From Gari tellinella (taxonomy: Eukaryota > Mollusca > Bivalvia > Cardiida > Psammobiidae), in contig OV277861.1 in assembly GCA_922989275.2 (NCBI GenBank), forward strand, positions 52,739,623 through 52,803,622: 64,000 bases of DNA. Reading direction: 5' to 3'. The position numbers and the translations under genes were made by a program. Below, one piece after another: positions 1 to 64,000 of this stretch (the stretch's first letter is position 1; the number at the start of each line of letters is the position of its first letter). The notes under the pieces are model-generated. The model was not told the origin of the DNA. It was given only the letters and a program-made list of their open reading frames with translations, and searched no databases.

Positions 1-177
1 GAGTAATTGTTTAAATGCCTTACGGCACATTTCAGCTTTACTTCTTGCCTGCTTTAAACTACAATCCTAGAGGATAAAGAAACTGTTTATGTTGCATATT
101 TATATTTGTACAAAGTGGAACTGTTTTCTATAGTGGATGAATAAATGAAATATGTATTTATGGAGTACTGGGTTAAA
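1..177 (+). repeat. A-type element, truncated at window start
   Basis: The right half of the hairpin core and the right end (TTCTATAGTGGATGAATAAA, then GTACTGGGTTAA) match the other A-type copies. The left part lies outside the window. Confidence 0.7.
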
Positions 178-240
178 TTTGCCCCAGTGAAATCAGATTA
201 TTTAAAAATATGTCCCAGTGCAACAATACTGCATTTAAAT

Positions 241-616
241 CACGGAATTATACAAAACGGAATAGCAACCAAGCGAAGTTGAAAAGGCGAGTATCTGAGC
301 TCTCGCGGCGGTTGAATTTTGCGAGATGTGTCACGTGACAACATCTTCACTTTTTGCCTCGTTGTCCGCCATTTCTGGTGTGAAATTTACCGACTCGGGT
401 GTTTTTATTGACATTTTATAGGATTTAAACGACTTTGTGGACATTCCTATAAATTCACGGGAATATCTAAACCCGTGAACAATGCTTCGAAAACACACAT
501 TTATCATATTGACTACCGATAGACAGTCTCTTATCAAGTCTCCCGAGTCTCGTATCCGCTGCACGAGATTTACGATATAGCGGGAGGTTTCGATTCCGTC
601 AGTATATAATTCTGTG
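241..616. mobile_element. Inverted-repeat element (ends CACGGAATTATA), copy 1
   Basis: It has terminal inverted repeats of about 30 bp (CACGGAATTATAC with AACGGAATAGCAACC) and is flanked by TTTAAAT on both sides, a probable 7-8 bp target duplication within the satellite unit. The reverse-complement relative lies at 4319-4692. Inside, on the minus strand, is AGAAATGGCGGACAACGAGG, a start-codon-like context shared by both copies. Confidence 0.65.
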
Positions 617-657
617 TTTAAATTGAACCTAGTTTAACGTTCCCTTATCAATACTAC

Positions 658-1093
658 TGTAACGTACGTAGTACGTTGGCAGAGACATGACGTTGGTATA
701 TGCAAATGAGGCTTCCTAAACCGTTGTATGTTGGGAAGTAGAGTCAATTATATAGCGCAACAAACATCTCTTGGTGGGAGCTTAAGCTTTGTATCGACGG
801 GGTTTGTTGTTCCTTGGTCTCTCGGTTTGCACGTTACAAATGGTGGCAGCGGTGGGATAATGACAACTGCCAGACCAGAGTTGCCTTACCCACGGGTCTC
901 GGGACGAGACTTCTCGGAGGGGAGAGTTATGTAACGTACGTAGTACGTTGGTATATGCAAATGAGGCTTCCCAAACCGTTGTATGTTGGGAAGTAGAGTC
1001 AATTATATAGCGCAACAAACATCTCTTGGTGTGAGCTTAAGCTTTGCACCGACAGGGTTTGTTGTTGCTGGGTCTCTCGGTTTGCACGTTACA
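658..1093 (+). mobile_element. TRIM-like LTR miniature retrotransposon (436 bp, non-coding)
   Basis: Two direct LTRs (658-838, 181 bp; 930-1093, 164 bp) both begin TGTAACGTACGTAGTACGTT and end GCACGTTACA, a TG...CA terminus. They differ mainly by a 17-bp insertion in the left copy. The 91-bp internal region starts with a primer-binding-site-like TGGTGGCAGCGGTGG at 841 and ends with the purine tract GGAGGGGAGAG just before the second LTR. There is no coding capacity. The target duplication is at best imperfect (CTAC/CTGC). Confidence 0.8.
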
Positions 1094-1655
1094 CTGCATT
1101 TAAATTGAACCCAGTAAAACATTCCCTGCAATACTACATTTAAATTGAACCAAGTGAAACATTCCCCTGTCAATACTGCATTTAAATAGAATCCATTGTA
1201 TCATCCCCTATTAATACACCATTTAAATTGAACCCAGTGTAACATTCCCAAAAATTTTGCATTTAAATTGAACCCAGTGTAATAGTCCCCTTTCAATACT
1301 GCATTTAAATTGAACCAAGTGAAACATTTCCCTAACAATACTGCATTTAAATTGAACCCAGTGTAATATTCCCTAAAATACTGCATTTAAATTGAACAAG
1401 TGTAACATTCTTTAAAATACTGCATATAAATTGAATCTAGTGTTACATTCCCCTAAAATACTACATTTAAATTGAACCCAGTGTAACATTCCCTAAAATA
1501 CTGCATTTGAGTTGAATCCAGAGTAACAGTTCCCTACCAATACTTCATTTAAATTGAACCCAGTGTTGTATTCCCTAAAATACTGCATTTAAATTGAACC
1601 TAGTGTAACATCCCCTAAAATACTGCATTTAAATTGAACCAATGTAACATCCCCT

Positions 1656-2117
1656 TCCTTTAATCAATAAGTTATGTCAAAAAGATGCATTTAATGAAAT
1701 TCATTTAGGACTTATAAAGTACAGGAAAGCCTGCAACCAGCTGACTGGTGGGATCATTTAGTTTATGTGAGTGTTGAGCTCTGTCTACACTGTTTGCAAT
1801 ATCATGAGGTCCATGGACCACTTAAAGAAGGTTGAAAGTAAATCAGATCTGCATCCACCTTTTCTTTTAGCCTGTTTTTAGCTTCCATCTTATGGGTATA
1901 GGAAATGACTCTTATTGTGCATATTCATGTTTGTATCAACTGGAACTATTCTCTTCGTTAGAGTCAAAGGCCCAAAAAGGCGTATCTATGGAGAAACGGG
2001 TTAAAACAAAAGAGAAGATGAGTAGATGGTAAATCTTTGTTTTTCCTGTGTATCACAGTAACATAAGCATAACTTGAAACAAACATGGAGTCCATTTCAT
2101 AAACCATCTTATGACAA
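1656..2117. repeat. Degenerate A-type remnant at about 1806-2007; rest unassigned
   Basis: A weak A-type sequence is recognisable from GACCACTTAAAGAAGG to CGGGTTAAA. Its hairpin has decayed. The sequence on either side shows nothing I can name. Confidence 0.5.
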
Positions 2118-2292
2118 GTACAATATAACCCCTCTATTATAGGAACCACTAAAACAAATTGATTGTATAAATGACAGGTGACAACTTAAAGCAACGGAGC
2201 TTACTGTTTTACTGTCATCTTGTTTTAAGCAGTCACCTCACTGTCTTAAACACCTAACAATTAAGTGGTCGTAATAGAGAGGTTTTACTGTA
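2118..2292. mobile_element. C-type TA element
   Basis: Both ends are recognisable (TACAATATAACCCCTCTATT and GAGAGGTTTTACTGTA). The core hairpin is shortened. Confidence 0.7.
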
Positions 2293-2348
2293 ATGCTTTA
2301 AGATACAGTAAGAATCTGTCATTACAACCATTCTACAGACAGCCTATA

Positions 2349-2745
2349 AACAAAAAAACCTCTCTATTACGAAAATTGTTTAATTATTAGATGTTTACGA
2401 CAGGTGACTGCTTAAAGCAAATTGACAGTAAAACAGAAAGTTCCTTTAGGAACTTTCTGTTTTACTGTCACCTTGCTTTAAGCTGTCACCTGGTTTATAT
2501 ACAATCAATTACAGTGGAACTTCGATATCTCGAACTCGCTTAACTCAAACTATCCGATAGTTCGACACATAAACTGCATTATTTCATGCTCGGGTAGGTT
2601 GAACATACCCATATTTCAAAGTTAAAACGTGGCTAAGCCATGTTTTAACTTTGAAATATGGGTATGTCGTTTTAACAGAGTTCGAGATATCAAAGTTCGA
2701 CTGTACCTTTCTTTTCAGTGGTGGTACTAGAGAGGTTTTAATGTA
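2349..2745. mobile_element. C-type TA element interrupted by a D-type element
   Basis: The C-type halves lie at 2349-2509 and 2706-2745. The perfect hairpin AGAAAGTTCCTTTAGGAACT is centred near 2447. The interruption is the D-type copy at 2510-2705, inserted at a TA. Confidence 0.8.
2510..2705. mobile_element. D-type TA element nested in C-type
   Basis: It runs from TACAGTGGAACTTCGATATC to CAAAGTTCGACTGTA, with the central hairpin AAAACGTGGCTAAGCCATGT. TA sits at both ends, consistent with a Tc1/mariner-type target. Confidence 0.85.
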
Positions 2746-2911
2746 TAGTGTTTAACACAGGTGATGGATTAAAGCATGATGAAAGTCAAGCAGAAAGCTC
2801 CTGCAGGAGCTTTCTGCTTGACTTACACTCTGCTTTAAGCAGTCAACTGAGCTAAACACCCCCAAGCACGGCTTTCATAGTGTGGTCATTGTAATGGGTT
2901 TTACTGGTAAT
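2746..2911. repeat. C-type core hairpin with decayed ends
   Basis: A perfect hairpin, AGAAAGCTCCTGCAGGAGCT, with flanking AAAGCATGATGAAAGTCAAG arms. The ends GGTGATGG and GTGTGGTCATTG are only loosely C-like. Confidence 0.6.
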
Positions 2912-3440
2912 TCTTAGCTAAGATGTGGCTATGAAATGAGACCCATTTCTTTTACATCTTACTCCCTAACCTAGTTGAAACATGAACATGTTGACAAACT
3001 CTCAGTCAATGCATGCATTCATGCATTTCAGCAACCAAATGAGATGTTAAAATTTCAAATAAATAATTCAAGTTTCTAATAAAATTTCTTCTTGGTACTT
3101 TTCTTTTACTTTTATAGAGTTTCTGATTTTTTCACATTTTATTGCAAAATGACAAAAAGGGATCTTTAAGGAGTCATCTGATCTTGGTCTACACTGATTA
3201 CATATGACAAGTGTACTCATTGCAGGTAAACTGGTAAAGTCCAAGAACTATCTTGTATTACATGATCAAGAATAGGTGCTAGAAAACAGCTTACCTGTGA
3301 AGAGTACACTTGTCCTATGCAAACAGTGTAGATCATGATCATAGAGGTATGTAAGGAGTGTTTGTGCAGTAGTCCCCTGATCAAGATCTGCACTGTTTGC
3401 GAAAGACAAAGGTACTCTTCACATGTACACTGTTTGAATG
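2912..3440. repeat. F-type remnants; first 270 bp unassigned
   Basis: From about 3180 the sequence holds broken F-type motifs (ACAAGTGTACTC, GCAAACAGTGTAGATCATGA, GATCTGCACTGTTTGC). Nothing is recognised before that. Confidence 0.4.
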
Positions 3441-3926
3441 TACAAGTATAATACTCATACTAAGGTTGAATGGGTTAATACTGTACAAACAGAAATTCCA
3501 GGGACACACAATCAACAATGTCAAAAATAATTACACCTTCACAATTTTTCATTTCACTGATAATTTGTCACATGGTTATTTCATTAAATATCATTTTTTC
3601 TAAAAATCCCAAAAACTATTTTAACAAAATCTTCTACTACAATGCACGAACCAAATATCCTATAAAGCTCCCAAACAGTTTGGATCCAGATAAGATGCTG
3701 AATAATAACTGATGTCTGATCAGGATCCAAACTGTCATAACTTGGACCATGAATTATTCTACAAAGGCTCAATGCAAGACTAAAGCAGACATCCATTTCA
3801 CCAGATATTTACTCAGGTTTAAAAGGGCTAACAATTAAAATCCTATCTATCGTTATACTCTTTCCCCAAGCAATAGCAAGTGGCACACAATATAAATGTA
3901 CAAGAAATCACTGTACCCTCATTATA
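3441..3926. other. Mostly unassigned; one E/G-type core hairpin at 3676-3737
   Basis: CAGTTTGGATCCAGATAAGA and its inverted partner ending in CAGGATCCAAACTG form a hairpin like those of E- and P-type elements. I see no ends around it. The rest is AT-rich and featureless. Confidence 0.4.
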
Positions 3927-4171
3927 AACCTGTTACCCCATAGCCTATTGCTAGTTTTTAAAGACAGGTGACCACTTTCCGCAGGTTGAAAGTAAAGCAG
4001 AATGCGCCTTAAGGCACATTCTGCATTACTTTGAACCTGCTTTAAGCTACCATCTGCTAAGGTATAGAAAATATTTTTTGTGTTGCACATTTAATACTAA
4101 AATGGAACTGTTTTCTTCAGTGGAGGAATTATTCAAATGTGTAAAAAGGCATATCTATTCAGTAAAGGGTT
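3927..4171 (+). mobile_element. A-type TTAA element
   Basis: Nearly full length, from ACCTGTTACCCCATAGCC to GTAAAGGGTTA. The core hairpin CAGAATGCGCCTTAAGGCAC is intact. Confidence 0.8.
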
Positions 4172-4194
4172 ATGATATGTGTATGTAATAACAA

Positions 4195-4318
4195 GGGCTC
4201 TAGATAAGGCTGAAAAAACTTTTTTTTTTTAAAAATATCTAATTTAGGTCTCCATCCAAACCTATGTTGTAATCATTCCTTACATCATTAGAATCTTCTC
4301 AGAGATAAATGATTACAC
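4195..4318. mobile_element. B-type remnant split by another element
   Basis: The left end GGGCTCTAGATAAGG and the half core ACATCATTAGAATCTTCTCA are present. The right part is displaced or lost beyond the element at 4319. Confidence 0.5.
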
Positions 4319-4692
4319 CACTGAATTATACACTCACGGAATTGCAACCTCGCGCTATATCAAAAATCTCGTGCGGCTCAAATGAGACTTCACGTGACTT
4401 GATAAGATAGTGTCTATCGGTAGTCAATATGATTAATGTCTGTTTCGAAGCATTGTTTACGGGTTTATATTCCAGTGAATTGATAGCAATTTCCACAAAA
4501 TCGTTTAAATCCACTATAATGTCAATAAATACACTCGAGTCGGTAAATTTTCACCCCAGAAATGGCAGACATTGAGGCAAAAAGTGAAGATGCTGTGACG
4601 TGACACATAATCACGCAAAATTCAACCGCCGCGAGAGCTCAGATGCTCGCCTATTCAACTTCGTTGAGTTACGAATTCCGTGATTACACCAC
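4319..4692. mobile_element. Inverted-repeat element (ends CACGGAATT), copy 2, reversed
   Basis: It is the reverse complement of 241-616 at good similarity, with TCACGGAATTGCAACC at the left and GAATTCCGTGA at the right. TGATTACACCAC occurs at both boundaries (4310 and 4681), a possible target duplication. On the plus strand it carries the same ATGGC(A/G)GACA context as copy 1. Confidence 0.65.
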
Positions 4693-4721
4693 AGGACATG
4701 GTGGAGACATCAGGAAGTAAG

Positions 4722-4918
4722 TACAGTCGAACTTCGATATCTTGAACTCGCTTAACTTGAACTATTCGATAGTTCTACACATGAACTGCATTATTGCATG
4801 TTTGGTTAGGTCAAACATACCCATATTTCAAAGTTAAAACGTGGCTTAGCCACGTTTTAACTTTGAAATATGGGTATATTCGATTTAACCAAGTTCCAGA
4901 TATCGAAGTTCGACTGTA
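4722..4918. mobile_element. D-type TA element
   Basis: Full length, TACAGTCGAACTTCGATATC to CGAAGTTCGACTGTA. The central hairpin AAACGTGGCTTAGCCACGTT is perfect. Confidence 0.88.
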
Positions 4919-5259
4919 TATGAAATATGCACCTTACCTGGTGCCTAGTACTAACATACTAATGCTGGTAGTATAGTGGAGACGATATTATTCTTTCTCG
5001 ATAATAAAGTTTATCGCTTACGATAGACTGATTTATTACCGAGAGCAAAATTATTGTGTATTTGTTTACATTCTAAACTTAGTAGATTTCTACGAGTTCA
5101 CCGCATGGCGTCTTCCGTTTTATATACACATGCACCGCTCGGTGCCTTCTGTTTTTATCTACACGCCGTGATAATCATTCAGTTGGCGCCAACCTCGTGG
5201 TCACACCACCATTTTGTCATATTCTAGAAATTAAGTTCACGTTTTAAAATTATTGTAAG

Positions 5260-5415
5260 ATGCCGCGACGTGGCAGATCCGTAGGCAGATCGCGGGGTGG
5301 AAGGAAGAACCCGTACACGAGACGTAGATCTAATAGATCCAATGACCCAGCGCCGGGGACAAGTTCCGAGTCTCACTCTCAGCCCAATCCAGCGCAGGGT
5401 GGTGGAGACAGAGAG
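5260..5415 (+). CDS. Unrecognised Arg/Ser-rich open reading frame
   Basis: An ATG after AATTATTGTAAG starts MPRRGRSVGRSRGGRKNPYT followed by an Arg/Ser/Asn-rich tail with PAPGTSSES. The frame stays open to about 5490, but the text turns hydrophobic and T-rich after a possible donor near 5416-5425. GC content is higher than in the surroundings. It could be a first exon or an N-terminal piece of a transposon-borne nucleic-acid-binding protein. I cannot assign a family, and chance remains possible. Confidence 0.25.
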
Positions 5416-5578
5416 GAACCAGTTAGGTTAAACGTGTTTTTTGTTTTTTTATATTCTACATCAGTTTCTCCCAACTTTGTTCTAATTTGATGTCCCAGAG
5501 AGAGGGAAGGGGATACAGAGGAACCTGATCCCTACTCTTTTTTTGATAGAGCAAACTGGTTCTTTTGCTTGTCCAGTG

Positions 5579-5775
5579 TACAGTTGAACTTTGATATCTC
5601 GAACTCGGTTTGGTGGAACATACCCGTATTTCAAGGTTAAAATGTGGCTTAGCCACGTTTTAACTTTGAAATATGGGTATGTTTGACTTAACCGAGCATG
5701 AAACAATGCAATTCATGTGTCGACAAATCCGATAGTTCGAATTAAGCCAGTTTGAGATATCAAAGTTCGACTGTA
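5579..5775. mobile_element. D-type TA element, reversed
   Basis: TACAGTTGAACTTTGATATC to CAAAGTTCGACTGTA. The asymmetric arm (GATAGTTCG with CATGAAAC) lies on the right, so this copy is inverted relative to the one at 2510. Confidence 0.85.
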
Positions 5776-6076
5776 TAGCTCTGAAGTCTCTGATATACTC
5801 GAAGGACATCGTCTGGTAAAAAGATCAAACTCGCGACTATGTATTGGCAGTCAAATGCATTACCACTAGAAAACAGTCTGCCGGTAAAACAAGTTTGTGC
5901 TAAAACAATTACTGTAAAACAGGTATTATTCGCGTCATGAATATTTCGCGTAATGCAATTTTGTATAAATTCACGACATCATGCAATGTTTCTAGCAGGA
6001 GGTAGCTTAATGCAGGCTAAAAGTATAGCAGAATGTGCCTTAAGGCACATTCTGCTTTACTTTCAACCTGCTTTAA

Positions 6077-6610
6077 AGCGACTCGCAACCAGATGGTGCA
6101 TTAAAAATAGTAATTTGTAAATATGTGTCAAACGCTTATATAAATGGTAAAGAATTAGTTTAGGATAAGAAATTCTGTTTAAAAAAATGTATTTCAATAA
6201 AAAAAAATATTGGTCTCTGGTGGGATTCGAACCCGGGGCCCGGCATTGGCGGACAGAAGGCAAAATAGGGGAAACCGCTTAGACCAATGGACCACGGAAC
6301 TATCCGTTTATCTCGGATCGATTTAACGTATTTCAATGTGTAGCGATCGAAAGTGCATACAACTTCGTAATTCGGCTCGTGTTTATGTCTGAGCCCGTGT
6401 AGAGAAGCAACAACAACTATACCGTCTACTAGTCGGTATAGAAAAACGATGGAAAATATCTAAAAATCTAAGATTCAGTGACGATTCTTGAGACTTTTTT
6501 TGGACTGATCATATTTTTTTAATGTCAGAAGCCAAATAATGCCACAAATTTGCTTTTATTTGAGTATTTTATTTTATTTTGACAAGTACACCATCTGGTT
6601 GCGAGTCCCT
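6077..6610. mobile_element. TTAA inverted-repeat element carrying a tRNA-like sequence
   Basis: The inverted ends are AGCGACTCGCAACCAGATGG and CCATCTGGTTGCGAGTCCCT, with TTAA directly repeated at 6073-6076 and 6611-6614. A TTAA target suggests a piggyBac- or Kolobok-like mover. There is no ORF of note. A Pol III-like unit sits inside. Confidence 0.75.
6197..6327 (-). ncRNA. tRNA-like Pol III unit (SINE head or tRNA pseudogene)
   Basis: The minus strand has an A-box-like TGGTCCATTGGTC and a perfect B box GGTTCGAATCC 47-50 bases later, followed by a run of T that could act as a Pol III terminator. GTATTTCAAT is repeated at both sides (6187-6196 and 6327-6337). The acceptor stem does not pair, so it is not a functional tRNA gene. 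Confidence 0.55.
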
Positions 6611-6756
6611 TTAAGAAGTCACCTATTTTCAATACTATAGACGCGAGGCAACACATTCGCGAATTAACACGTAAATTATATTCTTGCGAATAAAACCAGT
6701 TTTACAGTATTTCCTTTGCAAAAGCTTGGAGTCAGGTCAGATGCCGGGAAACAAAA

Positions 6757-6810
6757 ATCAAAATAATTAGATTTTAGCTTTTGAAATACTCCCCTTATCT
6801 GGAGCCCTTC
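6757..6810. repeat. B-type right-end fragment
   Basis: TAGCTTTTGAAATACTCCCC followed by TTATCTGGAGCCCTT is the right end of a B-type element. No core or left end was found. Confidence 0.6.
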
Positions 6811-6901
6811 TTATTTCTCCTAAACATCATTACATACTTTTTTTCCCCATCTCATTCCAGTACCTAAAACAAACAAATTACAAGGGCATCTGCAAACAAA
6901 A

Positions 6902-7110
6902 TACAGTAAAACCTCTCTGTTACGACCACTAAATTGTGTCAGATATTAGTCGCTTAAAACAGGTGACTGCTTAAACCAATGTGAAAGTGAAACAGAAAGC
7001 TCCTACAGGAGCTTTCTGTTTCACTTTCACATTGCTTTAAGCTGTCACCTGTCTTTTAATACAGACAATTAGCCTTCTTTTAGTGGTCATAATAGAGAGG
7101 TTCTACTGTA
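6902..7110. mobile_element. C-type TA element, full length
   Basis: TACAGTAAAACCTCTCTGTT to GAGAGGTTCTACTGTA. The hairpin AGAAAGCTCCTACAGGAGCT is perfect. Confidence 0.88.
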
Positions 7111-7344
7111 TCTGATACATGCATATTCTACACACACGCTGAGGGTTAACCTTTTATAAGGAAGGTATTCAAATAAAAATATTAGGTATCCTTTATACTA
7201 CTAAAACAATATATTCACTCTGGTATTTGTAAATTCACATATTCAACAACTCTTTACATATCATAATTATTTGTACTATCTTTTGCCACAGCATGTCGGG
7301 GATAAGAACCTAAAACAAATGCAACATTTTTTTTCTTTATTACT

Positions 7345-7520
7345 CCACTAAACCCTATGCTGTGAATACTCATTAGAATCATCTCGAAGAAACAATTCTA
7401 ATGAATAGTCACACTATAGGGTTTACCCGAGATTCTCCTTCAAATCCTATGATGTGACTACTCATTAGAAACGTCTACACGGAACAATTCTAATGAGTAG
7501 TCACAGCATACGATTGGATT
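7345..7520. repeat. Two B-type hairpin cores in tandem
   Basis: Cores at 7345-7425 and 7437-7520 share CCTATG, TACTCATTAGAA and TCTAATGA arms. The B-type ends are missing. The 230 bp before it show nothing recognisable. Confidence 0.6.
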
Positions 7521-7530
7521 GAGATAGATA

Positions 7531-7673
7531 GGATCTGTCATGAGTCGATGTTTAAGACAAGATTATCTCAAACGAGATTAGAATAGAAATGTTATTAAGG
7601 CGGGCTTAATCACTTTTCAATTCCAGATGAGTTTGAGATCAGCTTGTCTTAAACATCAACGACTGACAGATTC
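7531..7673. mobile_element. Short inverted-repeat element (ends ATCTGTCATGAGTC)
   Basis: The arms GATGTTTAAGACAAG and CTTGTCTTAAACATC, with outer CTGTCA/TGACAG, pair over about 35 bp around a 60-bp centre. It is the only copy seen here. Confidence 0.55.
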
Positions 7674-7902
7674 TTTTTCTCACATAACAAACGGTTTTAA
7701 GCTATTCCTCTAAAGCAATAGGCATTTATTTTTTTGAATCCCGGTGATGTCAAAATGCCTTTATAAATAATGAAGTCATCAAATTGATCTCACACATGTT
7801 TGAGACAAGGATATTCGTGATCATTATTCGCTATAGAAAACAGGGTAATAATAAATAAGGATTTTAGACAATGAAATCCTCCCCTCACATTGAGCTATAA
7901 AA

Positions 7903-8148
7903 CAGGGCTGCCATAAGTTGATCATAAAAATCCAAAAATTTCAATTTTTCAGACGCAATTTTACTAATCGTACCTTTACCCCATAGGCTGTTTCTTGTTT
8001 TGAAGATACATAACTGCTTAAAACAGGTTGAAAGTAAAGCAGAATGAGCCTTAAGGCACATTCTGCTTTTTTTTCAGCCTGTTTTAAGCTTCCATCTGCT
8101 ACGATAAAATCCGAAGACTTAGGAAAAATCCGGAAAATGGCAGCCCTG
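7903..8148. mobile_element. CAGGG-ended element with 6-bp target duplication, hosting an A-type piece
   Basis: The ends CAGGGCTGCCAT and ATGGCAGCCCTG are inverted, and ATAAAA is repeated at 7897-7902 and 8149-8154. The A-type sequence at 7973-8106 lies inside. The end sequence and 6-bp duplication resemble the B-type family. Confidence 0.7.
7973..8106 (+). mobile_element. A-type element, left part, nested
   Basis: CTTTACCCCATAGGCTG to CATCTGCTACGATAAAA. The right third is missing. Confidence 0.7.
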
Positions 8149-8168
8149 ATAAAACAATTATTCCTATA

Positions 8169-8444
8169 TCATCACCAAACCCTATGCTGTGACTGATCAT
8201 TAGAATTGTCTCAAAGAGGAGAGACACATATTAATGTAAAATAAAACCTCTCTATTCCTACCACTAAAAGAATGGCAAATTAATAATATGAAAGACAGGT
8301 GACAGCTTAAAGCAAGGTGACAGTAAAACAGAAAGCTCCTGAAGGAGCTTTCTGTTTTACTGTCACCGTGCTTTAAGCAGTTGCCTGTTGTAAACACCTA
8401 CTAATTTACATAATTTAGTGATCATAATAGAGGGGTTTTACTGC
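8169..8444. mobile_element. C-type TA element preceded by a B-type half core
   Basis: The C-type copy spans 8235-8444, with hairpin AGAAAGCTCCTGAAGGAGCT and end GGGGTTTTACTGCA. The B-type half core ATCATTAGAATTGTCTC lies at 8169-8215. Confidence 0.75.
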
Positions 8445-8459
8445 ATATAAGATGCTCCT

Positions 8460-8465
8460 TTTATT
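8460..8465 (-). promoter_or_regulatory. Possible polyadenylation signal of MYCBP2
   Basis: AATAAA on the minus strand (TTTATT here), about 570 bp past the stop codon, is the nearest I found to the gene end. The 3' UTR would run through a C-type repeat remnant. This is weak, because such hexamers are common in AT-rich DNA. Confidence 0.2.
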
Positions 8466-8667
8466 TGGAGCTATTGTAGCCTAACAGGCGTTTATCACAT
8501 TTCCATGTCATTTTAGTATGTAACACAAGCTTATAAACATCAGCACAGTTTTATAGCACTTGCTTGCGTTCAGAAAGGTATCTTGGCACAGTTTTGTAGA
8601 TATCAGATACTTCAATCTCACCAATTTCAGTTCTCAAAATTGTTTATAGATTAAATTGTACTTCGTG

Positions 8668-8826
8668 TAGTAAAACCCTCTATCCCAGACATCAGACTCA
8701 TTTATAGTATTAAAAATAGGTGATAGCTTAAAGCAAGATGAAAGTTAAGCAGAAAGCTCTAGTAAAAGCTTTCTGCTTTACTTTCATCTTGCTTTAAGCA
8801 ACAAACTGCCTTTCACATCAATCACA
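8668..8826. repeat. C-type element, decayed
   Basis: AGTAAAACCCTCTATCCC at the left and the core AGAAAGCTCTAGTAAAAGCT are recognisable. The right end is lost. Confidence 0.55.
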
Positions 8827-9030
8827 TATCTTCTCTGGGTTTCAATAACAAGTGGGACTTTCCTGTTTAAACTCCAATAAAAACTGTTGCACTTTAAAAG
8901 TAACACTTCAATAATGTCCCACAATCATGTTTTCTCCATGGCTCAATTTGTAAACATGCTGCTATTCATACACCAAACCTAATTCACCGAGATTGTTTTA
9001 AAATTGAGTAAAATTAGCACTGTTACAAAC

Positions 9031-9312
9031 TCAAAACGTGTGAGCATTTCGACAAACTCCACACCCGAGAGCGAATTCTTCCCCAGTGGGTGGATGTTTT
9101 ACATGGAGTGGGCACTCATCACCTTCAAGCTGCTTGCCTCGGGGGCCACAGGGGCATTTGGGTAGGTCTGTCTTCGGGATGCTTGTCACCTGTTGGAAGT
9201 TGTCGTGGCACAGGTTACAGAAGTGGGTGGTGCCGAAGCAGAAAAACACAGCCACAGAGCAGCAGTATCGACATTTGTACTCCAGGAAGTCGGTGCCATG
9301 TTTTGGGCACAT
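9031..9312 (-). CDS. MYCBP2: MYCBP2 terminal coding exon (tandem-cysteine domain, C-terminus)
   Basis: This exon encodes 93 residues and the stop codon. It opens with [14 protein letters not shown] after the acceptor TTTGCAG and ends [11 protein letters not shown]. It holds most of the zinc-binding tandem-cysteine (TC) domain unique to PHR ligases. The downstream catalytic cysteine of the RCR relay (human C4572) is in [12 protein letters not shown], with its TGC codon at 9238-9240. The histidine matching human H4583 follows in CNLCHD. The residue match was made by counting back from the conserved C-terminus. Confidence 0.97.
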
Positions 9313-12300
9313 CTGCAAATAAACAATCAGTTATCTCAAAGACACCTGAATTTTCAAATGGACAATCAAATTTATAATTTAAACCATAACCCCATAAATA
9401 CGCCTTTAATTTATTCCTCCACTGAAGAAATTTTTTTTGCATTTTGAACAGTCATAAATATGTATGGTAAAACTTGTTTTCTATATCTTAGCAGATGTTA
9501 GCTTAAAGCAGGCTGAAAGTAAAGCAAAATGTGCCTTAAGGCAAATTCTGCTTTACTTTCAACCTGCTTTAAGTGGTCACCTATTTTTCAAAACTTTTAA
9601 CTGGCCATGGGGTAATGGGTTAAGTTGATCTAGTTTTGAGTATTTAAAGTTGTTTTTTGACACAGTATTGCAAAATTGCAAATAGAGTAGATGTGTTTAC
9701 ATGTCAAAAGTCTTGCAACCAACTCTGGCTTAATGCCACATCTCATCAGGATCCAAACTGTTTGACACTCTGACCCTGTATTGAAAAGAAATTTTTAGAC
9801 AATCAAATTTCATAACATTATCAAGCAACAATTGTTGCAAACAACACTACTATTTAGTGTACAAAGAGCTATATTGTCTCAAAGCTCTTTCTGACAGTTG
9901 AAACCAGACTTGTATGATTATAACATCTACCGCAAAGACATTGCAACATCTGAACACATATTGACGAGTGACAAACAGCTTGAATCCAGATCAGACGCCA
10001 TATAATGCGGCTTCTGATCTGGATTCAAGCTGTTTGCGAATGAAGCCAATTTCCCTCGGTATAACAACTCCCTCCGAACAAGACACAATCTGTGGTTCCC
10101 ATTGGGTGTTGTTGTAGAGAGGGAGCACTGTATTATATCTACCTGAGCCATTGCAACATCTGAGCATGCCCCGCACACCAACTCTCGGGGATCAAACTGG
10201 TCTCCACCTCCTGCCTGTTCATCACACCTCGCCTCACCTCCATAGTAGGCCTGCAAACATAACCAAAACAAGTCTAAACAGTTGAAGAACAAGAACTCTG
10301 CATAGATAGATGTCTGACTATGAATGAGATGCTTAAGCTAGACTTTTGCAAAAAGAAATAGTGTAAAATTAAGAGGGACTTGAAAGCCCTGATATCGCTC
10401 AACTGAACAATGCTAAAAAAAACCATTCTAGCATTTCTAAGGACAACAAGGGCAGATAACTCTTGCAATAATGTCAGAGTAAATTTCAATTGCTTTTATA
10501 GCATATAATCGTCAGATTCTCAAAAGTGTTTCTGTGAGGAAAAGAATTAGAGAAAAAATCCTTTGGGAAGGGTTAACCCTTAGCCTGCCACTCATGACTA
10601 TAGCTCCATATGCAAACAGCTTGGATCCCGATGAGACGCCGAGTAACTCGGCGTCTCATCCGGATCCAAGCTGTTTGACACTCGGACAACATTTTCAGCC
10701 ATTTTGAGCAACTTTGAAACTTGAAGCAGACGAGAAATATAGCAGACAACAATTTATTTGGCGGGCTAAGGGTTAATTGTCCACTTCATAACAGGAGTTT
10801 GAACTTACCTTTTTACACTTGAAGCAAACATAGTAGGCATATCTATCAATTGCAAAGCCTGCAGCGTCCTTGTAGAACCTGGCCCCGGGGGTAGTTATAG
10901 CCTCAGCCTTGTGTAGTCCCTCATACTCCAGTCTCATCAAGGCCTTTCTACGCACATCCTCAAACAACTGCTGTATAGAACGCAGCAGGTCGTTCAAGAC
11001 AAGGTGCTCTATGCTGCACTGTAATACAATAGAAATGGTGTGCTTACTGATTTTATAATATATATACAGTCGAACTTCAATATCTCGAACTCGCTTAACT
11101 CAAACTAACTGATATTTAGGCACATTAATAACATTATTTCATGTTCTGTTCAGTCAAACATACTCGTAGTTCAAAGTTAAAACGTGGCTAAGCCACGTTT
11201 TAACTTTGAACTACAGGTATGTTCGACATAACCGAGTTTGAAATATCAAAGTTCGACTGTATAAGTGATGTTTACCCCTCTCAGACTTGCATCAGATGCC
11301 CCTTCTCTGTAATTGTGAATCTGTGCATTCACAGTAGAGGTTGTAAAGTATGTCTTTCACATTATTATATGTGTGTGAATCATGTAACCCAGAGCTCCAG
11401 ATAAGGGGGGTATCTCAAAAACCAAAATCTTTATTTCTGCTTTAAACCCTATGGTGTCACTACTCATTAGAATCGTCTCTTCGAGACGATTCTAATGAGT
11501 AGTAACACCATAGGATTTGATACTAAAATAAGTGAGAAAAGGTTGGATTTGTGCAGTTTACTCCTGCTTATCTGGAGCCCTGGTAACCTAAATTCAATTC
11601 TACATTGCCAATGAGGCATCTGCTCTAGGTCTACACTGCTTGCAATGCTAGCAATTACATGCATTCAATAAAAATAGGCTGTCAACCTATTACTCCTTAA
11701 ATATGCCTTTTTACGTCTTTAATTTATTCTTCCACTGAAGAAAATAGTTACAAAGGTACGCTTTATACAGTCATGAGTATTGACCACAATAAATCACTTT
11801 CTAAATCCTAGCAGATGGTAGCTTATAGCAGGCTGAAAGTAAAGCAGACTGCACCATTAAGACATTTCTGATTTGTTTCTAGTCTGCTTTAGGCATCTAC
11901 ATGACTAAAACACAGAAATAATGTGCGGGCAAAGAGTAAGAAAACTTACCTTGCAAATTGGGCAGAGAGAGAAGCCAAAGGTGATTCTAGGTCCTACCCA
12001 TCTCTTCTCCAGAACCATCCTGGTACAGTGTAGATGGAACACATGGCCACACTTCAGCTGTGCAATGATTAATGCATGTACAGTAAAACCTCGCTATTGC
12101 CATCACTAAAACAAAGGCTATTTGATTGTATAATAGAAAAGTGACAGCTTAAAGCAAGGTGACAGTGAAAAAGAAAGTTTCTAAAGGAGCTTTCTGTTTC
12201 ACTGTCACCTTGCTTTTGGCAGACACCTGCCTTAACCCTTTACCTCATAGCCTGTTTCTAGTTTTGAAGACAGGTGACCATTTAAAGCAGGTTGAAAGTA

Positions 12301-15300
12301 AAGCAGAATGTGCCTTAAGGCACATTCTGCTTTACTTTCAGCCTGCTTTAAGCTATAATCTGCTAGGTTAAAAAAAAATATTTGTAATGGTAATTGCTCA
12401 TGAGGGTATAAACTGGAACTATTTTCTTCAGCGGAGGAATAAATTAAATACGCTAAAAGTCGCTTCTATCCGGTAAAGGGTTAAACACCTAATAATTAAC
12501 ATAATTTAGTGGTCATAATAGAGAGGTTTTACTGTATATGTATAAGCCATGCTATAGTAAATACATACATTTTGTCATAAGTAATAGTGTAAACACCTTT
12601 GATCAGGATCAAAGGCTGAGTAAGCTTGAATCTGATATGGATCCAAACTGTTTGCAAGATTCCAAGTCTTTGAGAAATGCCAGTGAAGTGTATAAACAAA
12701 CTTATAAGAGTTCAAAATAGGATGTGTATAAACAAACTTAAAGACTTCAGCTGTGCAATGATTAATGCATTTACACTAAAACACCTCTAAACTGGAACCT
12801 CTAAATACCAGAATTCTCTCTAAACTGGACAAAAACTTTGGTCCCCTTTCCAACCCTTCTTTATTTTAACCAATTACACCATAAATATGCCTTTTTACAC
12901 TTTTTATTTATTCCTACACTGAAGAAAATACATTCATGAATATATCTATATTCTAGCAGATGATAGCTTAAAGCAGGCTGAAAGTAAAGCAGAATGCGCC
13001 TTAAAGCACATTCTGTTTTAATTTCAACCTGCTTTAAGTGATCAGCTTTCTTCCATACTAGAACAAGATATGGGTGTAAAACCCCTCTACACCGGAAACC
13101 CCTATAAACTGAACATTTATGTTGTCCCCACACATGTCTGGTTTAGAGGGGTTTCAGTGTACATGTATAAGCCATGCTATAGTAAATACATACATTTTTT
13201 CATAAGTAACAGTGCTCCAGATAAGGGGAGTATTTCAAAAACTAAAATCTTTATTTCTGATCTAAACCCTATGGTGTCACTACTCATTAGAATCGTCTCT
13301 TCGAGACGATTCTAATGAGTAGCGACACCATAGGTTTAATGCTGACATAAGTCAGAAAATGATGGATTTGTTCAGTTTACTCCCTCTTATCTGGAGCCCT
13401 GAGTAATATATGTAGAGTGAACAGCTTTGATCCTGATCAAAGGCTGAGTAAGCTTGAGTCTGATACAGTGGAGAAGGCATTATTCTATTCCTATAAACGC
13501 GCTAACACTAAATCTATCATTTCCATTGCAAACAGTTTAAAGCCAGATCAGACGCCGGATAACCCGGCATCTGATCAGGCTTCAAACTGTTTGCCACTCA
13601 GATACAAATAATAATTTAGAATTTGTCTTTTTCTACATTTTTTTTGCAATGCGTTTGGTTTGCGTTTAATCAGGAAATAATAATGTATTATCCATCCACT
13701 GTATGGATCTAAAGTGAATGCAAGATTAAAAGTCTTAATGCCAGTGAAGTGTATAAACAAACTTACAAGAGTTCAATACAGGATACGAGAAAATTCAGAC
13801 TCAATACACTGAACAAAATACAGTTGGTGGTTGTAACTGCATTATTTTAGACCCACAAATTTGCCTTTTTACAACTTTAATTTTTTCCAACTGAGTAAAA
13901 TAGTTCCACTTTATGCAGTCATGAAAATGTCCCAAAATAATTATTTTTTATATCCCAGCAGATGACAGCTTAAAGCAGGCTGAATGTCTGTCTGATCAGG
14001 GTCTTTTAGGATCTGTCCCACATTAGTAACTGCCTTTATTTTAAAAGCCAATGTCATAGATCAGATGTAAGAAATTGATAGTGGGTGGAGGTAATGTTTG
14101 AATATTTGGCATAAGAAGGGTTATGGCAAAAAAAATACAAAAATTGTACTCAATAACAATTCTCATAGATTTTTGTGGGCCATTTCATTTTGAAAAGTTA
14201 TCAGTATGTCAAAACTGTTTTCAAACAGTCATCACGAATTCACCCATGGCCCCCTATAGGCAACAACCCAAATAGGTCAATATATTGTACCAGTATGGCA
14301 GGAGCAGCAGAAAGCGCCTCGGTGAAGCAGATCATACACATGTCATCAGCGTCTTGTTTCAGCAGCTCGGCATCATCGGCCCGACACCTGTGTAGACAAG
14401 GGAGGCAACTCTCCTCATTCTTAATCCCTCCACATAGATGGCCGCAGGACAGAGTACGACTACAGGCATTCTTTGCATACTCCTAAATGAATAAAGAAAT
14501 TACAAACACATACACTACCTTAGATAGCTAAACTCTTTAACCCTTTACCAAATAGAAGCGCCTTTTAGCGGATATGATTTATTCATCCGCTGAAGAAAAT
14601 AGTTCCAATTTAATCAGTAATGAATATGTATTATAGGGAATATTTTCTATATTATAGCACATGATAGCTTAAAGCAGGCTGAAAGTAAAGCAGAATGCGC
14701 CCTAAGGCGCATTCTGCTTTACTTTCAACCTGCTTTAAGTAGTCATCTATCTTAAGTACTATAAATAGGCTATCAGGTAAAGGGTTAAGTTAAGATATCA
14801 AGAAAATGCTTGAAGAATGATCAGACAAGCTAGATGAGCATCCATGACAGAACAAACTTAGGTTGAGCAGCAATGTATCATGGTAGCATTAAGATCTCTA
14901 AAGACATAAAACTTTGTACAACAAATGCTGTAAGTCAGATTAAAATTATTATTTATTTCTCCATCTAATCCTGTCTTGTGATATCAAAGAGATGTCACAA
15001 AACAGGATTAGATAGAGAAATAAGACATTAAAGTATTTTAAAGTTTTGACTTACGACCGTTTTTGTCATACAAAGTATTGTGAAGACAAGCTATAAAATT
15101 AAGTGTTAAAACTCTTATTTGACCATATTTCAGAAGGGCCTTAACATGTCCAAGGGTCTAGTTCAGTTACCTGGCATTCTTCATCAGCGCAAACATTGCC
15201 AATGGCCAAAACTCCTGTGTTACTGGTGGTGCCACAGAATCTACAGGTCCCTGGTCCCGTCTTGCCCGGTGTATTAGCAGCTTTGCCTACAAAACAGAAT

Positions 15301-18300
15301 ATTCACTTTTCACCATCTTGTTAAGGTAGAACCCCCCTAATGAGATTGGGCTAATGTTGGTTATAATTGGAACGTAGATGGATTAGCCTTTCTTGTCCAC
15401 TTGCAGATCATAACCTCAAACATGGTACTGTATGATATGGACCATTGGCTGAGGTGAATGGCCAATCGCTCGACGTATAGTATTGATACTATCTGTCACT
15501 AACCCAATCTCATTAGGAGCGTTCAATCTAAATTTTAGATTTATTTTTAGCGAAGTGTATAGAAGTGTCAAACAGGCTGTATCCTACCGTATGTGGTTCT
15601 TTTTTGCGAGAAGGAAATTTTCGCTATTTTCGCGTGTGTATCAAACTCGCGTAAATATAATCCGCCAAATATTCCTAGCTTTCTATAATTCATTTTCGAC
15701 AGCAAAGTCCACTCGAGGCAGTTTGTTATCTAAACTTCTCTTCATAATTTACATTATAATTATGTATAAACACTGATATCAGTGCATTGCCTGATAGTCT
15801 AGGTCTAGATTAATCACAACTCTAGCCTGTGCTCAAGTAGAATTAAAAAACAAAACAAAAACACAGCATGGCTTATTTCATAAAACGAAACACCATTTCT
15901 TCGTTCCCGTGTTCTTATTTCCGGACGACATGCTTGTTAACGTAATACAGAGACGGCTATATAAAACAGAATATTCTGGTACTTAATCGAGTGTCCACGG
16001 GTACTTTTACCTTTTTCATGTGTGATAACTTATGCAAATATCGAAGTTAATTAAAGAGACCTAAAGACGAGTGTCAAACAATTTGGATCCAGATTCTTGT
16101 TGTTCTCTGCGTATTTTCTATACTCAAACTGTTTTAAAATGCCAATCAAGTCGCCGTCGGCAGACAAAGGGTTAATCGCTTTTACAGTTTGACTTATGAT
16201 TTTCACTCGCAACTGACCGCTTGTCTGCCTGCGGCGTTTCTCCATTGTTTACGCGTATATACAGGTAAACTTAGTGTGAAAACGTTTGGATCCTTGAGAG
16301 ACATCGATTTACTCGGCATTTCATCTGGATCCAATGGTGACTTTCTGCCGCTTTAATCGTTTATTTATGGAGGAAAGACGGAAATTGTATCTGATCATAT
16401 TGTAAACAAGTGTGCCAAATACTTTATGAAGGGAGGACAGATATCCGTCATGATGAAAAAATAGTTACTTCCCTTAGTTTTGAATGCACCATTTACTTAT
16501 GAGGATTTATTGACAAGACACAACCAAAAATGGTAAAATGAAATAGATTTTCATATCATATCCGCGAAAAATAGATTTGCAATACGCTTACGCGAAAAAT
16601 GAAAACACTAAAAATTCATTTTCGGTAGAATCGCTAAAGTTGCGTCTCGCGTAAAAAAACACTTATACGGTATGTTACTCAGTATCTGATCTGGCTACAA
16701 ACTGTTTTGCAAATAACATGATGTTTAGATACAAGCGCATTTCTTGAGAGAGAATGTTTCACCTTCTATGAGCAAATTTCCATGTTAACCCTTTACCCCA
16801 TAGTCTGTTTCAAGTTTTGAAAATAGATAACTACTTAAAGTAGGTTGAAAGTAAAGCAAAATGCGCCCAAAGGTGCACTCTGCTTTACTTTCAGCCTGCT
16901 TAAAGTTACCACCTGCTAGAATTAAGAAAATATTCCTTCTGATACATATTCATGACTGTATAGATTGGAATTATTTTCTTCCGCGGAAGATTAATCGGGA
17001 TGAGCTAAAAGTTAAAGGGTTAAAGCAGATGAAAAACTAAACAGGTGATATCCATTCAGCATTCTAAGATAATGTATTATTTCAGAATGCCTAGTATGTG
17101 ATACCTTTGCCCTCTCTGAACTCCACCATGGCCTTGAGTGTTTTGGAGTCTGCAAGGGCCATGATCCAGAATAGCTTAGTTCTGCCACATCCCTCGTGAA
17201 GATCTACTTTAATAGCCTCTTCTTCTTCCTTGAATACCTGATTATATAGAAATACATAACTGAACATCTGATAGTATAGAAATATAACCATCTTATCATT
17301 ATATACTGAATGAAAAAGTTATACATTAAGGATGCTAGTCAGTCTGTGCAATAAAGTTGATCACTCATATTACACAATGATATAAACAAAAAAAATCAAA
17401 AAACAGAATAAGATATCGACTGTGCTTTAAACAATTGCAACTGCTTGCACAGGCGCCTTTTGGTGTCATTGACAGGGACATGGTTACGGAGCATTTTGCA
17501 TTATTTTAAACGTGCTTTAGCCCTTTACCCAATAACCTGTTTATAACTTTGAAGACAGGTGATTACTAAAAGCAGGTTGAAAGTAAAGCAGAATGCGCCT
17601 TAAGGCACATTCTGCTTTACTTTAAGCCTACTTTAAGCTATTATCAGTTAGAATATGGAAAATATTTCTGATGATTCTTATTTGTTACAGTATAAATTGA
17701 AACTGTTTTCTTCAGTAGAGGAACAAGTTAAGGAGGTAAAAAGGCGTATTTATGGGGGTAATTGGTTAAGTGGTACAGGTAACCTGTCTTCAAAACTAGA
17801 AACAGAATATTATATGGGGTCAAGGATTCAGTTAAAACCTGCCCGATAGTCTAGAACTGTTCAAAGTGAAAATCTGATAGTAAAGAAGTTAGAACTATAC
17901 AAAATGAACATCTTATATAAAGCAAACAATAATACATCAACAACTATGAATAAACCTCAAACAGTGCACTTAAGTGATTGATATTTGTGGTAATTTGACC
18001 CTGAAGAAGTCTACAGATTAGACCAAACGTCGGTTAAATAAAAGCCAGTTTAACCCATAACCCAATAAATACGCCTGTTTAAGCCTCTAATTTATCCCTC
18101 CAATGAAAAAAATAGTTCCAATTTAAACAGTTGAGAAAATTTAAAATTAGAAATAATTTCTATATTCTAGCAGCTTGTAGCTTAAAGCAGGCTGAAAGAA
18201 AAGCAGAATGCACCTTAAGGCGCATTCTACTTTACTATCAACCTGCTTTAAGTGGTCATCTATTTTCAAAACTAGAAAAAGGCTATGGGATAATGGATTA

Positions 18301-21300
18301 ACACATCCTGCCTTGGTTGTAGGTTCTACTCCTTCTTATGTCTTCTTCAATAAGACATCAAGATATAAGGTAAATATTCTTTGTCTAAGACCATCTTTAC
18401 CTGTCTCTGATGAGAGCGTTTGCTGCGATGGAGATGCAGGAATCTGTCACAGTCTGCACACAGGTTACCACAGTCTGTACACAGTATAATCGCAGGTGTC
18501 TCTGCATCATCATGGTTATCACAGGTAGGGCGGGGCTGACCGTGGGTGCCATTAGGACTGCTGACCCACTCACCAGATGTTAGTCGCTCCACATGGTCGT
18601 GATTCAGTACACATAGAGAGGCTAATGCAAGCCAGAGCTGTAATAAGAATGTACAGTAAACCAATTATTAAAGAAAAAGGATACATCTACGGACAGTTCG
18701 CTACATAATGCAGGATAAACCAGCTACCGTCATTTCCCGAGTATTGTGCGCATCCGTGTATAACACGCACCCTTATTTTCAGGGTTAAATGTCTGGAAAA
18801 AAACTTTTCCCAAGGTTTTGGTCAGCCGTCGTACGCACGATTTCTCCTGCTGAACCCAGTTGTTTTTAAATGAAGAGAGTTCCGTAGGCATATTTTAGGA
18901 CCAAGAAAATCCGTTCAATATGTGATAATTACAAGTATTCTGATAGTCAGGGGTGAAATCCGCCCTTCGAAGTTCCAAAAAATAAGATGCGACTGTGTTT
19001 CAAATGCTGGAAACGAAACCAGACATATTTTTATAGGCATACTTAATTTTCATTTCTAGCGTCACATTAGAACAGGAACGGAATATGTTCCTGATAAGAA
19101 TCACCCCGCATTATTCTGTGTAAGTTTGTAGATGCGTTTATTAGGATTAAAATATATAAATACTAAACATTTATTGTATCGAATTATTTCATCACTAGCA
19201 TTTATTGAATTATGAAAAAATACGGTAGAATACGAATGTTCCGAAAAAGTTACAAAAAGTTTCGCTCTGAAAATCGAGTGCCGCAAATCAAAAGAAGAAT
19301 AATCCGGAAATAGTAAATTGGATTATGCGCAGTTCGGGTCCGGAAATGGCGGCTGTTTATACAGTGACGCTTTGTTTCTACGATGCAAACAGAGCTAAGT
19401 TTACTTCCTTATGAGCGATTTCACGCAATAATTATGAATAACAACTTGTTTATTTACTTTATTTCTCTCTCAGTTCAAAATGCCTTACCGATTTAGATTG
19501 TATTAGATACTGTACGTAACGACTAACGTGCTCCCTCGAAAGAAGCTTCAAATAATGACTAATTTTAATAACTTATAAGCAATCAAGTGTCATAACATCA
19601 ACAGTTTACACCCGGACAATCATAACTGATTATAATTGGGGTCACTAGCGTGTCATCTCCAATAAACAGCCCTAATCCCCTGCCGCCTAGTTTGGGAGGT
19701 GTCAATTAAAGCCCTGCAGCGTATTGCGCAATCTTAACACATCAGCCTACGGGCGCTAACCGTTGGTCAAGGTAGGCTTTAGAGTCTTGTTCCCCTGTAT
19801 TGTACGCACCCCCAAATTGCAGAAAAAAGATTTTATGATAAAAGTGCGCACAATACATAGCTAAAGACGGTATGCATATACGATGTCCCATAATAAAAAT
19901 AATGGCTGCATGAACAATATATGCGAAAAAAAATTATAACGTTCAACTGCCCAAGATTCTTGGAAAATTTTAAGCATATAAAAATCCTAAACCCAGGCAC
20001 AATTGTAGCATATGTGAAAACAGCCTGTAGAATTATGAGGCTGTTTTCCTTAAGTTTGCTTTTAGCATTAAAGACAGAAGGTTGCTTAAAACAGACTGTA
20101 AGTAATGCAGAAATCTCTCTCACATGTTTAAAAGCTGGCCAGTGAATTTTCCTTGGCATGGAAGAAAGCTTGTCCACACACAGCTCCAGATAAGGAAAGT
20201 TTTTTTTTTCAAAACTAATATCTTTATTCTAATTTGTTTTCCATTACTCAGAGCGAATGGAAAACAAATAAGAATGAATCATCCAGAGCATGGAAACAAC
20301 CTTTTTAGTTGTAATATCTTTATTTCTGCATAAATCGTAAGTTGTTACTACTCATTAGAATCGTCTCGAAGAGACGGTTCTAATGAGTAGTAACACCATA
20401 TGATTTGAGCAAGAAAATGGTGGATTTGTTCAGTTTACTCCCACTTATCTGGAGCCTTGTTCATACCGTAGGTGTTTTGATGCAAGACTGGGGAATCCTC
20501 AGAGACTCATCTAGTTTGGTGACAGACAATATGGCCTCTGCAATGGCTGCCTTGGTGACATCTGTCCAGGCATCTGAAAGACTTCCTGTCGCCATGTCCT
20601 GTATAAGGGAGATAATGCTCGCTGCCAGACCTCCCGTCATACGACCTCGTAACCACCAACGTGGACCTGTGGCTCTGAAAATTTGAATATACCTGTACAG
20701 TAAACTTGCGTTCAGTCATTAATTTACAACGTGTTGAAATCTTTAAAAACATGTTATTGTATAATGCAGGACATGTAAAAGGCAGAACACTCTTGAAGAA
20801 CACTGCATAAATTGGATCCAAACTGTTTTGATCCTGATATTTTCGTTACACTTTCAACATATACCTACTCTTTGCAATGTACCTGTTAATAGTTCACTTG
20901 TCCTTTGCAAACAGTGAAGACCAAGATCAGAGGGCACTGTTTGTCATTTTGCAATTTATTAAAATTTGTTAACTGGGTCTACGTTGTTTTCAACAAGCAT
21001 CAATATACACCAACAGCAGAAGGGTCGAGGAGATGTGATTCAAAGCAAAGTAGTGCTCCCTCCCTACAACGCCCCCCATACAACTTTCAACCTGCTAAGT
21101 GGTCACCTGTCTTTAAACCTAAAAAAAGGCTATGGGGTGAAGGGTTAAGACTCCAGTCTGTGTTATCAATTTCAAGCCAAGCTCACCTTATCATTGATTG
21201 TTCTGCCAGACAATCAGCCAGCATGATAGAAGTCACCCCTTTGTTAGGCCCTGCCATCTTAATCTTCATCTGTACTGTCAGAGCCTTGGCGATACAAGCC

Positions 21301-24300
21301 AGGAATACATCTAGAATGCCGGGTTTCTGAGGGTCAAAGTTTGAGTCTCCCTCGTCCCGACTGGCCATGCTAACAATGCTGTACTCTACTGGAGGCAGGG
21401 TAGGTATGGATAGAATGTTAGCAAGTGTCTGTGGCTTGACGTCAGGTAAAACACGGCGTAACACAGATACCACCTGAAAGGTAAAGACTAAATGTTACAA
21501 ATCTAATATAGGGAAAATCACTGAACGAAGATGCCTGCAGAGCATCTGATCAGTAAACACTACTTAACCCATTACCCCAAATGTACACCTTTTCACGTCC
21601 TAAATTGATTCTTCCCCCATTGAATGAATGAATGAATGGTGTTTTACGGCCCATGGACACAAAAAGGTCATTTAGAGCCGAATAAATAATTACAATATCA
21701 AATTTAAAACAATATCAACTAATAGATTACGTCAATGTCAGTCCCGATCACGTCCTAAATCGATTCTTCCCCCATTGAAAATAGTTCCACTTTCTACAGT
21801 TGTGAATATGCACCAGATGCTTTTCTATATACTAGTAGGAGATGAAAGCTTAAAGCAGGGTGAAGGTAAAGCAGAATGTGCCTTATGGCACATTCTGATA
21901 TACTTTCAACCTGCTTTCAGTGGTCACCTGTCTCAAAATTAGAAACAGGCTATGGGGTAATTGTTTAATAAGCAAAATAACAAATACTCTCTATGCTTAG
22001 GAGTGTCAAATAGACTAGATCCTGACCAAACACTATACAGTATCTGACAAAGCTGCTGGTTTGGGTCTTTATTGTTTACCATGCTCTATGTCTGTCATTC
22101 TCATTGGATGGTTCATACATGTACCATATATATTCTGGTCTATCAACACTGTGTCATTGATCAAGTAACATCGATAAGTAAGGCTACACTGTTAAAATAT
22201 TTTAAGTAATATTCTAACACGCTTCACGCACAGCCCTATATAAACAAAGAAGGATTGTATCTGTGTTTAAATTCTCAATAAAACATGCACACTCTGTAAC
22301 AGCTAACGTGACATAATATGGCCCTTGCGTCATTGTAAATTTTGGTTACATTTAAGTGTTCAAATCGAAATAATAATTAAAATACACCTGTACTATTATC
22401 CCATTCAAAAACGCTCCATTATTTTTCAGGAATGGAGCGTTCGGAACAATAGGTCTCCATTACTTTTCCCTACACAAGTGTGTAATAGTTACACAATTGT
22501 GTCGGAAAAAGTAATGGAGACTTATTGTTCCGACGCTCAATTCCTGAATACAGTGGAGAATGCGTTATTCTTTCCCAATAAACGCGTTTACGCTTAAACT
22601 AGTATTTCCATTGCAATTAGTTTGGAGCCAGATTAGACGCCAGGTAACCCTGCGTCTGATCAGGCTCCAAACTGTTTGCCACTCAGATTAAAACGGATAC
22701 TCAGAATTTTCAAAAAGTTGTAATTTGCTCCATTTTACTACAATGCGTTTGTGATTGGTGTGCGTTTAAAAGGGAACGAATAACGTATTATCCACTGTAA
22801 AAAGAGACTGCTAAGCGACCAATGACCGAAGATGCAGGGTGATCGTTTTAGAGAGGTTGCCGCTAAACGCAGGACAAAAAATAAAACAGAAGGCTCCTAT
22901 ATGAACATTCTGTATTACTTTTGTCCTGCATTAAGCCGCAACCTGCTTATCGATTTTAGTGGTAGCTGAAGACAGGTTTGATTGTGCATACAGTAAAACT
23001 TCCCTATTACTACAACTAATTCTTTGTTTACTATTTTGGTGTCTAAGGCCGGTGACTAGATCCATTCAAGGAAAGTGAAAGTAACACAGAAATTTCATTT
23101 TGAAGCTTTCTGTTTTACTTACATCTTCCTTTACCTGTCACTTGTATTTTATTCCCCTTCAGCAAGCTACAAACGACTAGACACTTAAAACGAATACCCT
23201 TACAAAAAGCTTGGAATGTAATAAGACGCCGAAAAAGTTGGCGTCTTAAGAGAATCCAATCAATTTAACATCAGATTATAATAAATTTGCAAACAGCTTG
23301 GATCCAGCCTGACGCCAAATACGTCGATGTCTCATGTGGATCCATACTGGTTTACACTTGATTAATAGATCCATATCCTCAAGTATACGTGTAACTGATA
23401 TTGGTTAGCTTTCAAAGTGAAGCAGACGATAACTTTAGAGACACTACTGGCTTTGGTATACAATTACACCTCTCTATTACGACCACTAAACTAGGTTATT
23501 TTAAGGCAGGTAGCTGCTTAAAGTAAGGTTGATGATAAATAGAAAGCACCGTTTGGAGCTTTCTGTTTTACTTTCATCTTTCTTTAAGCCCCACCTGGCT
23601 TTTATACAATCAATTAGCCTTTTGTTTAGTAGTCGTGATAGAAGGAGTTTACTGTATAAATTGCTCAAATGGTGTATGGTATGGGTTGTAACCCGTACTT
23701 ACAATCGTGACCATAATAACATGAACAGACGCCTTAGATCCAGATCAGATGCCGGGTAAGTCGACGACGGATCCGGATCTAAGATGTTTGACTAATGTTA
23801 CTTAGAAGATATTTTCAAGCTGCTAAATATACACTCATACACAAGTATAAGTCCCATTCGAAAGAAAGAAAATCCAGATTATGAAATAAATCCAACGTTT
23901 TCAAATATTTTCCCGGTGTCATATTAACACAGACTGAGTATAGCCAGAGAGGTTCTGGTCAGCCATTGTCTACAGTGATTTTACACGAAATGACAAGTTA
24001 AAGCACTGTACACAGTCATTGTACACAACATTCTTTAAGGAATGGAGAGATATTTCTAATTGCTAGAATTTCTTGAAAAAAGCATGCTCATCAGCATTAG
24101 TATCACTAACAGTGCAATTACACAATATTTAGCTGAGGGTACAAGTGGGAATACATTTGTTATTTAACAATACTAAATTCATGTTAGGTGTATTTTAAGT
24201 GGGAGAATGAACTCGTATTTCTCCATTCCTGAAAAATAATGCAGACTCGGCCCCTTCGGGACCTCGTCTCCATTATTTTTCAGGAATGGAGAGATACTCG

Positions 24301-27300
24301 TCCATTCTCCCTAACATAATTACCAGTGTTTTATTGTGCAATAGATCACTAGTAGTTGAGATGCTGGTAATTAAATCACTTGGCCTTCGGCCCGTAATTT
24401 AATTACTATGCATCTCTACTTCTACCCATGTTCTATTGCACGATAAAACACTGGTATGAATTTATTATTTTTTAATTAGTAAATCTCAATACATGCATCT
24501 AAACCTTGACCAAAGCCTACGCCAATGCAGGGTTGACTATATAATCTCCTCTATTCTCTAACCCAGTACTCCATAGATACACATTTTAATCAATATAATT
24601 TATTCATCCCCTGAAGAAAATAGTTCCATTTTATACAGTGAAGAATATGTATCAGAAACAATATTTTCAATATCCTGACAGATAGTAGCATAAAGCAGGC
24701 TGAAAGTAAAGTAGAATGTGCCTTAAGGCGCATTCTGCTTTACTTCCAACCTGCTTTAAGTGGTCATCTATCTTCAATACTACAAACAGGCTATGGAGTA
24801 AAAGAATAAATAAGTGAGCTAAAAAGTGTCATCACTTTCAAGCATGGGGACTTGCTACCCACCTGTCTTTGTACTCTGGGGGAAGCTGTATGCAGGAGGC
24901 TGAACAAGTCCAGTAGTAGGCCGTACTGCTGGGCCAGGTATTCACGCCCAACACCTGAGCCACTGAGGGCGGACACCATTGACAGCAGCTCAAAACAGAA
25001 CATGTCGCTGGACCTGGAAAAATAACATGGTGTACAGTGTAACCTCCAAACAAGAGGGCCATGAGGCCTTAAAATTAAAGAGCTCACCAGAGAAATGAAA
25101 TTTCATGAAATTAGGGCAGAAAGCTTTTTCGGATTTGACCGATTGACCCACTTTATATTTTTCAGTAATCCATGTTATAACAATGCCTACATTTCTTCAA
25201 GGTGATAATTCTGAGCAAGCTTTATCATTTTACTGCTAAAAATATAGCTCCTAAAGGGTTGAGGAGCTTTTTCTATATTTTGACCTAGTTTTGAACCTAA
25301 TGTAACCCATATCCATACATTGCTTAAGAGTTTGTCAAGATGATCATTCTAAGCAAGTTTCAAGAAGATTGGGCTAAAAATATGACCTCTTGAGTGGCAA
25401 AAAAGTTTTTTCTGCGATTTGACCTACTGAACTACTTTATGACCTGACATGATCTATATTCATGTATTACCTAAATTTAAATCACATAATGATATAACCA
25501 GACATTCAACTTCTAGAAGGTTCTTAACTTTTCATTTGACTTTGCCAAACGTGGAAAAGGACCACGCACTCTGGTGGCTATGTTTTTTGACGGATCAAAA
25601 ATTCTTTGAACATCTTTTAAAAGTTAACAATTGAGAAGCATTTTGGTGCAAACCAAATTGAAATTGGGCCCGTGGTTTCAGAGAAGAAGATTTTTGTAGA
25701 TATTGTGCACGGTTTCTATGGCAACAAGACCATTGACCCCACTACTTTTTTTGAAAAACTTTTAAAGCTCAAACTAACAGTATGTATCTGAAAAAGTTTG
25801 GTTACACTGGAGCTATTGACTTCAGAGAAAAAATTGTTTGCAATTGTTTATGGACAGACAGACGGATGATGGCTAGAGCAGTATAACATTAGCTCACCTT
25901 GAGCACTTTGTGCACTGGTGAGCTAAAAACTCAACACCCCATATTATACCAAATTCCTCTAAAAACCAGACCAAATTCTTAAACCAACCCTTCAGCAAAG
26001 TTGTATACAGAATTCATAGAATTAGTGACTGATTAACCCTTTACCTCATAGAAGCCCCTTTTAGCACATTTATTTTATGCTTACATTGAAGAAAATAGTT
26101 CCAATTTATACAGTCATGAAAATGTATGAAAATAAATATTTTCTATATTCTAGCAGATAATAGCTTAAGGATGTTGGCCTGTCTTTTTGAACATTATGAA
26201 ATTTCCGAAAAATGTTAAGAACTCATTTTTGGTGAATGCATACAGTCATAAAATACTGTTTTCCCGGGAAAAAATTGGATTTTCGTTCGGGACGGGACTT
26301 TTTTAGTTTTATGTCCTATTCGTAGTTTACAGCATACACCGTTTTCATAGGTAGGTTGCATTTTGTTACATCCGATTTCATTTCAATTTCTCAGAATATA
26401 AGCATGAAATGTTCATGGTAGTACAGTTTTAGTATAAATTATAGATAATTCAATAGATCAAATGATATTTTGTTGAAAAAAAATATTTTTGGTAAAAATA
26501 CATCAAAAAGTGAAAAAATGAGAAAAAATGGATTTTTTTAATAAAATGATCTATATCTTTTTTAAAGATCTGGGACCCTGTGTTTTTATTTGCTATTTCA
26601 CTAAAACTTTATGTTTGCAAGGCTAAAATCAACAAATAAAAAATTTGGTATTTAGTTTGCTACAATTTGTAGGGCAAGTTTCACTGTGCCTTTTTCTCCC
26701 ATTATAACAAAGTGGGTGGGGTAAACTTTACTTCTTTCCGGTGAAATCAAACATTTTTATTGTGGATCTTGAAAAAACTTTATTTTCAGGGTTTATTCTT
26801 ACTATGGTAATATAAATTAGGATACATTTTGTACAAATAGATTGTTTAAATAAAGTTTTAAAACCCGTAGTACAAAAAAGTAGGAGTTTTTGTGAAGCTT
26901 CAATTTTAGGGGGGTAGCCTTGAAAAATCTCAAATTGTGAAAACGAATGGTCCGGTACCCCCACTTTTTTCACCAGTTTTGTCATAGAAACTAATTTTAC
27001 TGTCTGTGTGCAAAGTTTGAAGAATTTAATAATTACTTTCCAAAGGTGCACCTACCCCCTTAAAGCAGGCTGAAAGTAAAGCAGAATGTGCCTTAAGGCA
27101 CATTCTGCTTTACTTTCAACCTGCTTTAAGTGGTCACATGTTTTCAAAACTAAAAAGCGGCTATTGGGTAACGGGTTAATGCAGGACAGCAGTAATGCAG
27201 AAAGCTCCTAAAGAAACTTTCTGCACTACTTTTACCCTGTTTTAAGCATCTATCTGATTTAAAACGACAAGACTATTGAAAGTATCTTGATTGATATAGG

Positions 27301-30300
27301 CATTGCTCTGTAACCAAACTGTTTACCAAGTGGCACTTAACACGATGTAAGTTAATGATAGGAATCAGTAATGACATCACTTACTTGAAGTCTTGTTGCT
27401 CCTCTTGTTTCACTATTAATGCTGCCTCCCATTCCTCTCTCACTCTGGCCGTCTCCTTCTTTATGCCTTGTACAATGTGTGAACACACCTGAAATACAGA
27501 GCAAAGATATTACAGTGTTACCTTGGATATCTCCACTCCAAAGATGAAGTAATCCGATTGGCATGTCATTTACATAACCGGGTCTGTTTATTACGACTTG
27601 TTTGATTGGATGTTTAAAGAATAACAAGAGCCCCATGGGGCATATTCGCTCACCTGAGAATAATTGGAAAAATGGAGATATTGATTTATGTCCAGGACTG
27701 ACCTAGATATGCAACAGACCGGAACAATTTGAACAAAATATGTAAAGTATATTTAAAAGTGTCACCATATAGAATATAAAAGCTCTGGCCATATTAGTTT
27801 CAGAGAAGAAGATGTTTGAAAATTTCACTATATAACTCTTTGTAAAACAGTGACCCCCGGGGCGGGGCCAATTTTGACCCTAGGGGCATAATTTGAACAA
27901 ACTTAATAGAGGACCTGTAGGCGATGATATTAGCCATATATCTAAGCTCTGGCCCTTGTAGTTTTAGACAAGAAGATTTTTTAAGTTTTCACTGAAAAAA
28001 TCTATTTTTAGCTCCTGTGACCTAGTTATGCAACGGACCAGAATCATTTGTACAATTTCGGTACAGGACATCTAGAAGTGTCACTATGCCAAATATCAAA
28101 GCTCTGGCCATATTAGTTTCAGAGAAGAAGACGTATGAAAATTTCACTATATAACTCTATGTAAAACCGTGACCCCCGGGGCCGGGCCAATTTTGACCCC
28201 AGGGGCATAATTTGAGCAAACTTGATAGAGAACCTGTAGGCAATTCTATGTGCCAAATATCTAAGCTTTGGCCCTTGTAGTTTCAGACAAGAAGATTTTT
28301 TAAGTTTTCATTGAAAAAATCTATTTTTAGCTCCTGTGACCTAGTTATGCAACCGACCACAACCATTTGAACAATTTTCGTAAAGGACATCTAGAAGTGT
28401 CTCCATGCCAAATATCAAAGCTCTGGCCACATTGGTTTAAGAGAAGAAGACGTTTGAAAATTTCACTATATAACTCTATGTAAAACTGTGACCCCCGGGG
28501 CGGGGCCAATTTTGACCCCTGGGGCATAATTTGAACAAACTTGATAGAGGACCTGAAGATGATGCTATGTGCCAAATATCTAAGCTCTGGCCCTTGCAGT
28601 TTTTGACAAGAAGATTTTTTAAGATTTCCTTATTTTTTCAATTTGGTTGCCATGGCAACCAGAGTTCTGCATTGTTTTTAATTCTTTGAACAAATTTGAA
28701 AGAGCTTGACCCAAGGAACATTTCTGTAAAGTTTGGTTGAATTCTGTCAAGGGGTATAGGAGGAGATGTCATTTGAAGCAATTGTTAACGACGACGCACA
28801 TACGCACGACGCACATACGCACGACAACGGACACAGGGCCATCCCAATAGCTCACCTTGAGCCTTTGGCTCAGGTGAGCTAAAAAAGAATTTGATAACTC
28901 TTAACTGCTAAAGCAGGAGATTAGTAAACTGAATCTCAGTGATTTAAAAATTAGAGGTCAGTGATATTAACATGGAATAATAATTCCTTAACATTAATAG
29001 CAACACAAGTGAAATGAGCATGACAGCTCATGTGTTGACCAAACCGTACACACTAGTGTATTTACGTGTATGGTATCTTGGAAATTTATGAGATTTTACG
29101 GCATATGTGCTAACAAATAGTTTTATTGCTGCCGATTTTTCTTTTCCTTTTTTCGCTTGAAGATATGACATAGATCGTAAATTGTATTCCAAGATAAAAT
29201 GGTAGTAAAAGGTAAATAATAACCACTGTATGGATATAGAATGTGACATTATACATGTATTATGGCAATGAATTTCCACATGCACTATATATAAAGTTCA
29301 GTGGCAAACCAGGATAATAATTTATAACGAATTTCGTACTATCGATAGAACGAATAGTGTTTAGAGCGAAGTAGATGCTCAAGTCCCATGGGATTTGTTA
29401 CAACCGAATTTTACTGTAGTTGTTCAAACGAAAAGAGAGTGGATCAGTGTACCTGTTTCTGTAGGTGGGTGAGTTTGCCACTTCGACTGAACAGAATGCC
29501 AACCATGTGTTCCTTCAGGTCTGGGTCTCCATCCAGGTGATCCCATGTGTCTGACTTCTTGTCCATCTTGTCTATCAGACGTCCAAACACCTGAACAAAA
29601 TATCATCATTGCATTCTTTAACCCTTTCAACATTGAGCAACTGTCCACTACTAAAAATTATTGTCTTCTAAAATACTTACTAACCCTTTCAACCCTAAAT
29701 TTCTCTTGTGGATATTTATGATCCTTTTGGACTCTTCTAGTACAGGTATTTTGAACCAGTCTACTGTTGCATTTTTAATATGACAACAAAAACCAATGAG
29801 AATATCAAACAGTGCAGACCCTGATCAGAGGGCTCCTATAGGAGCCCTCTGATCGGTGTCTACACTGTTTGCATATGTAATCAGTAATATCTACAGAGGG
29901 CTGTAGGGTTGAAAGGGCTAAAGGTAGCTTGGACACAGCACATACCCTATTGAAATGGCTCCGTCAAGTGCCACCTTATCTGGGTCTACACTGTTTGATC
30001 ACATCTTATTTATTTGTGGTCTACAGTACATGTATTTGCATAAATCAGTATGTCCTATTTATGCAATTGTGGTCAGCATTTATTACATGTTCTATTTTAT
30101 GGGATTCTAGCCTACACTGTTTACATTTATCACACATATGGGATTGTGGCTTGCACTCTTTGTATATGTCTCACTCGTTGGATTACAGTATACAGTTTGC
30201 ACTTCTTGTTTTTTGTTTGCGACAGCAAATACAAGTTCTCTTTGCATCAGTTATCTTAATTCTTCCCCCATAGCCTGTTTCTAAGGCTTGAAGACAGGTG

Positions 30301-33300
30301 ACCACTTAAAGCAGGCTGAAAGTAAAGCAGAATGTGCCTAAAGACACATTCTGCTTTACTTTCAGTCTGGATCAAGCTACCATTGTTAGTACATGTACAT
30401 GTATAAAGAAAATATTTCTTATGCTGCACATTTATGACTATATAAATTAGAATTACTTTCTTTAGTTGGGTAGTAAACTAAACACATTTAAATACGTATC
30501 TATTGAGTTAAAGAGTTTATTAGCCATACCTGAGATGTGAGTAGACGGAAGACTTTCAGTGTTTCTGCCTCACAGTTCAGCTGTTGTATCTGGCCGGCAC
30601 TTTTCTTTATCGACAGTAGCATGGTGTCTCCTAACACCTTGACCTGACGGACTCGCAGACTGTGGTCGGGGCCTCGTAGAGACAGTTGTATACACTTGCA
30701 GTCTTCCTCTGGTAGTGGACAGTTGATCCAGCCAATATGACGCGAGTCAACATCAGTCTGTGAAGTCAAGCCAATGTTGTTTTAAAAACATGAAAGGTAA
30801 CAATACAGCTAAAACAATATGATGAAAGTCAGGCAAAATTTGTTTGAGTTAACACTTAACTCCATTACCCACAGGGCTCCAGATTAATTAACCCTTACCT
30901 CCCTGAAACCTCAAATGGACAATTATAGCTTTCAATTTAGTCTAGTCCATTTTTGACTTTTTAGGGTTGATTTTTACAATATATGTCAAAATGACAAACA
31001 GTGTAGACCCTGATCAGAGGGCTCCTTAAGGAGCCCTCTGATCAGGGTCAACACTGTTTGCATAGAACAAGTGTACGTTTGCAAATGATGCATATATGCG
31101 GGACTAGGGTTCAAAGAGTTAAAGAGAGAGTAAACTGGACAAATCCAACATTTTGTCACTCATTTTAGCACCAAATCCTATGCTGTTTGTACTTCTTAGA
31201 ATCATGTCAAAGAGATGATTCTGTTTAGTAGTGGCACAATAGGGTTCAATGCAGAAAAAGATTTTTGTTTTTGAAATACTCTTGAGCTCTGGTTACCCAA
31301 TAGCCTGTGTCTAGTTTTGAGGACAATCGACCACTTAAAGCAGGTTGAAGGTAAAGAAGTATGGGCCTTAAGGCACATTCTGCTTTACTTTCAACCTGCT
31401 TAAAACTACCACCTGCAAGGATAAAGTAATAATTTATTCCGTGCATATTCATGACCCTATAAAATGGAACATTTTCTTCAGTGGAAGAATATATTAAAGG
31501 TGTACATGTATTTATGGGATAATGGGTTAAACAAACCGGTCAGACAGACTAATTTACAGATGCATGAACAAGGCCATATTATAACAAGAGGGCCTGAAGG
31601 CCCTGATATTGCTCACCTGTTATAATGAAGCCTGATAGCTTTACCTTTGAATTTCACGAATTTTATTCTAAATCCATTTAAATTTGTAGCATAGCAAACA
31701 ACATTGGAATATGAACTACTCTAGTATAGTAGAGTACATCAAGGGCAGATAACTAGAGCCTAAATAATACAGAAATGAGAACATTTAACATTTCAAAGAA
31801 TATCAAGGGTGAATAACTCTTGCCACAATAGTCAGATTTCAACAATAATTGCATTCCCTCGAGAACTTATAGCTATATACAGTGTGTGCAAGTATAATCA
31901 AAATCGATCTAAAACTGTAGTTGCAAGAGTGTAAACACTGTTAGACATGGCTTTTTCAGCAATTCAAAGGTAGATAACTCTTGATCTATTGGTCTGATTT
32001 CAACCATAATCGAACAGTTACACATACAAACTCTTATGGTAATATACAATCTGAGCATATTGAATAAAGATTGGATAAAAATTGTGGCCTCTAGAGTGTA
32101 AACATTTTTAAATATGGCATTTTCAGCAATTCAAAGGTAGATAACTCTTGATCTATTGGTCAGATTTCAACCATAATCATCTGAACTCATATACCATCTG
32201 AGCAAATTACAGAAAGATTGGATTAAAATTTTGGCCTCAAGAGTGTAAACACATGTATACAGTGATCCCTCCCTACAAAGACTCCCTCCTTACGACGACC
32301 CTTGCCGCAGTTCCATAAACAAGACAATTATGTCTAACACTTTCACTGCTGCAATATCTTCCGCTTAAAATTGTCGTCTGCTGTTTTTTTTCAAAGTTAC
32401 ATATAAGTGGATATTTTGATAGAATTAATATAGTGACAAGTGAAAAACAGCTTGAATCCAGATCAGCAGTTTGCAAATACAAGCCAAGTCATAATTTTCC
32501 CTCCCTATAGCGACTCCCTCTGAACAACATTTACAATATGTGTCTCCCATTAGGTGTCATTGTAGAGAGGGAGCGCTGTATATGCAGGCTCCACACACAA
32601 ATACAGAGCACCAGATAAGGGTAGTTTTTTAAAAACTAAAATCTTTATTTCTGAATTAAACCCTATGGTGTCACTACTCATTAGAATCGTCTCGAAGAGA
32701 CGATTCTAATGAGTAGTAACACCATAGGATTTGGTGCTAAAAAGAGTGAGATAATGTTGGATTTGTTGAAAAAACTACCTCTTATCTGGAGCCCTGCAAA
32801 TATTCTGACAATCAAAACTATCACCATACTATACAGGACAAATATTTACAAACAGTTCATGCAAGTATAATTTTCTACATTTCAATAAATCAAATCTTAG
32901 CAACAATACAACTATTTCACTAGCAAGACAATAAATATATGGACACAGCTAAAGCTATTTTTCTAGCATGCTAAGAAACTTTTAACATCTAATGCATGCA
33001 CACATAACAGTATATAAACTTAATTTACATGCAAATAAATTAACCCATTAACCGACTAAATTTAATAAACATATGCCAATGCCCTGAATTAACAATATTA
33101 ACTCTTTGAATGCGTTTCTGTTTTAAAGTAGGCTGAAAGTAAAACAGAAAGCTCCTGTAGGAGCTTTCTGCTTTACTATCAGCCTGCTTTATACAGTCAC
33201 CTGTTGGGATATACTATAGAAACAGATTCCTACGGCTCATGTATCAATGAAGGAATGAGTAAACTAAAAGAGTTTTTCTACAAATTTTAATTTTTTTCTT

Positions 33301-36300
33301 TATTACTTTATTACAAAATATTTGGAGAAAATTTTTTATTTTCATATAAAGGGAATGTGGTCAAAGTTAAAAACCTTAAAATTCACAAAAGTACCAGGGT
33401 TCCAGATAAGAGGGAGTAAACTGAACAAATCCAGCATTTTCTCATTTATTTCAGCACCAAATCATATGGTGTTACTACTCATTAGAATCACCTCTTCGAG
33501 ACAATTCTAATGAGTAGTGACACCATAGGGTTTAAAGCAGAAATAAAGATTTTAATTTTTGAAATACTCCCCTTATCTGGAACCCTGAAGTACCACTAAT
33601 TAACTTGTTTTTCACATTCAAAGAGTTAATACGCTAACATGCCCACGTAATTAAAAGCCCACAACATACAAACATACATACTGAATGTACCTGGGTGATC
33701 TTCTTCAAGTCCTCTACAGCAGGACCTGCACTAAAGGTGATGTTAGATACTTTGCTCTGCAAGTAAACAACAAGAGGAGAAATATATCATTCATCTTTAA
33801 TGTATAGCTTGTTTTCTGTGTTCAGGACAGAAGAATAAATAAAGTGGGCTAAAACTAAACCAGAAATCCACAGTATCTTTAGTTTATTTACCCCTAGGTC
33901 TCAATTTTTTACTTTCCCCATAGGTCTATAGTGTTGACTTACCGTCCCCTTGTTCTCTAGTGTTGTCTTAACCACTATGTCTCTAGTGTTGCCTTAATCC
34001 CAAGGTCCCTAGTGTTGGTTAATACACACCTGTCCTGTCTTTAGTGTTAACTATTCCCTGGGTCTCTAGTTTAACCCATTACCCCATAAATATGCTTTTT
34101 TACGCATTTAACTTATCCCCCCACTGAAGAAAATAGTTTCACTTTATAAAACTATGAATATGTATATAAAAAAAATAGTTTCTTTAGCCTAAATTAAAAA
34201 GATTGTAGCTTAAAGCAGGCTGAAAGTAAAGCAGAATGTGCCTTAAGGCACATTCTGCTTTACTTTCAACCTGCTTTAAGTGGTCTACTATCTACAATAC
34301 TAGAAACAGGCTATGGGGTAAAGGGCTAACCCCTAGATCCCTAGTGTTGGTTAATATACACCTGTTTTGTCTTTAGTGTTTACTATCCACTAGGTCTCTA
34401 GTGTTGGTTTAAACATCCTCTCCCTGGTCTCCTAGAGTAGACTAACCCTAAGGTTTCTAGTATTGTCTTACTCCTTTTGTCTACGGTATGGTTTCACCAA
34501 GTCGCTATTGTTGATTTGACCCCTAAGTTTCTAACTGTGAACGTTGATGTATCCCCTGGGTCAATAGTACTGACTTGCATCCTGTGTCTAGTATTGTCTT
34601 ACTCACTACATGTAATTATCTAGTGTTGGTTTAACCCCTTTGTTTCTAATGTTGAATTAACCCCTAAGGTCTCTAGTATTGACATTCCCCAAAGGTCTCT
34701 AGTGTCAACATTCCTCAAGGTCTTTAGTGTTGACTTACCCCTAAGGTCTCTAGTGTTGACTTATCCATGTCTCTAGTATAATCTTCACACACACACACAA
34801 CCCCCTAGATCTCTAGTCATTACTTATCTTGCTGTCTCTAGTATTACCTTACCCACTAGGTCTCTAGTGTTGACTTACCCCTAGGTCTCTAGTGTTGTCA
34901 ATATGCACATACACTATCCGCGGGTTGGCCTGACCCTGGCATATGATGGTTATAGTCTTTAGCTTGTTCCTGTCTTCATCGCCACTCTCCCAGAATGTCT
35001 CTGTAGAGTTGTCTATAACACAGAGTAAATGATCAATATTTAAGTTTTTATATCTTTATGTTCAGTTCACTGCCAATGATAATTTTCATTCAAAAGACTT
35101 TGTTCTTTCTGTTTATGCTATTAACACTAGTCTTATGCCCTTTGCAAACAATTTTGAGCTAAGTATAATGGTGGGGACCCTGATCAAAGGGTTCCTGAAG
35201 GAGTCCATTTATCTGGGTCTACAATGTTTGGAAATGATGTATATTCTCAGTTCCCACATTATGGTTTAAAGAAGAGGACCTCTAATGAGATGGGCCAATG
35301 TTGGTTAATATCGGAACACTACAGACAGCAATCAACCATTCTCAGACAAGCGGCTGAAGAGAAGGGCATCTCGATTTACTAGAGTACCCATTTTAGTCTA
35401 ATCTCATGATTAGGGGTCCTCAACCATAAATCTACAAATACAATCAAAGTGAAGATCAATTTAGGAAACTTAGCCCTGTTAGAGCCTATTTTCAAGTATA
35501 CCTGTTAGACTTGCTATCATAGCCTGGCGACTGGAGGCCTTGATCTCTGCTGTTGGTGTGAGGTCCTTCAGAGCTATCACTTTATAGCCAGCCTGTGTCA
35601 TATAAAACAAAGACTTGATTAACCCATTACCCCATAGCCTGTTTCTAATATTGAAGATAGCTAACAACTTAAAGCAGGTTGAAAGTAAAAGCAGAATGTG
35701 CCTTAAGGCACATTCTGCTTTACTTTCAGCCTGCTTTAAGCTTCAATTTACTTACATATGGAAAATATCTCTAATGGTGCAAATTCATAACTGTATAAAT
35801 TGGAACTATTTTCTCTGTGGAGGACTAAATAAAAGGCGTTAAAATGCATATTTATGGGGTAATGGGTTAAACCCTTTCCAGTTTGATCTCACAACTATTG
35901 AAAAATGACCCAGTACAACAACACCAAATGGGAGACAAAGATTGTGTGTGTTGTTTGGAGGAAGCTGTTAAACAGAGAGGGAAAATGAATACCCTGACAG
36001 TCCTGAGCTTACATTTGCAAAGAGTTTGAACCAAGATCAGATGCTGCGTAACGCAGCATCTGATCTGGGCTCAAACTGTTTGTCACTCGTCTTCATGTTT
36101 CTACTGTCAAAACGTCCAATACAGAATTTTGAGAAAAGTAGCAGACAAGTTTAAGCAGACAATATTGCAGCAGCGAATACGTTAGACATAAACATAAATG
36201 TCTTGTTTGGAGGAATAATGGCAAGCATTGTTGTTAGGAGGGAATCATTGTTCGTAGGGCCTTTGTCGGGAGGGAGCACTGTTCTGGTTTCCACCACAGA

Positions 36301-39300
36301 AAGGGTTAATTACAATGTGATCGCTAAGTAAAGAAGCATGGAGACCTCTTAACCCATTACCCCATACCCTGTTTCTAGTTTTGAAGATATGTGACCACTT
36401 AAAACAGGTTGAAAGTAAAGCAGAATTCTGCTTTACTTACAGCCTGATTTAAGTTACCATCTGCTACGATATAGAAGATATTTCTTACATTGACTGTTTA
36501 AAGTGGAACTAATTACTTCAGTTGATGAATGAAATAAAGGCGTAAAAAGGCGTTTTTATGGGGTAATGGGTTAATACGAAAGACTCTGGCATTTGATTTG
36601 TCTAGGCTTTTTGTCTGGACATCATTACAAGAGTTGTGCGTTTTGAGCATCTCTGTTCATTTTTTAACGCATTGGAAATATATCATCCAAATTATACTGA
36701 CACTTTATAGGAACATAGCTCTAGAAGATGCTTTCTTTAACATTCATCTTGCTTAAACTAGTTATCCCATAGCCTAGTATCTCTTAAAAGAAGGTTGAAA
36801 GAAAAGCAGAATTGAGAATTCTTCTTTACTTTCCATCTGCTTTAGCCCATTACCCCATAGCCTATTTCAAGTTTTGAATATAGGAGACCACTTAAAGCAG
36901 GTTGAAAGTAAAGCAGAATGCGCCTTAAGGCACATTCTACTTTACTTCCAGCCTGCTTTAAGCTATTATCTGCTAGGATATAGAAAATATTTCTTAAGAT
37001 ACATATTCATGACCGTAAAAAAGGGGGCTATTTTCTTCAGTAGAAGAATAAGTTATAGGCGTAAAAAGGCATATTTATGGGGGAATGGGTTAAGCTACAT
37101 CCTTAAAAGATACTGGAAATGCCCTTCAGTTTTGAAAGTTCTGAGCCTCCTAGGTGTAGACTACTTTCCTAAGTGTAGAAATAATTAGACATTTACAATA
37201 GCATATTTATGGACTAATGGGTTAAACTGCTGTACATATTTAACACCCAGGTAAGATCATATCAGAATGGGGCCTTCTCTTAGAAACAAAACACTAATAA
37301 TTTGAAGATCTTGTCTATTCTGCATTTAAGTTTTGTTTTACCTGTTGCATTTCCCCGTTGGCTTCCTCTAACAATTCATCTGATTTGCTGAGTATCTGAC
37401 TGATATTGCTGAAGACATGACTCTCGTGTAGGAACTGGTGATCAGACTGGCGGAACTTCAGACAGAAGCAGCGAAGAGCCATTTGCTGTAATGATAGAAG
37501 AACAAGTTAGATAGGTCAAACCTTGCTTTACTCCTTAAGGCATATTTTGCTTTACTTTCAGCTTGCTTGAAGCAACCATCTGTTAGGATATAGAAAATAA
37601 TTCTTATGGTACATGTTCAAGACTGTATAAATTGGAACCATTTTCTTCAGAGGAGGAGTAATCTATGGGGGAAAGGGGCTATATGTCTTAATTATAGAAG
37701 GAACCAAATTAGGCGTGTCGGTTTGGTCTTGATCTGAAATTATAGTTTCAATTGTTGTTTAACACTTTCCCCTATAGAAGCGGCTTTTAGCGTATTTAAT
37801 TTATTCCTCCGCTGAAGAAAATAGTTCCAGTTTATACCCCCATGAACTATTACCATAACAAACATTCTTATATAGCCTAACAGATTGTAGTTTAAAGCAG
37901 GCTGAACGTACTGCAGAATGTGCCTTAAGGCACATTCTGCTTTACTTTCAACCTGCTTTAAGTGATCACCTGTCTTTAATATTATAAATAGGTTATTGGG
38001 TAAAAGGTTAATCCCTTCACTTTGTAGACCCAAGTACAATGGTTATTTCCAAACAGACACTCTTCATCTCATCTGGATCCCAACTGTTTGCAAAGGTAAT
38101 CACAGTTTCTCTGTTAGTATATAAAGAGTTGAATGTTTGAATGTACAGCGCTCCCTCTCTACAATGACATCCAATGGGAGACACAGATTGTGTGTTGTTC
38201 GGAGGGAGTCATTATAGGGAGGGGGAAATTAAGACTTGGCTTACATTTGCAAACAGCTTGAATCCAGATCAGACAGCGTGTAATGCTGTGTCTGATCTGG
38301 ATTCAAGCTGTTTGTCACTTGTCATTAAATTTAATCAATCAAATTGTCCACTTTTATGTAACTTTGAGAAAAACAGCAGACAGCAAATTTAAGGAGATGA
38401 TATTGCAGCAGTAAAGCATTAGACATAATTGCCCTGTTCAGGAAACTGCGGTAAGGGTCGTTGTAAGGAGGGAGTTGTTGTTTCGAGGGGCTGTTGTAGA
38501 GAGGGAACACTGTAGATGAATTTTTAGTGGCCTGCCTCCTCACCTGTATGATGGAGCCAAGAGGTAGAGACATTGTTACATCAGCTATAGACTGAAGTAG
38601 TGTGTGGAACGTCTCTGGAAGGGGATCTACTGCCTTCCCAGCGATTGTAATGTCAGCTAGTGGATGGTCACATATAGGTACCTCCTGAGGATTGGAATAA
38701 ACAGTAAAACCTTTCTATTATGACCAATAAATTCTTGTCATATGCAAACAGTGAATACCCAGATCACGAAGCCCTCTGATCTGGGTCTTCACTGTTTGTT
38801 ATAATGCAAAATATTAACAACAAGAGCACTGCAGTGCGGCAAAATACGCCCGTCATGGCCGGCGGATGTCAAAGTCGTCCGGACTCAGGCCGACTGGAAA
38901 AAGTTGCCCGGAGTATAGGCCCGACTATCGATCTCAAAAAGACTATGCTGTAGTATTGCGATAGCTCAAGTACTATCCCGTTAGTATTGCGATAGTCAAG
39001 AAACTATTGCAATACTATCACGATAGATGCCCAATTTTGACAATAAAGGGGGCATAACTCTGCTAAAAATAGTCGCCAACATCTGAAATTTAACAGGAAC
39101 CAAAATTCACAGGTGCCTTCCCTGTATGATGAGAAAGCTAAATATGAAATTTGGTTACAATAGACAAAATGTAATGAAATTATTATCAGGAAACAATATA
39201 TTGTTAAAAAAAATTGTGTGAAGGGCCATAACTCTTAAAATACGGAGTCAAACCAAAAACCCGTTATATATATTTAAGTCACTTCATTCATTGTATCACC

Positions 39301-42300
39301 ATATCAAATTTGAAATCAATTGAATAAAAAATAAAAAAGTTCCGTTTTTTTTTTTTTTTAAATGCCCATTTTTTACAATAAAGGGGCATAACTCTGCTAA
39401 AAATAGTCGCCAACATCTGAAACGCGAACTTGTCCGAACTATTGTGGTATGGAATATTTGTAGGAAGTTTAATCGAAATCGGTCAATAAATGAAGGTGAG
39501 AGAGCGCTAAGAAGAAAAGTTAACGGACGAAGTGTGGCTTATTTTAAATTTTAAGTATGTAAAGGGGCATAACTCATAGAAAAATAATTTAACAGGAACC
39601 AAAATTCACAGGTGCCTTCCCTGCATGATGAGAAAGATAAATATGAAATTTGGTTACAATAGACAAAATGTAAGTAAAATTATTATCAGGAAACAATATA
39701 TTGTTAAAATAATTGTGTGAAGGGCCATAACTCTAAAAATACAGTCAAACCAAAAACCCGTAATATATGTTAAGTAACTTCATTCATTATATCACCATAT
39801 CAAATTTGAAATCAAGTGAACAATAATAAAAAAAATTTTTTTTTTAAAAATGCCCATTTTTGACAATAAAGGGACATAACTCTGCTAAAAATGGCTGCCA
39901 ACGTCTGAAACGCGAACTTGTCCGAACTATTGTGGTATGGAATATTTGTAGGAAGTTTAATCAAAATCGGTAAATAAATGAAGGTGAGAGAGCGCTAACA
40001 AGAAAAGTTAACGGACGGACGTACGGACGGACAGCGCTGGGTATACCATAATACGACCGTCGATGACGGGCGTATAAAAACAACCCTTGAAAGTCAGAAA
40101 TGGACTAGACTCAAATGGAAACTGGAGTTGTCCATTTAAAGTTTCAGGGAGAAAAGAGTTACAGAGGAAAAATGAGATGGCCATTGCTCCCTAGAAACAA
40201 CAAGCTTGACTGTAAACATACTCACCTCCTGGTCTTTCTTGGGTTCTTTTTTCTCCTTGACTACTTCATTCTTCTGTCCATCTTTGCCTACTTCTTCCTC
40301 CTCCTCTTCTTCATCATCTAAGGGTGACAGGGCGGACACAAAGAACCACAGGAGGTCGTGTACACACACAGACTGAGTGACACTCCGTAACAACCAGTTC
40401 AAAGCCTAAAACCAAACGCCAAATGTTTGCTATTAACCCATTACCCCATAGGCTGTTTCTAGTTTTGAAGATATGTGATCACTTAAAGCAGTTTGAAAGT
40501 AAGGCAGAATGCGCCTTAACCCTTTGAACCCTAGTCCCGCCTATAGGCATCCTTTTCAAAAAGTGTACATGTGAATAGTACACTTGTCCTATGCAAACAG
40601 TGAAGACCCAGATCAGAGGGCTCCGAAAGGAGCCCTCTGATCAGGGTCTTCACTGTTTGTCATAATGTCATTCATTGACAAAAACAACCCTTAAAAGTCA
40701 TAAATGGACTAGACTAAGATTGAAACTGGAATTGTCCATTTAAATTTTCAGGGAGGAAAGAGTTAAGGCGCATTCTGCTCTACTTTCAGCTTGCTTTAAG
40801 CTATCATGTGCTAGAATGTAGAAAATATTCCCTATAATTTATATTCATGACTGATTAAATTGGAACTATTTTCTTCAGCGGAGGAATAAATCATATCCGC
40901 TAAAAGGCGCTTCTATAGGGGAAAGGGTTAATACATCTCAAACTAGAAAATGTACATAAGCAATAGTTGTTGTTTTTGTTTACAGGTCCAAAGATTTCAT
41001 TTTAACCCATCACCCCATAAATACGCCTTTTTATGCCTTTAATTTATTTCTTCACAGAAGAAAGTAGTTTGAATTTATACAGTCATGGATATATGTAATT
41101 AGAAATATTTTCTATGTTCTAACAAATGGTAGCTTAAAGCAGGCTGAAAGTAAAGCAGAATGCACCTTAAGGCGCATTCTGCTTTACTTTAAGCCTGCTT
41201 TAAGTGGTCACCTGTCTTTAAAAACTAGAAACAGGCTGTATGGAGTAATGGGTTAACAGAAGCCCTGTAATGAAAACAAGCTAAGAGGGAAAAGGGATAA
41301 TGACTTGCCTGCATGGAGAAGACCCTACAAGTGGCCTTCCTGAGTGCCTGCTTCATGGCCAACTGCAATCCCTCTAGGTCATGCCTCTGTATAATAAATG
41401 CCATGACAGGCCGGTTGAGAGTCTTGTCATTTGCTGAATTGTTGCTACCTTTCTTGTCCACAGAGTTAATGAGCTTTGTCATGGCTGCTGATGGGTGCTT
41501 CAACAGGGTACCCCCATCTGAAAATATGGAATAGTAAAGTCACAAAAATAGATTTGCAAAATTAAACTATCGATACTATCGGCGATTGTTTGAGCTACTT
41601 TCAATAGTTGGGCCTCTATTACTTTCATCGAAGACATGTAGTAAAACCTTGTTTACAAATAACACTCTCAATGAGCTGTACCTGATTTTTGAGATGATGG
41701 GTTTGATTTTGTTCCCACTGTGTGTTTAAGTCTCTTTTACTCCTTTTCCGTACAGCTTGTTTTCAACATTGTAGACAGATGGTTGCTTAAAGCAGGTTGA
41801 AAGTAAAGCAGAATGTGCCTTATAAGGCGCATTCTGCTTTAATTTCAGCCTGCTTTAAGCTACCATATGCTACGATACTATTCATAATAGTGTATGTGAT
41901 AAAACTATTGTGATAGTATTGCAATAGTAAATCCAACTATCGATAGTCTATCGTGATAGTGTTTTCAACTATCAATAACGATCATGATAGTAATATTGGT
42001 CACAATAGTAAGCCCTATTGAATAGGTCATGAACATTCCATAATGATACTTATTTAGAAATCCATTTACATACTCATAAAAGGAGAAACAAATAAAATAA
42101 AGATTTTTTCCGTAGGAAAGGGTGCAGTCTCATGTCAAACAGCTAAGGGAGCTGTCTGATCTGGATCTACAGTGTTTTAAAAAAAGTCAATATTCACAAG
42201 TAGCATGAGAGCAGATATGCAATATCCGCCAGTTTCAAGCAGTCACCTGGCAGGTTGTATATGCATGTCATAATATGTAGATAAAAGTTCTTTACTTGGA

Positions 42301-45300
42301 CAGGGTAGAAAACTAAATAGCCTCTCTATGAAAATACAGGAAGTATTCTAAAGGTGCATATTCATTTAAGGAATAATTCGAATATTTATTGTATTCATGG
42401 AGGTATGAAAAAAAAACCTGGTCACACTGTGTGAAACCGCGAAGCGGTTTCATACAAAAGTGTGACCAGGTTTTTTTTTCATACCTCCATGAATACAATA
42501 AATATTCCGAATTATTCCTTATAATTTAATATCACTTCTGAATTTAAGAAAGTTATTAAATACAGAATCTGACGCGAATGTTCTTTTTTAACGCTTTAAA
42601 ACGTAGGTTGTAGTCCCTCCGCCATATATATTTTCCACCAAAACGCGACGTTGTTATGTAGTAACGCCGACGTCAATGACGTCATTTGGCATCCTGCTTC
42701 ATGCAGCGCTTGTGAAGAGCAGTTGGACTAAGGGAAAGTAGTCCTGACAAGGCGTGGCCTGAATTTTTTTTTTCATGGAGTTATGAAACACAAATTACAG
42801 CCAATCACAGCTAACCAAATGTAATGAAAACAAACAATATTAAATTATGACTGTATGAAGTGATCTATTTTCTTTAGTGGAGGAATAAATTCATCTTCTT
42901 AAGATAATCGCCATACCTCCTACTCCGCCACTGTTATTCCGTCTTCTAGAGGATACAAGTCTTCCCAAGTTCTTCTCATGCAGATTGGAGCTATCATCAT
43001 CTGAGACTATTTCTGAGATACTGCGATGGAAGCCAGATTTCTTGATTCCCTCCTGGTCAGACTCTGGACTGGTTCCAGCACTTCTAACACTCACATCAGC
43101 ATCAGACTGAGCCTCCTAACAATAAACATAAACCATGAATCCTTATACCCTGGTGTATCTGAAAAAATTCTTGCCTCGGTCAAAGATGGCAAATGTATAT
43201 TCTTTTCAATGGCTGCTTTATGCAAGTTTGCCTGTAAAAAATTGTCCACAGGCTCAGAGTCTAAAACAGTCGAACTTCGATATCTCAAACTAGCTTAACT
43301 CGAACTAACCAATAGTTCGACACATGAACTGCATTGTTTAATGCTCTGTTAAGTCGAACATACCCATATTTCAAAGTTAAAACGTGGCTAAGCCAAGTTT
43401 TAACTTTAAAATACGGGTACGTTCGATTTAACCGAGCTCGAGATATCCGTGCATTCTGCTTTACTTTCAGCCTGCTTTAGGCTACCATCTGTTAGAAAAT
43501 ACATAATATTTCTTTTGATACATATTTATGAGTGTATAAATTGGAACTATTTTACAGTGGAAGAATAAATGAAATGCGCAAAAAAAAATAAATGTAATAT
43601 ATGGAGTAAAGGGTTAACTTTACCGATGGTGATGTAGGAGGTATACATGTTGACAATGGTCTGGCATCCTTCCCCAGTGACCCTGATCGTGCAAGTGGAC
43701 TGTGTCTCGGCTCAGTGGGCAGTCGAGGTCTATAGGCGACTGGTTTGTGGCTGCTTAGCGACCCAGACCTGACAAATACTCGCTCATCAGCATCAATGAA
43801 AAAGTCATCAGCAAATGCAGAGTCTGAGCTTTGGGCACTTTGACGTATCAGGTACTGGAATGGCACGGGTGGAAACGGGTTCAAGTCCATTCTAAAATCC
43901 TCTGATACACTGGGTAGAAACAAGTCACCCCGATTGGGAGTCTGTTTTTTTAAGGACTGCATTGGTAAAGTGAAGCCAGACGCACTGGCCAAGTCCAGTA
44001 AAAACATGGCGTTGTTCTTTAGCACGATGTGAGGATCTTGTGGAGAGAGAATACTTTGTTGACGGCTCATTGAAGATTTTTTCTTTAGTTTCTTCCCTCT
44101 GTCTTTTTCTTTCTGGGCGTGTCTCTTCTCTTTCAAGTACTTCTCCCTGCATTTATCACAGATCAAATACCAGCTGCTGCCTCCCACACCTCCCTCCCCA
44201 CAATTACCAGCCCATCCCCCACAGAAGTTCCCCCCACTGTTATAACCCTTCCCCCCTGCATGCCTGCCACAGCCTGGATGGGACTGTCTCATGTGGTAGG
44301 TGACAGGGTGGGGAAACATTCCTCCACATAACTCACACACAGTCTCTCTGTCACCACCAGCAGCAGCATAAATTCCTGCAATTGCATCAGCAAACAAATT
44401 CCCACCTCTACCATACTGTTTGGCATCTTTCTTCTTCTTACTTTTCTTATCTTTGTCCTTCTTATCATCCTTCTTGTCAGACTTCTTACCTTTGGCAGCT
44501 ATAGAGGGGCTTGGATAGATCAGTTCCTGAAATATAACTCTCTCAGTAGCAGTAAACAACTCTTCCCAGAAGTACACGAGATGTTGTAACGTTGTAGGAA
44601 GCACTGTCTCTTTCTCCGTTACTGGTGATTTCTCCGGCAACACAAAGTGCTCAAATGTCACAGTTGCATCAGACCTATATCTTGAAGTGTGATCTTTCTT
44701 TTTCTCAGAGTCAGAATGAATTTCCACCTTCTCAACATCCTTTTTCATCTGTGGGTCAAGCTTGAATCTCACCCGAGGTTCATTAATATTAGCATTGTCC
44801 TTAAGCTTGGCTTGATCTTTACTAGAGTCTGTTGCATGCCTAACTCTTTGCTTTTCTACCTTTTTATTAGTTTTAGCAAACTGGGACATGTCCTTTGACA
44901 AGTTTGGATTGAATTTCAGGAACGATGCGCATGCCATGGCGTCATGGACAATTCCTTCATGCCACACAAATGCAGCAAACACTGCCCTAAGGGCCTCAGC
45001 TACTGAGGGAGACAATGCCTTTTTCACCATAGTCTTAGGTTTATCATATATACTAGAGGCTGAAAAGGCCCGTGCTCGACCCACTGGTGCTATATCTCTC
45101 TGTGATGCAGGGGAGGCCGCCCTTTCTCTTTTAGTTCTCAGCTGACGTCCCCTGTCTTTTCTGATAGTTTTGGGAGATAATCTGTAAAACAGAAAAGAAT
45201 CATCAAGGAAGATAAACAGCAGGGGCCTATATTGAGAAAAGTCGTACAACAAAATCGGTTGTCAGTCAAAACTTTAAAATACATGCGCTTTTTGATTTCT

Positions 45301-48300
45301 CCATCTTATCCTGTCTGGTGACATCTCTTTGGAATCGTCTTTTCAAGACGATTTCAAAGAGATGTCACAAGACAGGGTTAGATGGAGAAATCAGTAATAA
45401 TTGAGAATTTTAGAATCTGACTTACAACAATATTTGTCATACAAACTTTAGTAAGACAAGCTCCTAGGTCGAGATAAGAGTGAGTTAACATTAATCCGAG
45501 TGGAAAACAGGAGACTTATAAGGAGCCACATTGCAGAGTGGCTGACCAGTCAGGGCTCTAGATAAGAAGGAATAAACTGAACATTTTCTCACTCATTTCA
45601 GCACCAAATCCTATGGTGTTACTACTCATTAGAATTGTCTCGGAGACGATTCTAATGAGTATGACAACATAGGATTTAGTGCAGAAACAAGAGCCGCATG
45701 CGGCCCTAAATCGCTCACCTGGTACCCATGGTAACGGTCATGGTAATGAACCAGTAATGGTAAAGTTTTCACAATAAGCCATCATTGGTAAATGCATCCC
45801 CACCCTCTGGCGGCCATGTTTGAGCTAGGAAGATTATTTGAAGAAAACTGGCAAAGGGTCACCCATGAATCATTATTTGTGTAAAAATATTCTTAAATCA
45901 GACCAATAATTTCAGAGAAAAAGATTTTTAAAGATTTTCTATACAGAAATATAAGGAAAACTTGCCCCACCCACTGGCGGCCATGATTTTAAAGATAACA
46001 AAATGATTTTAAGAAATCTGGTAGAGAGTCATGAATGGATCATTTGTGTAAAATTATTTTCAATTTGGACCAGTAGTTTCACAGAAGAAGATTTTTAAAG
46101 TTTTTACTATACAGTAACATAAGGAAAATTTGCCCCACCCACTGGCGGCCATGTTTTTTTAGATATCAAAATTATTTTTAGAAATCTGGTAGAGGGTCAC
46201 CCATGGATCATTTGTGTAAAATTACATTCAAATCGGACCAGCGGTATCAGACAAGAAGATTTTTAAAGTTTTCACTATATAGCCATATAAGGAAAATCTG
46301 CCCCACCCACTAGCGGCCATGTTTTTTTAGATAGGAAAATTATTTAAAAAAAAAATCTGATAGAGGGTCACCAATGGCACATTTGGGTAAAATTATTTTC
46401 AATTCCGACCGGTAGTTTTTGACAAGAAGACTTTTAAAGTTTTTTCAATTGGTTGCCATGGCAACCACAATTTCAATTGGATGACCTATATTTGAAGAAA
46501 TCTGAGAGAGTACCCTACAAGGAACAATCCTATGAAGTTTTGAAGAAACTGGCCCAGTGGTTCCCAAGAAGAAGATCTTTAACGAAAAAGTTTGACGACG
46601 GACTGACGGACGGACGGACGTGCCACCGAAGTGGGTTAGAGGGCCTTTTCTTTTGTTATTTTCTTTTGTTTGAATAACGGGCCACGGCCCCTTATTCTAT
46701 TGTTACGGAATGAACTCTATTGTCTTCTTTTGTTATGTTTACCGTTATCTGGCCAGAAAAGGCCCTCTAACCCATTTCGGTGGTGCGGAAAGACTAACGA
46801 CGACGGACACATGGCGATCACAATAGCTCACCTTAGCACTTCGTGCCAGGTGAGCTAAAAAAGATTTTGGTCTTTGAAATACTCCCATTATCTGGCACTC
46901 TGTGACCTGGCTCCAAAATGAATATAATGGATATAAGTTTGTTTTTTCTTCTCTCATAATCATGTTTATTGGGGGTATAATTATGTCTTCTGTTCCACTG
47001 TAAGTATATTTTACCTTCCAGCTGCTTCCTCTTTATTGGCAGCCCCTATATTGAAGGCAATCTTGACCCCATCTGCCCCAGTGAGGGACGGGGAGCTGGC
47101 TGAAGCCCTGTTGGGACTAGAGTGGAGATGAGGGCTGCTGGCCCTTCTGGGGCTTCCTTGAGGACTGCAATAGAGAAAGGATCACATGGCTACTTATTAA
47201 ATTATACAGATATATAGGATATGACGCAAGGTGTCATTTGAGGTAAAATTTTATGGTTTTGAATACAGGTGCCAGATTAAAGCATGATGAAAGTAAAGCA
47301 GAAAGCTCCTTTAGGAGCTTTCTGCTTAACTTTCATCTAGCTTTGAGCAGTACCCTGCTGTAAACACAGTTGGATATATTTGATTTGATTTGTTACGATT
47401 TTACGTCGCTTTTTAACAGTACATCAGGGGTGTAAAATTTTCAAAATTGTTACTCGCCCTGCTAGGTGATATTGACATTTTGCTCATTAGTTTCTGTTGT
47501 AAATTATCAGAAAATCTGCTCGCCCTGATAAAATGTTACTAGCCATGGCGAGCGGGCGAGTGGAATTTTACACCCCTGTACATGTATTTCAGTAATATCC
47601 CGACGTCCAGCTAATTACAGGTAGAGGAAGACCCCAGAAGCCCTTTATGCACTGTTTCATACATAATAGATAACTGGGTAGAACCACCGACCTTCGGCAA
47701 GTCAGCTGGAAGGCTTCCCCACATGAAAATTCCGAATGACCCTACTGGGATTGGAACTCATAGCGATGAGGAGCTTAGTGGTGTAAGTCACAGTGACTAT
47801 ACAACTAGGCCACGGAGGCCTCCACACAGTTGGATATAAGCACTATTTAACTACTGCCCATGAAGGAATGGGTTAAACTTATAAACAAACAATTGTTCCA
47901 GTCTAGCATAGTCAGAAAAGAGGGAGACAACTCTTACCTTAGTCTGCCAGGGGAGGAAAATCTTGGGCTCACACTACCATCTTTACGATGTATCACTGTG
48001 AGATTAGAGTCATCCTGCTCACTCTCATCGGTACCGATGTGTCTGACTAGGGGTGAATCTGGCGGAGACACTGATGGACGCTCAATGGAAGCCTCTTTCC
48101 TAAGCTGGCCTGTGGAAGAAAAAAAACAGAAAAACATTCAGTTAAACCATTAAACTTAACCCTATCCCCCAACAAAACCTCTAAATGACCTTGCCCTTTG
48201 TTGAACATAAGCCAAATTTAACTGAGCTCAAGATCTGTTTGAGGTGAGTACAAATACAGTTAAACCTCTCTATTACAACCACTAAATTTTGTTAATTATT

Positions 48301-51300
48301 GGGTGTTTTAGACAGGTGACTGCTAAAGCAAGGTGACAGTGAAACAGAAAGCTCCTTTAGGAGCTTTCTGTTTCACTGTCATCTTGCTTTAAGCTGTCTC
48401 CTGTTTTTATACAATCAATATGCCATCGTTTTAGTGGTCATAATAGAGAGGTTTTACTGTACCAAATATAGAGTGTGTATCACAAGTTATGGCCAACTTT
48501 AAGATTTCGGAGCCGGAGTGATGACAATAGCTCATAGTTTCTTCGAGTACCATATAAATAACTCAAATGAGGAAAGTTTCATTGCATGGCAGAATTCTGT
48601 TCATTTATCGACCAATTCTCTCAAAGGTCAAACAGTTTTGATCCTGATGAAACACTATTACTTGATAACACATCTGAATCCAAACATTGTGCATGATTGT
48701 GTGTAGAGTTTATCATTTGGCAGGTCTTTTTCCAGTGTATCCACGGGTTCAGTAAACGGACCCAATGGGAAATGGTAAAAAATATTCCCAATTAAAAAAA
48801 AATTTTTTTTTTTTTTTTTTTCCAATGAAATACAGGTTGTTACTGATAACTCAGATTGAAATAAAAACTAATAAAACAAGTGGAAAAAACTACTACATGA
48901 CATTTTTTGGCCATTTAGCTTCAATATATGATAAATCAGTTCTAGAAACTCTTCCCAAAGCATGATTTTTTCCGCCCCGAATTTCCCAAATCAGACATTG
49001 CAGTTTTTCCCAAAATGGCCAGAAAAAGGCCTGTTTAACTCTTTGAACCCTAGTCCCGCATATAGGCGTCCTTTTCAAACAGTGTACATGTGAATAGTAC
49101 ACTTGTCCTGTGCAAACAGTGAAGACCCAGATCAGAGGGCTCCGAAAGGAGCCCTCTGATCAGGGTCTTCACTGTTTGTCATAATGCCAAAAATGGACAA
49201 AAACAACCCTTAAAAGCCAGAAATGGACTAGACTAAAATTGAAACTGGAATTGTCCATTGAAAGTTTCAGGGAGGAAAGAGTTAATGAAAACTTTTTACT
49301 TACCTCTCCTTGTAGCCAGGGGACTGCTGGGTGGGGTAACATACTGCAGAGATGATGCAGAGTGTTCAGGGGTGAGTGAGCTGTGAGGGGAAAATGACTG
49401 GCGAGGGCTGGCACTTCTTCCTGAAGGGGACCACGATCTTGAGTTTCCTGAAGTAAACAAACGTAGAAAAGGGCTCTAGATAAGTGTGTACTACCACTAA
49501 TTTCAAGTTTTTTCCTCCATCAAACCTTATGTTGTGACTACTCACTATAATCATTGCAAAGAGATGATTCTATTGAGTATTCACGTCATAGTTTGGCGGC
49601 ATAAGGATTTTAGCTTTTGAAAAATTCCTCTTATCTGGATCTGGATCTGAACTGTTGGCCTTTTAGATTATGTTGCAGTAAGTTAATAAGACTAAAGAAG
49701 ATCAAATAAGTTTTAGAATTTTAGCAGATAACCTTTTATTTTTCATCATTATCAGTTACTAAAGAGTTGAAAAGTTTAACCCTCTCAATGTTGGACACCA
49801 ATATGTGTATATTTTGCAAACAGTGTAGACCCTGATCAGAGGGCCCTGATCAGGATCTGCAGTTTGTTTTATTTTTGTCCTTCTGAATTATATTTCTAAC
49901 AAGCGGCCCAAGCAGCCTTAAAAGGCTCACCTGGAAAGCACCATGGGCGGGGTCACTTATTTCCCCAAGGAAAATAATTTGTTCAAACTTTACAGGGGAG
50001 CTGCGGAATATGCTTTTTGATTTTAGACAAAAATTGTTTTGAAGTTTTCATTGAAAAATCTTTTTTTTTAGTTTCTGTGACCTTGATATGCAACAGTTTG
50101 ATACAAATTTCAGCAATATTGGCAAAGGACCTCTAGAAGTGTAACCATACCAAATATCAAATCTCTGGCCATATTAGTTTCAGAGAAGAAAATATTTGAA
50201 GAATTCACTATATAACACTTTGTAAAACTGTGACACCCAGGGCGGGTCGTTTTTGACCAAAGAAACAATCTTGATAGAGGACCTGTAGATGATGCTTTAA
50301 GCCAAATATCTAAGCTCAGGGTACTGTGTTTTCAGACAAGAAGATTTTAAGTTTTCATTAAAACTATCTAGTTTTAGCTCCTGTGATCTAGTTCTGTAAT
50401 TGACTCGAAGTCTGCAACTATTTGAATAACTTTGAAAGAGGACCATATAAGTTTGGTAAAAATCCAAATGCATTTAGCTTTTTACACGAAGATGTTTTAA
50501 GAAAATGTTGGCGAACAAACGCATGAACGATGATCGACACATGACAATAAAAATAGCTCACCTGACAACTATGTGCCAGGTGAGCTAAAACAGCCCTCAA
50601 ATCAACATCTGGGTCCAAGGTTATAAAGCATTTGAGCTGAGTCTGAGTGTGTTCTTAAGCATTTTATTGGTCAGATTTGAGTCTAGGCTCAAATCTGACC
50701 AATCAAATGCTTGAGAACAACTTTAGACTCAACTTAAAAGCTTTATAACCTTGGACCCAACTGGTCAGTTTGTAAAGTGAATAATCAATATGAAAAATTC
50801 AGCATTGAAAGAGATAACACCAGTATGACTGTAGAGTTATTGCCCCTTATTACCTACCTTGGCTGGCATCATACATCTGAGGGCTTGAACTCCTAGATAG
50901 GGATTTCTTGGGTGACCCTGGCGGTGAAGGAACTGGGGTGGGGCCATTCCCATTGGCCTGGCTCTCACCTGCAAAACATTTATACTACATAACTGATGGT
51001 TCAACTTAACAAGAGCACTGCATGAGGGTACCAACACTTTTCTGTTTGTGAGGATTAGTGGAAAATACAGTAAAATTAGGTCAAATGTCAAGATAAATTG
51101 GTAAATTGATTCAGTATGTCCAGATAGATAGGAATTGTCAATATGAACAAGCATACCAAAAATAAAGGTTTTAGATGACAAATTGATGAAGTTAAGCGGC
51201 TTATGCCCAACATTAAGATTTCATACAACAATGACACTAGTGATGACAATGTCTCGGGATTATTTCCCCCCGAAAAAATAGACAAGCTAACAAAATATAT

Positions 51301-54300
51301 TGAAATTACTGAGGTTTTAAATACAATAAATTTAAGATACACTGAAATATTGACTCCAGTTAGTTATGAAATGGAATTTGGCAGAATTTGATGTCTCGTA
51401 TTAACAAAGAATAAAAATCATAATTAAGGGAGTACGAGCTTCCTTTTTTTATTTCAAAATATTTCTAGTCAACAAATCTTAGGATTGAGATAAAAAATAT
51501 CCTTTTTTATGTTGTAAACTGCTACATTTTCAGCCTAGCAATTATATCTATACATTCAGAAGGTCAATCAGACAGACTAAGTCTAACAGCTCCTAGACCT
51601 GGGCCTGTTGTTATAAAATTTAAAACGAACTCTGTGCTATATAAAAAAATGTTTGCTGATGTGTTATGAGCTGAGAAAAATTGTGATTTTGAGCACAGAG
51701 TTCATTTTAAGTTTTACAACCTCGGAGCCTGGTTCCATGCAAGGGTTTGAGTTGAGTCTGAAATGGTTCTCAATCAATTGATTAGTCAGATTTGAGCACA
51801 GATTCAAATCTGACCACAATCAAATGCTTGAGAAGAAACTCAGACTCAACTCAAATGGTTTATAAGCACAGAGCTCCAGATAAGGGGGGTATTTCAAAAA
51901 TAAAAATCTTTATTTCTGCTTTAAACCCTATGGTGTCACTATTCATTAGAATCGTCTCGAAGAGACGATTCTAATGAGTAGTGACACCATAGGATTTGAT
52001 GCTAAAATAAGTGAGAAAATGTTGGATTTGTGCAGTTTACTCCCTCTTATCTGGGGCCCTGATAGCACTGAGCCTGTTCTAAGTAAAGTAATAATGGTAT
52101 GGTGAAAAAGGTGATAAATGCTTAGGTTTAGTCTGCCATAGTATTATACCAGGAAATATACATCATTGAACAAAACTTTCCTAAGCTTTAACAAAGACCA
52201 GAGAATGACCTTGACCTTTACAACAAGAATGATATGCAATAAGATGTTTATATCATATTACAGGCCAAAGAAGCAGAGTCCATTGAAAACTAACTGAAGA
52301 AATACAGCACATTCTTGAATCAGTGCCAGAAACTTTAACTGAAGCTTGCAGGCAAGTGATGAAACTGCGATTAGCTCAATGCAAACAGTTTGCTGAGTTT
52401 GGATACTGGGGCCCGTTTCATAAAACTTTGTACGACGAAAATGGTCGTAAGTCAAAACTTTAAAATACATTTGATATCTGATTTCCTGTCTTGTGACATC
52501 TCTTTGGAATCGTCTTTTCAAGACGATTCCAAAGAGATGTCACTGGACATGATTAGATGGAGAAATAAATAATTGAGACTTTTAAAATCTGACTTACGAC
52601 AACATTTGTCGTAAGAAAAATTATGAAACGGGCCCCAGATGTGTCACATTACTGTTTGACACTCTGATTCTATTTTGAAAAGAAATTTTAGAAAATTTGG
52701 ATTTTAGAATGATTGCAGATAACAATATAACATAGCGATCAAAGAGTTAATCAAGACCAATAAATGACCTTGACCTTGAGGCAAGGGTTATTTATGGTTG
52801 AAAGAGTTCGAAGAAAAAATGGAATAATTTGTTTAAAGAAAATATGAACTATCTATTACTGTTATTGCATAATTATGTCATTGCTAATACCGCCAGTCAT
52901 CTGGAAAAAGTTATGCTAAACCCATTACTCGTAGATACTCGTTTTTACACATTTCATTTATTCCTGCACACAAGAAAATAGTTCTAATCTATATAGTTAC
53001 GAATATGTATAAGATATATGTTCTATATTCTAGCAGATAGTAACTTAAAGCAGGCTGAAAGTAAAATGGAATATACCATAAGGTGCATTCTGCTTTACTT
53101 TCAACGTGCTTTAAGTGGTTGCCTGTTTTCAAGACTATTAACAGGCTATGGTCATAATGGAGTAAAAGGTTAAATTCCAATGCAGGCAAGACAATAAATA
53201 GATACAAATAAAGAATCCTTGAAATGATAAAAGGAGATGAAAGTTTGACAACACTAGTGCAAACATCTACAACTTACTAGAAGGTTCACAATATAGGGCA
53301 AAACGTATTACAAAATATCCATCCTATTGGCTACAGTCTTCTAAATATGGGAAACAAAACTTAACATTTTTATCATTTTCTTCATAATACAGTCAAACTT
53401 TGATATCTTGAACTCGTTTGACTAGAACTATCCGATAGTTCCGACATATTATGAACTGCATTTTTTCATACTCGGTTAAGTCGAACACACCCATATTTCA
53501 AAGTTAAAACGTGGCTTAGCCACATTTTAACTTTTAAATATAGGTATGTTCGACAAAACCGACAATGAGATATCGAAGTTCGACTTTATTGTGACTACTC
53601 ATTAGAGTCATCTTGAAGAGATAGCTCACAGGTCTGGTGGAATATGTTGTGAATACTTGTAATAGCTTAATACAGGCTGAAAGTAAAGCAAAATGCGCCT
53701 TAAGGTGTATTCTGCTTTACTTTCAACCTACTTTTAGTGACAACCTGTATTCAAAACTAAAACAGGCTATAGTGTAAAAAGTAGTTACAGCTTAGAGCTT
53801 CAAGAAGACACAATACATAAAAATGGTGGAAATAAGTATAATTGAAGTTTACTTCATCAGCATGGCTCTAGGTATGGTATTTCAAAAATGTATCTTCTTT
53901 CTGCATTAAACCCTATTTTGTTACCACTCGTTAGAATCGTCTCAAAAAGACGATTCTTAGTAATGAGTAGTAACAAAATAGAATTTGGTGCTGAAATGAG
54001 TGAGAAAATGTTGGCTTTGTTTATATTACTCCCTCTTATTGAGAGCTCTGGCTAATGTATGATTTCAGAGAACAAACTACAGTGGAGAAGACATTATTCT
54101 TTTACTTTTTTAACATAAGTGAACAAATCAAAATGCAATAAAATTGAGAAAATTATAGCTTTTTGAAAATGTTGTTGACTTATTGAAATCTGAGTGGTTA
54201 ATAGTTTGGAGCCAGATCAGACGCCAGGTTCCCGTTGTCTGATCTGCGACACTTAACTCAAAGTATGGGGGAAAAAGGTTTACAACATAAATACAGTAGA

Positions 54301-56917: not shown

Positions 56918-56955
56918 CTGTAGTAGGCGTGCAACAAAACAAAACAATGCATTAA

Positions 56956-57174
56956 CATAGCTCTAGATAAGGGGAGTAGCTAAAACCCTAAAATCTTCAT
57001 GTCTCTTCGAAACCCTATGTTGTGACTACTCATTAGAATCGTCTCTTCGAGACGATTCTAATGAGTGGTCACATCAGGGGGTTTCGTGGGGACATAAAGG
57101 AGACAATGCTGAGATATATTTAGATGAAGATGTTGAGATATATTTAGGTAATTCTCTCTATTATCTGAAGCCCT
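56956..57174. mobile_element. B-type element, diverged
   Basis: CATAGCTCTAGATAAGGGG to TATTATCTGAAGCCCTTA. The core ATCGTCTCTTCGAGACGAT is intact. A GATATATTTAG word is duplicated in its right part. Confidence 0.75.
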
Positions 57175-57401
57175 TATTTAGACAAAGAGAAAACAAACCC
57201 TGAACAGATAACACTGACACTCTTAAACACACAGGAAAGGTGTACAGAGCTGGAACAGTTGAGTGTCTGCACTAACATGGTAAATGGGAGCAATTGTGTT
57301 GTAGCTATAGCAATTCAGGAACCAAGTATTCCCATCATTTGCTAGAATGAAATTTAGTACTGTAATGGTAAGAGGTACAAAGGTTGAACCAGTGGCCTTA
57401 A

Positions 57402-57645
57402 CCCTTTACCTGAAAGCCTGTTTCTAGTATTGAAGATATGTGACTACTTAAAGCAGGTTGAAAGTAAAGCAGAATGCGCCCTAAGGCGCATTTTGCTTTA
57501 CTTTCAGCCTGCTTTAAGCTATTAACTGCTAGAATAAGGAAAGTATTAAATATGACACATATTCATTACGGTATAATTTGGAACTATTTTCTTCAGCGGA
57601 TGAATAAAATGAATGTGCTAAAAGTCGCTTCTATAAGGGAAAGGG
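57402..57645 (+). mobile_element. A-type element with TTAA duplication
   Basis: CCCTTTACCTGAAAGCCTG to ATAAGGGAAAGGG, with TTAA at 57398-57401 and 57646-57649. The 220 bp before it are unassigned. Confidence 0.87.
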
Positions 57646-57658
57646 TTAAGACGTTTAA

Positions 57659-57934
57659 CCCATTACCCCATAAATATGCCTTTCTACCCCTTGAATTTTT
57701 TCCCTTTTCATAAGAAAATAAATCGATTATATACAGTCTTTAATATAATACCATAAGAAATATTTTCTATATCCTAGTAGCGTATAGCTTAAAGCAGGCT
57801 GAAAGTAAATTACTTTCAACCTGCTTTAAGTGGTCACCTGTATTTAAAACTAGAAGGCACATTCTGCTTTACTTTCAACCTGCTTTAAGTGGTCACCTGT
57901 ATTCAAAACTAGAACAAGGATATGGGGTAAAAGG
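57659..57934 (-). mobile_element. A-type element with an internal duplication
   Basis: CCCATTACCCCATAAATATG to GATATGGGGTAAAAGG. TTACTTTCAACCTGCTTTAA with its flank is present twice (57808 and 57870), and the left arm of the apex is lost. Confidence 0.8.
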
Positions 57935-58030
57935 TTAAACAATGTAGACCATAAATCAGCAGCCATTTTCTCAATACTGCTACTAATCAAGGTCTAGACA
58001 ATTCCAAAGTCTTCAGAAACAAGTATAATG

Positions 58031-58276
58031 GCCACTTTCCACCATAGCCTGTTCCTAGTTTTTTGAAAACAGGTTTCTGCTTAAAGAAGGTGGAAATTAA
58101 GTAAAGCAGAATGTGCCTTAAAGAGCATTATGCTTTACTTTCAACATGCTTTAAGCCACCATCTGCTAGGTAATGAAAATTATTGCTTATGAAACAATCT
58201 CAAATCTATTTTCACCAGTGGAGGAATAAATGAGGTGTAAAAAGGCCAGTTAAAGGATAAGAAATCAATGGGTTAA
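58031..58276 (+). mobile_element. A-type element, diverged
   Basis: CCACTTTCCACCATAGCCTG to AATCAATGGGTTAA. An E/F-type remnant follows at 58283-58350. Confidence 0.7.
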
Positions 58277-58529
58277 GTTTTCAGTGCAGACTCTGGTCTG
58301 ACGCTGCATTTCCAATGCAGCAAATGATCTTAGTCTATGCTGCTAACTAAACCAGGTATGTAAAAATTTGTGTCCAATTTGATAGAAAGGAACATTAATT
58401 ATTTGATAATGGATCAAATATATAAACAATTTGCCACTTTGAATGTAGTTCTTCAAATATTTGTCAATGTGACTAAAATATAGCAGATTACATTTTTGGA
58501 ACATCTATAATAATTATTTTAACAATTTG

Positions 58530-59043
58530 AACCTTTACTTCATATACATCCCTTTTATGCCTTTAATTCATTCCTCCACAGAAGACAATAATTCACTTTA
58601 AAGTCATGACTATACATCACAGTCATGAATATATCTCATAAGAAATATTTTCTATATCTTAGAAGTCTGTAGCTTAAAGTGGGCTGAAAGTAAAGCAGAA
58701 TGCACCCTAAGGCCCATTCTGCTTTCCTTTCACCCTGCTTTAACCCTTTCCCCCATAGAAGCGCCTTTTAGCGCATTCAGTTTATTCTTGCCCTGAAGAA
58801 ACTACATGTAGTTCCAATTTATACATTCATAAATATGTATAATACAAAATATTTTCTATATTCTAGCAGATGATAGCTTAAAGCAGGCTGAAAGTAAAGC
58901 AGAATGCGCTTAAAGCGCATTCTGCTTTACTTTCAACCTGTTTTAAGTGGACACCTACATTCAATATTTAGAGATATGCTATGTGGGAAAGGGTTAAGTG
59001 CTCATTTGCCTTCAAAACTTGAAACAGACTGTTGAGTAATGGG
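58530..59043 (-). mobile_element. A-type element (outer) hosting another A-type
   Basis: CCTTTACTTCATATACATCC to GTTGAGTAATGGG. It is split at the TTAA of CCTGCTTTAAGTG. A further end fragment follows at 59050-59084. Confidence 0.78.
58744..58993 (-). mobile_element. A-type element nested in A-type
   Basis: CCCTTTCCCCCATAGAAGCG to ATGTGGGAAAGGG, with TTAA at 58740-58743 and 58994-58997. Confidence 0.85.
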
Positions 59044-59497
59044 TTAAGCACTAGAAACAGGCTAAGGGGGTAAAGCGCTAATCGAAACAAAAATTTAATT
59101 TGTCGGTCAAACAGTTTGGATCCCGATCCGTCCAATCATGATTCAAATTGTTTGCACATGTCAACCAAATCTCATTTTTCAGAAACTAAGGGTTTATTAT
59201 TGGGGGGAATGTGACTGCTAGAACAGCTTTGACTACTCTTACAGCTCTGTACATAGTTCAGCAAACGAAACAAAACAAAAGCTAAACAACAGTTATGGAC
59301 TCCATGCCAATGTTTAAATACCTGGGGTAGTTCAGGAAGGATGCAATGTCTTGTTATCTAAGATTTATAGATAGCTACTGAAATTGAGTGATTTCCCCCT
59401 AACCCTTCCCATATATTTTGTAAATACAGTCAACCCTGAGACAACTTGATTAAACATTCTCTTGCTGAAGATGTCTCTATTGATAAAATATATTTCA
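59044..59497. other. Unassigned, with an E-type fragment
   Basis: AACAGTTTGGATCCCGATCC (59109) and ATTCAAATTGTTTGCAC are weak E-type arms. Nothing else is recognised. Confidence 0.3.
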
Positions 59498-59863
59498 TAC
59501 AGTGCTCCCTCTTTACAATGACACCCAATGGAAGACAAAGATAATGTGCGTTATTCGGAGGGAGTCGTTATAGGGAGGAAAATTGGCTTACATATGCAAT
59601 CAGCTTGACCCAGATCAGACGACGCGTAATGCCATGTCTGATCTGGATTCAAGCTGTTTGTCACTCATCATTACAATTGTTTCTGTCAAAATGTACATTA
59701 TGTAATTTTTAGAGAAACAACAGATGACAATTTTAAGCAGACGACATTGCAACTGTGAATAGGTTAGAGATAGTTGTCTTGTTTGGGGGAAAAGCGACAA
59801 TTTAGCGTCGTTGTAAGGAGGGAATTGTTGTTGGGAGGGTCCTTGTAGAGGGGGAGTGCTGTA
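59498..59863 (+). mobile_element. G-type TA element, full length
   Basis: TACAGTGCTCCCTCTTTACA to GAGGGGGAGTGCTGTA. The core CATGTCTGATCTGGATTCAA pairs with the left arm. Confidence 0.87.
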
Positions 59864-60364
59864 TCTCGATAATCCCTTCCTTCGCATAAGTGCCATCCTT
59901 CCCATAAACAATATTGAACATCCCACTTCGATATGTTGATAAATGCATTTAATGAAGATGCACCCATTGTTTTAAAATTCAGCTGGCAGATTAAAGCAAG
60001 ATTAAAATAGAGCAGAAAGCTGACTTGAGCTAGGTCAAAGTCCATAAATACATCTATTGTCAAGACATTGTTCGCAAAACCTTTCTGAAATGCCCCAAAG
60101 CAACATACTGATCTCAATAGCAAACTCACCCCCATAATACTGACTATATTTCATAAAGTCCCTACATCCGCAGACTAGCATTATGGTGAGAATTAACATG
60201 GTCTAAAGTTTAGTCAGAACTGTTAGCAGATCACACAAAGGGAAGCAATTCATAAGTTAACTCCCTTTGACATATCAAAAGTGGTAGGTCCTGTCCATAG
60301 AAAATCTCCCTTTATATGTGCCATTTTTTGGGATTTTTTTGGTTCTTTTCTTTTCTTTTTTTAA
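59864..60364. other. Unassigned, with a C-like half core
   Basis: AGATTAAAGCAAGATTAAAA at 59991 resembles one C-type arm. No exon-like frame with splice sites was found. Confidence 0.3.
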
Positions 60365-60582
60365 ACGCTTTGCATGCTAGCGGCAGATACCTGTGCCACA
60401 GTGATTACCTTTTCAAACAGTTTGGATCCAGATGAGATGTGTAATGCTGTGTCTCATCTGAATCCAAGCTGTTTGACACCCTGACCCCGTTTTGAATTTT
60501 TTTTTATAGAAAACTTCTATTTTTAGGTAAAATTGCCGACAATAATTGTTGCAGACGAAAAGATTACCAAGCATGCAAAGAG
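60365..60582. mobile_element. E-like TTAA element with ends CTCTTTGCATGCT
   Basis: CGCTTTGCATGCTAGCGGCA faces AGCATGCAAAGAG, with TTAA at both sides. The core CAGTTTGGATCCAGATGAGA is E-type. Confidence 0.72.
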
Positions 60583-60626
60583 TTAAAAAGGTGCCATATT
60601 ATACTTCTATTCTGTCCTGAAGAAGA

Positions 60627-60707
60627 GTTCTAAGATTGGCTTTTTTATTGTTGGATAAAACATGTTTTATCCAACAATAAAAAGCCCAATCTTATCTGGA
60701 GCTCTGC
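60627..60707. repeat. Perfect short hairpin with B-type right end
   Basis: AAGATTGGCTTTTTTATTGT faces ACAATAAAAAGCCCAATCTT round an ACATGT centre, followed by ATCTGGAGCTCTGC. Confidence 0.65.
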
Positions 60708-60709
60708 AA

Positions 60710-60968
60710 GAGTTTGGAGTCAGATTAGACACAGAAGTTATGCAGTGTTTGATCATGTTTTGAATTGTTTGGCATTCAGTTTTACATAAATTCCATTGAT
60801 AAAACTTTTTTCCTGTTTGATCAAATCTAAAAGTAAATGTAATACAATAAAATGTATAAATTGACAGGGTTTTAATAATGTTTACTATTTATGAAAATCT
60901 GAATGCCAAACAACTCAAAACATGATCAAACGCTGCATCACTTCCGTGTCTAATCTGACTCCAAACTC
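60710..60968. repeat. Long inverted repeat with 115-bp spacer
   Basis: GAGTTTGGAGTCAGATTAGA at the left pairs with TCTAATCTGACTCCAAACTC at the right over about 73 bp. The inner arm ends are GCATTCAG and CTGAATGC. Confidence 0.75.
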
Positions 60969-60977
60969 TTGACATTG

Positions 60978-61359
60978 CAGGACTCGAGATAAGAGGGAGT
61001 GAACTAAACCAATCAAACATTTTTTCACTAGTTTCAGCACCAAATCCTGTGGAGTGACTACTCATTAGAATAAAGACAACTCTACTGACTTGTGGTACCA
61101 TAGGGTTAAATGCAGAAATAAACAGGGCGCCAGATAAGAGGGAGTAAACTGAACAAATCCTCTATTTTTTCACACTTTTCTGCATCAAAACTTATGGTGT
61201 TACTACTCATTAGAATCCTCTCTTTGAGACGATTCTAATGAGTAGTGACACCATAGGGTTTAATGCAGAAATAAAGATTTTAGATTTGGAAATACTCCCC
61301 TTATCTGGAGCCCTGAATAAAGATAAGTTTTTGAAATTCTCCCCTTAGCTGGAGCCCTG
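60978..61359. mobile_element. B-type element (outer) hosting another B-type
   Basis: CAGGACTCGAGATAAGAGG to CCTTAGCTGGAGCCCTG. It is split after TGCAGAAATAAA. Confidence 0.82.
61123..61315. mobile_element. B-type element nested in B-type, clean 6-bp duplication
   Basis: CAGGGCGCCAGATAAGAGG to CTTATCTGGAGCCCTG. AATAAA is repeated at 61117-61122 and 61316-61321. Confidence 0.88.
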
Positions 61360-61534
61360 GTAAAGGATATAATAGTTTAATAACAAACATGTTCATTGGG
61401 AAAGGACAACCATCTATCTGGTAACTCTGTTTTAGCATCTTGTATGCTTAATGGGCAGTTTCATATTAACAAGACCTCCACTTTTTGAACCTTTCCCATT
61501 CTAAACAAGTTATCTTTTTATACTGTTCACTCTA

Positions 61535-61766
61535 ACCCTTCACTCCATAGATGCACATTTTTATGCATTTAATTTACACCGTCCATTTTATACAGTGATG
61601 AACGTGCATCATAAGAAATATTTTCGTTTACCTTGTCAGATGGAAATTTGAAGCAGGCTGAAAGTAAAGCAGAATATGCCTTAAGGCATATTCTGCTTTA
61701 CTTTCAACCTGCTTTCAGTAGTACCCATCTTCAAAGTTAGAAATAGGCTATGGGATAATGGGGTGA
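61535..61766 (-). mobile_element. A-type element
   Basis: CCCTTCACTCCATAGATGCA to GATAATGGGGTGAA. The core hairpin ATATGCCTTAAGGCATAT is perfect. Confidence 0.78.
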
Positions 61767-61849
61767 ACAAGTTACTGACAATCACTGTCTCAAAATCATG
61801 TTTTCTTCCCAATCAGTACACTCTTAGTGTAAACAGTTGGGATGTAAAG

Positions 61850-62044
61850 CAGGGCTCCAGATGAGTGGGAGTAAACTGAACAATTTCAAGACAATCTCAC
61901 TCATTTCAGTAACAAATTCTATAGTGTTCTACTCATTAGAATTGTCTCGAAAAAACGATTATAATGAGTAGTTGCAACATAGGGTGTAATGCAGAAATAG
62001 ATTATATTTTAGTTATTGAAATACTCCCCTTATCGGGAGCTCTG
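61850..62044. mobile_element. B-type element
   Basis: CAGGGCTCCAGATGAGTGG to CTTATCGGGAGCTCTG. It is flanked by GTAAAG and TTAAAG. Confidence 0.8.
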
Positions 62045-62045
62045 T

Positions 62046-62391
62046 TAAAGCAAAACAGAAGAGAAACAATAAGCTCCTAAAGGAGCTTTCTGTTTTACTT
62101 TTACCTTGATTTAAGCAGCCACCCACTTTAAACATCAAACAATTAACATGATTTAGTGGTCATATTAACCCTTAGCCCGCCAAATAAATTGTCGTCTGCT
62201 ATATTTCTCGTCTGCTTCATGTTTCAAAGTGCTTCAAAGTTGCTCAAAATTGCTGAAAATGTTGTCCGAGTGTCAAACAGCTTGGAACCGGATGAGACGC
62301 CGAGTTACTCGGCGTCTCATCTGGATCCAAGCTGTTTGCATATGGAGCTATAGTCGTGAGTGGCAGGCTAAGGGTTAAAGTTTTACTGTAT
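62046..62391. mobile_element. C-type element split by an E-type, left end displaced
   Basis: The core AATAAGCTCCTAAAGGAGCT runs to TTTAGTGGTCATA, is broken by the E-type, and resumes AAGTTTTACTGTA. Confidence 0.75.
62169..62374. mobile_element. E-type TTAA element nested in C-type
   Basis: CCCTTAGCCCGCCAAATAAA to TGGCAGGCTAAGGG, with TTAA at 62165-62168 and 62375-62378. The core GACGCCGAGTTACTCGGCGT is perfect. Confidence 0.88.
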
Positions 62392-62699
62392 TCAAGAATG
62401 AGAAAGGTTTAATATTCAACACTAGAACATAAAAATATAACTTGAAGGAAAAAACTAAACATAGCCCTGTTGAAAGAAATAAGACCTTTGAACATTGCAT
62501 AAAGTGCACACCAAGATCAGCGAATGCATTTCCATAAGAACAGGGGAGGTAATGTATATAAGAGGTGGTGATCTGCAATTTCCAAAAAAAATAAATCTAC
62601 TTCTGCCCAAACCAAACCCTACCTTGTGACAACACATTAGAATACTAATGAATAGTCACCACAAGGACAATGGTAGACAAGTCAGAATTTCAGTATGTG
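62392..62699. other. Unassigned, with a B-type half core
   Basis: ACATTAGAATACTAATGAAT (62633) is a shortened B-type apex inside CTTGTGAC / GTCACCACAAG. Nothing else is recognised. Confidence 0.35.
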
Positions 62700-62908
62700 T
62701 ACAGTAAAACCTCTCTATTACGACCACTAAATTATGTTAATTATTAGGATGTTTACGATAGGTGACCGCTTAAAGCAAGGTGACAGTTAAACAGAAAGCT
62801 CCTTTAGGAGCTTTCTGTTTCACTGTCACCTTGCTTTAAGCTGTCACCTCTCTATTATATAATCAATTAGCCTTCGTTTTAGTGGTCGTAATAGCGAGGT
62901 TTTACTGA
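62700..62908. mobile_element. C-type TA element, full length
   Basis: TACAGTAAAACCTCTCTATT to GCGAGGTTTTACTGA. The core AGAAAGCTCCTTTAGGAGCT is perfect. It is a good reference copy. Confidence 0.88.
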
Positions 62909-63028
62909 ATTTGAAATGCTACTATATTCTTGGAACATTAGCACAAGTCTGAATTATGTGAGGACTCACATAGGCTATCAGGCTATCCCTGTTCTACAAA
63001 CCTTTTCTTTGAATAAAATATTGTTTAA

Positions 63029-63287
63029 CCTTTCACCCCATAGATACACCTTTTTACACATTTAATTAATTTTTTTCACTGAAGAAAATAGTTCCTTTTT
63101 ATACAGTCATGAATAAATACCCTAATATATATTTTCTGTATCCTAGCAGTAGTAAATGATACAATGTACCTTAAAGCATGCTGAAAGTAAAACAGAATGT
63201 GTTTTAAGGCACATTCTACTTTACTTTCAACATGCTTTTATGTTGTCACCTGTCTTAGAAACTAGGAACAAGCTAAGGAGTACAGGG
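63029..63287 (-). mobile_element. A-type element with TTAA duplication
   Basis: CCTTTCACCCCATAGATACA to GGAGTACAGGG, with TTAA at 63025-63028 and 63288-63291. Confidence 0.82.
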
Positions 63288-63371
63288 TTAAACTAAAATA
63301 CCGTAATATGAATCCCTTCTGTTAGCATTGTCCAATGATCCTATTTGTGACCCAACTAAACCTATTCTTAA

Positions 63372-63600
63372 CTCAATACTCCATAAATACTTATTTTAAC
63401 ATATTTAATTTATTCCTCCACTATTAAAAGAAAATAGTTTCATTTTGTACAGTTATGAATATGTATCATTAGAAACATTTTCTATATTTTAGCAGATGGT
63501 AGCTTAAAGAGGGCTGAAAATAAAGCATTTTGCTTTACTTTCAACTTGCTTTAAGTGGTAACCTTTCTTCAAAACTAGAACCAGGCTATGGACTAATGGG
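63372..63600 (-). mobile_element. A-type element with shortened apex
   Basis: CTCAATACTCCATAAATACT to GGACTAATGGG, with TTAA at both sides. The apex is AAAGCATTTTGCTTT. Confidence 0.82.
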
Positions 63601-63699
63601 TTAAAATAATTTGCTACAGTTTAAAACCTCATAATTTTGTATCGCCACCCATTTCAGAATTACAGTATGATAAACTATATAGACATAAGCCATAAAGGA

Positions 63700-63892
63700 A
63701 AGGGTTCCAGATAAGGGGAGTATTTCAAAATCTATAATCTTTATTTCTGGATTTAAACTGTATGGTGTCACTAGTCATTAGAATCGTCTCTTCGAGACCA
63801 TTCTAATGAGTAGTAACACCATAGGATTTGACATTAATATGAGGGAGAACATGTTGGATTTGTTCAGCTTATTCCATCTTATCTTGAGCCCT
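63700..63892. mobile_element. B-type element
   Basis: AAGGGTTCCAGATAAGGGG to CTTATCTTGAGCCCTG. The core ATCGTCTCTTCGAGACCAT has one mismatch. Confidence 0.85.
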
Positions 63893-63908
63893 GAAACATG
63901 ACCTTGAA

Positions 63909-64000
63909 TACAGTGGAGAAAACATTGTTCTTTCCCAATAAACCCATTTACGCTTAATCAATCATTTCCATTGCAAACAGGTTGGCGCAAGATCAGACGC
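63909..64000. mobile_element. P-type element, cut by window end
   Basis: TACAGTGGAGAAAACATTGT to CAAGATCAGACGC. It is the left half of a P-type copy. Confidence 0.72.

Follow-up and report, generated by a model that had tools for sequence, protein, structure and literature searches.

A gene encoding a DOC domain extends on the minus strand across the window, the 64-kb stretch of Gari tellinella DNA analysed here, and four of its exons (E1 to E4) are clear from their splice signals and reading frame (Table 1). The joined product of these exons matches the Pfam family ANAPC10/DOC (PF03256; E 8.4e-9). A protein search (best 120 of 162) returned eight named matches, five of which are MYCBP2 ('E3 ubiquitin-protein ligase MYCBP2', one of them '-like') and three of which are an RCR-type E3 ubiquitin transferase and two hypothetical proteins. 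No sequence match was found in the PDB, and a scan of viral contigs found no relatives. MYCBP2 is a dosage-sensitive ubiquitin ligase gene with a neuronal role.

The second exon ends in the codons GAC AAC ACT AGA GAC CTA GGG, followed across the boundary at 34879/34878 by GTAAGTC, and its reading frame is carried on by E3. On the gene strand, a decayed 25-26 bp repeat, AACACTAGAGACCTAGGGGTAAGTC, runs from 34896 to 33885, and its first unit straddles the boundary. Parsing of the array yields 27 intronic units of 23-34 nt each, which are 0.68-1.00 identical to the exon unit; 16 nt (34796-34781) fall outside any unit. The first-pass annotation of this DNA had described an exon ending in DNTRDLG and then GTAAGT, with an array behind it, and the exon end, the position of the array and the approximate unit are all as it stated; its repeat length of about 25 bp also stands, and its count of about 30 copies is replaced by 27 intronic units.

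Table 1. Features of the exon-edge array and its host gene (positions in the window)
Feature	Position	Strand	Basis or description
E1	35592-35502	-	splice signals and frame
E2, MYCBP2-type DOC-domain exon, supplier of the likely founder	35012-34879 (134 nt)	-	acceptor TTATAG/ACAACT, donor GGG/GTAAGT
Founder unit (likely)	34872-34896	-	last 18 exonic nt (AAC ACT AGA GAC CTA GGG) and intronic GTAAGTC
In-frame TAG	34864-34866	-	E2 frame, four codons (VSQH) past the true donor
Nearest decoy TGG/GTAAGG	34847-34852	-	+26 nt
Decoy GGG/GTAAGT	34733-34738	-	+140 nt; 9-mer identical to the true donor
Array, first intronic part, degenerate	34330-34871	-	unit parse
76-nt block (about three units), two copies	33995-34070 and 34327-34402	-	87% identical, flanking the MITE
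MITE between array units	34075-34325	-	palindromic, inverted ends, TTAG/TTAA flanks
Array, second part, beyond the MITE	33885-34073	-	unit parse
Decoy ACG/GTAAGT	33937-33942	-	+936 nt
E3, next exon	33756-33691	-	acceptor TTGCAG/AGC
E4	30757-30530	-	splice signals and frame

Several lines of evidence relate the repeat to the exon edge. A consensus built from the 27 intronic units, with the exon excluded (AACACTAGAGACCTAGGGGGTAAGTC), agrees with the exon edge in 25 of 26 columns, the exception being one extra G. Aligned to the exon end, this consensus reaches a score of 46, compared with 26 at its best match elsewhere in the surrounding 224 kb, in agreement with the earlier proposal that the array was built from the 3' end of the exon and its donor. 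Fourteen of the 27 intronic units each outscore the best of 60 dinucleotide shuffles (maximum 24); this control is strict, because the shuffles were drawn from the region with its repeats. The similarity is far above chance, and the chance resemblance that would have refuted the earlier proposal is not seen. Additionally, near-copies of the 25-nt edge of each GTRAG site were counted up to 1.2 kb downstream. The true donor has 15 and two sites within the array have 12 and 11; of the 148 such sites tested across the window, only these three have more than two. The next best among 546 such sites in the surrounding 224 kb have six, and none is found within 1.2 kb of any of the four acceptors (E1 to E4) or of the E1, E3 and E4 donors.

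The repeat is specific to this locus within the searches made. These searches score the best candidates only, and the copy counts are therefore lower bounds. In the 1.6-Gb assembly the 16-mer core AACACTAGAGACCTAG has at least three matches, all at the array locus and with the founder among them, and a 261-nt query from the array has at least two, both within the array, one being the query itself. When as many as three mismatches are allowed, a 21-nt unit occurs in at least seven places in the whole assembly: three at the locus (the founder included) and four single ones elsewhere, around none of which is there an array. The reversed 21-nt sequence, used as a control under the same threshold, occurs in at least 56. 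The many copies elsewhere that mark a genome-wide satellite were not found among the best-scoring candidates; as far as the assembly was searched, the array is present only here, and the units do not trace to an unrelated satellite.

The age of the donor position was assessed in 165 homologous ORFs drawn from three protein searches (best 120 of 162, 13 of 13, and best 120 of 497), the window's own ORFs being excluded. Among the matches listed, 132 of the 165 contain the motif H[IV]DN.RD and 33 do not. After the motif, 112 of the 165 listed ORFs run on as V, as read-through of a GTAAGT-like donor would produce at an exon end; 19 stay coding (NK, SK, HK and others) and one ends. The V-tails continue as VS in 83 of the 112 and begin VSQ in seven, and VSQH, the read-through found here, occurs in none. 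These tails, which count ORFs rather than lineages and many of which may come from near-identical organisms, indicate that the donor position is old. The array was not seen in the visible frame of any of the 112, which are one-frame tails that a shifted or distant array would escape. Because the intron position is old and no homologue shows the array in the visible frame, the exon edge is likely to be the founder of the array.

One homologous ORF, P0126, carries DNTRDLAVSYNSRDL past the donor and resembles a 27-nt in-frame duplicate. It was considered as a second species with such a duplication (DNTRDLAVS-YNSRDL, four of six identities). The test took the 90 of the 112 tails with at least six residues, 22 being too short; four identities occur in three of the 90 tails and in 120 of 300 shuffled sets, and this candidate was rejected as not significant on shuffling.

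The internal structure of the array retains little trace of how it expanded. Unit identity does not fall with distance from the exon (Spearman rho 0.07, p 0.72; 27 units), and neighbouring units resemble one another no more than in shuffled order (p 0.475), so that the course of growth can no longer be read from the array; the earlier suggestion that unit order and decay point to growth out of the exon edge is not upheld by these tests. Although a three-unit periodicity was not found overall (p 0.32), one 76-nt block has nonetheless been duplicated.

The array is interrupted by a palindromic element. Its central palindrome (34209-34280) has 36-nt arms without a spacer that are 97% complementary, it has inverted ends (76%), and its end is present in 24 copies in the 64-kb window (up to four substitutions, the inserted copy counted). 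With a TTAA target, inverted ends and many copies, the insert is a TTAA-targeting MITE, putatively piggyBac-like. The insertion itself had been recognised on first inspection; its identity is here corrected to that of an abundant palindromic, TTAA-flanked MITE. The TTAA target would fit the GGGGTTAA variant carried by the units that begin at 34680 and 34653. By eye, translated ends of this MITE recur in many spurious ORFs. The stretch 34872-34911 also resembles the ends of the MITE family, by chance or through a shared seed.

The resemblance between exon edge and MITE raises the alternative that the array is derived from the MITE, or was started by recombination of the exon edge with a similar MITE end. 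Against the whole element on both strands the exon edge scores 24, a value reached by 8 of 3000 shuffles in what was one post-hoc test, and the alignment of CAACACTAGAGAC---CTA-GGGGTAA to the MITE end CAAAACTAGAAACAGGCTATGGGGTAA scores 22. Furthermore, six places in the 224 kb tie at 26, the best score of the consensus outside the array, and the four that were printed are ends of the local MITE family. However, the exon is a better match than the MITE end for all 27 units, 48 of 3000 40-mers drawn at random from the window, which include true MITE copies, also score at least 22 against that end, and homologues that show no visible array conserve the exon residues. We therefore regard a MITE origin as quite improbable. 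That the array is an assembly artefact or a chance periodicity is harder still to credit: the units are degenerate and only 14 of the 27 pass individually, but their divergence would be unlike that of duplicated or collapsed reads, a MITE lies within the array, and the contig is 99 Mb long.

The potential of the array as a set of splice donors is limited. GT is retained at the donor columns in 14 of the 27 intronic units, and GTAAGT is intact in two, at 34738 and 33942. The GTs at 34738-34737 and 33942-33941 lie exactly where the first-pass annotation had placed them, with GTAAGT kept, but the 'several' intact donors that it saw as a row of decoys amount to these two and a GTAAGG at 34852. On a donor matrix, the site at 33942 scores 6.26, the highest of any GT in the intron, followed by CAG/GTGTGT at 34029 (5.68) and by the true donor and 34738 (5.27 each); the E2 donor outscores the donors of E1, E3 and E4. 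Pairing with U1 gives -9.8 for the true donor and for 34738, -9.7 for 34852, -8.8 for 33942 and -7.2 for 34029. RNA accessibility is at most 0.009 for the true donor and for each of five other GTs, and so tells nothing about donor choice. When the true donor is counted, the intron has 69 GTs, of which 67, including the three named decoys, lie past the in-frame TAG; only the true donor and a very weak site 4 nt downstream of it precede the stop. The decoys beyond the TAG therefore cannot add protein sequence but only a premature stop or a truncated message. A stop so soon past E2 would fit selection that keeps the first donor in use.

These properties bear on two ways in which the decoys might matter to the cell. 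In one, the decoys at 34852 and 34738 would serve as a valve, used on purpose so that the TAG truncates or destroys the transcript and MYCBP2 dosage is tuned. The decoy at 34738 does repeat the 9-mer of the true donor, both it and 34852 pair with U1 about as strongly as the true donor does, and both carry the stop; yet GTAAGT survives in so few units, and the 18 exonic columns are better kept than the seven intronic ones (identity 0.84 versus 0.72, p 0.006), whereas selection for decoys would do the reverse. Splicing is, moreover, reported to be undisturbed in lancelet mirages in the available text of PMC3087553 and PMC3902484. Purposeful use of the two decoys is thus very improbable, and the same low probability applies to the broader view of the array as a working splice-donor trap, in which several U1-binding decoys with immediate stops would set MYCBP2 output with a strength that varies with repeat number. 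Selection may instead act in the other direction, purging decoys by favouring donor-dead units where live decoys mis-splice. The difference between exonic and intronic columns agrees with this, as do the 6-mer counts, GTAAGT being found in two units and ACTAGA 14 times. However, no difference is found between the intronic columns and the six exonic ones that adjoin the donor (p 0.39), 6-mers that do not belong to the donor alone are equally rare (CCTAGG in one, AGTCAA in three), and the units are not independent. Donor-specific purging, although suggested by the 6-mer counts, is inseparable from erosion of the adjoining exonic columns, and we do not claim it because those six columns show no such difference; it seems unlikely, although less so than a regulatory use of the decoys.

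We conclude that the array is very probably an exon-edge minisatellite, or mirage, that grew from the 3' edge and donor of a MYCBP2-type exon, has mostly decayed, and has little or no function. The last 18 coding bases and the 7-base donor of an old exon would have been duplicated in tandem into the intron, presumably by slippage or unequal exchange. The copies may then have risen to about 27 and decayed, one block of roughly three units being duplicated again and a TTAA-targeting MITE inserting within the array. The spliceosome most likely takes the first donor, the copies being mostly dead as donors. The real exon edge would be preserved because it encodes protein and no other plausible donor yields an open message. 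The array itself is probably neutral, with no function.

Minisatellites of this kind have precedents. Mirages are known as minisatellites of amphioxus, which in the available text of PMC3087553 and PMC3902484 are described in Adh3, the globin genes BflGb6 and BflGb9, PGBD5 and TnC, the last two having been added by PMC3902484. Their units measure 10-72 bp in Adh3, 60 and 108 bp in PGBD5 and 150-160 bp in the globins, and those of BflGb6 are 81-100% identical in three or six copies (PMC3087553, PMC3902484). Judged by sequence features, the present structure appears to be a mirage: its tandem units span the exon/intron boundary (18 exonic and seven intronic nt), the authentic edge is among the units as the likely founder (25 of 26 consensus columns; donor position in 112 of the 165 ORFs listed), and some copies keep splice signals (GTAAGT in 2/27, donor-column GT in 14/27). 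As in the amphioxus examples, so far as these are described in the available text, the units include the true edge and some of them carry splice signals; unlike them, there are here about 27 more diverged units of 25-26 bp, whose donors are mostly dead, and the host gene is of MYCBP2 type. The mirage class also shows length instability between haplotypes or tissues together with normal splicing, whereas the present array is known from the sequence of one assembly.

Other minisatellites were noted alongside. An 82-bp, 7-copy array at L019:6148-6743, 96% identical and with GTGAGG units on the plus strand, lies close to apparent minus-strand exons (by eye) of the gene described here; it was rejected as a mirage, being on the plus strand with no exon edge seen by eye. 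Within the window, a 40-bp minisatellite (82-bp as a double unit) of about 14 copies with 80% matches occupies 1093-1655.

The human gene IFI6 (6-16) contains a minisatellite with a unit of 12 nt. This minisatellite gives multiple splice donors (Turri et al. 1995, via PMC4526556), and two downstream units are said to serve as donors and to encode isoforms (PMC4526556). In both cases, from what the available text of that source describes, donor-like minisatellite units lie at an exon end; unlike in IFI6, nearly all the GTs of the intron here lie beyond an in-frame stop, and the TAG at 34866-34864 would keep downstream donors from encoding longer isoforms. In a mollusc, an intronic array of similar unit length (27 bp) is known from intron 3 of an abalone TSSK1-like gene (PMC6905558), although the available text of that paper does not describe a derivation of the unit from an exon edge. 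The earlier view of the present structure as unusual in kind is thus not sustained, since amphioxus mirages (PMC3087553, PMC3902484) and IFI6 (PMC4526556) precede it, insofar as the available text of these sources describes them.

The array adds to the exon-edge minisatellites described earlier in lancelets and in one human gene. Few were found in open-licence PMC text, which does not imply that they are absent from print. It is a useful case because the first copy can be told from the coding sequence and from the age of the donor position, and because the immediate stop makes any use of the decoys easy to score. Exon-edge minisatellites bear on how the spliceosome chooses a donor among near-identical neighbours, and on how introns grow or are gained.
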